From Acidobacteriota bacterium (GTDB taxonomy: Bacteria; Acidobacteriota; Terriglobia; Terriglobales; Acidobacteriaceae): a stretch of 64,000 bases of DNA. Of this stretch, positions 1-64,000 are shown in pieces. The position numbers were made by a program, and so were the translations under genes. Numbering within the stretch: position 1 is the first letter of the stretch; the number at the start of each line of letters is the position of its first letter. The notes beneath the pieces were generated by a model. That model had not been told where the DNA came from. It did not search any database and was given only the letters and a program-made list of their open reading frames with translations. The stretch covers positions 62,001 through 126,000 of the forward strand of contig JAJYVF010000002.1 in assembly GCA_021792135.1 (NCBI GenBank), read 5' to 3'.

Positions 1-155
1 CCATCTGCAAGGCGATCGTGGATTCCTGCGGCGGCCGGATCGAGGTCAGCAGCCAGCTGGGCGAAGGAACGTGCATGCGCGTCAGCCTGCCGCCGGTCGC
101 AGGAGACGCGGCGGTCGCCGAACGCTCCACAGCGAAGGAACCGGCGATGCACTGA
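1..155 (+). CDS. Sensor histidine kinase, C-terminal end (partial)
   Basis: Only the last 50 codons are present, read in the frame beginning at base 3 and ending in TGA. The residues include a GGRIEVSS stretch followed by LGEGTCMRVSLP. This is the G2 box and final beta-strand of a GHKL-type ATPase domain, as found at the C-terminus of two-component histidine kinases. A short tail follows. The sensor part and the phospho-accepting histidine lie outside the window, so the signal is unknown. The next gene is convergent and ends about 90 bp downstream. Confidence 0.75.
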   Translation, partial: ICKAIVDSCGGRIEVSSQLGEGTCMRVSLPPVAGDAAVAERSTAKEPAMH

Positions 156-247
156 CCCGCGGCAGAGGGGACAGGCGGCCATCCCGGCACCGAACAACGC
201 TGAAGCACAGAGGGGGACCGGACGCACGAGCATCCAGCCCCGCAATC

Positions 248-2998
248 CTACAGCGACAGCTCGCCGCGGATCAGATCCTTTCCCTCGGTGAGAGCAAAAC
301 CCAGCTTCTGCGAGAGCTTCCGCATGCGCGTGTTCTCCGGCAGGAAATGGATGAGCACGCGCTGGATGCCTTCGGCGCGGGCCGCTGCCAGGCCGCGGCG
401 CATCAGTTCCTCGCCCAGGCCCTGGCCCTGGAAATCGTCGGCAATGACGACGGCCATGCTGCCCGTGACACGGTCCTCGTGATGGATCGTGCGGCTGACA
501 CCGGCGATGATTGACGCGCCTTCCGGATCCTTCTTCTCCGCGACAAGAGCGAGCTCCCGGTCGTAGTCGATGAAACAGATGCGGGTCAGCCGTTCGTGAG
601 CGGTGCGCGCGCTGAGATCGAGCGACGTGAAGTAGCGCTGGACCACGGTGCGCTCCGAGAGGCGGTCGTGAAACTCGACAATGAGCGATTCGTCTTCCGG
701 GCGGATGGGGCGAACCATCAGGTTCTCGCCCGATCTCGAGGTCCAGGGAGCCACATACTGCACCGGATAGGGCCGGATGGCGGGCCGCGGAAGCTCTTCT
801 TCCTTCATCTCCGGACCGAAGAGGACGATGCGGGCGTCGAGAGCAATCAGCCCGTCCGGCGAGGCCAGCAGCGGGTTGATGTCGATCTCGCTGATCCAGC
901 GCTGCTCAACCACCAGCTCGCTGAAGCGCACGACGAGCTCATCGAGCGCGGCCAGGTCGATGGATTTGCGGCCCCGCACGCCTTTCAGAGCCGTGAAGAT
1001 CTTTGTCTGCTCCATCATATGGCGGGCGAGATTGGCGGTCAGCGGAGGCAGGGCGAGCGCGCGGTCTTTCCACACCTCGACCAGCTGGCCGCCGGTCCCG
1101 AAGAGAAGCACCGGACCGAGCTGGGGATCGATGCTGCTGCCGATGATCAGCTCGTACCCATCCAGTTTGGAGAAGGGCTGAACGGTTACGCCGAGGAAGT
1201 GCTCCGCGCCGACTTTTTCGGTGACCGAGGCGCGGATCTGATCGAAAGCCTCGGCCACCTGGGTCACGGTGCGCAGGTTGAGCTTCACCCCGCCCACGTC
1301 TGTCTTGTGGGTGATGGTTTCAGAGTGCAGCTTGAGCACGACCGGATAGCCGATCTCCGCGGCTCTGTGAACGGCTTCCTGGGCCGTGCGGGCCAGCTCG
1401 GTGCGAACGGTGGGAATACCGTAAGCCGCGAGGAGCTGCTTCGATTCGTACTCGGTAAGAATGGTGCGGCCGCTCGCGCGGACCTGACTGATGATGCTGC
1501 CGGCGGTTTCGCGATTGGTGCTGACGTAATCGGCGGGACGCGCCGCGGGCGTCTCATACAGGTCGCGCAGCTTGCTGGCGTATTTCCAGGTGAGGACGAA
1601 GGTCTCGGCGGCCGCGTCGGGATACGGGAAGACAGGAATACCGGCCCGCTTGAGGATGGACTCCCCCTCGGCCACCACATCCCCGCCCATCCAGCTGGCG
1701 ATGACGGGCTTGCCGGTGGAGTGGGCGTAGGGAGCAAGATGCTGGGCCACTTCGGTGGCATCGGTCATGCCCTGCGGAGTGAGGATAACCAGCATGCCGT
1801 TGGTGTTCGGGTCCTTCGAGGCGATTTCGAGGGCCTTCGAGTAGCGGTCGGCCTCGGCGTCGCCGAGGATGTCGACAGGGTTGTTGTGGCTCCATGCCTC
1901 GGGCAGGAAGCCGTTGTAGGTGGCAAGGGTTTCGGGGGACATCTCCGTCAGTTCACCGCCGGCGGAGATGAGCGCATCGGTGGCCAGCACGCCGGGCCCC
2001 CCGGCGTTGGTGAGGATGGTGAGGCGCGGGCCGCGCGGACGAGGCTGCTTGGCAAGAGCCTCGGCCACATAGAACAGCTCGCTGATGGAGTTGACGCGGA
2101 GGACGCCCGCGCGCTGGAAGGCGGCGTCGAGGACTTCGTCGCTGCCGGTGAGCGATCCGGTATGGGAGGCCGCGGCTTTGGCGGCGGCGGCGGTGCGGCC
2201 GGCCTTGATGACCAGGATGGGCTTGGTCATGGCCACTTCGCGCGCGGCGGAGAGGAAGCTGCGGGCGTCGCCGATGGATTCCATGTAGATAACGATGGAG
2301 TCGGTATGCGGATCCTGCCCGTAATGGTCGATCATCTCGCCGAAGGTGACGTCGAGCATGGATCCCGCGGAGACGAAGCCGCTGAGGCCGACACGTTCGC
2401 GGATACACCAGTCGAGAATTGCCGTTCCCAGAGCGCCGCTCTGGCTCAGAAAGGCGAGACGGCCGGGCGGCACCATGGCCTTGGCGAAGTTGGCATTGAG
2501 GCCACCGACGGGATTCATGACACCGAGGCAGTTGGGGCCGATGAGCCGCATGCGGCCATGAATCTTCTCGGCGATCGAACGCTCCAGGGCTTTGCCGGGC
2601 TCGCCGATTTCCTTGAAGCCCGCGGAAATAACAATGGCCGAGGGGACACCGGCATCGACCGCTTCCTGAATGATGCCGGGGACGGTCGCAGCCGGAGTGG
2701 TGATAACGATCAGGTCGGGGATGCCGGGCAGCTCGGCAATGGATTTGTACGCCGGCAGCCCGAGCACGGTGGGCCGCTTCGGATTGACCGGCCACACGGG
2801 GCCGCCGAAGGGACTGGTGGTGAGGTTCGTGAGCACCGTGCAGCCGACGCTGCCGGCACGCTCCGAGGCACCGATAACGGCCACGGATCTGGGTGTGAAG
2901 ATGGAGGCGAGCGAGTTGCGCTTAAAGCCAACCAGATCGTGGGCCGGATCGATGATGACAGCCTTGTCGTTCTCCAGCGTAACTGAGGATGAAGCCAT
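248..2998 (-). CDS. ADP-forming acyl-CoA synthetase fused to GNAT acetyltransferase (Pat-like)
   Basis: 916 residues. Order of domains: a CoA-binding Rossmann domain ([14 protein letters not shown] near residues 39-52), succinyl-CoA-ligase-like domains, an ATP-grasp domain (about 480-700) and a C-terminal GNAT domain (about 740-916, with a GQGLGEELM acetyl-CoA loop). The family includes ADP-forming acetate-CoA ligases, which make ATP from acyl-CoA, and Pat/YfiQ lysine acetyltransferases that regulate acetyl-CoA synthetase. The phospho-histidine of the ligase lies in SHTGSL at about residue 279 and is retained, so ligase activity is possible. The ATG at 2998 follows an AGGAG site; the open frame runs further upstream but overlaps cydB. 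It lies 26 bp after cydB and is probably co-transcribed, which suggests a link to low-oxygen acetyl-CoA metabolism (inference). Confidence 0.88.
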
Positions 2999-3024
2999 GG
3001 GGAGGTTCTCCTTTGGATCCCGTT

Positions 3025-4068
3025 TCAGTGCCCGTAGCCCGATTCTGCGGTCACTTTGCCGCGGAACAGACGGTAGGACGTGATGAAGTAAATCAGGGCC
3101 AGAGCCAGGCCGAAGGACCACCAGACGATGCCGACGTGCAGGGAATGCGGTCCGGCCAGGGCTTTGGCAATGGTAATGTCGCGGCCCGGATCGGTGGAAG
3201 AGGGCAGCAGCGTGGGGTAAAGGCCCACGGCAGCTCCGACCAGCATGAAAACCAGATAAAGGCTGGATGAAAGGAACGCGGCCAGGGGCTTCCGCTGCCG
3301 CGTAAAGCTGAGAATACCGATCAGCATGGCAACAACGAGCGCTGGAATGAGGAACAGGATGGGGTGCGCCCTGTAATTGTCGAGCGCCGACGGCCGCACC
3401 GCTATGGTTGCCGGCAGGCTGATCAGGGTGACCAGCAGCAGGACGATCCACAGAACGGACGCGGCGCGGCGAGCGCGGTCCTCCAGTTCGCCGGGAGCCT
3501 TAAGCACCAGCCAGAGCGCGCCATGCGTGGCGAGGGCGACGAGGGCGACGACCCCGCCGATCACCGTGTACCAGTCCAGAATGCCGGGCTGTGCGCCGAC
3601 ACGCCAGTTGGTCCAGAGAGGCAGGAAGAAGTATTCGTCCGCACCCAGAGGCACGCCGCGAATCACGTTGGCCAGGGCAGCACCGAAGAAGATGGCCAGC
3701 AGAGCGCTGGAAAGAAAGAACAGCCCGTCGAAGAAGGTGCGCCAGACCTCATGATCGGTGTGCATGCGCAGCTCAATGCTGGCGCCGCGGCAGATCAGCA
3801 GCCAGAGCACGATCATCAGCGGCAGGTAAAACCCGCTGAAGGAGGACGCGTAGAGCAGGGGAAAGGCGAAATAAAGCGTGCCGCCGCCCGCCAGGAGCCA
3901 GACCTCATTTCCGTCCCAGACCGGTCCGATCGAACGAATCAGGGTGCGGCGATCGTCCTCCGCGCGCGCAAGAAAGGCGGAGAGGATGCCGACACCGAGG
4001 TCGAAGCCGTCGAGCACGACATAGGCGGCGATCATGACTGCCACAATCCAGAACCAGACGAATCCCAT
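3025..4068 (-). CDS. cydB: Cytochrome bd ubiquinol oxidase subunit II
   Basis: 347 residues with about eight or nine hydrophobic segments. The N-terminal helix carries the family pattern [10 protein letters not shown] at residues 21-30, and [11 protein letters not shown] follows at about 48-58. CydB pairs with CydA in the inner membrane to oxidise quinol and reduce oxygen with high affinity. It begins 16 bp after cydA and has a good ribosome site (GGAGAA) before the ATG. The length is normal for the family. It shares a transcription unit with cydA and probably with the acyl-CoA synthetase gene downstream. Confidence 0.95.
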
Positions 4069-4084
4069 GGCGTTCTCCTCTCTC

Positions 4085-5449
<1,365 letters not shown>

Positions 5450-5487
5450 ACCAACCTCACACTAACCGGGGCCCGCGAGAAGGCTCA

Positions 5488-5501
5488 GTGACCCTTGTCA
5501 C
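5488..5501. promoter_or_regulatory. Crp/Fnr-type palindrome upstream of cydA
   Basis: GTGACCCTTGTCAC: two perfect inverted 5-bp half-sites around a 4-bp spacer. It lies between the NapC-like gene and cydA. Its centre is about 45 bp from the cydA ATG, which leaves too little room for a -41.5 activator site plus a normal leader. Repression, or an unusually short leader, is therefore more likely than class II activation here. The same motif recurs near 16.1 and 17.5 kb. Confidence 0.6.
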
Positions 5502-5593
5502 ATTCCGGGACCCGCCACCCGCTCCGGCTGCTGCACTGAACGGGCCGGCGCCGCAGGGAGCGCAGCCGCCGGCTCGAATTGGACAGGCCCATT

Positions 5594-7042
5594 CTATTGG
5601 AGGTGCAGCTCGTTCTGCAGCCCCAGATCGTTGAGTACCCCCGGATGCGTCTCGTCGGTGGCCAGCAGGTTGTGGCAGAGGCTGCAGTCGTTGCTGAGCG
5701 TCTTTCCGTCCCTGGAGACGTGGTTGCCGTCGTGGCAGCGGAAGCAGCCGGGATAGGCCATGTGACCGATGTTGTTGGGATAGGTGCCCCAGGTGATTTT
5801 CATCTGCGGATAGACGTTGCGGTCGTAGATGGCGACCAGCCTCCTGGCCGCCGCGTCGATCTTCGGCCGCTGCGAGGTCCACACGTCCGGATACTTCGTG
5901 CGATAAAAGTCGTCGAGGCCCGCCACAATCTTCCGTCCTGCTTCCGCCTGCGAGGAGTACTTCGCCTGGATCAGCTGCAACCCTTCCTTGTGAACAAAGG
6001 GCAGATCGGGACTGGGGCTGCCGTCGAGCATGGCTTCGTCGATGGCTTCCTGCGGGGTCTGGAAGACGTGGGTGGCCTGGTTATGGCAGTCCATGCAGTC
6101 CATGGTGCGCGTCACTCCCCGGATCGGCCCTTTCCAGTCGGTGCTGACATATTGGGTGGTGGTGCCGTCCGGGTTGGTTGCCGTGACCGCAATGATCGTC
6201 TGCTCATCGGCGCCGGTGGCAACGTATTCGAAATGATTGAGGTGATGGCCGTGAATGCCGCTGAAGTGGGAAACCGAGTCGACACCGCCGAGGTGCAGCA
6301 CCAGCACGGTGCGGGTGACGGAGTTCTTCTCGTCGTCACCGAAGGTCGTCTTGACCAGCAGCTTTTCGCCGACGAATCGCGTTGGCGAGTGGCACTGTTC
6401 GCAGGTCTCGCGGGCAGGCCGCAGATTGTTGAGGGTTGCGCGAATCGGCGTGGGCCACGTGTGAAAGGCCACCTCGACCAGCTGCCGGGTGCCGTTGACC
6501 TTGGCCTGAATATAGGACTCCATCCCCGAGCCGACGTGGCACTGTACACAGTCGACGTGGGAATGAGGCGACTCCCGATAGGCGGTCCACTGCGGGGCCA
6601 TCACGTGGCAGGACTGGCCGCAGAAGCGGGGTGAATCCATGTAGGCGACACCCCGGTAGGAAGAAAGACCCACGATGATGAAGTTCACAAAGGTGGCCGC
6701 GAGCACAACGATAACGCCGTGACGGAAAAGCGGATCGTCGAGATGCAGCGCCGGATAGGACGCCGGGATCTGTCCCGCCTGGCGGAGAGCCTGGCGGCGC
6801 AGAAGCATGCCGATGGGAACCAGAAGAAGTCCGCCGACGAAAAGCGCGGGCAGGAAGAGGACGAAGATGATGCCGAGATAGGGATTGGCAAATCGGTGGC
6901 CAACCATCTGCATCATCCAGTAGCTGAGCAGGGTGATGGCCGAGGCTGTGGTCAGGCCCGAACCGATGAGGGTGACGGGGTTATTTCCGAAGAAGAAGAA
7001 GGGCTGAAGCCAGTTTTCCTTCAGTCTGCTCAGCAGGGACAT
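5594..7042 (-). CDS. NapC/NirT-like membrane multihaem cytochrome c (six haem motifs)
   Basis: 482 residues. Three hydrophobic segments lie within residues 20-135 and are followed by a periplasmic part. The haem motifs are one CX3CH (CGQSCH near 140) and five CXXCH (CVQCH, CEQCH, CMDCH, CFRCH, CSLCH). The first motif is followed by MAPQWTAYRESPH, as in NapC/NrfH-type quinol dehydrogenases, where a nearby residue contacts quinol. The likely role is passing electrons between the quinone pool and periplasmic multihaem partners. It is the last gene of the leftward cytochrome cluster, 9 bp after the cytochrome b gene, with an AGAGG ribosome site before the ATG. It could also be a quinone reductase in the reverse direction; substrate specificity cannot be read from the sequence. 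Confidence 0.85.
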   Translation of the reverse strand: MSLLSRLKENWLQPFFFFGNNPVTLIGSGLTTASAITLLSYWMMQMVGHRFANPYLGIIFVLFLPALFVGGLLLVPIGMLLRRQALRQAGQIPASYPALHLDDPLFRHGVIVVLAATFVNFIIVGLSSYRGVAYMDSPRFCGQSCHVMAPQWTAYRESPHSHVDCVQCHVGSGMESYIQAKVNGTRQLVEVAFHTWPTPIRATLNNLRPARETCEQCHSPTRFVGEKLLVKTTFGDDEKNSVTRTVLVLHLGGVDSVSHFSGIHGHHLNHFEYVATGADEQTIIAVTATNPDGTTTQYVSTDWKGPIRGVTRTMDCMDCHNQATHVFQTPQEAIDEAMLDGSPSPDLPFVHKEGLQLIQAKYSSQAEAGRKIVAGLDDFYRTKYPDVWTSQRPKIDAAARRLVAIYDRNVYPQMKITWGTYPNNIGHMAYPGCFRCHDGNHVSRDGKTLSNDCSLCHNLLATDETHPGVLNDLGLQNELHLQ

Positions 7043-7051
7043 GCAGGCCTC

Positions 7052-7945
7052 TTATCCGGCGACATACGCGCTCAGTGTCAGTACCAGCAGGGCCAGGCCG
7101 ATGAGAATCGCCGTGAACCCCACCACTCGACTGAAATTTATCAGCCACAGGGGAGGGGCGTCTGTGATCCTCATCGCAGACCTGCCCTCGCTGAGCATGC
7201 GGAAATACTCCTTCGGACGGCGCTGCCTGAACTCTTCCTCGCTCTCCCGACCGGTGAAAATGACCATATCCATGGGGAAGCTGTCGGGGCGCAGATGGGT
7301 GTTAACGAAATGGATGGAAAAGATGAAGAGGATGGCCAGCAGACCTTCTTCGCTGTGGATCACCAGGGCAGCATTCAGGGCCCAGCCGGGGAGGAAGCGC
7401 GCGAAGAACGGCGCGAACCACATGGCATAACCGGAGAAGCCGATGACCACCATTCCCCAGAAGACGGCCCAGTAGTCGAACTTCTCCCAATAGGCGTAGC
7501 GCTCGAATTCAGGTTTGGGCCCGAGACCGAGAAACCAGCGGAAGTGGGCGAAGAGGTCCCGGACGTCTTTCCAGTTGGCGACCATCGAGGTCGGCCCCCA
7601 GAAGATTCCCTTTTCGCCCTTAAACAAGCCTCGGGCAATGATTTCGCGGAGGTGGATCAGAAAGGCAAGGGTAAGGATCAGGGCACAGAACTTGTGGAAG
7701 AAAAGTATGGCGCCGAAGCCCCCCACGGCTTTGGCGAATCGGATCGCCCAGACCGTGCCGCTGAAGCGCAGGGGCAGGCCGGTGGCGGCCAGACCCAGAA
7801 ATGTGGCGAACAGCACACCGTGCAGATACCTTTGCGCGAGGGTAAAGCGCAGGAAGTAACGTTCCTTTGTCTCCGGCGGCGGAGCGGGGCCCATCAGGGG
7901 TTCTGTGCTTTCCTGTGCGGGAACGGCTGGGCTTGGCTCAGGCAT
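7052..7945 (-). CDS. Cytochrome b, formate-dehydrogenase-gamma-like membrane subunit
   Basis: 297 residues with about five hydrophobic segments. The membrane histidines suit two b haems (RYLHG near 43; FFHKF; AFLIHL; VIHSEEG; IHFVNTH). The open frame begins further upstream, but the ATG at 7945 has GGAGG at the right distance and starts 8 bp inside the end of the preceding 11-haem cytochrome gene, suggesting translational coupling. It closely resembles the C-terminal half of the 719-residue fusion protein at 9708-11867, for example in EKFDYWAVFWG against EKAEYWALVWG. It probably exchanges electrons between quinol and the adjacent multihaem cytochrome. Confidence 0.85.
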   Translation of the reverse strand: MPEPSPAVPAQESTEPLMGPAPPPETKERYFLRFTLAQRYLHGVLFATFLGLAATGLPLRFSGTVWAIRFAKAVGGFGAILFFHKFCALILTLAFLIHLREIIARGLFKGEKGIFWGPTSMVANWKDVRDLFAHFRWFLGLGPKPEFERYAYWEKFDYWAVFWGMVVIGFSGYAMWFAPFFARFLPGWALNAALVIHSEEGLLAILFIFSIHFVNTHLRPDSFPMDMVIFTGRESEEEFRQRRPKEYFRMLSEGRSAMRITDAPPLWLINFSRVVGFTAILIGLALLVLTLSAYVAG

Positions 7946-9128
7946 GTTTCCCTCCTGCCGATTTGCCTTTGACCTGCTGGAAACGCGAGCGCACAAGCCA
8001 CAACACGGTGTGCAGCAGAAAGAATGTCAGCACGCTGGTGAGGAGCAGGTTCATGAACAGCCGGATGTAATAGAGGGCCGGATTCAGCTTCCGGTTCCGC
8101 GCATTGGCATGCGGCTGATACTGGACGAAGCTGGCATTTGCGCCGGCGTGGCAGCGGCCGCAGGTCCTGACCAGATTTGCCTTGGCCACGGATGAGCGCG
8201 GATCGGAGGCAGGCAGCACGTCGTGCGCCTCATGACAATCCCAGCAGCGCGCCGTTTCGGTATAGCCGCCGAGCAGCCCGAGCTGGGAGTGGAAGGTGTC
8301 GCGGTACGTGGTGAACTTATCGCGATGGCACGATCCGCAGATCGGCGTCGACTGCATCCGGAAATCCGCTGAGGTGGGCTCGGCAATAGCATGCGCGGTG
8401 TGGCAGTCGGTGCACACCGGTGCATGCGGATTTCCCGCCGCGACAGCCTTTCCGTGAATGCCTTTCTGGTACTGCTCGTTGATCCCGACATGGCAGCTGC
8501 CGCACGTGCCGGGGATATTGGCCCTGTAGGTTGGGCTTTGCGGGTCTTTGTGGCTCAGGATCTTATGCGAGCCGTGACAGCTGGTGCAGTTGGCGGCCAC
8601 CAGCAGCCCTTCCTTGCCGAGGGCGAAGCCGTGGATCGAGTCCAGATAGAGCGCATAAACGTTGGGCAGACCGTATTTCTTCGCCATCGCCTCGTTGCCG
8701 TGGCACGATCCGCAGGCTTTCGGGATGTTCAGCGGATAAACGGTGGAATTGGGATCGGTCCTTGCAACGATTGTGTGCGGGTCGCCATGGCAACCAATGC
8801 AGGGATTCGAGCTGGCCTTCGCATGCACACTGCCGCCAACTCCGGCGGCCTCATCAGCGTGACAGGAACTGCACTGCACGGGCGCGGGATGATCCGGATG
8901 CGGATATCCGTGAATGGAGGTGTGACAGTCGGTGCATTTGAGGCTGCCGTGGATGCTTGAGTGAAACCGGCCGGAATTGACGGCGATGCTGCGCCCGGAA
9001 GCGTCCTGCATGCCGGCGTCTCCATGGCAGGAGAGGCAGTCGGTATCCGCATGCGCGACACGCGCTGTCCCGGCCAGCAGGAGTCCTGCGATCAGCAACG
9101 TGCAGCCAGGGAAGAAAAGGGCTCTCAT
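7938..9128 (-). CDS. Periplasmic 11-haem cytochrome c with C-terminal membrane anchor
   Basis: 396 residues. A signal peptide occupies about residues 1-27. Eleven CXXCH motifs follow (CLSCH, CTDCH, CSSCH, CIGCH, CGSCH, CTSCH, CGSCH, CTDCH, CGSCH, CWDCH, CGRCH). One transmembrane helix lies near 347-368, then a basic tail. Distal histidines in repeated SIHG elements are probable second haem ligands. The repeats match those of the 13-haem fusion upstream, so the two are paralogues. The gene overlaps the cytochrome b gene by 8 bp; together they form a split version of the fused protein. No catalytic site is recognisable, so an electron-wire role is inferred. Confidence 0.88.
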   Translation of the reverse strand: MRALFFPGCTLLIAGLLLAGTARVAHADTDCLSCHGDAGMQDASGRSIAVNSGRFHSSIHGSLKCTDCHTSIHGYPHPDHPAPVQCSSCHADEAAGVGGSVHAKASSNPCIGCHGDPHTIVARTDPNSTVYPLNIPKACGSCHGNEAMAKKYGLPNVYALYLDSIHGFALGKEGLLVAANCTSCHGSHKILSHKDPQSPTYRANIPGTCGSCHVGINEQYQKGIHGKAVAAGNPHAPVCTDCHTAHAIAEPTSADFRMQSTPICGSCHRDKFTTYRDTFHSQLGLLGGYTETARCWDCHEAHDVLPASDPRSSVAKANLVRTCGRCHAGANASFVQYQPHANARNRKLNPALYYIRLFMNLLLTSVLTFFLLHTVLWLVRSRFQQVKGKSAGGKHA

Positions 9129-9165
9129 GAAGGCTCCCGTACATCGGCCGCTGGCCGCGCAGGGC

Positions 9166-9193
9166 GGGAGAGCAGGCTCGCCTGCGCTCTCCC
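9166..9193 (-). other. Intercistronic inverted repeat between cytochrome genes
   Basis: GGGAGAGC and AGGC pair with GCCT and GCTCTCCC across a two-base loop, with a two-base bulge in one arm. The repeat sits between the mono-haem cytochrome c stop and the 11-haem start. No T-run follows, so it is not an obvious terminator. It may be an mRNA processing or stability element. Confidence 0.45.
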
Positions 9194-9233
9194 GGGCTCC
9201 CGTCGCGTGCTTACGGCCGGCGTTTCCGTTCCG

Positions 9234-9554
9234 CTATTTCGCGAGGGTGCGGATATAGGAAACGACATCCTTGATCTGGGCATCGCTGAGTTTGCCGCCG
9301 TACGATGGCATCCTGCCCATACCCATTTTCGTAACAGCGATCAGGTCGGCTTCGGATTTCTTTGCCACCGCCGGGTCCTTGAACGACGGGACCTTCATGG
9401 CTTTGCCGGCCGGCGTAGACGCAGTTCCGTCAGGACCGTGGCACATCTGGCATTTGGCTTTGTAAGTGTCGGCGCCGGCGCTCTGCGCGAAGGCAGGCGC
9501 CGCAATAGCTGCGGCCAGCACGATCATAGCCGCGGTTCTGATGCGATGGTTCAT
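9234..9554 (-). CDS. Small mono-haem class I cytochrome c
   Basis: 106 residues. A signal peptide ends near AFAQ (residue 24). The single haem site KCQMCHGPDG is at about 35-44. The probable axial methionine is in GMGRMPSY, and the ending KDVVSYIRTLAK is the usual class I C-terminal helix. It is a soluble periplasmic electron carrier. An AAGGAG ribosome site precedes the ATG. Its paralogue at 12039-12359 has the same length and shares DVVSYIRTL; each precedes a multihaem cytochrome b module, so the two arose with that duplication (inference). Confidence 0.9.
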   Translation of the reverse strand: MNHRIRTAAMIVLAAAIAAPAFAQSAGADTYKAKCQMCHGPDGTASTPAGKAMKVPSFKDPAVAKKSEADLIAVTKMGMGRMPSYGGKLSDAQIKDVVSYIRTLAK

Positions 9555-9605
9555 AAGTGATGCTCCTTGGTGGTAGTTGGGTCCCCACCCCTTCCCTCTG
9601 ATACA

Positions 9606-9622
9606 GGTTCGGATGGCGAACC
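9606..9622 (-). other. Short inverted repeat upstream of mono-haem cytochrome gene
   Basis: GGTTCG, a five-base loop, then CGAACC, within the 153-bp gap between the 13-haem fusion and the small cytochrome c. Just upstream, GTGATATCGGCCAC at 9627-9640 resembles one half of the Crp/Fnr palindrome. Neither element is strong by itself. Confidence 0.3.
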
Positions 9623-9707
9623 GTCTGTGATATCGGCCACAACTCGAAGGCGGATTGGGGCTGGCCCGCGACGCGGTTCGTGAGGTACACCGCAGGATGG
9701 CTCATCC

Positions 9708-11867
9708 TCAATCGCCTTCCTCGGGAGTGCTGTCCCTGGACCCCGGGTCGGGAGCAGGCTCATCCGCCTCCTCCGCGAGATCCTCCTTCGTTAGCTCCCG
9801 CACTTCGTGTTTGGGCGCGTGCCCGGTCAGGAAGGTCCACTTCACGGGGTAGATATCGGGATCGAAAATGACCGCGTAGAAATGCCAGATCAGGATGGCC
9901 AGCGTGGCCAGAACGGCCTCATAGAAATGAATGGCGGTACTGATGGCGAGCACGGACGAGGGGTGCGGCAGGTGGGCCAGGATCCAGTCGTTGAGCCAGA
10001 GCAGGATACCGGTGACGGCCATGACCGCGGTGCCCCAGACCAGCGCCCAGTACTCGGCTTTCTCGACGTAGTTGAAGCGGCGATATCGCGGCAGCTGATC
10101 GCGGCGGCCGAGATTGAATTCGACGGTCTTCGCGGCCTCCCGGGCATCGCGCAGATCGGGAACCATCTCCTTCAGCCAGAGGCGGCCGCTCTTCTTCGCG
10201 GACAAATAGACGATGTGGTAGACCGACGCGCCGATGAGCACGACGCCGGCAATGCGGTGCAGCCAGCCGCGGATGGGGAAGAAGTGCTCCCAGCGGACGA
10301 TGGGAGCAGCCCAGAAGGCATGGGGATATTTGAGCGCGAAGCCGCTGATCACCAGGACGATGAAGCTGACCACCAGCAGGCCGTGCTGCACGCGTTCATT
10401 CAGGGTCAGGCGAAGCTGTCCGGGAGCCGTGCGGTAATGCGCGAGCAGCGCCTTTGTCTTGCGGCGCCAGTCGATCAGGTTGTGGAACACCATCAGCCCC
10501 AGCGTGACCGGGATGATGGTGAAGTAGAAGATCCGGACCAGGATGAGCACACGGCCGCCAGGCGCACGCGAAGAAAAAGAATGGACCTGCCCAATCGCGA
10601 ATCGCCGCCCCGCGTCCGCATGGCACTGGCCGCAGGTCCTGCTCAGATTGGCGCGGTTGACCGTGGAGCGCGGGTCCGTGGAGGCGAAGATGTTGTGTAC
10701 GCCGTGGCAGCTTGCGCAGTTGGCGACCGTCTGCCGACCCTCGTGGGCCGCGAGGCCGTGGTAGCTGTCCTCGTAGGTGGGCACACGATCCTGCGGCATG
10801 TTGAAGCCGGCCATCAGCTGGGCGTCAGCGTGACAGCGGGAACAGGCCTCCTGCGAGACGTTGGCCATATAGACGGGCGATCCGGGGTCACCGGGCGCGA
10901 GGATCCTGTGCTCACTGTGGCAGTCGGTGCAGGTGGCCGCCTGCAGCACGCCTCTGGCGACGGCCTGACCATGGATGCTCTGCGCGTACGTTTTGTAAAC
11001 GCCGCTGTGACAGGTTCCGCAGGTGGAGGCGACGTTTTGCTTCCAGATCTTCGAACGCGGGTCGGAAACAGGCAGAATGTCGTGGACGCCATGGCAGTCG
11101 CCGCAGGAAGCCGCATTCAGGTTCCCGTTTCTGATGGCCCGTCCATGGACGCTCTGACGCCAGGCTTCGACCGGGCGGGCCTCGGGAAACATATACTTCG
11201 CGGCCAGCTGCGGGCTGGAGTGACACGCTCCGCAGGTGTCCGCCAGATGCTGCTTGCTGACCGGCGACTGCGGATTGCCGGCAGCCAGCACGGCGTGGGT
11301 CGCTCCGTGACAGCTCTGACAGCCTGGCACATCGCCGTTACCGTGGTCGTGGGCGCGGCCGTGAATGCTGGCCCGGTACTGCTTTACCTCCTCGGCATGG
11401 CAGGTGACGCAGAATTGCGGCCCGGCTACGCTTTTGCTGACATTGCCGGTCCCGTGACAGCCGATGCAGGATTCGGAACCGGAAGGGTTTCCCAGAGCAG
11501 CGTGAGCGCCGGCGGCAAGGGCCTTCGTGGCATCGGCGTGACAGGTGACACAGGAGGCCGAAGCGGTCTTCGCGTTGTGTGTCTGCGCTGCCGCGCCGGC
11601 GTGGCAGGCGAGACAACCGAAGCCGGCATGGGGACCCCTCATATGGGATGAGGCTCTGATGGTGATGTCCGCGCCTGCGGAGTTCTTCAGGCCGGTGGAG
11701 GATCTGTGGCAGGCGAGACAGTCGGAAGCCTGCTGTGCGCCAGCCTGCGGAACAAGCAGCATGGCGTTCAGAAAGATGAGGAGGAACAGAGTGCCGATGC
11801 GGTATCTTTCCGATGCGTTCGCTGCAGTCCGGCGTTGCGCAGGCAAAGCTTGCGCGCGGGTGCCCAT
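9708..11867 (-). CDS. 13-haem cytochrome c fused to a cytochrome b membrane domain
   Basis: 719 residues. A signal or membrane segment (about 24-45) is followed by thirteen CXXCH motifs between about 50 and 425. After that comes a cytochrome b domain of about five helices with histidines (ERVQHG, RGWLHR, SVYHIV, IHFYEA, IWHFYA). Its tail is acidic. The c part matches the 11-haem protein and the b part matches the cytochrome b of the neighbouring genes, so this is a fused version of the same module. It would link membrane quinol chemistry to a chain of haems in one polypeptide. AAGGTA lies 7 bp before the ATG. The direction of electron flow cannot be deduced. Confidence 0.87.
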   Translation of the reverse strand: MGTRAQALPAQRRTAANASERYRIGTLFLLIFLNAMLLVPQAGAQQASDCLACHRSSTGLKNSAGADITIRASSHMRGPHAGFGCLACHAGAAAQTHNAKTASASCVTCHADATKALAAGAHAALGNPSGSESCIGCHGTGNVSKSVAGPQFCVTCHAEEVKQYRASIHGRAHDHGNGDVPGCQSCHGATHAVLAAGNPQSPVSKQHLADTCGACHSSPQLAAKYMFPEARPVEAWRQSVHGRAIRNGNLNAASCGDCHGVHDILPVSDPRSKIWKQNVASTCGTCHSGVYKTYAQSIHGQAVARGVLQAATCTDCHSEHRILAPGDPGSPVYMANVSQEACSRCHADAQLMAGFNMPQDRVPTYEDSYHGLAAHEGRQTVANCASCHGVHNIFASTDPRSTVNRANLSRTCGQCHADAGRRFAIGQVHSFSSRAPGGRVLILVRIFYFTIIPVTLGLMVFHNLIDWRRKTKALLAHYRTAPGQLRLTLNERVQHGLLVVSFIVLVISGFALKYPHAFWAAPIVRWEHFFPIRGWLHRIAGVVLIGASVYHIVYLSAKKSGRLWLKEMVPDLRDAREAAKTVEFNLGRRDQLPRYRRFNYVEKAEYWALVWGTAVMAVTGILLWLNDWILAHLPHPSSVLAISTAIHFYEAVLATLAILIWHFYAVIFDPDIYPVKWTFLTGHAPKHEVRELTKEDLAEEADEPAPDPGSRDSTPEEGD

Positions 11868-12038
11868 GTCTTACCTTCTTCCAGCCACTCCGCCGGGGAC
11901 CTGCCGCGCGTCTCCCGCGGGGCTCCCATGCATCGGGTTCTGCGCCAGGCCCGGCGCTCCCGGCCGCGAAGGGTGAGGCCCTCCTGTCGACCTGCAGGTG
12001 AAGGCTGGTTCGCCTGTCCTTCTTTCCGTGCCCTGCCC

Positions 12039-12359
12039 TTACCTCTGCAGGGTACGGATGTAGCTGACGACGTCGTGAATCTGCGCGTCCGTCAGCTTGC
12101 CGGCGTAGCCCTGCATCCTGCCCACGCCGCTTTTGATCTCCTTAGACAGCTGCTCGTCGCTCTCCTTAATATCTTCGGCCGATTTCAGCGAACGCAGCTT
12201 CATGCTCCTGCCGACCGGTGTGTTCCCCGTGCCATCGGCGCCGTGGCACATGACACATTTCGCTTTATAGTTGACGGCGCCCGGCTCCTGGGCCAGGGCG
12301 GGAACGGCGAGGGCGGCCCCAAGGAGAATCAGTACGGCAAGACGGACACTTTGTTTCAT
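12039..12359 (-). CDS. Small mono-haem class I cytochrome c (paralogue)
   Basis: 106 residues. A signal peptide ends near LAQ (residue 24). The haem site is KCVMCHGADG, the likely axial methionine is in GVGRMQGY, and the C-terminal helix reads HDVVSYIRTLQR. It is a periplasmic electron carrier and a paralogue of the gene at 9234-9554. It lies between the beta-barrel gene and the 13-haem fusion on the same strand, so it probably shuttles electrons between the membrane cytochromes and the outer-membrane conduit (inference). Confidence 0.9.
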   Translation of the reverse strand: MKQSVRLAVLILLGAALAVPALAQEPGAVNYKAKCVMCHGADGTGNTPVGRSMKLRSLKSAEDIKESDEQLSKEIKSGVGRMQGYAGKLTDAQIHDVVSYIRTLQR

Positions 12360-12378
12360 CTTCTCTTCCTGACTGCGA

Positions 12379-12401
12379 CGGCCAGGCAGTTCCCCTGGCC
12401 G
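12379..12401 (-). other. Intercistronic inverted repeat
   Basis: CGGCCAGG, a seven-base loop, then CCTGGCCG, between the barrel gene stop and the mono-haem cytochrome start. No T-run follows. It may affect mRNA stability or partial termination and so set the ratio of barrel to carrier. Confidence 0.4.
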
Positions 12402-12418
12402 CCGCTCACCACTGCTGC

Positions 12419-14980
12419 TCAGAACTCATAGTGGAATCCGAGCGTGACGTTGTTGGCATGAAAATTCCGCGGCGCAGTTTCCCCCGCGGGCGATATGGTC
12501 AGACCGGTTTGCAGGCCAGCCAGTACCGGAGAGTTACAGGGGACAACGGGGACCGGAGAACCGGGAGTGGGATTGGACGTACTGCAATAAGGCGCACCGG
12601 AAGGGCCGCCCTCGCCGTAGCCATAGAAGTTATATTCCGCCTTCCAGATCCAGCTCGGATGAACGGTCCACGCCAGATTGACATACGGCGACTGATAGGT
12701 GGAGACCAGCGAGCCCGCCACGTCGCGCGCATCATTGTAGAAGCGGCTGCCGCTCACGGAGCTGATCAGATACCCGATGCTCGACTGGAGCCGGCTGACT
12801 GGCGTCACGGTGATTGCGGCCGACCCGTACTGCGTCGGAGCATCCATGAAGTCTCTCGCCGGCCCGAACTCGTAGTACTTTGCCCCTCTTACGGTAGCGC
12901 CGGGACAGGCGGTGCCGCTTGGCGTTGCGGCTCCGGGCAGAGTCGGGGTGGACGCGGCGTTGTAGCAGATGTTCGTGGCAGTGTAGATGTCGGAGTAGGC
13001 GTAATTCATGCTGAGAGCGTAATGCGCATTGGGCGCCAGCGTCGCACCCACACTCCCAATCCGGCTGTGCGCGACGTGATCGAGCGGCCCGTCGATGGAA
13101 ACCGCGCCGGAGTTATTCGTGTTGTTGTGCAGTTCCATATCGTTGAAGGCCCCGGTGATCGTCGCCCAGGTTCTTGGCCGATACATGGTATGCACCCTGT
13201 AGCGCTGCAACTGCCGCGGAGCCACCGGGGTGAATGCGTTATCGGCGTAGAGGATCTCGGCGGTGCCGTTCACATCCCAGCGCGCCGTGGGCCGCAGAGC
13301 GAGGTTCAGGATTCCCCCATTCTGGTGAATGGTGACGGTTCCTCCGTCGGTCTCCCCGTAAGTCAGGGGAGCGCTGTGCGGCAGGCCCTCCGCAATGATG
13401 TGCGTGCGGTGACGATACGTGAGCGAGAGGGTGGCAAGGGACCAGCCTTCCCACGTTCCGGTCACATCGTTGTTCACATACTTCTGACCGAAGAAGTACG
13501 GCAGAGGATCGCCGACCGAGCCGCTGCCCTCGAAAGTGGAAGAACCCAGGGCTCCGATGCTCGCCGTCAGGTTACTCGCATTGATCGTCTCGTTTCCCGC
13601 AGTCGCCGGCGTGGACACCGTCGTCACGCTCGTCATGGTGGCGACTCCCGGTTGCTGTACATTCCAGAAGCTCACCTGATCGGAAAGGCTGAACTTCTGG
13701 CTGGCCTGCCAGACGATGCCGTAGTCGACATCAATGACCTTGCGTTGGGCGGAGGCGAAGGCAGTATAAGCAAGAGAGCGAGTCGTTTTGGTCAGACCCT
13801 GGAAATTCTCGTAGTAGTTCGGCAGGCTCATGTTCGCATTGGTGTAGCGGACGTCTCCGTTCATCGAAACATTGGTGATGCTGGAGCTCTGGAAACGGAA
13901 GATCTCTGTCGGAAAAAGCATCCGCGTTGGCTGCGAGCGCTGGTAGCTGGTCACGACCGCGCACGCCGGATTGACGATGGGCAGGCCGCCCGGAGTCGGC
14001 GGCGCGGAGAGGACGGGAGCGGAACCGGCGCTGTTTGCGTTGCAGGAGCTGTTGGTGTAGGGCGTCTCGTTGTAGTAATTGGCAAGGAGGGCGGCCTTCG
14101 TTCCGTCCGCTTCCTGGACGTTGAAGGCCCCGGGAGGCATGGTGAAGTAAGAATTCTCCTTGTAGTGGTCCACCTCTTCTTCAAACGTCAGCCTGGTTTG
14201 CGGCAGGACCTTCCAGTCGATCCCTCCCAGAAAGTCGTCGGCGCTTTTGCGCTGAAATTCCTCAACCAGAACGCTGTAGGATCCGGCGAACTGATAACCG
14301 CTCGGCGTCAGGCTTGGTCCCTGGAAGACATTCTGCGAGTAGCCGGCTCGAAAAGTGACCTTTGACAGCGGGAAGATGGTGACGCTGGTGTCCGTCATGC
14401 GACGCACCGTATTGAACAGGAACGGCGACTGATTCACCTGCGACCACGGCAGCGAGCCCGCGGGCGCGATGGCCGATCCGATGGGCGTCGACAGCCCGGA
14501 AATGATATTCGGGTTACCCAGCAGATCGTAGTCAAAGTACTGACGGTCCCGCCGGAAAAGACCTGAGAATTCGTAGAGATTTCCTTTGTAAAAGTCCAGA
14601 GAGGAGAAGTTATTCGGATCGCCGCCGAACCCGTTGCTGACGGCCGTCAGGGAATCAACCAGGGTGCTCTTTGTGCCCGGCAGGGCTCGCAGCTGGAAGG
14701 TCTCGCCAAGGACGCGCGGCCCGGACTGCAGGTTGATCATCGTATCGTACATGGCCCCGCTGCCCGTCATGTTGGCCATGCGGCCACCGAGATCGATGGC
14801 CTCGTGGATCGAATATCCGCTGGGAGCAACCAGCTGCGGCTCTGGCGCCGGAGCCTGGGCGGCCGCGATCGCAGCCGTCATCAGGAAAGCGGCAACCCCC
14901 ATACTCCCGCCGATGCGCTGCGCCATGGTGGGGGCGGGGAGTTGACCGGAGAGCCGATTAAGCCAGCTTGTCTTCTTCAT
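12419..14980 (-). CDS. Large outer-membrane beta-barrel, candidate MtrB/PioB-like porin
   Basis: 853 residues. A signal peptide runs to about residue 42 (AAIAAAQA). A long part rich in alternating polar and aromatic residues follows, and the last residues NVTLGFHYEF end in phenylalanine as barrel proteins do. The ATG at 14980 is chosen because it starts the MKK signal sequence; the open frame extends 29 codons further. It lies directly after a DmsE/MtrA-type decahaem gene, the usual arrangement for porin-cytochrome conduits that carry electrons through the outer membrane. No CXXC motif like that of Shewanella MtrB is seen near the N-terminus, and sequence similarity to MtrB is not obvious by eye. 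The conduit role therefore rests on length, barrel features and position. Confidence 0.65.
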   Translation of the reverse strand: MKKTSWLNRLSGQLPAPTMAQRIGGSMGVAAFLMTAAIAAAQAPAPEPQLVAPSGYSIHEAIDLGGRMANMTGSGAMYDTMINLQSGPRVLGETFQLRALPGTKSTLVDSLTAVSNGFGGDPNNFSSLDFYKGNLYEFSGLFRRDRQYFDYDLLGNPNIISGLSTPIGSAIAPAGSLPWSQVNQSPFLFNTVRRMTDTSVTIFPLSKVTFRAGYSQNVFQGPSLTPSGYQFAGSYSVLVEEFQRKSADDFLGGIDWKVLPQTRLTFEEEVDHYKENSYFTMPPGAFNVQEADGTKAALLANYYNETPYTNSSCNANSAGSAPVLSAPPTPGGLPIVNPACAVVTSYQRSQPTRMLFPTEIFRFQSSSITNVSMNGDVRYTNANMSLPNYYENFQGLTKTTRSLAYTAFASAQRKVIDVDYGIVWQASQKFSLSDQVSFWNVQQPGVATMTSVTTVSTPATAGNETINASNLTASIGALGSSTFEGSGSVGDPLPYFFGQKYVNNDVTGTWEGWSLATLSLTYRHRTHIIAEGLPHSAPLTYGETDGGTVTIHQNGGILNLALRPTARWDVNGTAEILYADNAFTPVAPRQLQRYRVHTMYRPRTWATITGAFNDMELHNNTNNSGAVSIDGPLDHVAHSRIGSVGATLAPNAHYALSMNYAYSDIYTATNICYNAASTPTLPGAATPSGTACPGATVRGAKYYEFGPARDFMDAPTQYGSAAITVTPVSRLQSSIGYLISSVSGSRFYNDARDVAGSLVSTYQSPYVNLAWTVHPSWIWKAEYNFYGYGEGGPSGAPYCSTSNPTPGSPVPVVPCNSPVLAGLQTGLTISPAGETAPRNFHANNVTLGFHYEF

Positions 14981-15100
14981 ATAGAGCCTCACTTGAGTGA
15001 ACGTCACCCAGATCCACAACCTGGGCCTGTCTGCGAATTTGCTCGGATGCGGGCCGCGTCGTCGCATGGGACAGAACCACGCCGCCCGCCTCCATCACTC

Positions 15101-16018
15101 CTAACGGAGGAACGCCTGGTTGATGTTCGATCCATGGATGTAGGTATGGCAGCTCGTGCAGGGCTGCAGCACCGACGATCCCTGCCCCATCCCGATGACC
15201 GTGTGCGAGGAGACCGGGCTGTGACACTGGTTGCACAGCGTATTGATCGACGGCATATTCAGCATCCGGGCGTTCTGAGAACCATGCGGACTGTGGCAGC
15301 CGAGGCATCCCTCTGCCTTCACCGGCGCGTGCTCGTATACGTAGGGCCCGCGGGTCTCCATATGGCACTTCGTGCAGATCATGTTCTGATCGGCCGTGGC
15401 CCTCAGGTTGTTGGGCAGGAAACTGCCATGCACGTCGTGGCAGTCGCTGCACCGGACCACGCCTTCATTCACCGGGTGGTGAAAAGGCATATCGAACATG
15501 GGCTTCTCGTCGTTGTGGCACTTGTAACAGAGCTGGGGCTGAGCCGCGGTCAGCAGGAAGCGGTCCGTCTTCGCCTCGTGAACGCTGTGGCAGCTCACGC
15601 AGCTGAGGCCCGCTCTGGCATGCGGCGAACGCTCGAAGTTCGGGTGGGTGCCGGCATGGCAGCCCAGGCAGGTTTGGCTGACCTGCGCCGGCGTCAGCTT
15701 GTCGAAACGGCGAATCTTTGTAACGTCTCCGCCCCCTTCGACGTGAGCCTTGCCGGGGCCGTGGCAGCTTTCGCAGGTCACTCCCTTGCCGCCGTGTTCC
15801 AGGGCAAGGCGGGAATGAGGATTCGTGCCGAATTTATTCGCGACTTCCTCGTGGCAGGTGGCGCAGGTCTCCTGTCCGACATAGTCGGCCGGGTTGGCCG
15901 TCGCCCCCTTCTGGAAGGTTGCCGCCTGCTGGCCCTCTCCGGCAGCCAGCGCCAGCCTGGTTCCCGCGAACCCGCTCAGCAGCAGAAGACAAGCCATGCT
16001 GGTAATGAATCGACGCAT
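15101..16018 (-). CDS. Decahaem cytochrome c, DmsE/MtrA/PioA-like
   Basis: 305 residues. A signal peptide ends near LALAAG. Ten CXXCH motifs follow (CATCH, CESCH, CLGCH, CVSCH, CYKCH, CSDCH, CTKCH, CLGCH, CNQCH, CTSCH), spaced as in DmsE/MtrA, with typical RSPHAR and HHPVNEG segments between them. These proteins sit in an outer-membrane porin and pass electrons between periplasm and cell exterior. Two in-frame ATGs occur six bases apart; the second (16018) is preferred because GAGGTG is too close to the first. It is the first gene of the leftward cluster. Two Crp/Fnr-type palindromes and a matching -10 element lie upstream. Confidence 0.9.
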   Translation of the reverse strand: MRRFITSMACLLLLSGFAGTRLALAAGEGQQAATFQKGATANPADYVGQETCATCHEEVANKFGTNPHSRLALEHGGKGVTCESCHGPGKAHVEGGGDVTKIRRFDKLTPAQVSQTCLGCHAGTHPNFERSPHARAGLSCVSCHSVHEAKTDRFLLTAAQPQLCYKCHNDEKPMFDMPFHHPVNEGVVRCSDCHDVHGSFLPNNLRATADQNMICTKCHMETRGPYVYEHAPVKAEGCLGCHSPHGSQNARMLNMPSINTLCNQCHSPVSSHTVIGMGQGSSVLQPCTSCHTYIHGSNINQAFLR

Positions 16019-16103
16019 GTGCATTCACCTCGCACAGCAGCAGAGGCAGCCATTCGCGCTGGATACCCCGGCCTCGCTGAAATTGGTGCTTAGGTACTGC
16101 TGG

Positions 16104-16146
16104 AGAATAGCGATGCGATGCAGCACCTCTCAGTGATGCCAATCAC
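16104..16146 (-). promoter_or_regulatory. Predicted Crp/Fnr-activated promoter of the multihaem operon
   Basis: GTGATGCCAATCAC at 16133-16146 is a perfect inverted repeat. On the minus strand TATTCT at 16109-16104 can serve as the -10 hexamer, giving a start near 16098. The palindrome centre is then about 41.5 bp upstream, the standard class II position for Crp/Fnr activators. The decahaem ATG is about 80 bases further on. Confidence 0.6.
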
Positions 16147-16167
16147 AGGAAGACATTACTTTTGGCG

Positions 16168-16181
16168 GTGATCCATATCAC
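16168..16181. promoter_or_regulatory. Second Crp/Fnr-type palindrome of the multihaem promoter
   Basis: GTGATCCATATCAC, an inverted repeat whose centre is 35 bp upstream of the proximal site and about -76 from the predicted start. Two copies at such spacing suggest tandem binding of the same regulator. Confidence 0.55.
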
Positions 16182-16670
16182 ACTTATGGCGGTTACCAAT
16201 CCGGAGTTAGAGACTTACTTTGTCCGCAGAGATCGCTTCTCCCCTGCCTTAGGCGTGCCGCGCCGGTACCGAAATAACCTCCGGCTCCGCGTCAGGGGGG
16301 CGGGCGGCCATGCACCAACCAGTGCTGTGGTTCCTGCGGGCAAACTACTATCTGGACTAACTACGGAATAGAGTCAGGCAGCTGGAGCGGAGTAGGTCGC
16401 CGCACTCTGTCGCGGGACCGGAAATCTCAGTGCACCCGCGGAAGAGGCCAGAAGAGGACTCCAATTCCTTCTGCGCACCGGCCGCCAGTCCAGATCAGGG
16501 CATAATGGCGGCAACGATGCCCCGGTAGCTCAGAGGTACGGGCAGTTCCCCTGCATAGACCGGAGCCAGATGCTCTCCGCCGCCGGCAATGCGTATTTCA
16601 GGCAGGGGGATCGCACCTGCAGTGGGTAATTACGAGGCTCGCAGCTCACATACCGCGGAAGCCGGAGGCG
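16182..16670. other. Stretch without a supported gene
   Basis: Nearly 500 bp between the multihaem promoter and the hydrogenase relic. No open frame here resembles a known protein. From about 16519, GCCCCGGTAGCTCAGAGGT resembles the 5' part of a tRNA (acceptor strand and D-arm), but no matching 3' acceptor strand or normal T-arm follows. It may be the continuing erosion of the hydrogenase locus plus promoter DNA. Confidence 0.4.
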
Positions 16671-17421
16671 TCAACATGGACCCCTCCGGCTCCGGCGCGG
16701 CCGCCAGATCGGAGCCCTACCCGCAGCATGCACGGCTTCCGGCTCATTGCCATCGATTGCGGTAGATATCCCACCTACCCGATACGTCCGCAGGTGTGGA
16801 TTTTTACCGCCCAGGACCGCGCGGATGCGAATAAAATCCCGCTGCATATCAAGCGCCTCGATGTAAGTGCGCGACAGCAAGCAGGTTCGCTTCCGGCGGC
16901 AGTTGGTAAGCAGGATGTCCCCAGTCACCGCTGCTAAAGAGACTCAACTGCCGCGAGGCGACGAGCGCCCGGACGCGGTCCTGGACTCCCTTAAAATGCG
17001 TTGTGCTCGATTGCGGACACTCCGGGATCGGCTGCGCGAGCTGCGAAATCTTCGCCGGATCGGCCTTCAGGGCGGGGGTCACATCGGCCCAGTCGAGCGC
17101 GTGTAAATAGTTGAAGTGTACGACGTGGTCCTGAACTTCGTGGATGAACTGGCCACAGTTGAACGACGGCGTTTCGGGAACAATATCTTCGATGGCCGGA
17201 TGCGGGGAGCGGAGCATCGATTCGGTATTCCCCAGGGAGCCCCGGAATGCCAGCCATTCGAGCACCGGCTTGCGGCTCTGCCCCAGCGCGTCGGCCCTCG
17301 TCTGCGCACAGGAGGTCGGCAGCGCCAGCGTGGTGGCCATGACGCCGCAGAACTCCATTGCGCGCTGGCGCGAAATCCCGTGCCGTTTCCCTGTCTCCAG
17401 GACCGACTCTTCCGTGGCCAT
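16671..17421 (-). pseudogene. [NiFe]-hydrogenase relic: small-subunit start joined to a large-subunit segment
   Basis: From the ATG at 17421 (AGGGGG before it), about 90 residues resemble the start of a Tat-type hydrogenase small subunit: GISRQRAMEFC, then TESMLRSPHPAIEDIV. The cluster cysteines expected before TES are absent (FRGSLGNTES). At about 17150 the frame passes straight into large-subunit sequence: HALDW, ALKADPAK, then GDWGHPAY and PPEANLLAVAH, ending in a stop at 16849. The large-subunit match continues in another frame (YIEALDMQRDFIRI, VLGGKNPHLRTY, IDGNEP) until about 16690. A deletion thus removed the rest of the small subunit and the start of the large, and a frameshift followed. 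It cannot be functional as a hydrogenase. A Crp/Fnr-type promoter is still present upstream. Confidence 0.85.
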
Positions 17422-17465
17422 TCGGCCCCCCTGCTCTTTTGCAACATTCCGGGGATTGCAGACCG

Positions 17466-17508
17466 AACTTAGCGTTCCGGAGAAGCACCTGTATGTGACT
17501 GCCATCAC
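17466..17508 (-). promoter_or_regulatory. Crp/Fnr-type promoter upstream of the hydrogenase relic
   Basis: GTGACTGCCATCAC at 17495-17508, with outer inverted repeat GTGA/TCAC. A weak -10 (TAAGTT, 17471-17466 on the minus strand) would give a start near 17460, again about 42 bp from the site centre. The relic ATG is at 17421. Confidence 0.5.
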
Positions 17509-17571
17509 ATCACTCGCTTTTTTTCCGAAATCGCCGGACGCGGCGGACCCGCCTTTCCTCCGGTGGAATTT

Positions 17572-17607
17572 GTGACTGGAGTCACACCGGGTTGTGCCCG
17601 CAGTCAC
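17572..17607 (+). promoter_or_regulatory. Tandem Crp/Fnr-type sites upstream of universal stress protein
   Basis: GTGACTGGAGTCAC at 17572-17585 is a perfect inverted repeat. GTGCCCGCAGTCAC at 17594-17607 has one mismatch in the left half. Their centres are 22 bp apart, two helical turns. The stress-protein ATG is about 50 bp downstream. No good -10 hexamer was identified. Confidence 0.5.
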
Positions 17608-17656
17608 AGCCACTCTTCGGGCCCGGCAGCAGACTCTCGGGCAGGAGGTTTTCGTC

Positions 17657-18574
17657 ATGAAAACCCTCGAGGAACGCGCTGTGCGCAATCGAGCCTTTGT
17701 CGTGCCGGACAAAATTCTCGTCGCCACCGATCTGGCCGATACCGATTACCTGATTCCCCACGCCATAGCCCAGGCCCGCGCCTGCGGAGCCGCACTCGTT
17801 CTGGTGCATGTCATTCCTCCCGCCGAGACCATCCCTCTGGATGCCAGCGCCATTCCCTATGTGGACGAGGCGGGCATGCAGCGGGATGCCGAGCAGATGC
17901 TGGAGGGAGTTGCGGCCCGCGTGCGCGACGGCGGCACCCCCTGCGAGGTCATCGTCGCCTCCGGCTCCCCCCGCGACCGCCTGGCCGCGCTCGTCCGCGA
18001 GACCCATGCGGGGCGCATCGTCGCCGGCACGCACGGAAGACGTCACCTGAAGCGGATCCTGCTCGGCTCCGTGGCCCACGAAATCCTGCGGACCGCGGAG
18101 GTTCCGGTCTGCACGATCGGACCGCATGCGCATGAAGCTTCGTCCTTCGGAGCTCCGCGGCGGATTCTGCACCCTGTTTCTCTCTGCGCCGGGTACGAGG
18201 ACAGCGCCGCCATCGCCATGGAGCTGGCACAGTTCTACCGCGCCGATATCACGCTGCTGCACGTCCTGTCTCCCGATGCTCAGCACCAGCACGACGCGGG
18301 GCGCATCGTCGAATGGACCCAGTCCGAACTGAAACGGATTGTGCCCGAAGAGGCGCCGCTGTGGACGCATGCCACCGTGCAGGTGGAAACGGGCAATGTT
18401 GTGGAAGAAGTGCTGAATGCGGCGGCGGAGATGTCGGCGGACCTGATCGTGCTGGGCGTGAACGCCGATGTTTCGTTCTGGCCGATTCGCGGCGACGATA
18501 CGGTCTACAGCATCATTGCCCGGGCCAAATCGCCGGTGCTGAGCATCCGGCGCACCACGGAGTCGTGCGCGTAG
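17657..18574 (+). CDS. Universal stress protein, tandem UspA domains
   Basis: 305 residues with two UspA domains: about 20-170 (start ILVATDLADTDY, nucleotide-loop-like GTHGRRHLKRILLGSVAHEIL) and about 175-303. The second copy ends VLGVNADVSFWPIRGD and lacks the usual G-x2-G-x9-G(S/T) loop. The ATG at 17657 has AGGAGG in front; a longer frame from 17594 would run through the operator and is rejected. Such proteins are cytoplasmic and often induced under oxygen limitation or energy stress, which agrees with the Crp/Fnr-type sites upstream. It is divergent from the hydrogenase relic. Confidence 0.88.
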   Translation: MKTLEERAVRNRAFVVPDKILVATDLADTDYLIPHAIAQARACGAALVLVHVIPPAETIPLDASAIPYVDEAGMQRDAEQMLEGVAARVRDGGTPCEVIVASGSPRDRLAALVRETHAGRIVAGTHGRRHLKRILLGSVAHEILRTAEVPVCTIGPHAHEASSFGAPRRILHPVSLCAGYEDSAAIAMELAQFYRADITLLHVLSPDAQHQHDAGRIVEWTQSELKRIVPEEAPLWTHATVQVETGNVVEEVLNAAAEMSADLIVLGVNADVSFWPIRGDDTVYSIIARAKSPVLSIRRTTESCA

Positions 18575-18638
18575 CGGATTACGCAGCCATTCCTGTCCGC
18601 AACCGAAGCCGCTCACGGAACGGCGCTGCACTCACCTC

Positions 18639-19676
18639 CTACGGGTGAATCCCGACCACGGAGAACATCCGGCCGGTGAAGCCCTGCTCCCCCCGGAAGG
18701 AAAAATAGCGGTTGTTCTGGCACTGGGTGCAGTCGCCGATGACCGTGATGGCCCTGGCGGGCAGTCCGGCATCGAGTAGCTGCCGCCGGTTGGCTTCCAT
18801 CAGGTCCAGGTGCAGCGAGGGCCCCAGACTGCTGTGACCGGGGGCGCGCTGCGTCAGGAAGAGCAGCGGGTATTTCTCCCGGATCGGATCGGAATTCGAG
18901 ACTTCGTGGAACAGCTCGGGCGCGTAGACGAACTGCGAGAGGAATTCGCTGCGCACCTCTTCGCCCACCGCGTAGCAGCAGGTTCCGATGCCCGGACCAA
19001 TAGCCGCCACCAGGTCTTCGGGATGGCTGCCAAACTCCAGACGCATGCGGCCGATGCCGTTCTCGACGATGCGCCGCAGGGTTCCGCGCCATCCGGCGTG
19101 AAAGGCCGCCACGGCTCGCTTCTTCGTATCCGCCACGAGCACGGGGATACAGTCGGCGGTTTGGATGGCCAGCAGCAGGCCGGGCTCGCTGGTCATAATG
19201 CCGTCGGCTTTCCAGGGATCGGTCCGGAGGGCATCTTCGCGCCCGACCCGGCGGATGAGCGAGGAGTGTATCTGCCGGAGGGTGATCGGCTCCCCGGCGG
19301 AGCCACAGCCGAGCGCCTCGAGGAAGCGGCGGCGGTTCTCATGAACATTGTCCCGAGTATCCGGTACCGCAAATCCCAGATTCAGCTCCCCGGCCCGCTG
19401 CGAGGGGCGATAGGCGGTGCTCACCCCGCCGGTCCGCGTGGAGAATCCATGGACGAGCCAGCTCCAGGTGGTCCAGGCGGGCACCCGCACCAGCTCAAGA
19501 CGCGATTTCAGGATCCGCTTCGGACGCTGCGGGCGGATCTCTTCCTGTTCTGACGGCCTGAGGCGGCGGGCCCTTGCCTGGCCCGGCGTCCTGCGGCGAC
19601 GGGGTAACAGATCGCCGGCCGCAAAGAGGGCATCTATTGCCTGGAGATCGGAGGTAAGAGAGCGGGAGGACGCCAT
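18639..19676 (-). CDS. pgeF: PgeF/YfiH-family multicopper-type protein (peptidoglycan editing/purine nucleoside) with N-terminal extension
   Basis: 345 residues. The C-terminal about 265 residues match the PgeF/YfiH (laccase-domain) family: HGFSTRTGGVS near 90, TADCIPVLVAD, AFHAGWRGTL and IGPGIGTCCY, which hold the zinc-binding His/Cys residues. Family members have been described as purine nucleoside phosphorylases/adenosine deaminases and as peptidoglycan quality-control proteins. An Arg/Pro-rich extension of about 75 residues precedes the domain. The ATG at 19676 has a GAGGGG site, so the extension appears real. The gene converges on the stress-protein gene. Confidence 0.85.
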   Translation of the reverse strand: MASSRSLTSDLQAIDALFAAGDLLPRRRRTPGQARARRLRPSEQEEIRPQRPKRILKSRLELVRVPAWTTWSWLVHGFSTRTGGVSTAYRPSQRAGELNLGFAVPDTRDNVHENRRRFLEALGCGSAGEPITLRQIHSSLIRRVGREDALRTDPWKADGIMTSEPGLLLAIQTADCIPVLVADTKKRAVAAFHAGWRGTLRRIVENGIGRMRLEFGSHPEDLVAAIGPGIGTCCYAVGEEVRSEFLSQFVYAPELFHEVSNSDPIREKYPLLFLTQRAPGHSSLGPSLHLDLMEANRRQLLDAGLPARAITVIGDCTQCQNNRYFSFRGEQGFTGRMFSVVGIHP

Positions 19677-19826
19677 TACCCCTCATTTTATCTGGGGAAG
19701 CCGGCGGCGATCCGCATTTCGCATCCCCCAACGGGCGCCACATCCGGCCACAATCTTTGGCGCGAGCGTTCACGAGGCCTCGTCACCCCCTGGAGCGTCA
19801 TATCCTAGACCTGCGGAGAATGGATC

Positions 19827-21170
19827 ATGTCCCTGTCGCAGCTTGCCGCGCCCCTGGTCCTGTTTGCCTTCCTCACGCCCGCCGCTCTTGCTCAATGTTC
19901 GCCGGTTCACCTGACCGCAGAGCAGGACCATCAGCGCATGATGGGCCTGCTGCATATCGAGTCGCTTCGCCCCGGGGCTTCCGGCAATCCCAGTGCGCCC
20001 AATGCCGCCAACTACGATGAGGCCAAGGCCGGCCCGTTCTATCCGCCCCCTCTGCCGCTGGTCATGAACAACGGCAGGCTGGTCACATCGGCGAAGGACT
20101 GGTGGCGGAAGCGCCGTCCACAGATCGTGGGAGCCTTCGATAACGACATCCTGGGCCGATTCCCCGCCAATAGCCCGCCCGTCCGCTGGGAAGTGGTCAG
20201 CACCACGCTGGAGAGGAACGGGAACATCCCGGTCATCACGAAGAAGCTCGATGGCCACGTGGACAACTCGGCCTGTCCGGCAATCAAGGTCGACATTCAG
20301 GTGACGCTTTCGACCCCGGCCGATGCCAAAGGCCCGGTGCCGGCCATCATGGAACTCGACTTCCCGCCGGAACTGATGGCCATGATCGCGAAGCGCTTCC
20401 CCAATCTGGCCAGACAGAATGGTCCGACATGGCAGCAGCAGGTGCTGGCGAAGGGTTGGGGATATGCAAGTTACCTTCCCACCAGCGTTCAGCCGGACAA
20501 TGGCGCGGGGCTGACGGAAGGGATCATCGGTTTGGTGAACAGGGGCCAGCCACGCTCTCCCGATGACTGGGGAGCGCTCAAGGCGTGGGCGTGGGGCGCC
20601 AGCCGCGCTCTCGACTACTTCGAAACCGACAAGGCTGTGAACGCGAAAGAAGTGGGTCTCGCGGGTCATTCGCGCTACGGCAAGGCCGCGCTGGTGGCGA
20701 TGGCCTATGATCCGCGCTTTGCTATCGCCTATATCAGCTCCTCTGGCGAAGCCGGGGCAAAGTTATACCGGCATATGTTCGGAGAGCCGATCGAGAATGT
20801 TGCCGGGACCAGCGAATATCACTGGATGGCCGGTAATTTTCTTAAGTATGCGGGTCCTCTGCAGGTGAAGGATCTGCCTGTCGATGCCAATGAACTGATC
20901 GCCCTTTCCGCTCCCCGTCCGCTCTTCATCGGAGCCGGTTCGACCGCGGGGGACGGATGGGCCGACGCAAAGGGCAGTTTCCTTGCTGAAGCGGAGGCAG
21001 GCTCTGTTTACGAGCTGCTTGGCGTTCCAGGGCTCGGGACCTCGAAATTCCCGCCGATGGGCACGGCGCTCGCCACCGGAGCTCTGGCCTTCCGGCAGCA
21101 CAGCGACGGCCATACGCCTGCGCCGAACTGGCCTTACTTTGTCCAGTGGGCTGCGCGCTGGCTCCGGTAA
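19827..21170 (+). CDS. Secreted CE15-type glucuronoyl esterase
   Basis: 447 residues. A signal peptide ends near ALAQC (about residue 22). The alpha/beta-hydrolase nucleophile motif GHSRYGKAA is near 275 and the catalytic histidine is in HSDGHTPAPNWP near 430. These match CE15 enzymes, which cleave ester bonds between lignin alcohols and the 4-O-methyl-glucuronate of xylan. Many bacterial members occur in plant-litter degraders, including Acidobacteria. A GGAG site lies before the ATG at 19827. It stands alone without other carbohydrate-active genes nearby. Confidence 0.85.
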   Translation: MSLSQLAAPLVLFAFLTPAALAQCSPVHLTAEQDHQRMMGLLHIESLRPGASGNPSAPNAANYDEAKAGPFYPPPLPLVMNNGRLVTSAKDWWRKRRPQIVGAFDNDILGRFPANSPPVRWEVVSTTLERNGNIPVITKKLDGHVDNSACPAIKVDIQVTLSTPADAKGPVPAIMELDFPPELMAMIAKRFPNLARQNGPTWQQQVLAKGWGYASYLPTSVQPDNGAGLTEGIIGLVNRGQPRSPDDWGALKAWAWGASRALDYFETDKAVNAKEVGLAGHSRYGKAALVAMAYDPRFAIAYISSSGEAGAKLYRHMFGEPIENVAGTSEYHWMAGNFLKYAGPLQVKDLPVDANELIALSAPRPLFIGAGSTAGDGWADAKGSFLAEAEAGSVYELLGVPGLGTSKFPPMGTALATGALAFRQHSDGHTPAPNWPYFVQWAARWLR

Positions 21171-21205
21171 GTCGTGGATAACCAGGGCCAGAACCGCTTA
21201 ATAAG

Positions 21206-22021
21206 TCACCGGCCTCGGGATGGATCGGCGGACGAGCTCACATTCAGATCAAGATAAGTCTGCTCGGAATGGGGCAACCCCGGCGCATAACATCGCCCAT
21301 CCTCGGAATATGTCTGCCGGCAGGCCGCGGTATCCTCAGGGCGGCGTGGCGTTTGTGCGTATTGCCAGACCAGCGCGCGCGGAAAACCGCTCTTCGCCGG
21401 ATCGATAACCCCGGCCGGAACCACGCAGCCGGGAGCCGGCGGGCACCGGTCATCCCAGACCCACAGCTTTGCCTTCGGGAATCGCGTCTGCGCATCCTGC
21501 GCCGTCGAAATCATCCTGGGTCCCGCGAGCACAGGAATCCCGGAGCAGTAGACGCCTGCGCCGAACCCGGCTGCCTGCAGCGCCGCGATCCAGGCCCCCA
21601 TGTAATCCGCCTGCTCCGGCAAGAGCGCGCCGCCTTCTTCCTGATCGATAAAGATGACAGAGCCGGCGGGGAACCCCTCGCGCCGGGCCGCGGCGACGGC
21701 GGCGGCGGCATCGTCGCGGCCGAGTTGCTTTGCATCCTGATTCCTGAGCTGCGCGTCCGTCTTGCCGTTGAAGAGAATCAGAAACCCGAAGCCGGCGCCG
21801 CGCACTGGAGCGCGCTTCCCCTCCCAGGGATTGCTGGTCATCCCTGGCGGGTTGTTCAGCCAGTATCCTGTGAAGGCAAAGGTGCGGCGCAGCGCGGGCA
21901 GCAGACTGTCGCCGGGATAGCCGTTCTTGTCGAATCCCGCGTAACTGCGCTGGGCGCAGCAGAACGCCGCGCTCACCAGCACCAGAACTCCGGTCAGCAG
22001 CAGCGGCCGCAACCCGCGCAT
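21206..22021 (-). CDS. Secreted DUF1906 (glycoside-hydrolase-like) protein
   Basis: 271 residues. A signal peptide (MRGLRPLLLTGVLVLVSAAF) is followed by a DUF1906/Rv2525c-like TIM-barrel domain: YAGFDKNGYPGD near the start, then VIFIDQEEGG and GAGVYCSG. The acidic pair in DQEE occupies the place of catalytic acids in related lysozyme-like folds. Enzymatic activity has not been generally shown for the family. The open frame extends upstream into the TSUP gene; the ATG at 22021 has GAAGGTGA in front and starts the signal peptide, so it is preferred. The substrate is unknown. Confidence 0.78.
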   Translation of the reverse strand: MRGLRPLLLTGVLVLVSAAFCCAQRSYAGFDKNGYPGDSLLPALRRTFAFTGYWLNNPPGMTSNPWEGKRAPVRGAGFGFLILFNGKTDAQLRNQDAKQLGRDDAAAAVAAARREGFPAGSVIFIDQEEGGALLPEQADYMGAWIAALQAAGFGAGVYCSGIPVLAGPRMISTAQDAQTRFPKAKLWVWDDRCPPAPGCVVPAGVIDPAKSGFPRALVWQYAQTPRRPEDTAACRQTYSEDGRCYAPGLPHSEQTYLDLNVSSSADPSRGR

Positions 22022-22031
22022 TCTGTCACCT

Positions 22032-22823
22032 TCACAACGCCTGCTTATGCAGAAAGAAGTAGATCGCCAGACCGAAGCCCAGCGCAATGATGCACGGGCG
22101 CAGCACCCGGTCGCTGATCTTGCGCGATTTGCGCGCCCCCGTGTAGCCCCCCACCGCGCAGGCGATCATCATCAGCCAGCAGTAGCGCCACTCAATCGCG
22201 CCGCCCACAATGAATGTGATCACGGCCACACCATTGGCGACGGTGGTGATGACCACTTTCAGCGCATTCATCTCCGCGATCTTCTCGACCCCGCACAGCG
22301 CCAGCGCCGACAGGGTCAGCATGCCTGCGCCCGCGCCAAAATAGCCAATGTAGTAGGTGATGGCCAGCAACGACACCAGCAGCGGAATCAGGGCCACCCG
22401 CCGCCGGTGCTCGGGATGGACGGCCTGGTCTTCGATGCGCCGCCTCACCATCCGCCGCATCGGCCCGCTCAGGGCGAAGCTGGTCGATCCCAGCAGGAAG
22501 AGATACGGCACCAGCCGCAGAAACCCTCCCTGGCTGCCTTTCAGCAGGGTGAGGGCGCCGCCCAGCCCACCCACCAGCGCGACCAGAGCCACGGGAATCA
22601 CGAGGCGGTGATGTTTCTTCAGGTCCTCGCGATAGCCGGCTATGGACGTAAACTGTCCGGGCCACAGAGCGAGGGTGCCGGTGGCATTCGCCTCAATGGG
22701 CAGCAGCCCGGCTTTCAGCAGCGAGGGGAAGACAAGAAATCCTCCGCCGCCGGCGACGGAATTGACCACTCCGCCAAGGAAAGCCGCGGCAGCCAAAAAA
22801 ATGTAATGAAAAGAATTGTGCAC
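22032..22823 (-). CDS. TSUP-family (TauE/SafE) membrane permease
   Basis: 263 residues, about eight hydrophobic helices. The N-terminal repeat carries the family pattern GGVVNSVAGGGGFLVFPSLL at about 18-37 and a second repeat has GYFGAGAGMLTL. TSUP proteins export or import sulfonates, sulfite or other organic anions; specificity cannot be inferred. The start is a GTG at 22823 with no strong ribosome site, and no ATG occurs before the first helix. It is followed at 10 bp by the DUF1906 gene. Confidence 0.88.
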   Translation of the reverse strand: MHNSFHYIFLAAAAFLGGVVNSVAGGGGFLVFPSLLKAGLLPIEANATGTLALWPGQFTSIAGYREDLKKHHRLVIPVALVALVGGLGGALTLLKGSQGGFLRLVPYLFLLGSTSFALSGPMRRMVRRRIEDQAVHPEHRRRVALIPLLVSLLAITYYIGYFGAGAGMLTLSALALCGVEKIAEMNALKVVITTVANGVAVITFIVGGAIEWRYCWLMMIACAVGGYTGARKSRKISDRVLRPCIIALGFGLAIYFFLHKQAL

Positions 22824-22873
22824 AGTACGGATTGTATGGGGTCAGCGCAACGCGGAATTTCAACGCAGAATTA

Positions 22874-23647
22874 CTAAGAGTTCATCCGCATCTCCGGAGT
22901 AGCGGCCACCAGGCCGCGGGTGTACTCCTCCCGCGGCGAGTCGCACACCTGGTCGCGCGTGCCGAATTCCACCAGCCTTCCCCCGCGCAGCACCGCGATA
23001 TTCGTCGACAGGTAGCGAACCAGCGGCATGGAATGCGAGATGAAGAGGTAGGTCAGCCGAAACTCGCGCTGCAGGTCGCGCAGCAGATTCACAATCTGCG
23101 CGCCCACGCTGACGTCCAGCGCGGAAACGGGCTCGTCGAGCACCAGCAGTTCCGGCCGGAGCGCCAGCGCCCGTGCGATGTTGATGCGCTGGCGCTGCCC
23201 GCCGGAGAATTCGTGTGGGTAGCGCGTCATCGCCGTCGAATCAAGGTCAACCTGGTCCAGCAGTTCCAGACAGCGGCGGCGCCGGGCTTCCCTGCTCCCG
23301 CCCTCGTGAATTACCAGCGGCTCGGCGATGATCTCCTCCACGCGCATCCGCGGATTGAGGGCCGCGTAGGGATCCTGAAAGACGGGCTGCATCCTCCGGC
23401 GCAGCGGCCGCAGTTTCCGCTGGGGCACCCCGGTAATCGGCTGCCCGTCGAACTCCACCGTGCCCGCGGTGGGCTCGATCAGGCCCAGAACTATGCGGGC
23501 AATCGTGCTCTTGCCGGAGCCCGATTCGCCCACCAGCCCCATCGTTTCCCCGCGCTCGATCGCGAACGAAACTCCATCCACCACCCGCGCCGCATCGTGC
23601 GTCCGTCCGTAGCTCTTTGACAGTTCCCTCGCCAGCAGCAGGGGCAT
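22874..23647 (-). CDS. ABC transporter ATP-binding protein, oligopeptide (DppF/OppF) type
   Basis: 257 residues. Walker A is GESGSGKST near 39-47, the signature is FSGGQRQRI, Walker B is LLVLDEPVSALD, and the switch histidine is in FISHSM. The sequence matches the second ATPase of dipeptide/oligopeptide importers, but the C-terminal oligopeptide domain is short and no permease, binding protein or first ATPase is adjacent. It may work with subunits encoded elsewhere. The ATG is only 25 bp from the divergent helicase ATG. Confidence 0.85.
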   Translation of the reverse strand: MPLLLARELSKSYGRTHDAARVVDGVSFAIERGETMGLVGESGSGKSTIARIVLGLIEPTAGTVEFDGQPITGVPQRKLRPLRRRMQPVFQDPYAALNPRMRVEEIIAEPLVIHEGGSREARRRRCLELLDQVDLDSTAMTRYPHEFSGGQRQRINIARALALRPELLVLDEPVSALDVSVGAQIVNLLRDLQREFRLTYLFISHSMPLVRYLSTNIAVLRGGRLVEFGTRDQVCDSPREEYTRGLVAATPEMRMNS

Positions 23648-23672
23648 ATCAGAAACCTACCACGCAGTTAGA

Positions 23673-26432
23673 ATGGAGACAGGGCGACCCTTGCAGCATC
23701 TGCTGAACAAACTCAATCCCCAGCAGCGCGAAGCCGTCGAGGCCGTGGACGGCCCGGTGCTGATCCTCGCCGGCGCCGGCTCCGGCAAAACGCGCGTCAT
23801 TACCCACCGGATCGCTTATCTGATCGACCAGCGGGGGGTTGCGCCCGATTCCATCCTCGCCGTCACCTTCACCAACAAGGCCGCCGCCGAGATGGCCGGG
23901 CGTGTGGAGAAGCTGATCGGCCAAAGTTCCCTCTCGAAGCCGCTCATCTCGACGTTCCACTCCTTCTGCGTGCGCCTGCTGCGCCGCGATATCGAAGCTC
24001 TGCGGATCAACAACGAAGGCCTGAGCCGCAGCTTTGCGATCTATGACGAAACCGATCAGCAGGCGGTGGTGAAAGCCGTCATGCGCCGCATGGGCCTCGA
24101 CGACAAGCAACTCACGCCGCGGGTCGTCCTCTCGAAGATCTCCTGGGCCAAGAACCACATGATCGATCCCCAGGAGTACTACCTCCAGTCCTCGGACCCG
24201 ATCAGCGAAAAGGTGGCACACATTTTCGAGGGTTACCGCAAGGAGCTGCGCAAGGCCAACGCGCTCGACTTCGACGACCTGCTTCTCGAAGCGGTGCGGT
24301 TGCTGAAGGTCTCGCCGGAGGTCCGGGAGCGCTACAACCGGCGTTATCGCTACATCCTGATCGACGAGTACCAGGACACCAACCGTCCGCAGTACGAACT
24401 GATGAAGCTGCTCGGCGGAGAGCACCAGAATGTCTGCGTGGTTGGCGACGAGGACCAGAGTATCTACTCCTGGCGCGGCGCCGACATCCGGAACATCCTG
24501 GAATTCGAGAAGGACTTCCCGGGCGCAAAGACCGTCCGGCTTGAGCAGAACTACCGCTCCACGCAGATCATCCTGGAAGCCGCCTCGTCGGTTGTCTCCC
24601 GCAACGCGCAGCGCAAAGGCAAGCAGCTGTGGACCTCGCGCCAGGGCGGCTCGCTGATCGGCTACTACGAAGCGCCAGACGGCGAGAACGAAGCTCTGTT
24701 CATCGCCGATACCATCCAGAAATACCTGCGCAAGGCCGGCGAAGAACAGGCGGAGCCGAAATGCGCCGTCCTCTACCGCACCAACTCGCAGTCGCGGCTG
24801 GTGGAAGAGGCGATGCGCCGCTACGGCATTGCCTACACCATGGTCGGAGGCTTTTCGTTCTACGAGCGCGCTGAGATCAAGGACCTGCTCAGCTATCTGA
24901 AGCTCGTCCAGAACCCGCACGACTCCATTGCCCTGCAGCGTGTGGTGAATACGCCGACCCGTGGTATCGGCAAGACAACGCTGGAAACCCTGGAACGTAT
25001 TGCGCTCGAAACCGGCTCCAGCCTGTGGACCGCCATCGAGCGGGCCCTCGGGCAGAAGCTGCTGCCCTCGCGCGCACTCTCCGCTCTCGACGGCTTCCAG
25101 CGCATCATCTCCGATGGCAACGCGATGCTCTCTGCCGGGTTTGCGGAGAAACTGGCGTCCGAGGTGGTGACTGAACCGACTCCGGAAGCTAACGAACCAA
25201 TCGCGGAGCTGGCGGCGGCCTCCGACGAGCCCGACACCAGTTTCGATTTCGGCGCTGAAGCCCAGGGAATGCTGGCGCTCACGCACGGCGAAGAAGATGA
25301 CAGCCGCGACGAAGATGCCGAGTTCCATCCCGCCACATTCAGTATCTTTGCCGAGGAGCCGCAGGTGCCGCATGCCGCGGCTCAGGCGGCTGCCGCGCCC
25401 GAACCGGAACGCGTCGAGGGCTTCCGCGCCCCGGGCGATGCGGCCACCCTGCCGGAACTGATCAAGTTCATCATCGACCGCACCGGCTACATCCGCTCGC
25501 TGGAGGAGGAAGGCACACCCGAGGCCTTCTCCCGCATCGAGAACCTGAAGGAACTGGCCAACGCGGCGCAGGACGCGCAGGAGCGCGGGGAAACGGTGGC
25601 CGAATTCCTCGATCACGCCGCCCTGGTCAGCGACGCCGACCAGTACGACCCTGAAGCCCGGGTCACGCTCATGACCCTGCATGCGGCGAAAGGACTCGAG
25701 TTCCCCCTCGTCATCCTTGCCGGCCTGGAGGAGGGCCTGTTTCCGCATTCGCGCACCCTGGTCGATCCACCGCAGATGGAAGAAGAGCGCCGCCTCTGCT
25801 ATGTCGGCCTCACCCGCGCCATGGACTCGCTCATCCTCACCCGCGCCCGCTATCGCCGCCGCTATGGCAACGACATGCCGGAGCCGACGACGCCCTCGCG
25901 CTTCCTCGAAGAGATCCCGCCGCACCTTCTCGAGGACCTTAGCGGCGGCCGCTCCCGGGCAACCGCCTGGGGCGGGTACGCGGCCCAATCCACGGAGACG
26001 CCTTCGCGCTTTGGGAACCGCCATGGTGACGAATACAGCTCCCGCCATTACAGCTACGAAGATGAAGATCAAAGCCGGTCGTCCCGCTCCGCTGCCGGAT
26101 CGCACTTCAGCCGTCCCGGAGAAAATCCGCGGGGCAACCGGCTCGTGAACCCGCCGTCGGGCGGCAGGTCCGAATCGGTGGACAACATTGCGAAGTTCTT
26201 CTCCGGCCGCGGCGGCATCGCTGCGAAAGCCGCGCGCCCGAAACCGGACGTCCCCGAACCGAGTGGGGCCAGGGGCTTCAGGAGCGGACAGCGCGTTCGC
26301 CATCCCAAATACGGCGAAGGCATCGTCTTCCGCCGTGAGGGAGACGGAGACGACGCGAAGATTACGGTACAATTTTCAGGATTCGGAGTGAAAAAGCTGG
26401 TGGAGAAATTCGCCCAGCTTGAGCGGCTCTGA
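23673..26432 (+). CDS. pcrA: ATP-dependent 3'-5' DNA helicase PcrA/UvrD
   Basis: 919 residues. Motif I is AGAGSGKT (about 34-41), then TFTNKAA, the DEYQDTN box (about 231), GDEDQSIYSWRGA, QNYRS, and TLHAAKGLEF with VGLTRA near the C-terminus. These are superfamily I helicase motifs. The extreme C-terminus (GQRVRHPKYGEGIV) is the Tudor-like domain that binds RNA polymerase in PcrA. It acts in repair and replication restart. An acidic, low-complexity insert of about 90 residues (about 497-589) interrupts the region before the last motifs. No clear ribosome site is seen; a TTG six codons later is an alternative start. Confidence 0.93.
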   Translation: METGRPLQHLLNKLNPQQREAVEAVDGPVLILAGAGSGKTRVITHRIAYLIDQRGVAPDSILAVTFTNKAAAEMAGRVEKLIGQSSLSKPLISTFHSFCVRLLRRDIEALRINNEGLSRSFAIYDETDQQAVVKAVMRRMGLDDKQLTPRVVLSKISWAKNHMIDPQEYYLQSSDPISEKVAHIFEGYRKELRKANALDFDDLLLEAVRLLKVSPEVRERYNRRYRYILIDEYQDTNRPQYELMKLLGGEHQNVCVVGDEDQSIYSWRGADIRNILEFEKDFPGAKTVRLEQNYRSTQIILEAASSVVSRNAQRKGKQLWTSRQGGSLIGYYEAPDGENEALFIADTIQKYLRKAGEEQAEPKCAVLYRTNSQSRLVEEAMRRYGIAYTMVGGFSFYERAEIKDLLSYLKLVQNPHDSIALQRVVNTPTRGIGKTTLETLERIALETGSSLWTAIERALGQKLLPSRALSALDGFQRIISDGNAMLSAGFAEKLASEVVTEPTPEANEPIAELAAASDEPDTSFDFGAEAQGMLALTHGEEDDSRDEDAEFHPATFSIFAEEPQVPHAAAQAAAAPEPERVEGFRAPGDAATLPELIKFIIDRTGYIRSLEEEGTPEAFSRIENLKELANAAQDAQERGETVAEFLDHAALVSDADQYDPEARVTLMTLHAAKGLEFPLVILAGLEEGLFPHSRTLVDPPQMEEERRLCYVGLTRAMDSLILTRARYRRRYGNDMPEPTTPSRFLEEIPPHLLEDLSGGRSRATAWGGYAAQSTETPSRFGNRHGDEYSSRHYSYEDEDQSRSSRSAAGSHFSRPGENPRGNRLVNPPSGGRSESVDNIAKFFSGRGGIAAKAARPKPDVPEPSGARGFRSGQRVRHPKYGEGIVFRREGDGDDAKITVQFSGFGVKKLVEKFAQLERL

Positions 26433-26459
26433 GGCCTGCATCTCTCCCAAAGGATTCTC

Positions 26460-26615
26460 ATGGCAAATACGAAAACCGTCGAAGTCAAGGCAGAACGCAA
26501 GAAGGTCAAACGCGCGGCCCGCAAAAAGGCCGCCCCCAAAGCGAAGCGCACCACCCCGCGCGGCTCGCAGAAGAAGAAGGTCCGCAAACTGGCTCGCGGT
26601 CAGAGCAAGCGATAA
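26460..26615 (+). CDS. Small Lys/Arg-rich basic protein (51 residues)
   Basis: ATG at 26460 with AAAGGA six bases before it; TAA at 26613. The 51-residue product is about 45% Lys plus Arg, with only two acidic residues and KKAAPKAK-like runs resembling histone-H1-like or nucleoid-associated tails. It lies 27 bp after the helicase on the same strand and is likely co-transcribed. A role in nucleic-acid binding is inferred only from composition. Coding is supported by the ribosome site and position. Confidence 0.6.
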   Translation: MANTKTVEVKAERKKVKRAARKKAAPKAKRTTPRGSQKKKVRKLARGQSKR

Positions 26616-26720
26616 GACGTCAGGCAGAAATGCGTTGAGTTCCCGGGGCTGGCGAATCTCCTTCCGTCAGCCCTGTCGCTCCAGCTACACTCACTGCATT
26701 CCTCCTGGCAGGAGCTGTCG

Positions 26721-28340
26721 TTGCCGGATCACCCCGTCCTTCCATCTCGACCCGAAGAAACCGGAACGCCATCTCAGATGGCCCCGCGGCGTCAGATTTT
26801 TGCCTGCAAATCCATCGATAAGCTCATTAGCGACTCTGAGCGCCCCGAGCACAGCCTGAGGAAAACGCTCGGCCCCGTTTCGCTGACCGCCCTCGGCATC
26901 GGAGCCGTGATCGGCTCCGGCATCTTCACCGTCATCGGCACGGCCATCTCCGGTGAGAGGTTCAGTTCTACATCGTTTTTCGATACTCCCCTGCTCGATT
27001 ATCTGGTCCGGCACACGGCCATGGCCGGACGCCCGGGCGCCGGGCCGGCTCTCGCTGTATCTCTGGTGCTGGTGGCGATCGTCTGTGCCTTCACAGGGCT
27101 CTGCTATGCCGAACTGGCATCGATGATCCCCATCGCCGGCTCGGCGTACACCTACACCTACGCCACCATGGGCGAGTTGATCGCCTGGATCATCGGCTGG
27201 GACCTGATCCTCGAATATGCCTTTTCCAACATGGCTGTCTCGGTGGGCTTTGCCGAGCACATGGTGGATCTGCTGGACTGGCTCGGCATCCATCCGGCCC
27301 TGAAATGGATCTCCCCGGCATACTTGCCCAGCGGCATGACGGATCTGGAGGGCCACACCCTCTACCAGCCCGGCTGGCATTTCGGCTTCAATTTCCCGGC
27401 ATTCCTCATCGTCATGGTGCTTACCGTCATCCTGGTGAGGGGTATCCGGGAATCGGCCAAAACCAACAATGTCATGGTGCTGCTCAAGATAGCGGCGATC
27501 CTCATCTTCGTCGCGGCCGGGGCGCATTACGTCCACCCGTCCGACTGGCACCCCTTTTATCCCAATGGCTGGTCGGGAGTGCTTACGGGCGGCTCCATCA
27601 TCTTCTTCACCTACATCGGCTTCGACTCGGTCTCCACCGCAGCGGAAGAATGCCGCCATCCCCAGCGTGACGTTCCCATTGGCATCATTGCCACGCTGAT
27701 CGTCTGCACCATCCTGTACATAGGTGTGGCCGTGATCCTCACCGGCATCACCAAATGGAACATGATGGTGGGCGACGCCGCCCCCGTGGTCAACTCTCTG
27801 AAGCGGCTCTACCTGCACCACCCCAGCACCGCGCTGCACTGGATACGCCTTGCCGTCCTCATCGGGGCCATCCTGGGGATGATCTCGTCCATCCTCGTTT
27901 TTCAGATCGGCCAGGCGCGGGTGTGGTTCGCCATGTCGCGGGACCGGCTGCTGCCACGGATCTTTTCCCATGTGCATCCGCACTTCCGCACGCCGGCGGT
28001 AGCCACCTGGGTCGCGGGCATTGTCGTCGGGCTGCCGGCCGGACTGCTGGACATCGGCACCTTTTCCGATCTGTCGAACATCGGAACACTGTTCGCGTTT
28101 ACGCTGGTTTCCGGAGGCGTCCTCATCCTGCGCTACAAGGACCCTCACCGCCGCCGCGGCTTCCGGGCTCCCTTTGGCCCTGTTTTCCCGGTTCTAAGCA
28201 TCATTTTCTGCGTGCTGCTGATGGCCGGCTTGCCCATCATGACCTGGCTGCGCTTTTTTATCTGGCTGGCCATCGGCCTGGTAATCTACTTCACCTACAG
28301 TCGCCACCGCAGTGAGTTTGCCCGTTCCGCCCGCATCTGA
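26721..28340 (+). CDS. APC-superfamily amino acid permease (cationic amino acid transporter type)
   Basis: 539 residues, about 12-13 transmembrane helices. The N-terminus KSIDKLISDSERPEHSLRKT followed by LGIGAVIGSGIFTVIG is typical of CAT-type permeases, and the GSGIF motif shapes the substrate site. A TTG at 26721 has AGGAG six bases before it and is preferred; the first ATG (26778) lacks a good site but would give a start more usual for the family. It imports or exchanges amino acids at the inner membrane. The substrate is not certain. Confidence 0.88.
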   Translation: MPDHPVLPSRPEETGTPSQMAPRRQIFACKSIDKLISDSERPEHSLRKTLGPVSLTALGIGAVIGSGIFTVIGTAISGERFSSTSFFDTPLLDYLVRHTAMAGRPGAGPALAVSLVLVAIVCAFTGLCYAELASMIPIAGSAYTYTYATMGELIAWIIGWDLILEYAFSNMAVSVGFAEHMVDLLDWLGIHPALKWISPAYLPSGMTDLEGHTLYQPGWHFGFNFPAFLIVMVLTVILVRGIRESAKTNNVMVLLKIAAILIFVAAGAHYVHPSDWHPFYPNGWSGVLTGGSIIFFTYIGFDSVSTAAEECRHPQRDVPIGIIATLIVCTILYIGVAVILTGITKWNMMVGDAAPVVNSLKRLYLHHPSTALHWIRLAVLIGAILGMISSILVFQIGQARVWFAMSRDRLLPRIFSHVHPHFRTPAVATWVAGIVVGLPAGLLDIGTFSDLSNIGTLFAFTLVSGGVLILRYKDPHRRRGFRAPFGPVFPVLSIIFCVLLMAGLPIMTWLRFFIWLAIGLVIYFTYSRHRSEFARSARI

Positions 28341-28395
28341 GGGCGCCCTGGGACGCGGCCCGAGATTCCCGGGAAGCGTACCCTACACTGGATCT

Positions 28396-28620
28396 ATGAA
28401 CGAGTTTGGCCGGCTGCTGATCGGCTTCGGACTGCTGCTCGTCGTCGTGGGCGCCGTCGTTCTGCTGCTCGGCCGCACAGGATTGCCGCTGGGGCGCCTC
28501 CCCGGCGACTTCTCCTGGCGCGGGAAACACACCACGGTGTACTTCCCTCTGGGAACCTCCATTCTGCTGAGTGTGGTGCTGTCGCTGCTGTTCTACATCC
28601 TCTCGCGGTTCCGCCGGTAG
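28396..28620 (+). CDS. DUF2905-family small membrane protein
   Basis: 74 residues with two transmembrane helices (about 5-26 and 50-70) joined by LPLGRLPGDFSWRGKH, a conserved DUF2905 loop. The ATG at 28396 excludes an upstream low-quality extension that overlaps the permease terminus. The function of the family is unknown. It converges on the glycerol facilitator gene with a 3-bp gap. Confidence 0.8.
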   Translation: MNEFGRLLIGFGLLLVVVGAVVLLLGRTGLPLGRLPGDFSWRGKHTTVYFPLGTSILLSVVLSLLFYILSRFRR

Positions 28621-28623
28621 ACT

Positions 28624-29430
28624 TCAGCCGGCCTGCTCGCGCAGGGCACGATTGCGTGCCGGCAGGAAGGGATGGATCAGCACCTGGTACGCTGCCCCCC
28701 CGACAGCCCCGCCAATCAGCGGAGCCACGATGGGAATCCACCAGTAGTTTTGCGGGGAGGGAAAGGCCGCACCGCCCCATCCGGCCAGGAAGCAAAAGAT
28801 GCGCGGGCCCAGATCGCGGGCGGGGTTGATGGCCCAGCCTTCCAGATAGCCCATGGAAGCTCCGATGATCGCCACCAGGAAGCCGATGATCACGGCTCCG
28901 AAGTTCGCTCCGGGGGCCATTTCGTTGTAGCGCTCGGTGATGGCGAAGATGCCGAAGATCAGAAGCGCCGTCAGGATGACTTCATCGCTGAAGGCGTGGG
29001 CCGCCGTGATCCACGCAGCGGGATGGGTGAAGAAGACCCCTGCGGCGCCGCCTGCGGCCCGCGTCAGGTTGTGAGCGGCGTTGAAGGCGTTGATGACGGG
29101 AACGAAGAGGGCATAGACGATCGACGCCCCCAGCAGCCCGCCGACGGTCTGCGCCGCGCAGTAGGGCAGGACTTTCGCCCAGGAGAACTTCCGGTAGAGC
29201 GCCAGCGCCAGCGTCACCGCCGGATTCGCATGGCAGCCGCTGACCGACCCCGTCGTGTAGATCGCCATCGTGACGGCCAGTCCCCACGCGATGCAGACCC
29301 CCCAGTAGGCGTGCTGGTAAGGGCTGGGGTCATAAAGGCTGTACATCGCGGCGACCGAGTCGCCGAAAGTAATAATGATCAGCACGGCCACGGCTTCCGA
29401 GATGAGTTCTCCGGCAAACTTTCTGGTCAT
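28624..29430 (-). CDS. MIP-family glycerol facilitator
   Basis: 268 residues, six membrane helices and two half-helices. The two pore motifs are HANPAV and INPARDLGPRIF. The aspartate after the second NPAR is characteristic of glycerol facilitators rather than water-only aquaporins. The ATG at 29430 has GAGGGG before it; the open frame extends 25 codons further without support. No glycerol kinase lies nearby. Confidence 0.88.
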   Translation of the reverse strand: MTRKFAGELISEAVAVLIIITFGDSVAAMYSLYDPSPYQHAYWGVCIAWGLAVTMAIYTTGSVSGCHANPAVTLALALYRKFSWAKVLPYCAAQTVGGLLGASIVYALFVPVINAFNAAHNLTRAAGGAAGVFFTHPAAWITAAHAFSDEVILTALLIFGIFAITERYNEMAPGANFGAVIIGFLVAIIGASMGYLEGWAINPARDLGPRIFCFLAGWGGAAFPSPQNYWWIPIVAPLIGGAVGGAAYQVLIHPFLPARNRALREQAG

Positions 29431-29590
29431 CCAGTTCCCCTCGCTTCCGCCGAGCGGAGCGATGCCATTGTATAAGCCGGAGTTGCGGCATTGGATTTTG
29501 CTCATGAACGCATGCGGAGCGTGGCCACCGGTCCGAACGGTTCACAGGTTCATCGGCCGGGATACGCAACGCTCAGAACGCTTTCGGGGC

Positions 29591-29618
29591 AAAAAAAGGG
29601 CCCCTCGGGTGAGGGGCC
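29591..29618 (-). terminator. Rho-independent terminator of the OmpA-family gene
   Basis: GGCCCCTC, a four-base loop, then GAGGGGCC, followed on the minus strand by a run of seven T. It lies about 105 bp after the OmpA-family stop codon. Confidence 0.85.
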
Positions 29619-29724
29619 AATCTGCCTTGGTTCTCTCGTTGTGTGAGAGCTTGTTGGGCCTCCCTTTCGGCTGAGGCTGGACTCTTGGCTGCGACGCAGC
29701 ACCCTGAGGGGAGGGCTGCGCGGA

Positions 29725-30621
29725 CTACTGCTGCGTCGCGCCAGTCGGTGAACCGCCGGCATTCGGCGAGTTCAAGGCCGCTAAACTGTTTTCCATCAGG
29801 CTCACGCGAACGATGCTGCCGCCGCGTGGTGCTGTTTCCCCGTTCTCATTGATCGGGGCATTGCCCATGGCGATTTCGTGAATCCGCCATACCGGCACAT
29901 TGTGCTCAGCGAGATACCGCACGACGGCCTGGGCCATCCGCTGAGAACTCTCCATGCCCGCCATACCCCGTGCGTGCGAGTAGCCTGCCACTTCGACCAC
30001 ATATCCCTTCCGGCCCTGCAGCTGGCTGACGACCTGATCCAGGGCGTCCTTCGCCTTCTGGTTCAGCAATCTCTGACCGGGACGGAAATTAATGTCCATG
30101 TTGTTGACCGGGTGGTACTGATCGAGATTGGCGACCGTCTGGCCCAGCTGATTTGTTTTGTCGGAGGCCTGCTGGGCGAGTTCCTGCGCCTGCCCTGCGG
30201 CCTGGCTGGCCTGGCTGGCGGTCTGACTTGCCTGACTGGCGGTGGACTGGGCGGCGTGGATCCCGTTCTGCGCCCGCTCGTCAACGTCCTTAATGGACGC
30301 AGCGTTTTTGGCTTGGAGCTGATCCAGCTCGTTCAGGCGCTGCTTGACAGGAGTCAGCTGCTTATTCACCCACTTCTTGCGGGCGAACGGATTCACGCGG
30401 CCCCAGAACCCCTCTTTCGTGTTCGTGGGAAGGGGAGCCTGGCCGGTCCCTGTCTGCTGAATCGTACCCTGACTCTGTGTTTGAGTGGTTGGGGTTGTTG
30501 TCGTGCCTGTCTGTACCTGCGGCTTCTGCTGGGCGGAATTGTCCTGCGCGAGGGCTGGCAAACCGAGGCAGGCCGCGACTAACAGCACTGTCATCGATCC
30601 GGGTTTCAGAATGCTTCTCAT
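29725..30621 (-). CDS. Secreted OmpA-family C-terminal domain protein with Ala/Gln repeat
   Basis: 298 residues. A signal peptide ends at ALAQ (about 26). A Gln/Thr-rich segment follows, then a predicted coiled coil with repeated SQAAQ/SQTASQASQ units (about 125-160), and a C-terminal OmpA-like domain (about 180-285). The usual aspartate of the peptidoglycan-binding loop is not conserved (GYSHARG), though SSQRMAQAVVRYL keeps the helix. It probably sits in the outer membrane or periplasm. The ATG at 30621 starts the signal peptide. It ends before a strong terminator. Confidence 0.75.
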   Translation of the reverse strand: MRSILKPGSMTVLLVAACLGLPALAQDNSAQQKPQVQTGTTTTPTTQTQSQGTIQQTGTGQAPLPTNTKEGFWGRVNPFARKKWVNKQLTPVKQRLNELDQLQAKNAASIKDVDERAQNGIHAAQSTASQASQTASQASQAAGQAQELAQQASDKTNQLGQTVANLDQYHPVNNMDINFRPGQRLLNQKAKDALDQVVSQLQGRKGYVVEVAGYSHARGMAGMESSQRMAQAVVRYLAEHNVPVWRIHEIAMGNAPINENGETAPRGGSIVRVSLMENSLAALNSPNAGGSPTGATQQ

Positions 30622-30851
30622 GAGTATTTTGACGCCTATATTCGAGGGACCGAGCTGCCCTCTTCTTCCCGGATATGAGCATCTGGTCTGCCAAACCCTC
30701 ACCGCCCAGGGACGATTTCGCTAAGTGTCGCTGCACGAAGAGGCTGGATCTTCAGAAGCTGTCCGCAGACGCACGGAGGGGCGCAAAAAACGAGCATTTC
30801 CGGGAGGTTACAGGAAAAATTTACACGGTCCCGCTGGGGGCAGGCTGTGAA

Positions 30852-31391
30852 CTATTTCCCGCTGACTGCGATGATTCGGATTTCGGGATAACTCTGATTC
30901 CAGTCCTGGGCGACATGATCGAGGATGAGGCGAAACTCGCGGGTCTGCCCTGGAAGAATCGGCGCCGCGCTAACCGGCTGGGTATCCACATAAGGCTCGC
31001 GGGTACGGATGAGGCTCAGCGGCATGGTTTCCTTCTGCACGATCTGATCGGTCGCATCCCGAAAGGCTACCTGCACCGTGATCCCCGCGACAGTTTCCTT
31101 GCCCTGATTGGCGATCTTCCCGTCGATGTAAGTGGCCTGTCCGCCCAGGACGTTGTTCGCCTGGCTCATGGTGATGCCGGAGATGGGCAGGCTGGCGGCA
31201 TAGGGATCGGGGGACGCCAGGCCCGCTCCTCCCGGATTGCCGGGCTCGGCATGGTGGCTGACTGCGATGAGGATGCCGATGACCGCCAGCACCACGATGC
31301 CGGCGATGATCCAGGGCAGGACCGAGCGCGACTCGCGTGCCTCTGCTCGTTCAGGACGAAACATGCCGGAGGGAGAACCGGGTGCGCTCAT
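30852..31391 (-). CDS. Single-pass membrane protein, DUF2393-like
   Basis: 179 residues: a short polar N-terminus, one transmembrane helix (about 26-43, WIIAGIVVLAVIGILIAV), then an extracytoplasmic beta-rich domain with YIDGKIANQGKETVAGITV. This arrangement resembles the DUF2393/FxLYD class, in which the domain has an immunoglobulin-like fold. The function is unknown. It lies between the OmpA-family gene and the cytochrome c maturation genes. Confidence 0.6.
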   Translation of the reverse strand: MSAPGSPSGMFRPERAEARESRSVLPWIIAGIVVLAVIGILIAVSHHAEPGNPGGAGLASPDPYAASLPISGITMSQANNVLGGQATYIDGKIANQGKETVAGITVQVAFRDATDQIVQKETMPLSLIRTREPYVDTQPVSAAPILPGQTREFRLILDHVAQDWNQSYPEIRIIAVSGK

Positions 31392-31579
31392 GCCCGAGAT
31401 TGTACAACCACAGCGCCGGTGCCGACGGCGCAGGAGAACGACATCCCTTCGCGCCAGAACGATGACGAACGAGATACCCCAAAAGAGCCATCGCGCGAAT
31501 CTCAGCTCCGGTCCAGAATCGGGGCTGCGGGGAGAGTGTCTAAGCAGGGTAGCAACACTGCTCCAGCCGCGAGGCTCTT

Positions 31580-31687
31580 ATGAACAACAGTCCGCAGACG
31601 TCCTCGAATCGCAGGCCTGACTACGCGTATCGGATCGCGGCCATCGCTGTCGCACTGATTCTGCTGATCACGTCGTTTTCCGCGTAG
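31580..31687 (+). CDS. Possible 35-residue single-helix membrane peptide
   Basis: ATG at 31580 with GAGG six bases upstream; TAG at 31685. It encodes a polar 18-residue start (NNSPQTSSNRRPDYAYR) and a hydrophobic helix rich in Ala, Ile and Leu. It stands alone in a gap of about 370 bp between two minus-strand genes. The amphipathic layout supports coding, but no family is recognised. Confidence 0.4.
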   Translation: MNNSPQTSSNRRPDYAYRIAAIAVALILLITSFSA

Positions 31688-31764
31688 AAGGGGCGCGGAA
31701 AACCCGTGGACGCAGCCAGGCGCGGGCAACCGGCCGCAGAGAGCGCCTTGGAGCCGGAATTCCG

Positions 31765-33099
31765 CTAACGGCTCACCGTTTCTCGCGCCAGAGCCCGGCG
31801 CAGGACGACCTCCAGAGCCGATTTCAGCTGCGTGTATTCGGTTTCGCTCAGCCTACCCTCCAGCCGCTCGGTTTCCAGCGAGAAAAGTTCATCCTTGAGC
31901 GCTGCCAGGGTCGCGCTCTTCTGCGATGCGCCGTTCCCGGGAGTGGAGGCCCCGGGTAGCGAAGCGCGGTAGGCTACCGCGGATTTGGCGCCGGGGATCG
32001 GGGTTGGCACCAGCGGAGACGCAGCCGGGGGGCCCCCGGCGGTGGCTGGCTGCGATCCGGGCTTCGAGCGCATCGTGAAGGCTGCCACGACCACCAGCGC
32101 CAGACCCACCGCGCTGAGAATCCACCACTTGTACTTCTGCAGCGGATCAGGCGTGTCGATCGGCGTTCCCAGGCCACCGCCCGGAGCATTGGCCGGCGCC
32201 GCGGACTGCTCCTGACCGGACTGCATCCCCTGGTCGGCGCCGCCCTGGCCGTTCTGCGCCTCGCGCGGCATCGACCCGGTGCCCGACACGGTAAACGAGA
32301 CTGGCACATCCGGCTTTACATTGGTGGCCAGATACGTCTCCGTTCCTGGCCCGCTGGCATCGCCCGGCATGAGCTGGAAGCTGGTGCCGCTGAAGACCAT
32401 GCTCTTCGGCAGCATGACGGCCAGGTTCTCCGTGGGCAGCGACACCTGCGTGTGCAAGGTGAGGCTGCCGCTGTAGGGCAGGCCATATCCGATCTGGAAG
32501 CGGGTTTCTCCGGGACGCACGGGAAAAACAAACGTGTAATGGCCCTTCTCGGCCAGAGGTACGGGCGAACTCGAGACGGCCATGCCGCCGGGACCGGTCG
32601 CTGTGGCACCCTCCAGCTTCGCACCCTGGGGGAGGTAGAACTCAAAACTGCGGGGACCAAACTGGGTCTTTGGGGGCTTCGACTCATTGCGGATGAAGAA
32701 GCTCTCCGTGACGTTCAGGCCCTGGGAGTCGGTCTCGATCCGCTCCACGTCGGCGTAGACATGGAGGCCCTCGACCTTCGGCGACACATCGTACACGTCG
32801 ATGTTCACCGTGGAGGTATTGGGAGGTACAGGCCCATAATACGAGGCCTTCTGGTGCTCGACCTGGACCAGATGCATGCCGGCATTGTCCGGCACGCTAA
32901 AGGAGAAGTGCCCCTGCGCATCGATGGTGGTGCGGGCAGCTTCCGTCATGCTCTGCTGCAGATCGAGCAGGATCGCGGTATCGCCGGCTGCCGGCTTGTT
33001 GGTGGTCTTGTCGATGACGTTGCCGGAAATGGTAGCGGCCACGAGCGAAAGCGGCAGAGCGAGGACAGCGGCGGGGGCGAGTCGGGCGAGCAGGTTCAT
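31765..33099 (-). CDS. Periplasmic carboxypeptidase-regulatory-like protein with membrane anchor
   Basis: 444 residues. A signal peptide ends near VAAT. A carboxypeptidase-regulatory (CnaB-like) beta domain follows (about 22-105), then a beta-rich part (110-280), a Gly/Gln linker, one transmembrane helix (about 328-347), and a cytoplasmic tail with LETERLEGRLSETEY. That tail resembles the short helical ends of CcmI-like proteins. It lies 18 bp after the CcmI-like gene and probably belongs to the same operon. The role is unknown; a link to cytochrome assembly is inferred from position. Confidence 0.6.
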   Translation of the reverse strand: MNLLARLAPAAVLALPLSLVAATISGNVIDKTTNKPAAGDTAILLDLQQSMTEAARTTIDAQGHFSFSVPDNAGMHLVQVEHQKASYYGPVPPNTSTVNIDVYDVSPKVEGLHVYADVERIETDSQGLNVTESFFIRNESKPPKTQFGPRSFEFYLPQGAKLEGATATGPGGMAVSSSPVPLAEKGHYTFVFPVRPGETRFQIGYGLPYSGSLTLHTQVSLPTENLAVMLPKSMVFSGTSFQLMPGDASGPGTETYLATNVKPDVPVSFTVSGTGSMPREAQNGQGGADQGMQSGQEQSAAPANAPGGGLGTPIDTPDPLQKYKWWILSAVGLALVVVAAFTMRSKPGSQPATAGGPPAASPLVPTPIPGAKSAVAYRASLPGASTPGNGASQKSATLAALKDELFSLETERLEGRLSETEYTQLKSALEVVLRRALARETVSR

Positions 33100-33117
33100 G
33101 AGGTTCCAGTCTTCAGG

Positions 33118-33408
33118 TTAGGTGTGCTGGGGCGCGGCCAAAACATCGGACTCCAGCAGATCGATCTCGGCGACGACCTCGGCGGCCTCGTTTTCGAGGG
33201 TGGCGCGCTGGGCGGCGTAATCTTCTTCCGGATATTTGCCGGCGCGATACTCGAAGTTCAGGTCGCGCAGATTTTCGAAGAGCACCTCCCGGCGCTCACG
33301 CAGGTACTCGAGGCGGGTCTTGGTCCGCTGCGCCTCGATGTTGCGCTCGGGCCAGAAGACGTAGAGGAAGGTGCCGATCAGCAGCAGTCCACAGGCGATG
33401 GTGGTCAT
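33118..33408 (-). CDS. CcmI-like cytochrome c biogenesis protein (short)
   Basis: 96 residues: one transmembrane helix (about 3-19), then a coiled-coil part with RLEYLRERREVLFENLRDLNFEY and GKYPEEDY. The latter motifs are those of the CcmI N-terminal region. CcmI helps CcmF/H handle apocytochrome. The TPR domain of full CcmI is absent. It follows ccmH by 46 bp on the same strand. Confidence 0.68.
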   Translation of the reverse strand: MTTIACGLLLIGTFLYVFWPERNIEAQRTKTRLEYLRERREVLFENLRDLNFEYRAGKYPEEDYAAQRATLENEAAEVVAEIDLLESDVLAAPQHT

Positions 33409-33454
33409 GACTCAGGCTCCATGCACAGGAAAATCCGATGCGGATCTGTTGCGC

Positions 33455-33919
33455 TCATATTTCGGTCTCCCTGCGGATGCGCGCGCGCAGGTCCCTCGAA
33501 GCGGGGTCATCGGGCACCACCGGCATCGGGGCCGTACGCAGTTTCCATTTCCGGACGAGCAGAAACGTCCCGAAGAGTCCCAGAAGCAGCAGCGCCGGCG
33601 GCACCACCCAGGCAACGATGTTGAACCGCGTCAGCCAGGGCGCAGCCAAAGCGGTGGGGCCATATTCCGCCTGGAACGCGCTGAGGATTGCGTTATCGCT
33701 GTCGCCGCGATCGACCGCCGCTCGCAGTTCCGCCGTCATCCGGGCAGAGGCCTGACAGCCCATGTGGTTGCACTCGAGCAGGATCTCGTTGCAGCCGCAG
33801 GTACACATCAGCTTGTGGCCGAGATCGTTGTAGCGCGCCTGCGTGTCGGCCGCTCCCAGGGTAATGACGCCCACCACCACCAGCAGCGGCAGGAAGGCAA
33901 ACCGGCTCAGCCGCCGCAT
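33455..33919 (-). CDS. ccmH: Cytochrome c maturation thioredoxin-like reductase CcmH
   Basis: 154 residues: a signal or membrane helix at the N-terminus, a CcmH domain and a C-terminal transmembrane helix (about 109-128). The expected LRCxxC redox motif is replaced by LMCTCGC, and further cysteines follow (LECNHMGC). CcmH reduces apocytochrome cysteines before haem attachment in the periplasm. It overlaps the ccmF stop (ATGA), indicating coupling. The cysteine-rich variant is noted as unusual compared with proteobacterial CcmH. Confidence 0.82.
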   Translation of the reverse strand: MRRLSRFAFLPLLVVVGVITLGAADTQARYNDLGHKLMCTCGCNEILLECNHMGCQASARMTAELRAAVDRGDSDNAILSAFQAEYGPTALAAPWLTRFNIVAWVVPPALLLLGLFGTFLLVRKWKLRTAPMPVVPDDPASRDLRARIRRETEI

Positions 33920-35985
33920 CAGTCCCCTGCCCTTCCGGCGGTGACCGCCTCATCCGGCACCGTAACCCGGCTGCGCTGCGCCGCCACCGCCGCACTCAGG
34001 TTCGGGAAGAGCGCCACTCCGGTGCCGAGCACGGTGATGATGAGCCCGATCCAGATCCAGGCGACCAGGGGATTCAGGAAGGCCTTGATGACCGGCTGCC
34101 CGGTGGAGGCATCCTTGCCCGCGTAGATGACATACAGGTCCCAGGCCAGCGTCGAGTGATTGGCCACAATGGTCGAAGGCTGCTGGCTCGCGGTGTAGAA
34201 CCGCAGTTCCGGGGCAAGCTGCGTGACCTTGCGCCCGTCGCGGTAGACATTGAGCAGAGCGAATTCGGTGTCGTAATTCGGGTTCGAATCCTGGGAGTAG
34301 TCGAGGCACTCGATCCGATACGGCCCGATGCTCATGCTCTGCTTGTAGTTCAGTGTCTTCTCGATGCTCTGGTTAAAGGCCGAGCCGGCCAGCCCGATGA
34401 AGATCACCACCACGCCGAAGTGGACGATGTAACCGCCGTAGCGCCGGGTATTGCGGCGCGTGAGCTGCACGACCGAGGAGAGCAGATTCCGGCCGGTATG
34501 GCGCTGGATGACGCGGGCGCCCCGGAGGAATTCCGCGAGGATCGCCGTCGCCACAAACGCGGCCATCATAAAGGTCACCCACGAGTAAAAGGCCCCCTGA
34601 TGGTCGGTGGTCAATATCGTCCACGGATGCACGCCCAGCGGGATCACGGCGATCGCCACAATCAGCGCGGCGATGGCGGGGATCACGAAGTTCTTGCGGA
34701 TGCTCCGCGTCGAAGTCGAGCGCCAGGCGAGCAGCGGGCCGATGCCGGTGAGAAACAGCAGAAAGACCCCGATGGGCACTGCAACCCGGTTATAGAAAGG
34801 AGCGCTGACCGTGACCCGGTTCCCCTGCACGTATTCCGACAGCACCGGAAACAGCGTGCCCCACAGCACCGTGAAGCAGGCCGCCAGCAGCACCAGGTTG
34901 TTAAAGAGGAAGCTCGACTCGCGCGAGACCAGCGATTCCAGCTTGTGGTCTGTCTTCAGGTGGTCGCGGTTCAGGATGTACACGAAAGTGCAGACCGCCA
35001 GAGTAATGACCAGGAAAACCCAGAACCAGTTTCCGATGGAGGACTGCGCGAAGGCATGCACCGAACTGACCAGCCCGGAACGCGTCAGCAGCGTGCCCAG
35101 AATCGAGAGCATGAAGGTGGAGAAGATGAGCCAGACGTTCCAGCTCTTCATCATGCCGCGCTTCTCCTGCATCATGACCGAGTGCAGGAAGGCCGTGCCG
35201 GTGAGCCACGGCATCAGCGAGGCGTTCTCGACCGGATCCCAGCCCCAGTAGCCGCCCCAGCCCAGCACGGAATACGCCCAGTGCGCTCCGAGGAAGATGC
35301 CGATGGTGAGAAAGAGCCAGGTCACCATGGTCCAGCGGCGGGTGATGTGGATCCATTTCTCACCCGGATACCGCATCATGAGCGCGCCCAGCGCAAAGGC
35401 GAAGGGGACGCTGAAACCCACATAGCCCAGATACAGCATGGGCGGGTGAATCACCATCTCCGGATACTGGAGGAGCGGATTCAGGCCGTTGCCGTCGGGC
35501 GGAATCGGGCCCGTCACCAGCGAGAACGGGGTGGCCGCTATGTTGACCAGCAGCAGGAAGAAGACCTGGACGGCGGCAAGAATCGTGGAGGCGTACGCCG
35601 TCAGCTTGACGTCAACCTTGTGCCGGACGCGCAGCACAAACCCGTAGGCCGACAGCAGCCACGCCCACAGCAGCAGTGAACCTTCCTGTCCTGACCACAG
35701 CGCCGCGAATTTGTAGGGCCCCGGCAGCGCACGGTTGGCGTGCTCCGCAATATAGGCGACCGAGAAGTCGTTGGTGAACGCCGCCCACACCAGCGCGAAG
35801 GCCGCGCAGGTGGCGGCCAGGAAGCTGGCGATCCCGGCGCGGCGCGCCGTTTCGGCCAGCCGCTCGGGCGCGATCGCCCCGCGCGTGCCGGTCGCAAGCT
35901 GGCGCAGCGCAACGGCTCCGGCCAGCAGGTTATAGCCGCTCAGCGCGAGCGCGACCAGGAGTGCAAAACTGCCAAATGCGGGCAT
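33919..35985 (-). CDS. ccmF: Cytochrome c haem lyase CcmF
   Basis: 688 residues, about 14-15 membrane helices. The haem-handling WWD motif is GGYWGWDPVENASLMPWL, near residue 250. Periplasmic histidines flank it, as in CcmF/NrfE. It joins haem to CXXCH cysteines together with CcmH. This organism encodes dozens of CXXCH sites in this window alone, so demand should be high. Upstream at 36088-36101 lies a GTGA-N6-TCAC palindrome. The other Ccm subunits (CcmABCE) are not in the window. Confidence 0.92.
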   Translation of the reverse strand: MPAFGSFALLVALALSGYNLLAGAVALRQLATGTRGAIAPERLAETARRAGIASFLAATCAAFALVWAAFTNDFSVAYIAEHANRALPGPYKFAALWSGQEGSLLLWAWLLSAYGFVLRVRHKVDVKLTAYASTILAAVQVFFLLLVNIAATPFSLVTGPIPPDGNGLNPLLQYPEMVIHPPMLYLGYVGFSVPFAFALGALMMRYPGEKWIHITRRWTMVTWLFLTIGIFLGAHWAYSVLGWGGYWGWDPVENASLMPWLTGTAFLHSVMMQEKRGMMKSWNVWLIFSTFMLSILGTLLTRSGLVSSVHAFAQSSIGNWFWVFLVITLAVCTFVYILNRDHLKTDHKLESLVSRESSFLFNNLVLLAACFTVLWGTLFPVLSEYVQGNRVTVSAPFYNRVAVPIGVFLLFLTGIGPLLAWRSTSTRSIRKNFVIPAIAALIVAIAVIPLGVHPWTILTTDHQGAFYSWVTFMMAAFVATAILAEFLRGARVIQRHTGRNLLSSVVQLTRRNTRRYGGYIVHFGVVVIFIGLAGSAFNQSIEKTLNYKQSMSIGPYRIECLDYSQDSNPNYDTEFALLNVYRDGRKVTQLAPELRFYTASQQPSTIVANHSTLAWDLYVIYAGKDASTGQPVIKAFLNPLVAWIWIGLIITVLGTGVALFPNLSAAVAAQRSRVTVPDEAVTAGRAGD

Positions 35986-36087
35986 AGGGATGTGTACCTT
36001 CCGATTGTCGCACTATCCGGGGACCTGTGGCGGCGGCGCGGCGATGAGGGTCAACCCGATCTTCGCGTCTGGGGAGAGCCTGCCGCT

Positions 36088-36101
36088 GTGACGAATCTCA
36101 C
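36088..36101. promoter_or_regulatory. Candidate Crp/Fnr-type site upstream of ccmF
   Basis: GTGACGAATCTCAC: outer four bases inverted (GTGA/TCAC), inner pair not matching. The centre is 110 bp upstream of the ccmF ATG. Sites of this form also precede the multihaem operon and cydA, so cytochrome maturation may be co-regulated. No strong -10 was found. Confidence 0.4.
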
Positions 36102-36143
36102 ACCCCGGCGGCGAGCTGCGTCAAATGCGGGCTCCCCGGCCGA

Positions 36144-36527
36144 TCAGGCGGTGCGGCCGATCGGTGCGATCAGAAGGGAGCGCACCAGGGCCAGCAACTC
36201 GTCGGGAGGAAACGGCTTGAGCCGGAAAATCACATCCATGCCCTGGTACTCGTCTTCCGCCTCCGGGAGGCCGCTCAATACGAGAACCGGCAGACGCGGA
36301 TAGCCCTTGCGCAGCGCGGCGACAAACTGCGGACCATTCATGCCCGGCATCAGATGATCGGTGATGACAAGCCCCACGGGCCGCGCCTTTTCCGCCGCGT
36401 TCAGCATCTCGATGGCGTGGCGGCCATCGGCTGCAACCACGACGCACTGTCCGGAACGGGTCAGGATGGCCTTGCGGGTGGCCGCCTGTATTGCATTGTC
36501 GTCCACCAGCAGGATGTCGGCACTCAT
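36144..36527 (-). CDS. Single-domain response regulator (CheY-like receiver)
   Basis: 127 residues, receiver domain only. The acidic pair is in LLVDDN, the phospho-acceptor aspartate in VITDHLMPGMNG (about 56), the Ser of VLVLSGLP and the Lys of RLKPF complete the active site. No output domain is present, so it acts through a partner. A TTG directly before the ATG is an alternative start. It lies between ccmF and the receptor gene with no kinase nearby. Confidence 0.85.
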   Translation of the reverse strand: MSADILLVDDNAIQAATRKAILTRSGQCVVVAADGRHAIEMLNAAEKARPVGLVITDHLMPGMNGPQFVAALRKGYPRLPVLVLSGLPEAEDEYQGMDVIFRLKPFPPDELLALVRSLLIAPIGRTA

Positions 36528-36804
36528 CAAATTGGATGATTCCTTTGGCAGATAAAGGGTTGCTTCCGGAGACTGGGACCCTGGTGACCGAAGCCGTCCT
36601 GAGGACGCCTTTCGAGAAGCCTTTTTACGCCCCTGGACCCATTGAAATCAAGCCACGAAGTGGCCATTTGGTGCACACTTTGGTGTTACGGCGTAACCCA
36701 GTCGCCAGGATCGGAACACGCCTCCACACCGCAGCCGGAAGGCCCGGACCGTGGGACCGGCATGCCGTCGCTGACCGGACATGCGGTTCTCACCCCAGGC
36801 CCAA
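36528..36804. other. Intergenic stretch without a gene
   Basis: No open frame with homology or codon bias was recognised between the response regulator start and the end of the TonB receptor gene. It presumably contains the response-regulator promoter; no clear hexamers stand out. Confidence 0.4.
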
Positions 36805-36838
36805 AAGCCACGGGGCGGAATCTGTGACCTCCGCCCCG
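36805..36838 (-). terminator. Probable terminator of the TonB-dependent receptor gene
   Basis: CGGGGCGGA, a ten-base loop, then TCCGCCCCG; on the minus strand it is followed by a short CTTTT stretch. It begins 25 bp after the receptor stop codon. The T-run is short, so efficiency may be modest. Confidence 0.6.
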
Positions 36839-36862
36839 CGGGTTAAGAGCTGAACCTGCCGC

Positions 36863-39800
36863 TCAGAAGTAAATCTTGGCACCCAGCTGAACCGCGCGGC
36901 CGGGCTGTGGATCTCCCGCGCCGCCGTCCGTCGCGGGCTGGATGACCGAGCTGATCTGCCCGAAGACCGGGCCATCGCTGAGGTTTCCATCCGGGGGCCC
37001 GAAGTTGGCGTGGTTGAAGAGGTTGAAGCTCTCCAGCCTCAGCTCCACGTAGCGCGGGCTGTCGGCATGCCCCAGCGGTAAATCCTTGAACATCGAGAGG
37101 TCCGTGTAGTTGAAGCCAGGACCGCGCAGGAAGTTCCGCTTGACATTGCCGAAGGTGCCCAGCGGCTCCGGCGAGAAGGGCGTGGTGTCGAACCAGTAAT
37201 TGCCGGTCCGGCGCGGGCTCTTGATGGCCGGATGGAAATTGCTGGTATTCGGCGTATCCGGCAGCTCGTAGAACGCAAAGATGGAGTTGCCCCAGAGCGA
37301 CCGGTTGGTGCCCGTTTCGCCGATCGAGGCCGGGTTGCCGGACTGCAGGACGGTATAGCCGACAAAGTGCCATCCGCCCAGTGCCTCATTGACGAGGTAG
37401 TTCTGGCGCATGCCTGCGGTCAGCGGAACCACATAGCCATATCCGGCGTAGAAACGCTGCCGCGCGTCATACTCGGAGTTGCCGTAGGTCAGCTGCTGGA
37501 AGCCCGGGACCCAGTTCGTACCGGTGAGATCGTAACTGTTGCCGAAGCCGGAGCTTTCGAAGCTGGAGCCGTTATCCAGAGCATGGCTCCAGGTATAGCC
37601 GATGGTGTAGTAGAGCCCGCGGTTGGTCTGCCTTTGCAGACTGACCTGGAGCGCATTGTAATTGGAGCTGCCATTGGTATAAACATGCCCCACGGAGAGG
37701 AAGTTGCCTGAGGTATCGCGGAAGTCCTGCGGCTGATACAGCGAGAGCAGGCTGGCCAGTTTGAGGCAGCCGGACGTGCTCATCGTCTGGCAGGCAGCCA
37801 CCGCGTTGGCATGTCCGGCGGCCGTCATCCGGTCCGCCTCATACGCCCGGACCAGTCTGCGGCCCAGAGTTCCCACATAGGCGACCTGCAGCACCTGCTC
37901 GCCGGGTAGCTGGCGCTGCACGTTCAGGTTGAAGCTCAGGGCATACGGCACGTTGTAGCTGGGCGAGATGCCGCTCAGGTCATAGGGAACGAACTGCGAG
38001 AAGTTGATGGTCTGACCCGGTGTCGGAAAAGCATAGGGAAACTTGTTGGCCTCCGAGAGTCCCGGACGACTGGCAACATCCTGGTATGGGTCGGCGAAGC
38101 TGGGGCTCCCGGCCAGGGTCGTGCCGCCCGGACCCGTCATCGTCACGTCCGCCGCGCCGGTGCTGCTGGTTCCAAACGGCGGGTCTTCAAGGTTCTGCAG
38201 CTGCGCCTCTTCAGAGTCGCGGTTGAAGTAAACGCCAAATCCGCCGCGGACGGCCATCAGGTGCTGGCCGGCGGGCCCGGTCAGCCAGCCCATCCCCTGC
38301 GAAGGCGACCAGTCAAGGCCCATGCGGGGCGCGAAGTGATCGTACTTGGCAGTGGCTCCACCCTGGTCGTTGCAGCCGGCGTCTCCCGGATAGGTCAGGC
38401 CTGGCTGAGCTGTCGGGAAGACCTTGGACTGCACACCCGGCTGGAAGCAGATCACCGCCTTGCCGCCGTACTGCAGGTTGGCAAATGGGGTCTGGATGTC
38501 GTAGCCAATTCCGTAGTTCAGGGTGACCGAACTGCTCACCCTCCAGTTATCCTGCGCATAGCCATAAATCTCCCATGCGCTGGCGTTGATCATCGCCCCC
38601 GATCCCTGGCTGAAACCCGAAGGGATGCCCAGCAGGAAGTCGAGTAGCGGGTCGCCGGAGGTGAAACTGCCGGAACCGTCGAACGTGAAGTTTCCATTCA
38701 GATTCGAGTAGAAGGGATTGTGGACCACGAACCTCTCGACGTGGGCCCCGAACATCATGTTGTGGTTGCCGGCGATCTTGGTGAAGTTGTCGGAATAGTC
38801 GCCGTTGGTGTCGATGCGGGGTTGCGGTCCGTTGTTGCTGAAGCCGAGGGTGAAGAGGCCCTGAAGAGAAATCAGCGGCACCGATGCAGCCGCCGCATCC
38901 TGCGGGTTAATGGAGAATCCCAGAGAACTGGGCTGCACGATCTGGGCAGGTTCCACCGCCGCATAGTTGAAGCGGTAATACCCGGCGCGCAGCTCGTTCA
39001 GCGTCGTGGCATTAAAGGTGTGCGTCCAGGAAGCGTTGAAGATCTTGATGTGCCGCGCGTTGTTCTGGGCGAATCCGGGCACGGTCGCTCCGGTGAACGG
39101 CAGAGTGTTGAAGTTGGGATTGGACTGGAAGATGCTCGAAGCCCACAGCAGATCGCGGCTGGTGACATGGGCATCGACCCGGATCACACCCTGATCCGCC
39201 TTCGCCGAGTTCAGCGCGTTGAAGTTGTAGTCGGTCACGCCTCCCTGGGCGTAGTTCGGCGAGGGCAGGTACTTCGCGATCAGATGGGCCGCGATGGGAT
39301 TGAAGGTGCTGGTCGGCAGCATCACCGATCCGGTGGGAAAGCACTGGTTCCACGGTGTGCCTTTGGCGCAGGTCCCGGTGGTCGTGGTAATGGCAAACGG
39401 CAGCGGATTGGAGCTGAGGCCTACCTGCGCGTTGGTGCTGCCGCTGGAGGTCTCGTTGGCGATGTTGGTGTCTCCGCTGAGGTTGGCGATACCCGTGGCA
39501 TTCCGCCCCAGCGTGGCATCGGTGGGCACGGGCGTCAGCTGTGTCGTCCCCGTTCGATTGCGGAATCCCTGATAGGCCACGAAGAAAAAGAGCTTATTCT
39601 TCAGGACCGGACCTCCCAGGGTGCCGCCGAACAGGTTCTGGTGGAAGGGAGGACGCGTAGTCGAAAAATAGTTGCCGTTATTCAGAAAGGTGTCGCGGTA
39701 GAACTCGAATCCATCGCCGTGGAACTGGTTCGTGCCGCTTTTCAGCTGTTCGTTCACAAATGCGCCGGAGTTGCGGCTGTACTCCGGATTCTGGGTGCTG

Positions 39801-40534
39801 GTCAGCACGGCAACCTCGGCCAGGGCATCCGGATTGACAATGATTCCCTGCGTCTGGAGCGGGCCGTCGTTGATATCGGCGCCATCCAGCAGGTAGCTGT
39901 TCTCCTGGGTCTGGTTGCCGTTGGCGGAGAAGTTGCCAAACCGGTCGGACGATTCGACCGAGCCCGGCGTCAGCTTCTGCAGCATGGAGGCGTCGCGGCC
40001 CAGGAGGGGCATCTGCTCAATCTGCTGCGAGCCAACCGTGGCCTTCATCTGCGTATCGGAGGTATCCACCTGAACGGCGGTGGCGCTCACCTGCACCGTC
40101 TCGGAAACGGCGCCTGGCTGCAGAGTGGCGTTCACTTCCCGGTTCTCGTTGGACTGCAGCCTGAAGCCGGTGACGGCCTGGGTTTTGAACCCCGGAGCTT
40201 CGATCGTGACCTTGTAGGGGCCGCCAATGGCCAGCTGCGGGAAGACATAGTAGCCCTTGCTGTCGGTCGTCTGCACCGAAGAGATGCCAGTGCTCAAATT
40301 CAAAGTGGTTACCCTGGTATTCGGTACCACCGCGCCACTGGGATCCGACACCGTTCCATGGATCGCGGCGTAGACGTTCTGGGCGCTGGCCCTGGGCGTG
40401 CCACACGCGAACAGAAATACAATCAGCAGACCAGCTAGACCGCAGGCACCACCGAAGTTCACGAGTGACCGCCTCTGCCGCACCGGAAGCTTCGCTCCCG
40501 TCGAGACTGCCCCCCTCAAAAAATATTGACTCAT
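36863..40534 (-). CDS. Oar-like TonB-dependent receptor with carboxypeptidase-regulatory N-terminus
   Basis: 1223 residues. A signal segment (about 30-52) is followed by a carboxypeptidase-regulatory domain (about 55-140: IHGTVSDPSGAVVPN, then YYVFPQL), a plug-like region (about 160-290, with NSYLLDGADINDG) and a very long beta-barrel ending AVQLGAKIYF. Such giant receptors are abundant in Acidobacteria and are thought to import large organic substrates at the outer membrane. The ATG at 40534 has GGAGG five bases before it; the frame opens 20 codons earlier. The substrate is unknown. It ends at a hairpin terminator and is divergent from htpX. Confidence 0.9.
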   Translation of the reverse strand: MSQYFLRGAVSTGAKLPVRQRRSLVNFGGACGLAGLLIVFLFACGTPRASAQNVYAAIHGTVSDPSGAVVPNTRVTTLNLSTGISSVQTTDSKGYYVFPQLAIGGPYKVTIEAPGFKTQAVTGFRLQSNENREVNATLQPGAVSETVQVSATAVQVDTSDTQMKATVGSQQIEQMPLLGRDASMLQKLTPGSVESSDRFGNFSANGNQTQENSYLLDGADINDGPLQTQGIIVNPDALAEVAVLTSTQNPEYSRNSGAFVNEQLKSGTNQFHGDGFEFYRDTFLNNGNYFSTTRPPFHQNLFGGTLGGPVLKNKLFFFVAYQGFRNRTGTTQLTPVPTDATLGRNATGIANLSGDTNIANETSSGSTNAQVGLSSNPLPFAITTTTGTCAKGTPWNQCFPTGSVMLPTSTFNPIAAHLIAKYLPSPNYAQGGVTDYNFNALNSAKADQGVIRVDAHVTSRDLLWASSIFQSNPNFNTLPFTGATVPGFAQNNARHIKIFNASWTHTFNATTLNELRAGYYRFNYAAVEPAQIVQPSSLGFSINPQDAAAASVPLISLQGLFTLGFSNNGPQPRIDTNGDYSDNFTKIAGNHNMMFGAHVERFVVHNPFYSNLNGNFTFDGSGSFTSGDPLLDFLLGIPSGFSQGSGAMINASAWEIYGYAQDNWRVSSSVTLNYGIGYDIQTPFANLQYGGKAVICFQPGVQSKVFPTAQPGLTYPGDAGCNDQGGATAKYDHFAPRMGLDWSPSQGMGWLTGPAGQHLMAVRGGFGVYFNRDSEEAQLQNLEDPPFGTSSTGAADVTMTGPGGTTLAGSPSFADPYQDVASRPGLSEANKFPYAFPTPGQTINFSQFVPYDLSGISPSYNVPYALSFNLNVQRQLPGEQVLQVAYVGTLGRRLVRAYEADRMTAAGHANAVAACQTMSTSGCLKLASLLSLYQPQDFRDTSGNFLSVGHVYTNGSSNYNALQVSLQRQTNRGLYYTIGYTWSHALDNGSSFESSGFGNSYDLTGTNWVPGFQQLTYGNSEYDARQRFYAGYGYVVPLTAGMRQNYLVNEALGGWHFVGYTVLQSGNPASIGETGTNRSLWGNSIFAFYELPDTPNTSNFHPAIKSPRRTGNYWFDTTPFSPEPLGTFGNVKRNFLRGPGFNYTDLSMFKDLPLGHADSPRYVELRLESFNLFNHANFGPPDGNLSDGPVFGQISSVIQPATDGGAGDPQPGRAVQLGAKIYF

Positions 40535-40821
40535 TGCATCCTCCAGGACCATGGCAAATGAAGACAAACAGAACTGCCAGCTTTTGGAGGGCATACTAGC
40601 AATCAGATTTCCATTTCAGAGTGATTAATTTCAGTCATTTAGCGACGGTCCGGTCTTCCAGTGCCGGGATACCTATGAACTTTCATATATTCAGGTGCCC
40701 GCCCTTCCGATTTAAGAATGCTTCCCTTCCCCAGCTTTTGCGCATCCAGGGGGGCGGAACACGCCACGGACATTCCGGGATTTATGAAAAAATAGAACCA
40801 AGCCTCGATAAGGAGGCGTGC

Positions 40822-41688
40822 ATGAACACTTTCAAGACTACTTTTCTGCTGACGGCTCTCACACTGCTGCTGGTGCTGATCGGCAGCCGCTGGGGCGAAC
40901 AGGGCGCCATCGTGGCGTTCGTGATCGCCGCCGGAATGAACTTTTTCAGCTACTTCTATTCGGACAAGCTGGCGCTGGCCATGTACCGCGCCCAGCCCGT
41001 GACCCGGGAAGAACTGCCCCGCGCTTATGAGGTTGTCGAACGGATGACCGGCCGCCTGGGCCTGCCAATGCCGAAGATCTACGTTATCCCCACGGACTCT
41101 CCCAACGCCTTTGCCACCGGGCGTAACCCCCGGCATGCCTCGGTCGCCGTGACCCACGGCATCCTGCAGCTTCTGAACGACGATGAGCTGGAAGGCGTTC
41201 TGGCCCACGAACTCGGCCATGTGAAGAACCGCGATATTCTGACCAGCTCGGTCGCTGCCACCCTGGCCGGCGCCATCACGCTGCTGGCCCGCATGGGCTG
41301 GTGGGCGGAGATGTTCGGCATGGGCGGAGGCGGCCGCGACGACCGCCGGGGGGGCGGCCTGAGCGCGATCCTGATGCTGATCCTTGCGCCCATCGCGGCC
41401 ATGCTGATCCAGCTTGCCGTCTCGCGCTCGCGGGAATACGAGGCCGACGCAACCGGGGCCCACATTACCGGCAATCCCTACGCGCTGGCCAGCGCGCTCG
41501 AGAAGCTCGAAGCCTACTCGAAGCGGCTGCCCATGGCCGCTTCGCCCTCGACGGCGCACCTGTTCATCGTGCAGCCGCTGCTGAGCCGGGGCGATTTCGC
41601 GAATCTCTTCTCGACGCACCCGCCGATTCCCAGGCGAATCGAGCGGCTGATCGGCCGGCCCAGCGTCTACGGCGCTCCGCAGCGGTAA
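40822..41688 (+). CDS. htpX: Membrane zinc metalloprotease HtpX (M48)
   Basis: 288 residues with two N-terminal helices and one or two central ones. The zinc motif is HELGH in GVLAHELGHVKNRD (about 129-142) and the third ligand glutamate is in REYEADATGA. HtpX degrades misfolded inner-membrane proteins. AGGAGG at 40811-40816 decides the ATG at 40822; the open frame starts 200 bp earlier. No heat-shock promoter element was identified. Confidence 0.93.
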   Translation: MNTFKTTFLLTALTLLLVLIGSRWGEQGAIVAFVIAAGMNFFSYFYSDKLALAMYRAQPVTREELPRAYEVVERMTGRLGLPMPKIYVIPTDSPNAFATGRNPRHASVAVTHGILQLLNDDELEGVLAHELGHVKNRDILTSSVAATLAGAITLLARMGWWAEMFGMGGGGRDDRRGGGLSAILMLILAPIAAMLIQLAVSRSREYEADATGAHITGNPYALASALEKLEAYSKRLPMAASPSTAHLFIVQPLLSRGDFANLFSTHPPIPRRIERLIGRPSVYGAPQR

Positions 41689-41772
41689 GCGGCCGCTTTC
41701 AGAGAGCGGAGATCGGGAAGGATTTCCGCTCTCGCAACAGCCTGCCGGGTCGGGCTGCTTCCGTTTCCCTGC

Positions 41773-42756
41773 TTACCGTGCCCAGGCCAGACCATCGTCG
41801 AATCCGCCGGCCCGGATCAGCTTCTCCACCCTCCAGTCAGCCAGATCGATGGCCGCGACCTCGCCGCTGCCCGCGCAGGAGACGTAGGCGACGCGGTCAT
41901 CGGGCCGGATCAGAACCTCCTGAGGGCTGTTCGCCACCGCGACGGTGCGCGCCACACGCATGGCCGCCAGATCGACGACAGCCACCTCCTTTTTGTCGGG
42001 GATGGCGGCGATCAGCCACTTCCCGTCCGGAGTAACGGCGGTTCCGTAGCCGAGGCCCGGCAGCGTCACCCAGTTCCTGATCTTCCGTGTGGCTGTATCG
42101 ATCACGGCCAGCCGCGGCTGGATCTGGTCCGAGGTAAAGACCAGGCGATCGTCCGGCGAGATGGAAATCCGCTGCACCCTGCCCGAAACCGGAATCACTG
42201 CCAGTGTCTTCCTCCCAATCAGATCCAGCACCGACACCGTGCCCGGGCCGACGTTCGCCGTATAGCCGAATCGCCCGTCGTGGGAGATCGCCAGCATGTG
42301 CGACTCTTTCTGGCCGGTGGGGACTTCCCCGAGGATCTTCAGCGTGCGCGGATCGATGATGGTGACGGCATCCTCCAGCTCCGTGGTCACGTAAAGAAGA
42401 TGATGGGTCCGGTCCAGCACCGGGAGATGCGGCCGGACGCCGTGGCCGAAATCCACTTTCCGGATCACCTTCCGCGACGGCACGTCGATCACCAGCATCA
42501 CCTGGCCGTCGATCCCGGGCCGTCCCACACCGGAATTGCCATAAACCGGAGCATAGGCGATGCGCCCATCCTGCGAGGTGGTGATCTCATGGACCCATTG
42601 TCCGGGGACACCCTCCCCGATGGTGGCCACCTGCCGCCCCGCCACGGGGTCGATGACGCTGAGGTCGTGGTCGTGCTGATTGGCGACCAGCAGGGACTGC
42701 GCCCCGGCAGCCGAGGCCGCAGCCAGCAGAAGAGAAAAGGCGAGGGATTTTTTCAT
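41773..42756 (-). CDS. Secreted YVTN-type beta-propeller protein
   Basis: 327 residues. A signal peptide ends near SAAGAQS (about 20). At least six repeats follow in which VIDxAxRKxxxxV and VTPDGKWLI/ISPDDRLVF-type strands recur, as in YVTN/40-residue beta-propellers. These are generally periplasmic or extracellular binding scaffolds. No catalytic residues are evident. It is divergent from the VWFA protein gene. Confidence 0.8.
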   Translation of the reverse strand: MKKSLAFSLLLAAASAAGAQSLLVANQHDHDLSVIDPVAGRQVATIGEGVPGQWVHEITTSQDGRIAYAPVYGNSGVGRPGIDGQVMLVIDVPSRKVIRKVDFGHGVRPHLPVLDRTHHLLYVTTELEDAVTIIDPRTLKILGEVPTGQKESHMLAISHDGRFGYTANVGPGTVSVLDLIGRKTLAVIPVSGRVQRISISPDDRLVFTSDQIQPRLAVIDTATRKIRNWVTLPGLGYGTAVTPDGKWLIAAIPDKKEVAVVDLAAMRVARTVAVANSPQEVLIRPDDRVAYVSCAGSGEVAAIDLADWRVEKLIRAGGFDDGLAWAR

Positions 42757-42909
42757 AGGCGCCCACTATATCCTGGTGAACCGCGGCGCATATCGCGCAG
42801 GCTCGGGAGCTCAAGTTATCGCCTCAGCGCGTTCATTAGCACGAAACAATTCCGCGTCACTCAGCGATTCCCAGGGTCCATGATGATAGACACGTCATCC
42901 GAGGTGGTC

Positions 42910-44529
42910 ATGACCAGGCAAGCGATGTTGTGCGCGGTTCTCTGCGGAGTTCTCCCCGTTCCAATGCTGACAGCCCAGACGCACCCGGCGCATTCGCAGC
43001 CGAAGAGTTCGCAGACTTCGCCGTCTGTCCCCACCATCCGGGTAACTTCGCGGCTCGTCTTCCTCGATGTCACCGTTCTCGACAAGCAGGGGCGCCCGGT
43101 GGTCTCCGGCCTTACGAAGAGCGACTTCCTGATTACCGAGGACAAGCAGCCGCAACGAATCTTCTCTTTCGAGCCTCCGCAGGTACATACGCTCGATCTG
43201 CGCCCCGGCGCGGAGAACCCGGACGGCAAGGCGCCCCGGACGATCCTCGTCCTCGACCTTCTCAATTCCCGTTTCCAGGATTTCGCTTACATCCGCTATG
43301 AGGTAAAACGTTACCTCGACTCACGCCCGCCGGAACTCGGCTCTCCGACAGAGATGATGGTGGTTGGCAACCAGTCTCTGCAGATGGTGCAAAACTGGAC
43401 CCGGGACCGCTCCGAGCTTCTGGACGCTCTCCAGCACATTCCCGCCGTGCTTCCATATAAGGAAATGAGCGGAGCTTTCTGGTACGAACGGGCCGGCCAG
43501 TCGGTAGATGCGCTGCAGCAGATTGCGCTGCAGAATCAGGGCGTGCCCGGCCGCAAGAACATCATCTGGGTGGGTCATGGCATGCCAAATCTGGATGCCC
43601 TCTACACGGAATACCCTGACGAGGATCTGCAGTTCGTGAAAAGGTATCTGCACGCCACCACCAATATGCTGGTCAACGCGCGCATCAGTCTGTTCGTGAT
43701 TTATCCCGGTCTCAATTTCCGGAATGAGATGTCTTTGAGCGGCCAGGACGCCTTTATGGATACCGGCGACGACGACCCATTTCTGTCGGGCCTCAACTTC
43801 GGCATCTTCACCAACGAAACCGGCGGCCGGCTCTTCTACAACCGCAACGACGTGGACGGAGAAATTCGCCAGGCAAAGCAGCTGGGATCCGAGTACTACA
43901 CCCTCACCTATCAACCGCAGGGTGGCGACAATAACGGCCGCTTCCGGCGAATCCGCGTCACCCTGCGCGAGCCTGGCCTGCGGGCGCTGACCAAAACAGG
44001 CTATTTTGCGCGGGAAAGCAAAGCCATCACCATTCCGCACCAGCGCACCATCAATACGCTGAGCGAAGGCGTGTACTCCACGATCCCGCTGAATGAGATC
44101 CATATACTCATCGCAAATCTCGCCCGCCACCCCGACAACGAAACCACTCAGTTCACGGTTTACATCCAGGGCAGGAACCTCGACTGGCTGCGGGGCGCCG
44201 ATGGCCATGAAACCGTGGGGCTGGGCCTGGCAGCAGCGAGCATCGGTCCGGATGGAAAGATACTGGCATCCAGGCTTTTCAATGACACGGTGACCTCGCC
44301 CGTCGAGAATCCAAAACAGCTCGGCCATTACCCGCTCCGCATTCCCATGGTGCTTCGGACACCGCGGAAGACGCAGAGCATTCGCGTGGTGGTAGAGGTC
44401 AAACCCGACAACCGCATGGGCAGCGCAGAGATGGATCGCAAGGCGATCGCAGCGGCTCCGGCGCTGCCGACTCCCGAACCGCAGCTCAGTCCCGCGCGGA
44501 GCACGCCGCCAGCGCCCTCCGCTCCGTGA
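42910..44529 (+). CDS. Secreted VWFA-related acidobacterial-domain protein
   Basis: 539 residues. A signal peptide ends at MLTAQ (about 22). The family start RVTSRLVFLDVTVLDKQGRP is at about 40-60 and KSDFLITEDKQPQRIFSF follows. A von Willebrand A-like domain runs to about 380, with KNIIWVGHGMP in its core. The final 150 residues are beta-rich. These proteins are numerous in Acidobacteria but have no proven function; adhesion or complex assembly is inferred from the fold. The ATG at 42910 has GAGG five bases upstream and starts the signal peptide; other in-frame starts lie upstream. Confidence 0.82.
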   Translation: MTRQAMLCAVLCGVLPVPMLTAQTHPAHSQPKSSQTSPSVPTIRVTSRLVFLDVTVLDKQGRPVVSGLTKSDFLITEDKQPQRIFSFEPPQVHTLDLRPGAENPDGKAPRTILVLDLLNSRFQDFAYIRYEVKRYLDSRPPELGSPTEMMVVGNQSLQMVQNWTRDRSELLDALQHIPAVLPYKEMSGAFWYERAGQSVDALQQIALQNQGVPGRKNIIWVGHGMPNLDALYTEYPDEDLQFVKRYLHATTNMLVNARISLFVIYPGLNFRNEMSLSGQDAFMDTGDDDPFLSGLNFGIFTNETGGRLFYNRNDVDGEIRQAKQLGSEYYTLTYQPQGGDNNGRFRRIRVTLREPGLRALTKTGYFARESKAITIPHQRTINTLSEGVYSTIPLNEIHILIANLARHPDNETTQFTVYIQGRNLDWLRGADGHETVGLGLAAASIGPDGKILASRLFNDTVTSPVENPKQLGHYPLRIPMVLRTPRKTQSIRVVVEVKPDNRMGSAEMDRKAIAAAPALPTPEPQLSPARSTPPAPSAP

Positions 44530-44648
44530 TGCGGGCCGGTAAAGCTGCTCCGGGGCAGCGGGACCATCATTTCCCCCAAAGTGAAACAGCGGCCTGCAAC
44601 GGGCGGCCGCTGGTCCCTCCCCGCCAAACCCGATACCCTGTCCCTGTC

Positions 44649-45125
44649 ATGAAAACCTTTCTGCGCACCTTCCTGTGGCTGGCCCTGGTGGTCTGGCTCG
44701 GCGGACTGCTGTTCTTTCCCATCACGGCGTGGGCGGCCTTCAGCACGCTGACCGACACGCATGCCGCGGGAACGATCGTCGCCAGATGCCTGGGCGTGCT
44801 GCATCATGAGGGCCTGATTGCCGGCCTTGTCATCGTCATCCTGCTGCTGCTCGGCCGCGGTGTGCGGGCCTGGCACACCAGCACCATGACGATCGGCATC
44901 GTGATCACGCTGATCATGATGGGCCTGACCGCGTTCTCCCAGTTCTCCATCATTCCCAGGATGGAAGCCTACCGGATTGCCGCCGGAGGCGCTATTGACG
45001 ATGTGCCGAAGAACGATTCGCGCCACGTTGCCTTCGACCGGCTGCACAACACGTCGGTGAATGTGGAGGAAGCGGTCATGCTCGGTGGAGTGATTCTCGT
45101 GGTGGTCTTCGCGCGAGAGAGCTGA
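44649..45125 (+). CDS. DUF4149-family membrane protein
   Basis: 158 residues, four helices. The start FLRTFLWLALVVWLGGLLFF is typical of DUF4149 proteins, and RLHNTSVNVE before the last helix is conserved in the family. No function is established. It follows the VWFA gene by 119 bp on the same strand. The ATG at 44649 starts the first helix; the open frame extends upstream without support. Confidence 0.72.
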   Translation: MKTFLRTFLWLALVVWLGGLLFFPITAWAAFSTLTDTHAAGTIVARCLGVLHHEGLIAGLVIVILLLLGRGVRAWHTSTMTIGIVITLIMMGLTAFSQFSIIPRMEAYRIAAGGAIDDVPKNDSRHVAFDRLHNTSVNVEEAVMLGGVILVVVFARES

Positions 45126-45163
45126 GGCCTTTCATCGCGCAGCATGGCCGGCTTGCCGGGGCT

Positions 45164-45448
45164 TCAGCGTGCCGCGCGCCGGCGCAGCCTCCGGTTGCGG
45201 AACCACTTGGCCGCTCCCAGGGCGAAGAGCATCAGCCCGAAGGGCAGGCACATCATGGCGGCCATCAGCGAGAGCCATCCGGCATTGGTGTGCGGACCTT
45301 CGCGGCTGATTCCGCCAAAGACGGTTGCGGCGAGAAGCGCGGCGAGGACGCCGGCCCCAAGGATGCCGCCGCCCGAACGCAGCAGCGCGCGCGTTCCGTC
45401 GTCAGCCTCCTCTGTTTTCCCGGTGCGGTTCGCTCTTGCCTCGTCCAT
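45164..45448 (-). CDS. Small two-helix membrane protein of unknown function
   Basis: 94 residues. A charged N-terminus is followed by two hydrophobic helices (about 27-46 and 57-80) and a strongly basic tail (RNRRLRRRAAR), so the tail is predicted cytoplasmic. It lies 43 bp after the DUF420 gene on the same strand and may belong to the oxidase-assembly cluster upstream. No family recognised. Confidence 0.55.
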   Translation of the reverse strand: MDEARANRTGKTEEADDGTRALLRSGGGILGAGVLAALLAATVFGGISREGPHTNAGWLSLMAAMMCLPFGLMLFALGAAKWFRNRRLRRRAAR

Positions 45449-45491
45449 CAGGATTCCTGCCAGAAGGCTCCTTTGCCGATGTGCTCCGGGG

Positions 45492-46046
45492 TTATCGCAG
45501 CGCCGCCACCAGCATCACGCGTACCACGACGCCGGTGACGGAAACATAGAGCCAGAGCGGAAACGTGACGCGGGCAATCCGCCGATGCATCGGGATCCGC
45601 CCCGAGAGCGCGAGATAGAAAGTAATGAGCACCATCGGCAGCGCCACCGTCGCCAGCAGAATATGGCTGATGAGGATCGGGAGATAGGCGCGGTAATAAA
45701 CGACGTTGTGAACGGGATACAGAGTATCTCCATGAAGAGCGTGATTGGCCACATACGAGATCAGGAACAGCGAGCTGAAAACGAAGGCCGCGATCATGCT
45801 GTTGCGGTGCACCTGGATGCGATGGGTTCGGATGAAATAGTAGCCGGTCACCAGGGCAATGGCGCTCAGGCCGTTGAGCAGCGCGTTCAGGTTGGGCAGG
45901 AAGGTGTAGTGCAGCGCCGCCTTGTCCGACGCGGGATGCACGTAAATCAGCCAGAGGAGGAACAGCGTGGCCAGAACGCTGACGCCGATGATCGCCGCGA
46001 CCGGGAGAGATGCGGATTGTCGGGTAGTCCTTGTCGCTGTCGGCAT
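45492..46046 (-). CDS. DUF420-family membrane protein (oxidase-assembly associated)
   Basis: 184 residues, five helices. Conserved histidines occur in YFIRTHRIQVHRNSM, VANHALHGD and ISHILLATVALP, as in DUF420/CtaM-like proteins required for haem-copper oxidase assembly in some bacteria. It lies 17 bp after the ABC-2 permease gene. The cluster ctaB, ABC ATPase, ABC permease, DUF420 is a recurring arrangement near cytochrome oxidase genes. Confidence 0.8.
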   Translation of the reverse strand: MPTATRTTRQSASLPVAAIIGVSVLATLFLLWLIYVHPASDKAALHYTFLPNLNALLNGLSAIALVTGYYFIRTHRIQVHRNSMIAAFVFSSLFLISYVANHALHGDTLYPVHNVVYYRAYLPILISHILLATVALPMVLITFYLALSGRIPMHRRIARVTFPLWLYVSVTGVVVRVMLVAALR

Positions 46047-46062
46047 AAGCTGCTGGCTCGTC

Positions 46063-46884
46063 CTAGGCGGCCGGCTTGTTGGTGCGGCGGTTCACAATCG
46101 CCCAGGAGGCAAGAAAGACGACAGCGCAGAATCCGCCGGTGATGGCGAGATTCAGATCGAGCGGCAGCAGCGTATGCTCGGCCGGAAAGAGCGCGTTGCG
46201 GAGCGCGTCCACGCCATAACTGAGCGGGTTCAGATGCATGAGCCAGCCGAGCCAGCCGGAAGCGCGGTCGGCGGGAAAAAGCGCGCCGGAGAGCATCCAG
46301 AGCGGCAGCAGCAGGATGTTCACGATGGCGTGGAAGGCCTGCGGCGAATCCATGGGCCAGGCGATGGCGAAGCCCAGCGCGGTGAGCTCAAAGCTGATCA
46401 GCACGATTACGAAAATGCCGATCAGGATCGCGGCGGCGTCGGGATGAATCCCGACCAGGGGCGTGAAAACCAGGAAGATAATGCCCTGAATCGCGGCCAG
46501 TGTGGCTCCGCCGAGCACTTTGCCGAGGACGATAGCCGAGCGGCTCACCGGCGCGGCCAGTACGGAGAGCAGGAAGCCCTCATTGCGGTCCTGGATGAGG
46601 GACATCATGCTGAAGATCGCCGTGAAGAGAACGATCATCACCACCGAGCCCGGGAAGAAGTAGGCGAGGTAGGACCCCGAGCTTTGGCTCGACTGAAAAC
46701 TGTGCGCAAAACCGGAGCCGAGGAGAATCCAGAAGAGCAGAGGAGTGGCGATCACGCCGATGACGCGCGCCTTCTGCCGGTAGAAGCGGACAATCTCGCG
46801 AAGCCAGAGCGAGTATGCCGGGGTCCAGACTCCGGGGCTGGCGACCGGAGCCGTGCGCGGGGCGGTTGTGGCGAGCGTGGCCAT
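46063..46884 (-). CDS. ABC-2-type transporter permease
   Basis: 273 residues with six helices in ABC-2 layout: an N-terminal amphipathic part, then FWILLGSGFAHS and the motif FPGSVVMIVLFTAIFSM. The C-terminal half has AFHAIVNILLLPLWMLSGALFP, typical of this family. Its ATG overlaps the stop of the ATPase gene by one base (ATGA), so the two form one exporter. The substrate is unknown. Confidence 0.87.
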   Translation of the reverse strand: MATLATTAPRTAPVASPGVWTPAYSLWLREIVRFYRQKARVIGVIATPLLFWILLGSGFAHSFQSSQSSGSYLAYFFPGSVVMIVLFTAIFSMMSLIQDRNEGFLLSVLAAPVSRSAIVLGKVLGGATLAAIQGIIFLVFTPLVGIHPDAAAILIGIFVIVLISFELTALGFAIAWPMDSPQAFHAIVNILLLPLWMLSGALFPADRASGWLGWLMHLNPLSYGVDALRNALFPAEHTLLPLDLNLAITGGFCAVVFLASWAIVNRRTNKPAA

Positions 46885-47903
46885 CAGTGTCTCCCCTTTT
46901 TCTTTGGCTCCGTTTCCGGTTGGTCCTCGTTCCAGAAGCGGTGGCCGGTGCGGTCGATGAAGACATCCTCGAGGCTGGGTTTCGCCACGGAAACACTCTG
47001 GACGGCCCCCGGAAATGCCTCAACGACTTCAGTGACGAAGCGGTGTCCCTGTTCACGCTCCACGCGCACGCGGTTGCCGAGAACCGCAGGACCGGCCACG
47101 AAGCGGTTCGCCATCATCTCCGCGAGCCGCGCTGCCTGCTCAGGGCCGGCGGTCTCGAAGGTGACCACGTCGCCGCCGATCTGCGACTTCAGCTCCGCGG
47201 GAGAGCCCAGAGCGACGAGTTTGCCTTCGCTCAGGATGGCGAGCCGATCGCAGTGCTCGGCCTCTTCCATCAGGTGGGTGGTCACGAGCACGGTCACGCC
47301 TTCCTGGTCGCGCAGCATGCGCAGATAGAGCCAGAGGTCGCGGCGGGCGCCGGGATCAAGGCCGGTGGAAGGCTCGTCGAGCAGCAGAACCGAGGGAGAA
47401 TGAATCAGTCCCTTGGCCAGCTCGACGCGGCGCTGCTGGCCGCCGGAGAGCGTCTCGACCTTGTCCCTGGCGCGATCCAGCAAACCGACGCGGCTGAGGA
47501 CCTCGTCGATCCGCGTCTTCAGGTGACGCCCGCTGAGACCATAGAGATGGCCCTGGTGCTTCAGGTTCTCGGCGACGGTGAGTTTGATGTCGACGCTGCG
47601 GGCCTGGAAGACAATGCCGGTCTGCTGGCGGACTTTATTGGGCTCGCGGGCGGCATCATAGCCCTGGATGCGCGCGGCGCCGCCGGTGGGCACCATCAGC
47701 GTGGAGAGGATGCGGAAGAGGGTGGTCTTGCCGCTGCCGTTGGGTCCGAGGAGACCGAAGATTTCCGCGCGGCCCACCTGGAAGCTGAGGCGATCGAGCG
47801 CCAGGCGCGTGCCGTAGTCGTGCGTCACCCCGTCCAGTTCGATGGGAAAAGCCTGGCCGCCATAACGGCTCTCGACTCGTCCGGATTGGGTCAGGGTAGC
47901 CAT
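46884..47903 (-). CDS. ABC transporter ATP-binding protein
   Basis: 339 residues. Walker A is GPNGSGKTT (about 52-60), the signature is LSGGQQRRVELA, Walker B is LLLDEPSTGLD and the switch histidine is in VTTHLM. A C-terminal extension of about 90 residues is typical of DrrA/CcmA-type exporters. The ATG at 47903 starts MATLTQ; a TTG six bases earlier is an alternative. It lies 6 bp after ctaB and couples to the permease gene. Participation in oxidase assembly is inferred from context. Confidence 0.88.
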   Translation of the reverse strand: MATLTQSGRVESRYGGQAFPIELDGVTHDYGTRLALDRLSFQVGRAEIFGLLGPNGSGKTTLFRILSTLMVPTGGAARIQGYDAAREPNKVRQQTGIVFQARSVDIKLTVAENLKHQGHLYGLSGRHLKTRIDEVLSRVGLLDRARDKVETLSGGQQRRVELAKGLIHSPSVLLLDEPSTGLDPGARRDLWLYLRMLRDQEGVTVLVTTHLMEEAEHCDRLAILSEGKLVALGSPAELKSQIGGDVVTFETAGPEQAARLAEMMANRFVAGPAVLGNRVRVEREQGHRFVTEVVEAFPGAVQSVSVAKPSLEDVFIDRTGHRFWNEDQPETEPKKKGRH

Positions 47904-47909
47904 CCGCAA

Positions 47910-48905
47910 TTACTTCCCGATTGCATTGAGCATGAGCACGGTCAGCAGAAGGGGCAGGTATATGACGCTCACCTTGAGGAGATCGCGAGCATACATACGC
48001 GATTCCGCCGCGTTGCGGGCGCGCACGATCCGCGAGAAGCGGATGGTGTAGCCGAGATAAAACAGGCCGAGCACCACGGCGGCCACCAGATAGATGCTGC
48101 CGTCCATGTGCAGCCAGAAAGGCAGCAGGCTGGCGGGGATCATCAGCACCGCATAGATCAGCGCCTCCAGTGCGGTGGACCAGCCGTCGGGCTGGGCCAC
48201 GGGGAGCATGCGAATGCCGGCGCGGGCGTAGTCCTCGCGATACATCCAGGAGATGGACATGAAGTGCGGGAACTGCCAGATGAAGAGGATGGCGAAGAGG
48301 GCCACCCCCTGCCATTCGATCACGCCGCGGGCGGCCGTCCATCCCAGCAAAGGCGGCATGGCGCCCGGGAAGGCTCCGATGAAAGTGGCCAGAGTGGTCA
48401 CGCGCTTCAGAGGCGTATAGACCGCGACATAAAGGAAGGCGGTCAACAGGGTGAGTCCGCCCGTGACGAGATTGGTCTCCCGGGTGAGCCACAGGGTTCC
48501 GGCAACAATGGCCAGCAGGCCAATGGCGATCCCATGCGCCAGGCCAATGCGCCCGGTGGCCATGGGGCGATTGGCGGTGCGAAACATCTTCGCGTCGAGC
48601 TTGCGCTCGATCGCCTGGTTGAGGGCGGCCGAGCCGGCCGAAACCGCCGTGATGCCGATGAGAGCCTCGATCAGGCCAGGCTGGACGCTGCTGATCCCGG
48701 AGCGCATGCAGCCGAGGTAAAAGCCGGCCCATCCGGTCAGCGTGACCATCAGGGTGACGCGCAGCTTGAAGAGCTCCCGGTAATCGACCAGCAGCGACGC
48801 CGTTTCGCCTGCGCGCGGCGCATGCAGATGAGGGTGCGCTTCGTGCTCCGGGCGCGCCGCTGCCGGCTCGAGAGAGACGATGGGTGAGGCGGAACTCAAA
48901 GCCAT
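47910..48905 (-). CDS. ctaB: Protohaem IX farnesyltransferase (haem O synthase)
   Basis: 331 residues, about nine helices after a polar 40-residue N-terminus. The prenyltransferase motif appears as NQAIERKLDAKMFRTANRP (about 115-133); the first aspartate of the usual NxxxDxxxD is glutamate here. A second motif (YREDYARAGIRM) follows. It makes haem O for haem-copper oxidases from haem b and farnesyl diphosphate. No oxidase subunits are in the window, but DUF420 and the ABC exporter follow. Confidence 0.9.
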   Translation of the reverse strand: MALSSASPIVSLEPAAARPEHEAHPHLHAPRAGETASLLVDYRELFKLRVTLMVTLTGWAGFYLGCMRSGISSVQPGLIEALIGITAVSAGSAALNQAIERKLDAKMFRTANRPMATGRIGLAHGIAIGLLAIVAGTLWLTRETNLVTGGLTLLTAFLYVAVYTPLKRVTTLATFIGAFPGAMPPLLGWTAARGVIEWQGVALFAILFIWQFPHFMSISWMYREDYARAGIRMLPVAQPDGWSTALEALIYAVLMIPASLLPFWLHMDGSIYLVAAVVLGLFYLGYTIRFSRIVRARNAAESRMYARDLLKVSVIYLPLLLTVLMLNAIGK

Positions 48906-49045
48906 ACGGTTCGCTGGAAGCGTCCGGTGCGGAAACAGAGACGAAAAAGCATCAAATATCAGATCCGGACGGGGAGAAAAGCCCGTGTCTTATGATACCC
49001 AGGGCTGGTTGGCTGTGACCAGGCGGGACGGCGGAGGGTGAAGTT

Positions 49046-49268
49046 TTACAGCAGGTCTGCAAACTCGTCGACGGTCATTTCCGCCGCTCGGATCAGCGCC
49101 CGCAACATGCCGACGGAGAGTTCCTTATGCTGGGGAATGGCCAAATTGGCACGCTTTCCGGATTTCGTCAGCACAAGATGACTGCCAACCTGCCCGGCAA
49201 CCTGCCAGCCCGCCCGGGCCAAAGGCTTTCGCGGCTTGCTTTCCCGAGATGTTCGCGAGCTTGCCCAT
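49046..49268 (-). pseudogene. hicA: HicA-type toxin, frameshifted
   Basis: From the ATG at 49268 the frame reads MGKLANISGKQAAKAFG, the usual start of this HicA subfamily. The remaining match (RAGWQVAGQVGSH, then ANLAIPQHKELSVGMLRALIRAAEMTVDEFADLL) lies in a different frame. One extra base in the GGG at 49216-49218 (CCC on the coding strand) explains the break. The catalytic histidine region GSH is intact. HicA is an mRNA interferase. Either the toxin is inactivated or the base is a sequencing error. Confidence 0.72.
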
Positions 49269-49403
49269 GCGTTACAGACCCAGTCGATCAAAACGCAGCA
49301 ACGCCGGCAATCTTTAATTGAGATATTTCTCGCGAAGAATGCCAAAGGCAGGTCCGCAGCGAATTCGGAAACCGGAAGGACCAGGAAGCAGCCTGGAGAT
49401 GGT

Positions 49404-49613
49404 TCAAACGGCAACGACGACAGGAGTCTGGTCGGGAGGCAGGGACCGGGCGGCCTTCTGATCCTCAGCCCACATCCAGGCTGTGATCGCCTCGCGGATA
49501 TTATCGAGCGCTTCCTTCTCATCCCGCCCCTGAGAAACACATCCGGGGAGAGCAGGACACTGGGCCACAATCCAGCCGTCTTCTGCCTGCTCCAGGGTGA
49601 CGTGAAATAACAT
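49404..49613 (-). CDS. hicB: HicB-type antitoxin
   Basis: 69 residues with a partial RNase H-like fold: VTLEQAEDGWIVAQCPALPGC, then VSQGRDEKEALDNIREAI. This matches short HicB antitoxins without a DNA-binding domain. The ATG at 49613 has an AGGAG further upstream. It is separated from the broken hicA by 135 bp, whereas such pairs usually overlap or abut, so the locus looks disturbed. Confidence 0.8.
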   Translation of the reverse strand: MLFHVTLEQAEDGWIVAQCPALPGCVSQGRDEKEALDNIREAITAWMWAEDQKAARSLPPDQTPVVVAV

Positions 49614-49651
49614 GGTGCCGTCCTGCTCCTGTCTTCGAGCCTGCCACCGGA

Positions 49652-50716
49652 TCAGGTAATGATCACCGGCGGGTTCGACTCCGCCGCGTGTGGCTCCTCG
49701 ATGATGGCCTCTTCATGAACCGCGTATTCGTTGAGCACAACAGCAACCAGCACCGCCGTGGGCACGGAAACCATGGCTCCAATGACCCCGGCCAGCGACG
49801 TTCCGATGAGCAGGGCGATCAGAATGGTGAGTCCTGCCAGATCCACCTGGGTTTTCATGATCCTCGGGATGAGCCAGGTGTTCTCGAGCTGCGCGTAGAT
49901 GAAATAGAAGATCAGTACGCCCAGTACCCGGCTGAGGGAGTCGAGCGCGGCCACGATGACCACCAGAGTGACGGAGACCAGGGCGCCGGCCACCGGGACC
50001 AGGTTCGCCAGCCCCATAATGATGCCCAGAGCATAGGCATAGCGGATGCGCAGCAGAGCGAAAACGATCGTGCTGGAAACTCCGAGGATGAGCATCAGAG
50101 TGCCCTGCCCGAGCAGCCAGCGGCCCATGCGCTTCGAAGCCCGGGTGAGGGTCTGATCGAGGCGGAGCCGCCGCTCCACCGGGAACAGCGACAGGAACCA
50201 TGCGTATGCCTGATCGCCCTCGATAATGAAATACACCGTCAGCACCAGCCCCGTCAGGGCGCGCACGACGGCCCCCACCCAGTCGCTCGCGAACTTCACG
50301 GCGTAGGTCGCGAGGTTGGCATACATGTCCTGGACCTTTTCCTGAATCGCGTCGAGATCGAGATCGCGCAGGACCGGCAGGTGCTCCAGATGATCGAAGA
50401 ATTTGGGCGCGCGTTCCGGCAGGTCGCGAATGAATTCCCGCAGGTCACGAAAAGCCGGAGCCAGGCCGAAGAAAAAGAAGATGCCCAGTCCACCGACGCA
50501 GACCACGACCAGCAGCAGCACGGCCACGCCCCGGCCAGGGTGCCACCGGCCGATATGCAGGTTCATGATGGCGCGCACGACCGGCATCAGCACGACGGCA
50601 AAGAGCCCGCTGACGTAGATGATGACCAGCACATCCCGAAGCAGGTACGCGAGATAGAGCCCGATGGCCACCCCAAAGGCGAACAGGATGATGCCCCGGG
50701 GCCCGAGCTTCCTCAT
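49652..50716 (-). CDS. AI-2E (TqsA/PerM) family membrane permease
   Basis: 354 residues, about eight helices. The N-terminal pair begins GIILFAFGVAIGLYLAYLL. The C-terminal region has GLANLVPVAGALVSVT and YAQLENTWLIPRIM, both characteristic. Members export diverse small molecules or act as Na+/H+ antiporters; specificity cannot be assigned. The ATG at 50716 overlaps the aroK stop by four bases, indicating coupling. Confidence 0.87.
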   Translation of the reverse strand: MRKLGPRGIILFAFGVAIGLYLAYLLRDVLVIIYVSGLFAVVLMPVVRAIMNLHIGRWHPGRGVAVLLLVVVCVGGLGIFFFFGLAPAFRDLREFIRDLPERAPKFFDHLEHLPVLRDLDLDAIQEKVQDMYANLATYAVKFASDWVGAVVRALTGLVLTVYFIIEGDQAYAWFLSLFPVERRLRLDQTLTRASKRMGRWLLGQGTLMLILGVSSTIVFALLRIRYAYALGIIMGLANLVPVAGALVSVTLVVIVAALDSLSRVLGVLIFYFIYAQLENTWLIPRIMKTQVDLAGLTILIALLIGTSLAGVIGAMVSVPTAVLVAVVLNEYAVHEEAIIEEPHAAESNPPVIIT

Positions 50717-51318
50717 GCCGAAACTCCGTGTTCTGTGCGCCGTTCCGGGCTCTGGTCGGGGTTGTCGCCGCTCAGTGGGTGGTCGAGAAAATCGGCGATC
50801 CGCCCCACGATCTCCTGGGGGGTGAGGTCTCCCGTCGAGATGGTGCAATCAGCCTGGCGATACCAGGGCAGCCGCGCGGCCCAGCGCGCCGCCAGGCGGG
50901 AACGATCCGCGAGCACCGGCCGAACAGCGCCTTCATTGCCAGTACAGCGAGCCACCAGGGTTTCCAGAGAGGCTTCGAGGAAAACGACAAGGCAGTTCGG
51001 CGTACCGGCGAGCAAATCCCGGGTTGCGCTGTGCTCGAGGGCTCCGCCTCCCAGGGCAAGCACCAGGCGCTCGCCCGCAAGGCATTCGCGGATCGCCGCA
51101 GCCTCCATCTCGCGGAAGGCGGGCTCCCCGGAGCACTCAAAAATCTCAGCCACGGTCTTCCCGGCGCGGGCCTCCACCACATGGTCCGAGTCGAGGAAGG
51201 TCCACCCCAGGCGCGCCGCCAGCTGGGAGCCAACTGTGGTCTTGCCCGCCCCCATGAAGCCGGTGAGGACAATCCTGGAGACAGCTCCGGCGGCCTGCGA
51301 TGGCGTCTGCCCGCTCAT
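50713..51318 (-). CDS. aroK: Shikimate kinase
   Basis: 201 residues. The P-loop is GFMGAGKTT (about 20-28). Shikimate-binding DSDH follows, then GEPAFREME and the LGGGA loop near 90, with the LID arginine in GAVRPVL. It phosphorylates shikimate in aromatic amino-acid synthesis. The gene overlaps the AI-2E-family permease by four bases. Confidence 0.92.
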   Translation of the reverse strand: MSGQTPSQAAGAVSRIVLTGFMGAGKTTVGSQLAARLGWTFLDSDHVVEARAGKTVAEIFECSGEPAFREMEAAAIRECLAGERLVLALGGGALEHSATRDLLAGTPNCLVVFLEASLETLVARCTGNEGAVRPVLADRSRLAARWAARLPWYRQADCTISTGDLTPQEIVGRIADFLDHPLSGDNPDQSPERRTEHGVSA

Positions 51319-51355
51319 GGGTTCTGATTATAAGGAGTGGAAGAGGGAAGGGCCC

Positions 51356-51637
51356 CTATTTCCGGCCTGCGTGCAGGCTGGACCCCCCTCCGGGATGTTC
51401 GTGGCGGATCGCCTGCTGGATGTTCTCCCAAACGGCGGGACTGGGATCGTGAATCGGCAGCAAAAGGCGCGCCTGGGCCGCGATGTACTCGAGGTCGCGC
51501 ACCAGAGCGGCGCAGTTCTCGCAGGACTTCAGATGCTCATGAGCACTGAGGTCGCTGTTCGACTCGAACAGATCGGGCAGGGTCTCCTGAAATTCAGCAC
51601 AGGTCATGGTCCGTTCCATCGCGCGCAGCACGATCAC
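51356..51637 (-). CDS. Anti-sigma factor with zinc-finger-like HCC motif
   Basis: 93 residues. The [10 protein letters not shown] motif (about 33-42) is that of zf-HC2 anti-sigma proteins; no transmembrane helix is present, so it would be cytoplasmic. The GTG at 51637 overlaps the sigma-factor stop (GTGA) and has AAGGAG eight bases upstream, which decides the start over later ATGs. Co-expression with the sigma factor indicates that it inhibits it. Confidence 0.75.
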
Positions 51638-52284
51638 GCGATCTGCTCCTTCCGCTGCCCGGTCCTCAGCAGATCGCGCAGTTTCATTCTGGCTTTATGC
51701 AGCTGCGATTTGCTGTTCCCGATCGAGCAATCGAGCATCTCCGCAATTTCATTATGCTCGTACCCCTCGACGTCATGCAGCACAAAAACCAGCCGATAGC
51801 CGGGGGGCAGGTTCTCAATGGCGCGCTCCAGCGTGACGCGGTCAATCGACCCGGACAGGGTCAGGTCGCGGGCGCCGATGTCCTTGCGCGGGCCGTCATC
51901 CTGCGAGGGCTCCAGCGTCTCTTCGAGCGAAACCTGGGGCAGGCCCTTGCGGCGCAGATGCATCAGGACCACGTTGACCGCCAGCCGATGCAGCCAGGTG
52001 GAGAAGGCCGAATCACCGCGGAAGGTTCCGATCTTGCGGTACAGCTGCAGGAACGCTTCCTGGGTAAGATCCTCGGCTTCGGCTACGTTGCCCAGCATGC
52101 GAAGGCAGAGCGAGTAGACGCGCCGCTTGTGCATCGCGTACAGAGTCTCAAATGCGCGCCCATCGCCATTGCGAGCCTTTTCAATGGCTTCCTGCTCGCC
52201 CGCGATCGGCGGATTGCGGCGCAGATGCTGATGAGCCGGTCGCGGCTGCGTCGGGCCTGGATTCATCAGAACAAACCTTTCCAT
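51634..52284 (-). CDS. ECF (RpoE-type) sigma factor
   Basis: About 216 residues. Region 2 spans [15 protein letters not shown] to [18 protein letters not shown]; region 4 spans [28 protein letters not shown] to [15 protein letters not shown]. It directs RNA polymerase to stress promoters and is held by the anti-sigma factor encoded next. The ATG at 52284 is chosen with modest confidence; another ATG lies two codons upstream, and the open frame extends further. Confidence 0.87.
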
Positions 52285-52656
52285 ACCCATTTTCCCATGC
52301 CGAGTTGCTCCGGCGGGTCTGCTATTGCGGGTCCTGGTTGCTGTCAGAGTCATGCGGCGGAGATTTTTCCCGGGGATACGGCAATGATGGTTCGACGCAA
52401 CCGCGTTGGATCGGGTTGTCTAAGCCGAAGCAGCTGGCAGAAATGAGATTCAGGGCGCGCCCGGCGGACCGGGCCCGCGATGAGAGGGAAGAAATACGGC
52501 AGCAGCAGGAGCGGGGCCGCCCCGGCTCCCTCGATCGGCCCCTGCATCCAGTGGGAGCCTTGTTGCCTGGTGTCCGGATCAGGCCCTCTGCCACTCCCCC
52601 TGCCGATCATGCAGGTCCTGCGCCGGAGAGTGCGTTCGTACGCACTGAAACGCGAA
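52285..52656. other. Intergenic stretch without a gene
   Basis: About 370 bp between the sigma factor and the ferredoxin. No open frame resembles a protein. AGTGCG, a six-base loop, then CGCACT at 52630-52647 forms a hairpin next to the ferredoxin terminator. The sigma-factor promoter should lie here but was not recognised. Confidence 0.4.
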
Positions 52657-52684
52657 GACGCACAGGGGGCGCTGTGCGTCTTTT
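52657..52684. terminator. Terminator hairpin downstream of ferredoxin gene
   Basis: GACGCACAG, a six-base loop, then CTGTGCGTC (nine perfect pairs). TTTT follows on the plus strand and TTCGCG on the minus strand. The hairpin lies 15 bp after the ferredoxin stop and probably ends that minus-strand transcript; the better T-run faces the plus strand. Confidence 0.6.
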
Positions 52685-52699
52685 GCGGACGGGGTCAGC

Positions 52700-52960
52700 T
52701 CAGCGGCCGTAGAACGCAGCGTTCTTGGCCGCGTAGCTCTGCCACTTCTCCGGCAGGTCGTCGGCAGCGTAAATAGCCGAGACCGGGCAAACCGGCACAC
52801 AGGCGCCGCAGTCGATGCACTCTACCGGATCAATAAACAGCTGATCGGTTTCGGCGTGTTTCGGCTCATCTTTCTTGGGATGAATGCAGTCCACCGGACA
52901 CGCATCGACGCACGCCGTGTCCTTGGTGCCGATGCAGGGTTCCGCGATCACATAAGCCAT
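52700..52960 (-). CDS. Ferredoxin with two Fe-S clusters (7Fe/8Fe type)
   Basis: 86 residues starting MAYVIAEPC. The cysteine patterns CIGTKDTACVDACPVDC and CIDCGACVPVCP hold a [3Fe-4S] or [4Fe-4S] and a [4Fe-4S] cluster, as in seven- and eight-iron ferredoxins. The extra residues in the first motif suggest the seven-iron type. It is a cytoplasmic electron carrier; partners are unknown. GAGGAA before the ATG at 52960 decides the start. Confidence 0.93.
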   Translation of the reverse strand: MAYVIAEPCIGTKDTACVDACPVDCIHPKKDEPKHAETDQLFIDPVECIDCGACVPVCPVSAIYAADDLPEKWQSYAAKNAAFYGR

Positions 52961-53190
52961 GAAATTCCTCTTCGGGAGTGAGAGTGAGTGACAGCAACCG
53001 CGGCCGCGGGGCAAAACAGGAACCACTGAATCGGCGCCGGTCTCATGAAATGAACCGGCCGCGAACAAGCGCGTCCCCTGTCCTCTCCCTTAAGCCCCGA
53101 TTGTCCGACAACGCATCATTCTAACAGGGTGGAAACGCGCCGCAACAAGAGCCGGGCGCCTGCGGGAAACTTTGGAGAGTTCCTCGGCTG

Positions 53191-54084
53191 CTACGCGTTC
53201 CGACGCGCCCGCGCCGCTGCAAACTCGACCGGCGTGGGGATGGGGTGGAGATCGCGCCCGGCGAACAGATCGGCGAAGCGCGCCGCCAGCTCGGCCTGGA
53301 GCAGTCCGTTGGTAGCCAGGGTCTCCTCGCTGTCCAGACGGAACACTGTGCTGTCGAAGCGGCTGATCGTGCCGCCGGCTTCGATCACCAGCAGCGCACC
53401 GGCCGCGGTGTCCCAGGGGTTCAGATGAAATTCCCAGAAGGCATCGAGGCGACCGCATGCCGTGTAAGCCAGATCCAGCGCGGCCGAACCCGCCCGGCGT
53501 ACGCCGTGCGAGCGCAGGGTGAACTCCTGGTAAAAATGGATATTGGGACTGGCATGCCGCTTGCGGCTGGGAAATCCGGTGGCCAGCAGCGCCTCGGCCA
53601 GCTCCGCCGTCCGCGACACGTGAATTCTGCGACCGTTCAGCCAGGCGCCCATTCCCTTCTCCGCAGAGAACAGCTCATCGCGCAAAGGGTCGTAGACGAC
53701 GGCGGCCATCAGCTCTCCATCCTGCCCCGCGGCAATGCCCGCGGGCCGGTGTTCGAGACCCAGCGAAACGCAGAAAACAGGAAATCCGTGAGCGAAATTC
53801 GTCGTGCCGTCCAGCGGATCGACGTACCAGCGATATTCGCTCTCGATCTGCCGCCGCGCGCCTTCCTCGCCATAAATGCCATGGCCGGGAAATGCGGCTC
53901 CGAGCCGCTCGACGATCAGCTTTTCCGAGGCGCGGTCAGCCTCCGTCACCAGATCGACATCGCCCTTATATTCGGTAGCCACGCCGCGATCGAAGTAGCG
54001 GTGCAGCAAAGCTCCGGCTTCGAGGGCGACTTCGGCGGCCCGCGATGCGATCTCCAGTTGGCCCGGAACGCGGGAATCGCTCAC
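53191..54084 (-). CDS. suhB: Inositol monophosphatase family protein
   Basis: 297 residues. Metal-binding motifs are GEEGAR (about 75), DPLDGTTNF (about 92-100) and WDTAAGALLVIEAGG (about 215-229). The family dephosphorylates inositol monophosphates or related sugar phosphates. The GTG at 54084 overlaps the stop of the Hfq-like gene (GTGA) and has GAGG before it. It forms an overlapping unit with the Hfq-like gene and probably the holin-family gene. Confidence 0.87.
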   Translation of the reverse strand: MSDSRVPGQLEIASRAAEVALEAGALLHRYFDRGVATEYKGDVDLVTEADRASEKLIVERLGAAFPGHGIYGEEGARRQIESEYRWYVDPLDGTTNFAHGFPVFCVSLGLEHRPAGIAAGQDGELMAAVVYDPLRDELFSAEKGMGAWLNGRRIHVSRTAELAEALLATGFPSRKRHASPNIHFYQEFTLRSHGVRRAGSAALDLAYTACGRLDAFWEFHLNPWDTAAGALLVIEAGGTISRFDSTVFRLDSEETLATNGLLQAELAARFADLFAGRDLHPIPTPVEFAAARARRNA

Positions 54085-54392
54085 CGGCTGCCCTCGGCGC
54101 CGTGATCGGCGGGCTCCTCGCGGCGCGGGCGCCGGCGGCCATCGCGGCCCTGCTCCGTGATGGTTCGGATCTGCGCCTTGTAAATGAAAAGATTCGGCTT
54201 GCCCTCGCGCGTCAGCCGGATCATGCGGTCGTCGAAATACTCGATCCACCCCGTTACGGTTTCGCCGTCGCGCAGCTTCACATTGACCGGAACCTGCCGC
54301 TCGCTCAGGGAGCGCAGATACAGAGCTTCCTGCCCGGTTTCCCCTGGCGGGGGCGCCTTTTGCCGGCGGCGCGAGACATTGTCGAGCGGCAT
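54081..54392 (-). CDS. Hfq-like Sm-fold protein (divergent)
   Basis: 103 residues. The Sm fold reads YLRSLSERQVPVNVKL, then GWIEYFDDRMIRL and IYKAQIRTI. These correspond to Hfq Sm1 (VPVxxxLxxGxxxxGxIxxFD) and Sm2 (YKHAIST), but the usual YKH histidine is replaced by alanine (YKA). A polar, basic C-terminal tail (GRDGRRRPRREEP) follows. It may bind RNA as an Hfq substitute. The ATG at 54392 is used; a GTG at 54425 that overlaps the preceding stop is a possible coupled start. Confidence 0.72.
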   Translation of the reverse strand: MPLDNVSRRRQKAPPPGETGQEALYLRSLSERQVPVNVKLRDGETVTGWIEYFDDRMIRLTREGKPNLFIYKAQIRTITEQGRDGRRRPRREEPADHGAEGSR

Positions 54393-54421
54393 ATCCTCAT
54401 TGTAGCGAAGCAGGGACGCCG

Positions 54422-54760
54422 TCACTCTGTCACCAGGGCGAAGAGAACGTGCAGCAGCGCCAGGACGACGGCGCCGACGAACGCGGCTCCCCAGGTGTCC
54501 ACATAGAAGCCGCGAACCACGCCGCTGGCAAGCCGCAGGATGAAGGCGTTGATAATCAGAAAAAAGATTCCCAGAGTCAGAATGGCGAGCGGCAGGGTAA
54601 TGAGCTTCAGCAGCAGCCCAAGCGTCACGTTCAGCAGTCCAATAACGAGAACTGCGATGAGAGCCGATCCAATACTGGCAATGCGGAAACCCGGGACCAC
54701 CTTCGCGGTCAGCAGAAGAGCCAGTGCATTCAGCAGCCATCGGACCAGTAGTTGCACCAT
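54422..54760 (-). CDS. Phage holin family (YvlD-type) membrane protein
   Basis: 112 residues, four helices. The helices contain LLNVTLGLLLKLITLPLAILTLG and FFLIINAFILRL, conserved in YvlD/DUF360 proteins, which sit in the inner membrane and are part of envelope-stress regulons in some bacteria. Despite the family name, no phage genes lie nearby. It may be the first gene of the unit with the Hfq-like and suhB genes. Confidence 0.85.
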   Translation of the reverse strand: MVQLLVRWLLNALALLLTAKVVPGFRIASIGSALIAVLVIGLLNVTLGLLLKLITLPLAILTLGIFFLIINAFILRLASGVVRGFYVDTWGAAFVGAVVLALLHVLFALVTE

Positions 54761-54799
54761 AAGGCCGAACCCTTTTCCCCGTCAGGTAAATCCGCCGGA

Positions 54800-55705
54800 A
54801 TGGCAACAGCTTACGCTATGATCGTCGAACAGAGTAAAGTGTTGTATCGTCTCTTTCTGCACGTCTCTGCTGTATTTCTGCCGCTTTCGCTCGCAGCACC
54901 GACCAACGCCCTGGCAGCCTCCGCTGCCGGCCAGCCCCTGCCCGACGTGCCGACGCTCATCGCGCAGGTCCGGGAACACCAGCGCCAGATGGACAGCGTG
55001 CGCGAAGACTACACGTTTCGCGAGCTGGATGTCACCCAGGAGCTGAACAAAAACGGCAGCGTGAAGAAGACGGAGACCGAGGAAGCGGACATCTTCTACG
55101 TCAACTCCCATGAAGTGCGGCGCGTCATTCAGAGAGACGGCCAGCCCCTGAGCGCCGACGAGGAGAAGAAAGAACAGCAGAATGTGATGAAGGAGATTCA
55201 GCGGGCCCAGTCGACGCCGCCCGGCCAGTTCCCTCCCGGACGCATCGTCATCAGCGTCGGCCGCATTCTCGCGATGGCGAAGTTTTCCAGCCCGCGCCGC
55301 GAGATGCTGGATGGCCGCAGCATGATCGCCTTCGATTTCCAGGGCGATCCGCACGCCAAAGCGCACAACCTCGCCGAAGACGCCGCTCGCAGAACCACCG
55401 GCACAGTCTGGATCGACGAGAAGGACCGCCAGGTGCGCCGCCTGACCGCTCAGCTCACGGACAATGTCCACGCCGGCTTCGGGCTGGTATCTCTTGGCAA
55501 GGGCAGCAGCCTGATCTTCGAGCAGAAGCTGGTCAATAACGAACTGTGGCTGCCGACCGGAGCACAGATCCATCTCGTCGCCCATGCCATCGCCGTCTTC
55601 GGGTTCCGCGCGAATATCCGGATTACCGACGACGACTATCGCAAATTCCGTGCTGTCGCCATGCAGCAGGCAGGCGAAACGGTTGCGCCGCCGGGCACTC
55701 CTTAG
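54800..55705 (+). CDS. Secreted protein of unknown function, acidobacterial type
   Basis: About 301 residues. A signal peptide ends near NALAAS. The mature part begins with a helix (PTLIAQVREHQRQMDSVREDYTF). Beta-strand-rich sequence follows, including GRSMIAFDFQGDP and GTVWIDEKDRQVRRL. The layout resembles LolA/LolB-like or DUF-type outer-membrane lipoprotein-sorting folds, which bind lipids, but the match is not certain. The start is ambiguous: ATG at 54800 or 54818; neither has a strong ribosome site. It is divergent from the holin-family gene. Confidence 0.65.
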   Translation: MATAYAMIVEQSKVLYRLFLHVSAVFLPLSLAAPTNALAASAAGQPLPDVPTLIAQVREHQRQMDSVREDYTFRELDVTQELNKNGSVKKTETEEADIFYVNSHEVRRVIQRDGQPLSADEEKKEQQNVMKEIQRAQSTPPGQFPPGRIVISVGRILAMAKFSSPRREMLDGRSMIAFDFQGDPHAKAHNLAEDAARRTTGTVWIDEKDRQVRRLTAQLTDNVHAGFGLVSLGKGSSLIFEQKLVNNELWLPTGAQIHLVAHAIAVFGFRANIRITDDDYRKFRAVAMQQAGETVAPPGTP

Positions 55706-55740
55706 GCCATCCGCAGCACCCCATCGGAATCCAGACACCA

Positions 55741-56217
55741 ATGAAGGAACTTCTGCTCCGCACCTTCCGGCCAGGCGATGAGCCCGCATTCCGGCAGCTC
55801 AATGAAGACTGGATCCGCAAGTACTTCGCTCTGGAACCGGCCGATCGCAAAGTGCTCGGCGACCCGCGCGCACACATCCTCGATGCCGGCGGCCAGATCT
55901 GCATCGCGGAACTCGGCGGCACGATTATCGGATGCTGCGCGCTCCTCGCCATCGCCCCCGGCGAGCTCGAACTGGCCAAAATGACGGTGGCGGAATCCGC
56001 TCGCGGGCGCGGCGTGGGACGCAGGCTGCTGGAATTCGCGATCGACGAAGCCCGCCGCATGGGCGCATCCCGGCTCTGTCTCGAGTCCAGCAGGCGCGTC
56101 GCCTCGGCGGTCCACCTTTATGAGGAGCTGGGATTTCGCCATTTGCCTGCGCCGCGGCACGCGTCGCAATATGCACGCGCCGACGTGTTCATGGAACTGC
56201 CGCTTGACGCGGACTGA
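55741..56217 (+). CDS. GNAT-family N-acetyltransferase
   Basis: 158 residues. The acetyl-CoA loop is ESARGRGVGRRLLEF (about 84-98) and the C-terminal SSRRVASAVHLYEELGFRHL is usual for GNATs. The start MKELLLRTF is at 55741, 36 bp after the preceding gene on the same strand. The substrate is unknown; many such proteins acetylate small amines or amino acids. Confidence 0.88.
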   Translation: MKELLLRTFRPGDEPAFRQLNEDWIRKYFALEPADRKVLGDPRAHILDAGGQICIAELGGTIIGCCALLAIAPGELELAKMTVAESARGRGVGRRLLEFAIDEARRMGASRLCLESSRRVASAVHLYEELGFRHLPAPRHASQYARADVFMELPLDAD

Positions 56218-56277
56218 CCCTGACCCGGGATGCGGAAGGCCGCCGGAGGCCATTTGGGCGGCCCGCCTGCCGACTGG

Positions 56278-56718
56278 CTACTGAGGCTCCGGTGTACCGG
56301 CCGGAGGCTGGTTCCCCCCGCCCATCATGCCCCGGCGGTGTTCGCGCATCCGCTGCTGCATGGCCTCGTACTTCTGCTTCTGCTGGTCGTTCAGCACCCC
56401 TTCGATGCGGCTCTGGGTGTCCTGCTGAATCGCCAGCATCTGGCTGCGGCGGTCCTCGCGCGAAAGCGACTGATTCTGCCAGAGCGCCTGCGTCTTCTGC
56501 TGACGGTCCAGGAGGATCGGCCTGATCTGGCTCTGCTGGCCGGAGGTAAGGTCGAGCGCCCTGGTCATGTGCGCCAGCTGCTGATCGGGATCCATCCGGT
56601 GGTGGCCGCGAGCCCATTGCCCCTGCGGCTGCTGCGTGCTGCTGTCCTGCGCAGGGACGGACGATGCCCCCAGGGCCAGGATCCCGCCAATTGCAAGAAT
56701 GAAGAGTTTGTTTCTCAT
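56278..56718 (-). CDS. Periplasmic Spy/CpxP-like (LTxxQ) protein
   Basis: 146 residues. A signal peptide ends near VPAQ. A helical region follows with DLTSGQQSQIRPIL and VLNDQQKQKYEAM, the repeated LTxxQ/LNxxQ motif of Spy-type chaperones. The tail is rich in Met, Gly and Arg (MREHRRGMMGGG). Such proteins bind unfolded proteins or metals under envelope stress. Confidence 0.78.
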   Translation of the reverse strand: MRNKLFILAIGGILALGASSVPAQDSSTQQPQGQWARGHHRMDPDQQLAHMTRALDLTSGQQSQIRPILLDRQQKTQALWQNQSLSREDRRSQMLAIQQDTQSRIEGVLNDQQKQKYEAMQQRMREHRRGMMGGGNQPPAGTPEPQ

Positions 56719-56842
56719 GCTTTTTCGTTCCCTCGGTTTGTTCCTGCTGCCCGCTCCGAATCCGGGGTTGCCGGGCCGGATCGTCAGCGTTCACGCGGAA
56801 AGACGAGAGTTCTTCGCTCCGGGACGCAGATCAACTAAAAAA

Positions 56843-57466
56843 TTAGTGCGCAGCGGGAATTGGGGGATCGAGCGCCACCGGCGGCATAGGAACCGGAGCC
56901 GAGCGCAGGCCGCAGCGCAGAAGACCGGGCACAGCTTCCGCCGGATTGGGCAGGTAGGCGTAAGCGAACACCGCCTGGTATTCGCGTTCGCCCGGATAGT
57001 CGCAGCGCGCACAGCTCGGCCGGTAGGCAATGGCGGGATTGTCCCGCATCGGCTCAGCCCACTCCTTCGACCCGCGTGCCGGAACCGTCAGGTAGGCGGC
57101 GTGTACGGGCGGCTGCGCCGGCTGCCAGGCAAACATCGGACCGTGCTCGCGTTCCGCATCCACCAGAGCACCGCCACGACCCGCAGAAGCCCTCCACAGC
57201 CAGCGCTGGCCGACCCGCGCATACCAGTGGGCGCTCGAGGGCACGGGCTGCTCGAGACGGATCGGCCGAGGCGTGCTGTTGTCGATGCGGAAGATAAATC
57301 CCGGTCCGGCGCCCGGTGCCGCCTCAGCGAGATAACTCGCCGTCAGCGTAATCCCCGCACAGGGCAACACGGCAGGTCCGGGCCGATGCGCGGAGCCGGC
57401 TGACACCAGGCCCGCATCCCACAAGAGCAGCAGCAAAAGCAGTGTGATTCGCAGAAGGCGCGTCAT
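56843..57466 (-). CDS. Secreted protein of unknown function with four cysteines
   Basis: 207 residues. An N-terminal signal segment (LLLLLLWDAGLVSAG) is followed by beta-rich sequence: GPGFIFRIDNSTPRPIRL and SSAHWYARVGQRWLW. Cysteines occur in PCAG, CARC and LRCG, possibly as disulfides or a metal site (CARC). No family recognised. It lies 27 bp after the PCYCGC gene on the same strand, suggesting co-transcription. Confidence 0.6.
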   Translation of the reverse strand: MTRLLRITLLLLLLLWDAGLVSAGSAHRPGPAVLPCAGITLTASYLAEAAPGAGPGFIFRIDNSTPRPIRLEQPVPSSAHWYARVGQRWLWRASAGRGGALVDAEREHGPMFAWQPAQPPVHAAYLTVPARGSKEWAEPMRDNPAIAYRPSCARCDYPGEREYQAVFAYAYLPNPAEAVPGLLRCGLRSAPVPMPPVALDPPIPAAH

Positions 57467-57493
57467 AGCAACTCGGCCGGCGCGCTGCCAGGA

Positions 57494-57973
57494 CTAACTG
57501 CGCCCCAGCGCGTCCAGATCGATCGACTCGTACTCCTGGTGTTCGATGCCCTGACGGATCTGCTGCGGGGTCTTGCCCAGTTTGGTCATCTTGTAGGCGT
57601 AAGCCTCTTCCGCCGCGCAGGTGGCGCAGATCGCGCCGTGATTGCCTTCGAAGCAGCTGTGCAGGCTCTTGTGCCCCAGGGCGCGATCGCAGCGGCAGTA
57701 GCAGGGAAGCTGGTACAGCACGTTGGGGATCCGCGCCGCCTCCTTATAGACCTCAACCTGCCACGGCTGCCGGAAATACGGCCCGGTCAGCTGCGCGCCG
57801 GAAAGAATCGGGGGCAGAGCCTGGCCCTTTGCGGGAGGCTGGGCATGGTAGGCAGGGACTTCATCCTGCGGATCCGCCCACTGGGCGTGCACCGCCGGGG
57901 TGCTGACCGGAATCGCGTAAGCCGCAACGATCAGGAGCGCCAGAACAAGGCTGAAGAGGGCTCGTTTGAACAT
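57494..57973 (-). CDS. PCYCGC-motif secreted protein
   Basis: 159 residues. A signal peptide ends near VHAQ. The motif PCYCRCDRALGHKSLHSCF is at about 92-110, followed by HGAICATCAAEE. These cysteines and histidines define the PCYCGC family (PF13798-like), presumed metal or redox proteins of the cell envelope. The ATG at 57973 has AGGAG in front. A terminator-like hairpin lies about 85 bp upstream, so it may be subject to attenuation or have a separate promoter. Confidence 0.8.
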   Translation of the reverse strand: MFKRALFSLVLALLIVAAYAIPVSTPAVHAQWADPQDEVPAYHAQPPAKGQALPPILSGAQLTGPYFRQPWQVEVYKEAARIPNVLYQLPCYCRCDRALGHKSLHSCFEGNHGAICATCAAEEAYAYKMTKLGKTPQQIRQGIEHQEYESIDLDALGRS

Positions 57974-58056
57974 CCGAATCTCCTGGAGCCAATGGTAACC
58001 CCAGCGGACCTGAGGACGATGCGAGAGGAGTTACGCTGCGCCGATTCTGCCGTCAG

Positions 58057-58248
58057 CAAAAAAAGACGGCACGAACGTTGATTTGTCCGTGCCGGGAGGC
58101 CAGTGACGCAACTTGAAAACTCTGCGAACCGCCCGGGATTGCTTCCGTCACCGGTGTGGCTCAAAACTCTTCACTACCTAAGATGCCTGTTGGACAGTTC
58201 CCGCTGCAGGAAAGTTCCAAAATCGGGAAATTTTCTCTCCTGTCCTTT
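58057..58248 (-). ncRNA. Candidate structured RNA or 5' leader with intrinsic terminator
   Basis: On the minus strand a promoter-like pair (58255-58283) is followed by about 190 bases ending in a strong terminator (58058-58094). No protein frame is supported in it. Internal pairing is extensive: CCGGTGACG (58154-58146) with CGTCACTGG (58108-58100), and a GGACAG/CTGTCC pair near the 5' end. It could be an independent small RNA, or a leader controlling the PCYCGC gene that begins 85 bases beyond. No known family (for example 6S RNA or a riboswitch class) could be assigned by eye. Confidence 0.5.
58058..58094 (-). terminator. Strong intrinsic terminator without an upstream protein gene
   Basis: On the minus strand CGGCACG, a fourteen-base loop, then CGTGCCG, TC, and seven T (58064-58058). 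No minus-strand coding sequence ends upstream of it within 500 bp, and it precedes the PCYCGC gene. Confidence 0.75.
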
Positions 58249-58254
58249 CCAAAT

Positions 58255-58283
58255 AGTGTAAGCCCGATTCTCCACCCACACAA
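58255..58283 (-). promoter_or_regulatory. Putative sigma-70-type promoter of the candidate RNA
   Basis: On the minus strand TTGTGT (58283-58278), a 17-bp spacer, then TACACT (58260-58255). Each hexamer matches four of six consensus bases. Transcription would begin near 58248. Confidence 0.4.
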
Positions 58284-58346
58284 GCCTTCTGTGCAATTTA
58301 ATATTTTTACGGGCCCCGATTCTCTTTTGGCCCTACGAAATTCCGT

Positions 58347-58547
58347 ATGCCCACGCCCGAAATCCAGCCGGAATCCCCTCCCGGCAACCGTCTCCGTGTC
58401 CTGCGCACCGGACTGCTGATCGCCGGCTCCGCTCTCTTCGGAGGTCTTGCCGTCGCCTTCTGGAACCGCAAATCCCTTGCGCGCCTGCGTCAGCCTGTCG
58501 AGGTTCCCGAAAGACCCCCTGCGGAACCGGACGCGGAAGACACCTGA
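58347..58547 (+). CDS. Small single-helix membrane protein
   Basis: 66 residues. A polar start (PTPEIQPESPPGN), one transmembrane helix (LLIAGSALFGGLAVAFW, about 23-39) and an acidic Pro-rich tail (VPERPPAEPDAEDT). No homologous family is recognised. The composition is plausible for a real protein. No strong ribosome site was seen. Confidence 0.5.
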   Translation: MPTPEIQPESPPGNRLRVLRTGLLIAGSALFGGLAVAFWNRKSLARLRQPVEVPERPPAEPDAEDT

Positions 58548-58609
58548 ACGCTGCGGGGCATTCTTCCTGTGAAAATCGCCCGGAGGACCAGAATCGGGCT
58601 CCCGGCTCG

Positions 58610-58888
58610 CTAGCCCAGGCTGTCGATCCCGGCCGCCAGATCGAAATCCCGCTCCGTCAGGCCCCCGGCGTCATGGCTCACCAGAGCCAGGCGCACCTTG
58701 TTGTAGCGGATATCGATGTCCGGATGGTGCCCGGCGCCTTCGGCCATCTCTGCCACGCCGTTGACGAACTGCATGGCTTCGACAAAATTGGCAAACTCGC
58801 AATGGCGCACGAGCTCCTTACCCTCGAGCTTCCACAGCGGCAGCGAGCTCAGCCTGGCAGCGACAATCCTTTCGTCCAGTACCGGCAT
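58610..58888 (-). CDS. phhB: Pterin-4a-carbinolamine dehydratase
   Basis: 92 residues. The active-site segment is EGAGHHPDIDIRYNKV (about 52-67), with the catalytic histidine pair, and LVSHDAGGLTERD follows. It recycles tetrahydrobiopterin for aromatic amino-acid hydroxylases; DCoH-like regulation is also known. GGAGG lies before the ATG. No hydroxylase gene is near. Confidence 0.92.
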   Translation of the reverse strand: MPVLDERIVAARLSSLPLWKLEGKELVRHCEFANFVEAMQFVNGVAEMAEGAGHHPDIDIRYNKVRLALVSHDAGGLTERDFDLAAGIDSLG

Positions 58889-58928
58889 GCGAATCCCTCC
58901 ACGTCAGGAATGTCAGGGGCGAGCGCGA

Positions 58929-60071
58929 TTATACCTTCAGATCGTCGATGGAGCCGGCGAACGAGAGCGGAGAAAAGCGCGGGTGCCGCGTCATCTCGGC
59001 CCGCAGATCCTCCCACAGGCTGTCCGGCAGGCCAAGGAAAACCTCGACGACGCCGGGATCGAACTGCGTCCCTGCACACCTCTCGATCTCCCGCCGCGCG
59101 ACGGCATAAGTACTCGCCCTGCGGTAGGGACGGTCGGAGGTGATGGCATCCAGTGTATCGGCAACAGAGAAGATGCGCGCCCCGAGCGGAATCTGATCGC
59201 CATGAAGGCCGCGCGGGTAGCCGTTGCCGTCGTAGTACTCCTGGTGACTGTAAACGATTTCAGCCGCTTCCTCAAGAAATGGGATCTTGCGCAGGATCTG
59301 ATAGCCGCGAGCGCAGTGCTCGCGCATGACCGCCTGCTCCTCCGCATCCAGCTTTCCCGGCTTGAGCAGGATCGCATCCGGTATTGCCATCTTGCCGATG
59401 TCGTGCAGGAAGGCCCCGCGGGCGATGACCCGCGTCTGCGACATCTCTACCCCGCAGTGCCGCGCCAGGGCAATGGTGTAAGCGGTCACCCGCCGCGAAT
59501 GCCCCTCGGTTTCCGCGTCCTTCAGGTCCAGAGCATCGCCCAGAGCCTCGAGCGTGATGTCGTAGGAGCGCTCCAGATCCGTCATGGCCTGCCGCAACAT
59601 CTCCGTGCGCGCAGAAACCAGTTGCTCCAGATTGTGCCGGTAGACGGAGTTCTGCTGGACGAGGCGCCGGTAGTCGAGTGCCCTCCGTACGGTTACCAGC
59701 AGCTGCTCTTTTTCAAAGGGCTTCAGCAGATAGTCGTAGGCGCCCTTGCGCATCGCCGAAATGGCGACCCCTACGTCGTGGATGGCGGTGACCATCACCA
59801 TCGGGGTGTCGGGATGCACTTCCCGGATCCGCTCGAGCAGCCCGATGCCGTCCAGTCCGTTCATCACGATATCGGAGAGGATCAGGTCGTAGGGCGGGTC
59901 ATTCTGCACGCGCTCGATGGCTTCCAGGCCGTTCGCGGCGAGGATCGGCGTGTAGTTGGACTTCTCCAGCATGGCGGCCATCAGGGTGCGAACATGCGGC
60001 TCGTCATCGACGATCAGAATTCGCTCTGACGCCACTTCCCCCCCACGTCCGGAGCTCAGTCCGCGCGCCAT
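58929..60071 (-). CDS. Response regulator with HD-GYP phosphodiesterase output
   Basis: 380 residues. The receiver domain (about 14-130) has IVDDE, the aspartate of LILSDIVMNG and the lysine of LLKPF. A coiled linker leads to the HD-GYP domain with HSRRV, FLHDIGKMAIPD and the GYP segment EYYDGNGYPRGL, which together bind two or three metals. Such proteins degrade cyclic di-GMP (or cGAMP) in response to a kinase. The ATG at 60071 is used; a TTG at 60101 with AGGATAG before it is an alternative. Confidence 0.9.
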   Translation of the reverse strand: MARGLSSGRGGEVASERILIVDDEPHVRTLMAAMLEKSNYTPILAANGLEAIERVQNDPPYDLILSDIVMNGLDGIGLLERIREVHPDTPMVMVTAIHDVGVAISAMRKGAYDYLLKPFEKEQLLVTVRRALDYRRLVQQNSVYRHNLEQLVSARTEMLRQAMTDLERSYDITLEALGDALDLKDAETEGHSRRVTAYTIALARHCGVEMSQTRVIARGAFLHDIGKMAIPDAILLKPGKLDAEEQAVMREHCARGYQILRKIPFLEEAAEIVYSHQEYYDGNGYPRGLHGDQIPLGARIFSVADTLDAITSDRPYRRASTYAVARREIERCAGTQFDPGVVEVFLGLPDSLWEDLRAEMTRHPRFSPLSFAGSIDDLKV

Positions 60072-60322
60072 CAGTTTTTTCGGTTCGGCCAGGATACCCA
60101 ATCTATCCTACCTTGATGCTTTTCAAGCCATCGGCGCAATTCCCGGAATGTGGGATCCCTGTGGGTCATTTGGGTTGATTTGGCGCGAATTGACGCATTC
60201 GCCCCGTCGGCTCCGCGCCGGTCCCGCGGGAACTCTGAGCAGGGTGCCGGCGTCCGGTTTTTCCATACCCTCGCGTGGTAGTCTTTTCTTGCTGGTATCC
60301 CCTGCTGGAACAAGGCAAGCCC

Positions 60323-60862
60323 ATGTTGCTCGACCCGGAAAAGCACTTCGCAAACGTGGCAGCGCGGGAGATGGCCCCCAGGACCCTGGAACAACGGCAG
60401 CGGGACGTGTACGACAGTCACCGGCATCGCATCTTCTCCGTCTCCTGCTACATGACCGGCAGCGAAATCGAGGCTGAAGACCTGCTGACGGGTACGTTTG
60501 TGCGCGCCTTCGGCCGCGCCGAGGAGCCCGACCGGGAAATGATCGACCAGTCGCTGCTGGAGGAACTCCGCGAGCAGATGGTGCTCCAGGATGACGCCTG
60601 CGACCTGCCCCTGACGCCCGCCGAAGCCCTGCCGCCCGGTCGCAACATCCTTCGGACCGACCTCGAGGAAGCCATCCGCTGTCTGCCCTCCACCGAGCGT
60701 CTCGTCTTCTTGCTGATGGACGTCGAGGGCTATCCGGCGCCGCGCATTGCCGGGCTGCTCGCCATCAGCACCTCCGAGGTGCTGCGCACTGCCGTCGCCG
60801 CGCGCATTCGGCTCCGCGCCAAACTGGCCACCCTGAGTCAGAGCGATCAGCAGGCGGCCTGA
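60323..60862 (+). CDS. ECF-like sigma factor (shortened)
   Basis: 179 residues. A region-2-like part (DVYDSHRHRIFSVSCYMTG, AEDLLTGTFVRAFG) and a region-4-like part (LPSTERLVFLLMDVEGYPAPRIAGLLAIS) are present, with an unusual acidic linker between them. AAGG seven bases before the ATG at 60323 decides the start. No anti-sigma gene is adjacent. It may be a regulatory sigma factor with atypical promoter preference; confidence in activity is moderate. Confidence 0.7.
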   Translation: MLLDPEKHFANVAAREMAPRTLEQRQRDVYDSHRHRIFSVSCYMTGSEIEAEDLLTGTFVRAFGRAEEPDREMIDQSLLEELREQMVLQDDACDLPLTPAEALPPGRNILRTDLEEAIRCLPSTERLVFLLMDVEGYPAPRIAGLLAISTSEVLRTAVAARIRLRAKLATLSQSDQQAA

Positions 60863-60883
60863 CCCGCTTCCGCCTCCTGTCTC

Positions 60884-62296
60884 CTAAGAAGAACCGCCCC
60901 GCTTGCGCGCCTCCTCCTGCTGTGCGCGCCGGTTTCCGGCCCAGTCAGGCTTGTTCGTCTGCCGCGCGCGCCCCAGCGCCAGAGCATCGGCGGGAACGTC
61001 GTCGGTAATCACGGATCCCGCGCCGATGTACGCCCCTTCGCCGATCGAAACCGGCGCCACCAGGGCCGAATCGCTCCCCACAAAGACCCGGTCGCCGATG
61101 ACGGTGGGGAATTTGCTCACACCGTCGTAGTTGCAGGTAATCGTTCCCGCCCCGATGTTGACACCGCTGCCGATCTGCGCGTCGCCCAGGTAGGTGAGGT
61201 GGTTGGCCTTCGATCCCGGCCCCATGCGGGTCTTCTTGGTTTCCACGAAATTGCCCAGATGGACGTTTTCGCACAGATGCGAGCCGGGACGGAGGTGCGC
61301 AAACGGGCCGATCTGCGCGCCCTTTTCCACCTGCGACTGCTCCAGCACGCAGGACTGCTGGATGAGCACATGATCGCCGACCGTCATGTTCTCGAGAACG
61401 GAATACGAGCGGATGCGGCAGTCGCTGCCGACGCGCGTCGCGCCCAGCAACTGCACAAAGGGCTCAATGATGGTGTCCGGCCCCACTTCAACCCCTGCGT
61501 CGAGGATCACCGTTTCCGGACGGTAGATGGTGACGCCCTCCGCCATGAGCCGGCGCGCAAGGTTCATGCGCAGCTCGCGGTCGAGTTCCATCATCTCGGC
61601 GATGGTATTCGCGCCCAGCACTTCGCTCGCCTGTCCCGCCTCGATCGCCACGACCCGCTCCCCGGCTTCCGCCAGAATCTCCGCCATGTCCGTCAGGTAG
61701 AGTTCCCTGTGCGCATTGTCGGTCTGCAGCCTGCCGATATGGCTGTAGAGAGCCGCACGCTCAAATGCGTAAATCCCGGAGTTGATCTCACCTGTGCCTG
61801 CCTGCTCGGCATTCAGCGCCTTGTGCTCGACAATGGCCAGGACCTCCGGCTCTCCCGGCGTCTTCCGGAGCACGCGCCCGTAACCGGCCGGATCCTCGGG
61901 GACGGCGGTCAAAATCGTCATCGCAGCCTTTTCGCGCAGATGAAAGTCGCGCAGCGCCAGGATGGTTTCCGGCCGCAGCAGAGGCACGTCGCCCGAGAGC
62001 ACAATCAGATGGCTGTACTCCCGCGTCTCGCGCTCCGCGCACTGGATCGCATGCCCCGTCCCGAGCTGCCGTTCCTGCTCCACAAAACGGACCCCGGTCT
62101 CGCGCACGGCGGACTGCACCGCCTCGGCCTGATGGCCCACGACCACCAGGATATCCCGCGGAGGCACCACCTGCGCGGCCGCGGCAATCACATGGGACAA
62201 CAGCAGGCGCCCACCGATCTCATGCAGCACCTTGGCACGCTTCGATTTGAGCCGCGTCCCCTTGCCCGCGGCCATGATGACGATTCCCAGTCGCAT
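60884..62296 (-). CDS. glmU: Bifunctional UDP-GlcNAc pyrophosphorylase/glucosamine-1-P acetyltransferase
   Basis: 470 residues. The N-terminal pyrophosphorylase has IMAAGKGTRLKSKRAKVLH (about 7-25) and the left-handed beta-helix acetyltransferase follows from about 255, with GSHLCENVHLGNFVETKK and ANHLTYLGDAQIGSGVNIG. It makes UDP-GlcNAc for peptidoglycan and lipopolysaccharide in the cytoplasm. The ATG at 62296 has AGGGG before it; the frame opens four codons earlier. Confidence 0.95.
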   Translation of the reverse strand: MRLGIVIMAAGKGTRLKSKRAKVLHEIGGRLLLSHVIAAAAQVVPPRDILVVVGHQAEAVQSAVRETGVRFVEQERQLGTGHAIQCAERETREYSHLIVLSGDVPLLRPETILALRDFHLREKAAMTILTAVPEDPAGYGRVLRKTPGEPEVLAIVEHKALNAEQAGTGEINSGIYAFERAALYSHIGRLQTDNAHRELYLTDMAEILAEAGERVVAIEAGQASEVLGANTIAEMMELDRELRMNLARRLMAEGVTIYRPETVILDAGVEVGPDTIIEPFVQLLGATRVGSDCRIRSYSVLENMTVGDHVLIQQSCVLEQSQVEKGAQIGPFAHLRPGSHLCENVHLGNFVETKKTRMGPGSKANHLTYLGDAQIGSGVNIGAGTITCNYDGVSKFPTVIGDRVFVGSDSALVAPVSIGEGAYIGAGSVITDDVPADALALGRARQTNKPDWAGNRRAQQEEARKRGGSS

Positions 62297-62325
62297 GATC
62301 CCCTGCAATCCCTTTCACCCGCCGC

Positions 62326-63828
62326 CTATTCCTGTGCGCCGCCCAGTTCCTCGCGCATCTGCGGCGGAATTGGAATCGTGACGTCCAGCACCTGTTCCTG
62401 TCCCAGGCCGAGCAGGCTCAGCGGCCTCCCGAACTGCGTATCGTTGCCCACCACCAGCACGGCCAGCTTCGCCGGATCGATGTACCGGTGCGCAACCCGC
62501 TCCAGGTCGGCGACCGTCACACGTTCCACTCCTTCACGATACTTCTCCAGAAAATCCGGCGGGTAGTGATAGAACTCGAGCGCGGCCGCCTCGTTCAGCA
62601 CCTTCTCCCTGGTGTCGTAGCGGAAGATGAAGGAATTCAGAAGCTGATCCTTCGCGGTCTTCAGCTCATCGTCGGCGAAGGGCTGCGTCCGCAGATCGCC
62701 GATTTCCTTCAGCATCTCCCGGGCCGCCTCCTCGGTGCTCGCGCTTTTGGTAGCCGCAACCGTATAGAACATGCCGGGGTGATCATAGGATGCTCCGTAG
62801 ACCCCGTAGACGGAGTACGCCAGGCCCAGCCTGGTGCGCACATCCTGGAAGAGCCGGGAGCCGAATCCGCCGGAGAAGATCTCGTTCATCACGCTGAGCG
62901 CGTAGTAGTCGGGGTTTCTGCGCTCCGTGCCGACGCCCACGATCCACACGTTGCTCTGGTTCACGTCCGCCTTCTTCACCAGATACACGCCGGGCTTCGG
63001 CCCCGGCACCGGGACCTGCGGAGACTTCCATGCCGGGCCGCGGGGCAGCTTTTCAAAGGTGCCGCGGAGGGTCTTCTCCATCGCCGCGGCATCGAAGTCG
63101 CCTTCGACGCCGATAATGATGTTGTTGGGAACGACGGTCCTGGTGTGCCACGCAGTCAGATCCGCGAGCGTCACCGCCATGGTGGTGGCGATCTCCGGCT
63201 GCCGCACATAAGGACTGTGCGCGCCATAGACCAGCTTCGCCGCTTCGCGCGCGGCAATGCCCCCGGCATCGTCATTGCGGCGCACGATACCGGCCATCTC
63301 CTGTTGCTTCGCGAGCGCCAGCTTCTGCTCATCGAAGGCAGGGTGCAGGAGCAGATCGACAGCGATGGCGAAGACCTGGTCTTCATCCTTCTTCAGGCAG
63401 GACCAGCTCACGGCTGTGGAGTCGTCGTCGCCGCTGGTCTCCACTTTGGCAGCCTTCGCTTCCAGCAAATCGTCGAGCGCGTCGCCGCTGTGCCCGGCGG
63501 TGCCGCTGGTGCGCCAGGTCTGCGCATAGAGATCCACAAGGCCGGCTCTCTCCGCAGGTTCCGACTGCGAGCCACCACGCATTTCGATAAAGCCGTTGAT
63601 GAAGGGCAGCTCGTGATCCTCCTGGAGCAGGATGACCAGGCCGTTGCTCAGTTCAATGCGCTTCGGCTGCTGCGGGTGGAAGGGGTGCAGCGGCGGGATG
63701 GCAATCTTCTCCCATGCGCCCGGCTGCTTCGCCTCGCGCGCATCCGGCGGAATGGCCGGCGTGGTGACCTGCGCCTGCGCGAAAGCCACGCCGAGAAGCA
63801 GAAACGCTGCCAGCCACCGTCTTCTCAT
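62326..63828 (-). CDS. M16-family peptidase subunit lacking the zinc motif
   Basis: 500 residues. A signal peptide ends near AQAQ (about 20). Two M16 domains follow. Where HxxEH is expected, the sequence reads GLVDLYAQTWRTSG, so the zinc site is missing. The C-terminal domain retains FGSRLFQDVRTRLGLAYSVYG, which forms the substrate-binding R/Y pair. Such proteins usually pair with an active M16 subunit. Its start overlaps the stop of the upstream M16 gene (ATGA), supporting a heterodimer. Confidence 0.87.
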   Translation of the reverse strand: MRRRWLAAFLLLGVAFAQAQVTTPAIPPDAREAKQPGAWEKIAIPPLHPFHPQQPKRIELSNGLVILLQEDHELPFINGFIEMRGGSQSEPAERAGLVDLYAQTWRTSGTAGHSGDALDDLLEAKAAKVETSGDDDSTAVSWSCLKKDEDQVFAIAVDLLLHPAFDEQKLALAKQQEMAGIVRRNDDAGGIAAREAAKLVYGAHSPYVRQPEIATTMAVTLADLTAWHTRTVVPNNIIIGVEGDFDAAAMEKTLRGTFEKLPRGPAWKSPQVPVPGPKPGVYLVKKADVNQSNVWIVGVGTERRNPDYYALSVMNEIFSGGFGSRLFQDVRTRLGLAYSVYGVYGASYDHPGMFYTVAATKSASTEEAAREMLKEIGDLRTQPFADDELKTAKDQLLNSFIFRYDTREKVLNEAAALEFYHYPPDFLEKYREGVERVTVADLERVAHRYIDPAKLAVLVVGNDTQFGRPLSLLGLGQEQVLDVTIPIPPQMREELGGAQE

Positions 63829-64000
63829 TGACCGGCTCCCTTTGCTGCAGGGCCGGGCGCCGTCTGCGTCTCCACCGCCGCCCAGGTGCGGTTCGTCTCC
63901 ACGAAGGTCTTGTTGGCTACCCTCCGGATATCCGCCTTCGTGACCGCGTCGATCCTGTCGAGCTGTTTGAAGAGCTCGCGCCAGTCGCCATAGCGCAGCT
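63825..64000 (-). CDS. M16-family peptidase, C-terminal end (partial)
   Basis: The last 57 codons are visible: LRYGDWRELFKQLDRIDAVT, then ADIRRVANKTFVETNRTW, as at the end of M16 (insulinase-like) peptidases. It would be the active partner of the downstream subunit if its N-terminal zinc motif, outside the window, is intact. Its TGA overlaps the next ATG, so the two are coupled. Confidence 0.8.
   Translation of the reverse strand, partial: LRYGDWRELFKQLDRIDAVTKADIRRVANKTFVETNRTWAAVETQTAPGPAAKGAGQ

Follow-up and report, generated by a model that had tools for sequence, protein, structure and literature searches.

A decahaem cytochrome operon of an acidobacterium is preceded by two exact Crp/Fnr-type palindromes, and we think it probable (roughly three chances in four) that they belong to a class II Crp/Fnr promoter bound by one of two FNR-like proteins of the same genome, here called F1 and F2, which would activate the operon at low oxygen. 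The window analysed, a stretch of 64,000 nucleotides, comes from a genome of 5.1 Mb in 77 contigs (G000); the closest relatives with a name are metagenome bins of Acidobacteriaceae and Acidobacterium.

The decahaem operon and its promoter

The operon lies on the minus strand and starts with a gene (15101-16024, ATG at 16024) for a decahaem cytochrome of the DmsE family, which has paired CXXCH motifs and matches TIGR03508 at 260.4 bits against a cut-off of 192.2. It is followed by an 882-aa protein (12419-15067) without a match in Pfam or NCBIfam, which from its position may be an outer-membrane barrel partner, MtrB-like, and then by a small cytochrome c (12039-12359; PF13442), a multihaem cytochrome c fused to a cytochrome b561 domain (9708-11867; PF14522, PF01292), another small cytochrome c (9234-9554; PF13442), a multihaem c-type cytochrome (7938-9128; PF14522, PF14537), a cytochrome b561-like membrane protein (7052-7996; PF01292, under its cut-off) and a NapC/NirT/NrfH-like multihaem quinol dehydrogenase (5594-7042; PF03264 over its cut-off, TIGR03153 under its own). 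Last come the genes for the two cytochrome bd oxidase subunits, cydA for subunit I (4085-5449; NF011609 and NF011677, both under their equivalog cut-offs) and cydB for subunit II (3025-4068; TIGR00203, 227.1 bits against a cut-off of 117.3). Ahead of cydA there is a further Crp/Fnr-type site (5488-5501), with TAGTGT 23 bp off at 5459-5464 on the minus strand.

The proximal palindrome of the decahaem promoter (16133-16146) reads GTGATGCCAATCAC, or TGTGATTGGCATCAC on the minus strand, and the distal one (16168-16181) reads GTGATCCATATCAC. Neither has a mismatch, and their centres are 35 bp apart, as the first-pass annotation had described. That annotation had also placed TATTCT so that the proximal centre would fall at about -41.5, and this reading holds: this predicted -10 hexamer (16104-16109, minus strand) lies 23 bp beyond the proximal palindrome, with a predicted start near 16097-16098, and the proximal centre comes to -42.5 when TATTCT is taken as -12 to -7 or to -41.5 when the start is taken as 16098. 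The distal centre is then at about -76.5/-77.5. A simple sigma-70 scan of 15600-16800 returned no promoter, as is to be expected when a class II promoter lacks a -35 element. On the coding strand the two palindromes read TGTGATTGGCATCACT and TGTGATATGGATCACC, resembling a TGTGA half-site of the CRP type more than the FNR box TTGATNNNNATCAA with its half-site TTGAT, as given in an excerpt of PMC4505428.

The exact palindrome pattern occurs 15 times in the 5.1 Mb genome (each palindrome counted once), against 0 occurrences of the reversed pattern, and 0 of 4000 first-order Markov sequences, modelled on the 824-bp upstream region, held even one copy. In the window, 5 matches were found at no more than one mismatch against a shuffled mean of 1.38, a count of 5 being reached by one shuffle in 100. 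Six core sites lie in the window, one ahead of cydA, two ahead of the decahaem gene and three elsewhere. Two of the latter (17495-17508 and 17572-17585) lie between a hydrogenase remnant and a divergent universal stress protein gene (17657-18574, plus strand; PF00582; start from codon score), which is a likely target. The third (36088-36101) is 109 bp ahead of a minus-strand cytochrome c assembly gene (PF01578). The remnant (16849-17421, minus strand) is a short frame, the start of which resembles a small-subunit Tat signal and an end fragment of which matches the large-subunit family PF00374; it still has its Crp/Fnr-type sites upstream.

When the 420 bp ahead of the decahaem gene were searched, 46 of 49 loci had the core GTGA-N6-TCAC, and in a second set of upstream regions it is present in 21 of 30. 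It is missing from the other 3 and 9, though these counts are not independent, as the relatives share ancestry. The first set consists of the window and 48 relatives with 53-79% best-segment identity, and excludes L027 (4 bp upstream) as well as L071 and L072 (not acidobacterial). The second set, drawn from family genomes down to 45% identity, also includes the window; the flank of L091 is short and its region is perhaps misplaced, and the F-less genome G029 was left out. Without the five loci common to the first set, the core is present in 16 of 25. As controls, the 420-nt stretches after the match start contain the core in 0 of 49 loci, and eleven permuted palindromes of the same letters were each found in 0 to 2 of the 49. 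The distance to the -10 box is conserved as well. For the 67 sites of the 49 loci, a TAnnnT box lies 22 bp beyond the site in 17 cases and 23 bp beyond it in 26, and no other offset between 10 and 44 has more than 2 boxes. The culturable Silvibacterium bohemicum shows a comparable promoter at L038 and L050, with a single core site followed 23 bp on by TATGCT; an F-type gene, a homologue of F1 and F2, is found near L050.

That the palindromes arose by chance or are a neutral repeat might be argued from the shortness of the sites and from the common ancestry that makes the relatives' counts non-independent. This we regard as extremely improbable, given that it is contradicted by the distance to the -10 box, conserved both among relatives and in the own genome, and that the genome pattern counts, the 46/49 and 21/30 conservation and the Markov control all speak against it. 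The first-pass assignment to a Crp/Fnr class II promoter is thus strongly supported by a site and a -10 distance that are kept together in relatives and across the genome, and on these grounds the decahaem-promoter site can be described as a predicted, conserved class II element.

In seven near relatives the pair is spaced 37 bp instead of 35. In L022 and L025 the distal palindrome is either degenerate or missing, so the proximal site is probably the indispensable member of the pair. Within a class II promoter activated by an FNR-like protein, the distal site could also have an inhibitory, tuning role like the one described for E. coli yfiD, so that expression peaks at low, non-zero oxygen. 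The tandem layout would suit such a role, as would the inclusion of an oxidase, useful in micro-oxia, in the operon, and yfiD offers the precedent of an upstream FNR site that lowers expression (PMC11264516, in part). However, strong repression is described in the same part of that source for upstream sites at -85 to -95, against about -77 to -80 here, and L022 and L025, as noted, have no intact distal site, so that we find the inhibitory role rather doubtful.

Several other features of these upstream regions were noted. The motif AAGTAA is conserved between the palindromes (16146-16168 in the window; L022, L026, L028, L029, L042) and is a possible alpha-CTD contact. In a second clade of decahaem promoters (L044, L048, L049, L052-L056 and others) another element, about AAGTGATGCTCCGCACAA, follows the Crp/Fnr site by ~54-55 bp, near or just past the predicted start. 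Reading the palindromes as RNA hairpins was set aside, their stems being 5 bp long, their loops variable and their position upstream of the predicted start. A terminator scan of 15600-16800 gave one terminator-like site, where shuffled sequences averaged 0.8, and Rfam, at its gathering thresholds, matched nothing in the window.

Sites across the genome and the distribution of regulator genes

Both strands of the own genome hold 91 matches to TGTGA-N6-TCAC against 7 for the reversed pattern. When sites were read with their flanks, those too near a locus end being dropped, 54 of 66 were intergenic and 12 coding, a split that relies on a simple codon-score gene caller. The 54 intergenic sites are accompanied by 17 TAnnnT boxes at 22 or 23 bp (both orientations) and by at most 2 at any other offset; the 12 coding sites have no box at either of these two distances. 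Pfam scans, which took in 40 of 60 site-gene rows, identified as site neighbours pyruvate:ferredoxin oxidoreductase (PFOR), complex I subunits (nuo), CcmE, two cytochrome c assembly proteins, FeoA, rubrerythrin, a multihaem cytochrome, universal stress proteins, and a sirohaem synthase with sulfite/nitrite reductase. ClpP, citrate synthase, KdpA and Sel1 proteins were found too; therefore a respiratory target is not present at every site, and ClpP, citrate synthase and Sel1, not being typically anaerobic, count against low-oxygen activation by F1 or F2.

Across the 100 family genomes the number of F-type genes, homologues of F1 and F2, follows the number of TGTGA-N6-TCACA sites, with a Spearman coefficient of 0.72 uncorrected for shared ancestry. 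When the comparison is restricted to genomes of at least 90% completeness, the median number of sites is 2 where F is absent (n=7) and 19 where there are three F copies (n=11); even so, 4 of the 7 F-less genomes hold 2-6 sites. Outside the family, F was detected in 7 of 134 genomes (E up to 2e-40), which have a median of 7 sites versus 1 in the rest (P 0.011, ancestry uncorrected). Single genomes point both ways: in favour of a link between regulator and site, G070 (99% complete) has the decahaem gene and is missing both the F regulator and the site, and against it, in G020 (76% complete) the site is present and no F was found. In the wider phylum, 11 genomes have at least 7 sites but no close F homologue, therefore other proteins can read the motif.

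An F-type gene is often found near the decahaem gene in relatives, namely in the fetched flank (up to 5 kb) at 28 of 51 loci, and within 10 kb in 20 of 60 rows, the latter count using 60 decahaem and 72 regulator rows, a part of all rows. F1 and F2 do not adjoin the decahaem operon and are encoded elsewhere in the genome. With approximate gene starts, the core lies within 350 bp upstream of 13 of 44 F genes, same-genus counterparts of F2 included; F1 and F2 themselves do not have it in the 350 bp upstream of their approximate starts.

Candidate regulators

Five proteins of the own genome carry a Crp-type HTH over the cut-off. F1 (L001; G000:C10:21217-21945) and F2 (L002; G000:C8:51671-52366) each combine a cyclic-nucleotide-like domain with the Crp HTH, and share an N-terminal C-x2-C-x8-C and the recognition helix RETVTR. 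F1 stands between two universal-stress-like genes (G000:C10:20143-23210), and the upstream one, assigned to PF00582, has a TGTGACAGATATCACA site 95 bp ahead. Their homologues were studied as a set of 74, selected by length from 97 that had all first been found by similarity to F1 or F2; the CRP-type helix Arg-Glu...Arg, a pattern not used in the selection, is present in 74 of 74. In the same set Cys19 is found in 69, Cys22 in 70, Cys31 in 69 and Cys70 in 71 proteins, and Cys118, perhaps the counterpart of E. coli 122, in 36. F1 and F2 carry all five cysteines. It is likely, judging from this conservation, that the F-type cysteines hold an iron-sulfur oxygen sensor.

The cluster of E. coli FNR is held by C20-x2-C23-x5-C29 and C122. 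The F family does not have this spacing with a fourth cysteine at 122, having C-x2-C-x8-C and Cys70 instead, and because of the difference we call it FNR-like. It also has Arg where E. coli FNR has Val before the recognition Glu (in part from the excerpt of PMC4505428), so that the Val-Glu helix is replaced by Arg-Glu throughout, and the acidobacterial sites have TGTGA where the FNR site has TTGAT (same excerpt). Otherwise the F family is similar to the FNR proteins of E. coli and A. fischeri in its Crp/Fnr domains with HTH, its N-terminal cysteine cluster, its anaerobic-type targets and its predicted class II activation.

TGTGA-N6-TCACA is the classical CRP consensus, and a cAMP-CRP-type carbon regulator could be what binds the sites. 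The helix RETV is shared with the CRP proteins of E. coli and M. tuberculosis, as is the site, and the best PDB sequence match of F1 is M. tuberculosis CRP. A structure model of L034, a relative of F1 (mean pLDDT 81.6; residues 1-20 under 50), aligns with GlxR at Z 20.2 (rmsd 13.7, 216 aligned) and with FNR 9qll at Z 18.8 (rmsd 14.3, 221 aligned); cAMP-type regulators thus score slightly above FNR, by a margin that does not tell FNR and CRP folds apart. However, cAMP phosphate is bound through an Arg-Ser/Thr cassette, and in the alignment F1 has YEVTAET opposite PRTSSATT of M. tuberculosis CRP, therefore the cassette is missing from F1. A cysteine set is conserved in the F family, which further sets it apart from these CRP proteins, and many site neighbours are respiratory. 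Taken together we regard cAMP-CRP-type control as quite unlikely, and favour an FNR-like regulator because of the conserved cysteines and the lack of a cAMP-binding cassette in F1.

Control of the operon might also be assigned to L003, L004 and L005, Crp/Fnr proteins with HTH from the same genome which have the helix RELVSR and no N-terminal cysteine set, and which are probably NO-responsive. L003 and L004 are divergent to genes which we take, from their sequences, to be RIC/YtfE-like and of the NO-repair type, with a TTAA-centred box, GACTTAAGTCAC, in between; its GACTTAAGTC recurs ahead of a presumably NorB-like gene, and no box of the GACTTAAGTCAC type was found in the stretch around L005. 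This box has a TCAC half-site in common with the decahaem sites, and cytochrome bd is often NO-responsive, both of which would suit NO-type control. Yet L003 and L004 have a box of their own at the RIC/YtfE-like and NorB-like genes, and not one of the 67 decahaem sites or the 74 own-genome sites has its TTAA centre. With the TCAC half-site common to both, it is the absence of this centre that leads us to set the NO-type proteins lower, as unlikely regulators of the operon. RELVSR Crp/Fnr proteins, RIC/YtfE-like genes and the GACTTAAGTC box occur together at L171 (G000:C17:38000-50000) and L172, and these genes and boxes likely form a NO regulon. For the decahaem operon, FNR-like proteins of the F1/F2 type are the most likely regulators on the sequence evidence, which makes the first-pass suggestion of a possible response to oxygen or redox state more specific.

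A proposed low-oxygen switch and its relatives

We propose that a dimer of F1 or F2 would occupy the proximal palindrome, directly upstream of RNA polymerase. By analogy with CRP/FNR class II promoters, it would contact the polymerase and compensate for the missing -35 element, and transcription of the decahaem operon would begin near 16098. This activation may be increased or tuned by the distal site. The signal would most likely be a fall in oxygen to which an iron-sulfur cluster, held by the conserved cysteines, responds. The product would be a quinol-linked multihaem cytochrome chain that contains a DmsE-type decahaem and probably leads electrons outward, the operon ending in cytochrome bd genes with a putative site of their own. 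According to PMC8407424, cydA of Acidobacterium capsulatum rises as oxygen falls, in favour of this proposal, and, against it, that of Edaphobacter TAA 166 is undetected at any oxygen level; the word FNR does not occur in the main text of that paper. Acidobacteria with decahaem cytochromes have been proposed as iron reducers (PMC3669403, in part).

Modules of this kind are known from Shewanella. Its Dms/Mtr porin-cytochrome modules likewise join a DmsE-family decahaem cytochrome to a quinol-linked cytochrome, whereas the acidobacterial operon has more cytochromes, followed by cydAB, and a supposed barrel unmatched in Pfam or NCBIfam. As to the regulator, Bacillus subtilis Fnr is an FNR-type oxygen sensor that acts on a TGTGA-N6-TCACA site, the same type as here, but its cluster is C-terminal and the F-family cysteines are N-terminal.

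In many relatives a full-length FNR-like gene is accompanied by a short one, often near the decahaem gene. These short FNR-like proteins of ~165-200 aa lack a DNA-binding domain (L189:2282-2776, L194:2374-2889, L102:503-994 and others); the C-x2-C-x8-C is kept in 14 of the 18 frames read, and Pfam gives solely the cyclic-nucleotide-like domain in 3 of 3 scanned. Among 26 listed frames of up to 206 aa, a limit by which G042 and others with longer frames were left out, 22 share their strand with a full-length F gene at most 360 bp away, and in 13 cases a decahaem homologue follows within ~1 kb, one of these homologues (G004) being a weak partial match. In the own genome, the FNR-like frames among the matches listed are F1 and F2, beyond which there are two weaker matches. 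Several FNR paralogues in one genome, with possible heterodimers, have been described for Fnr1 and Fnr3 of Herbaspirillum (PMC5934665, in part); those are promoter-binding FNR orthologues, in contrast to the acidobacterial short partner without a DNA-binding domain. We tentatively raise the idea, which we would not call probable, of an FNR class of the Acidobacteriaceae's own, with an N-terminal cluster on C-x2-C-x8-C and the beta-roll Cys70 and with CRP-type DNA specificity, in which many relatives would keep the full-length FNR, the short FNR-like protein and the decahaem gene as one cassette, and the partner would damp the switch through oxygen-dependent heterodimers. Among open PMC titles and abstract starts, we found no paper on an FNR regulon of Acidobacteria or on an FNR-like family with CRP-type DNA reading.

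In soil, Acidobacteria are abundant; little is known, as far as we are aware, about how they change from oxygen to other electron acceptors and back. The sequences compared here suggest that the F family is a variant of FNR with CRP-type DNA reading and with a partner without a DNA-binding domain. The motif, the candidate regulator and the list of targets are directly testable, and would tie multihaem cytochromes and cytochrome bd to one switch.
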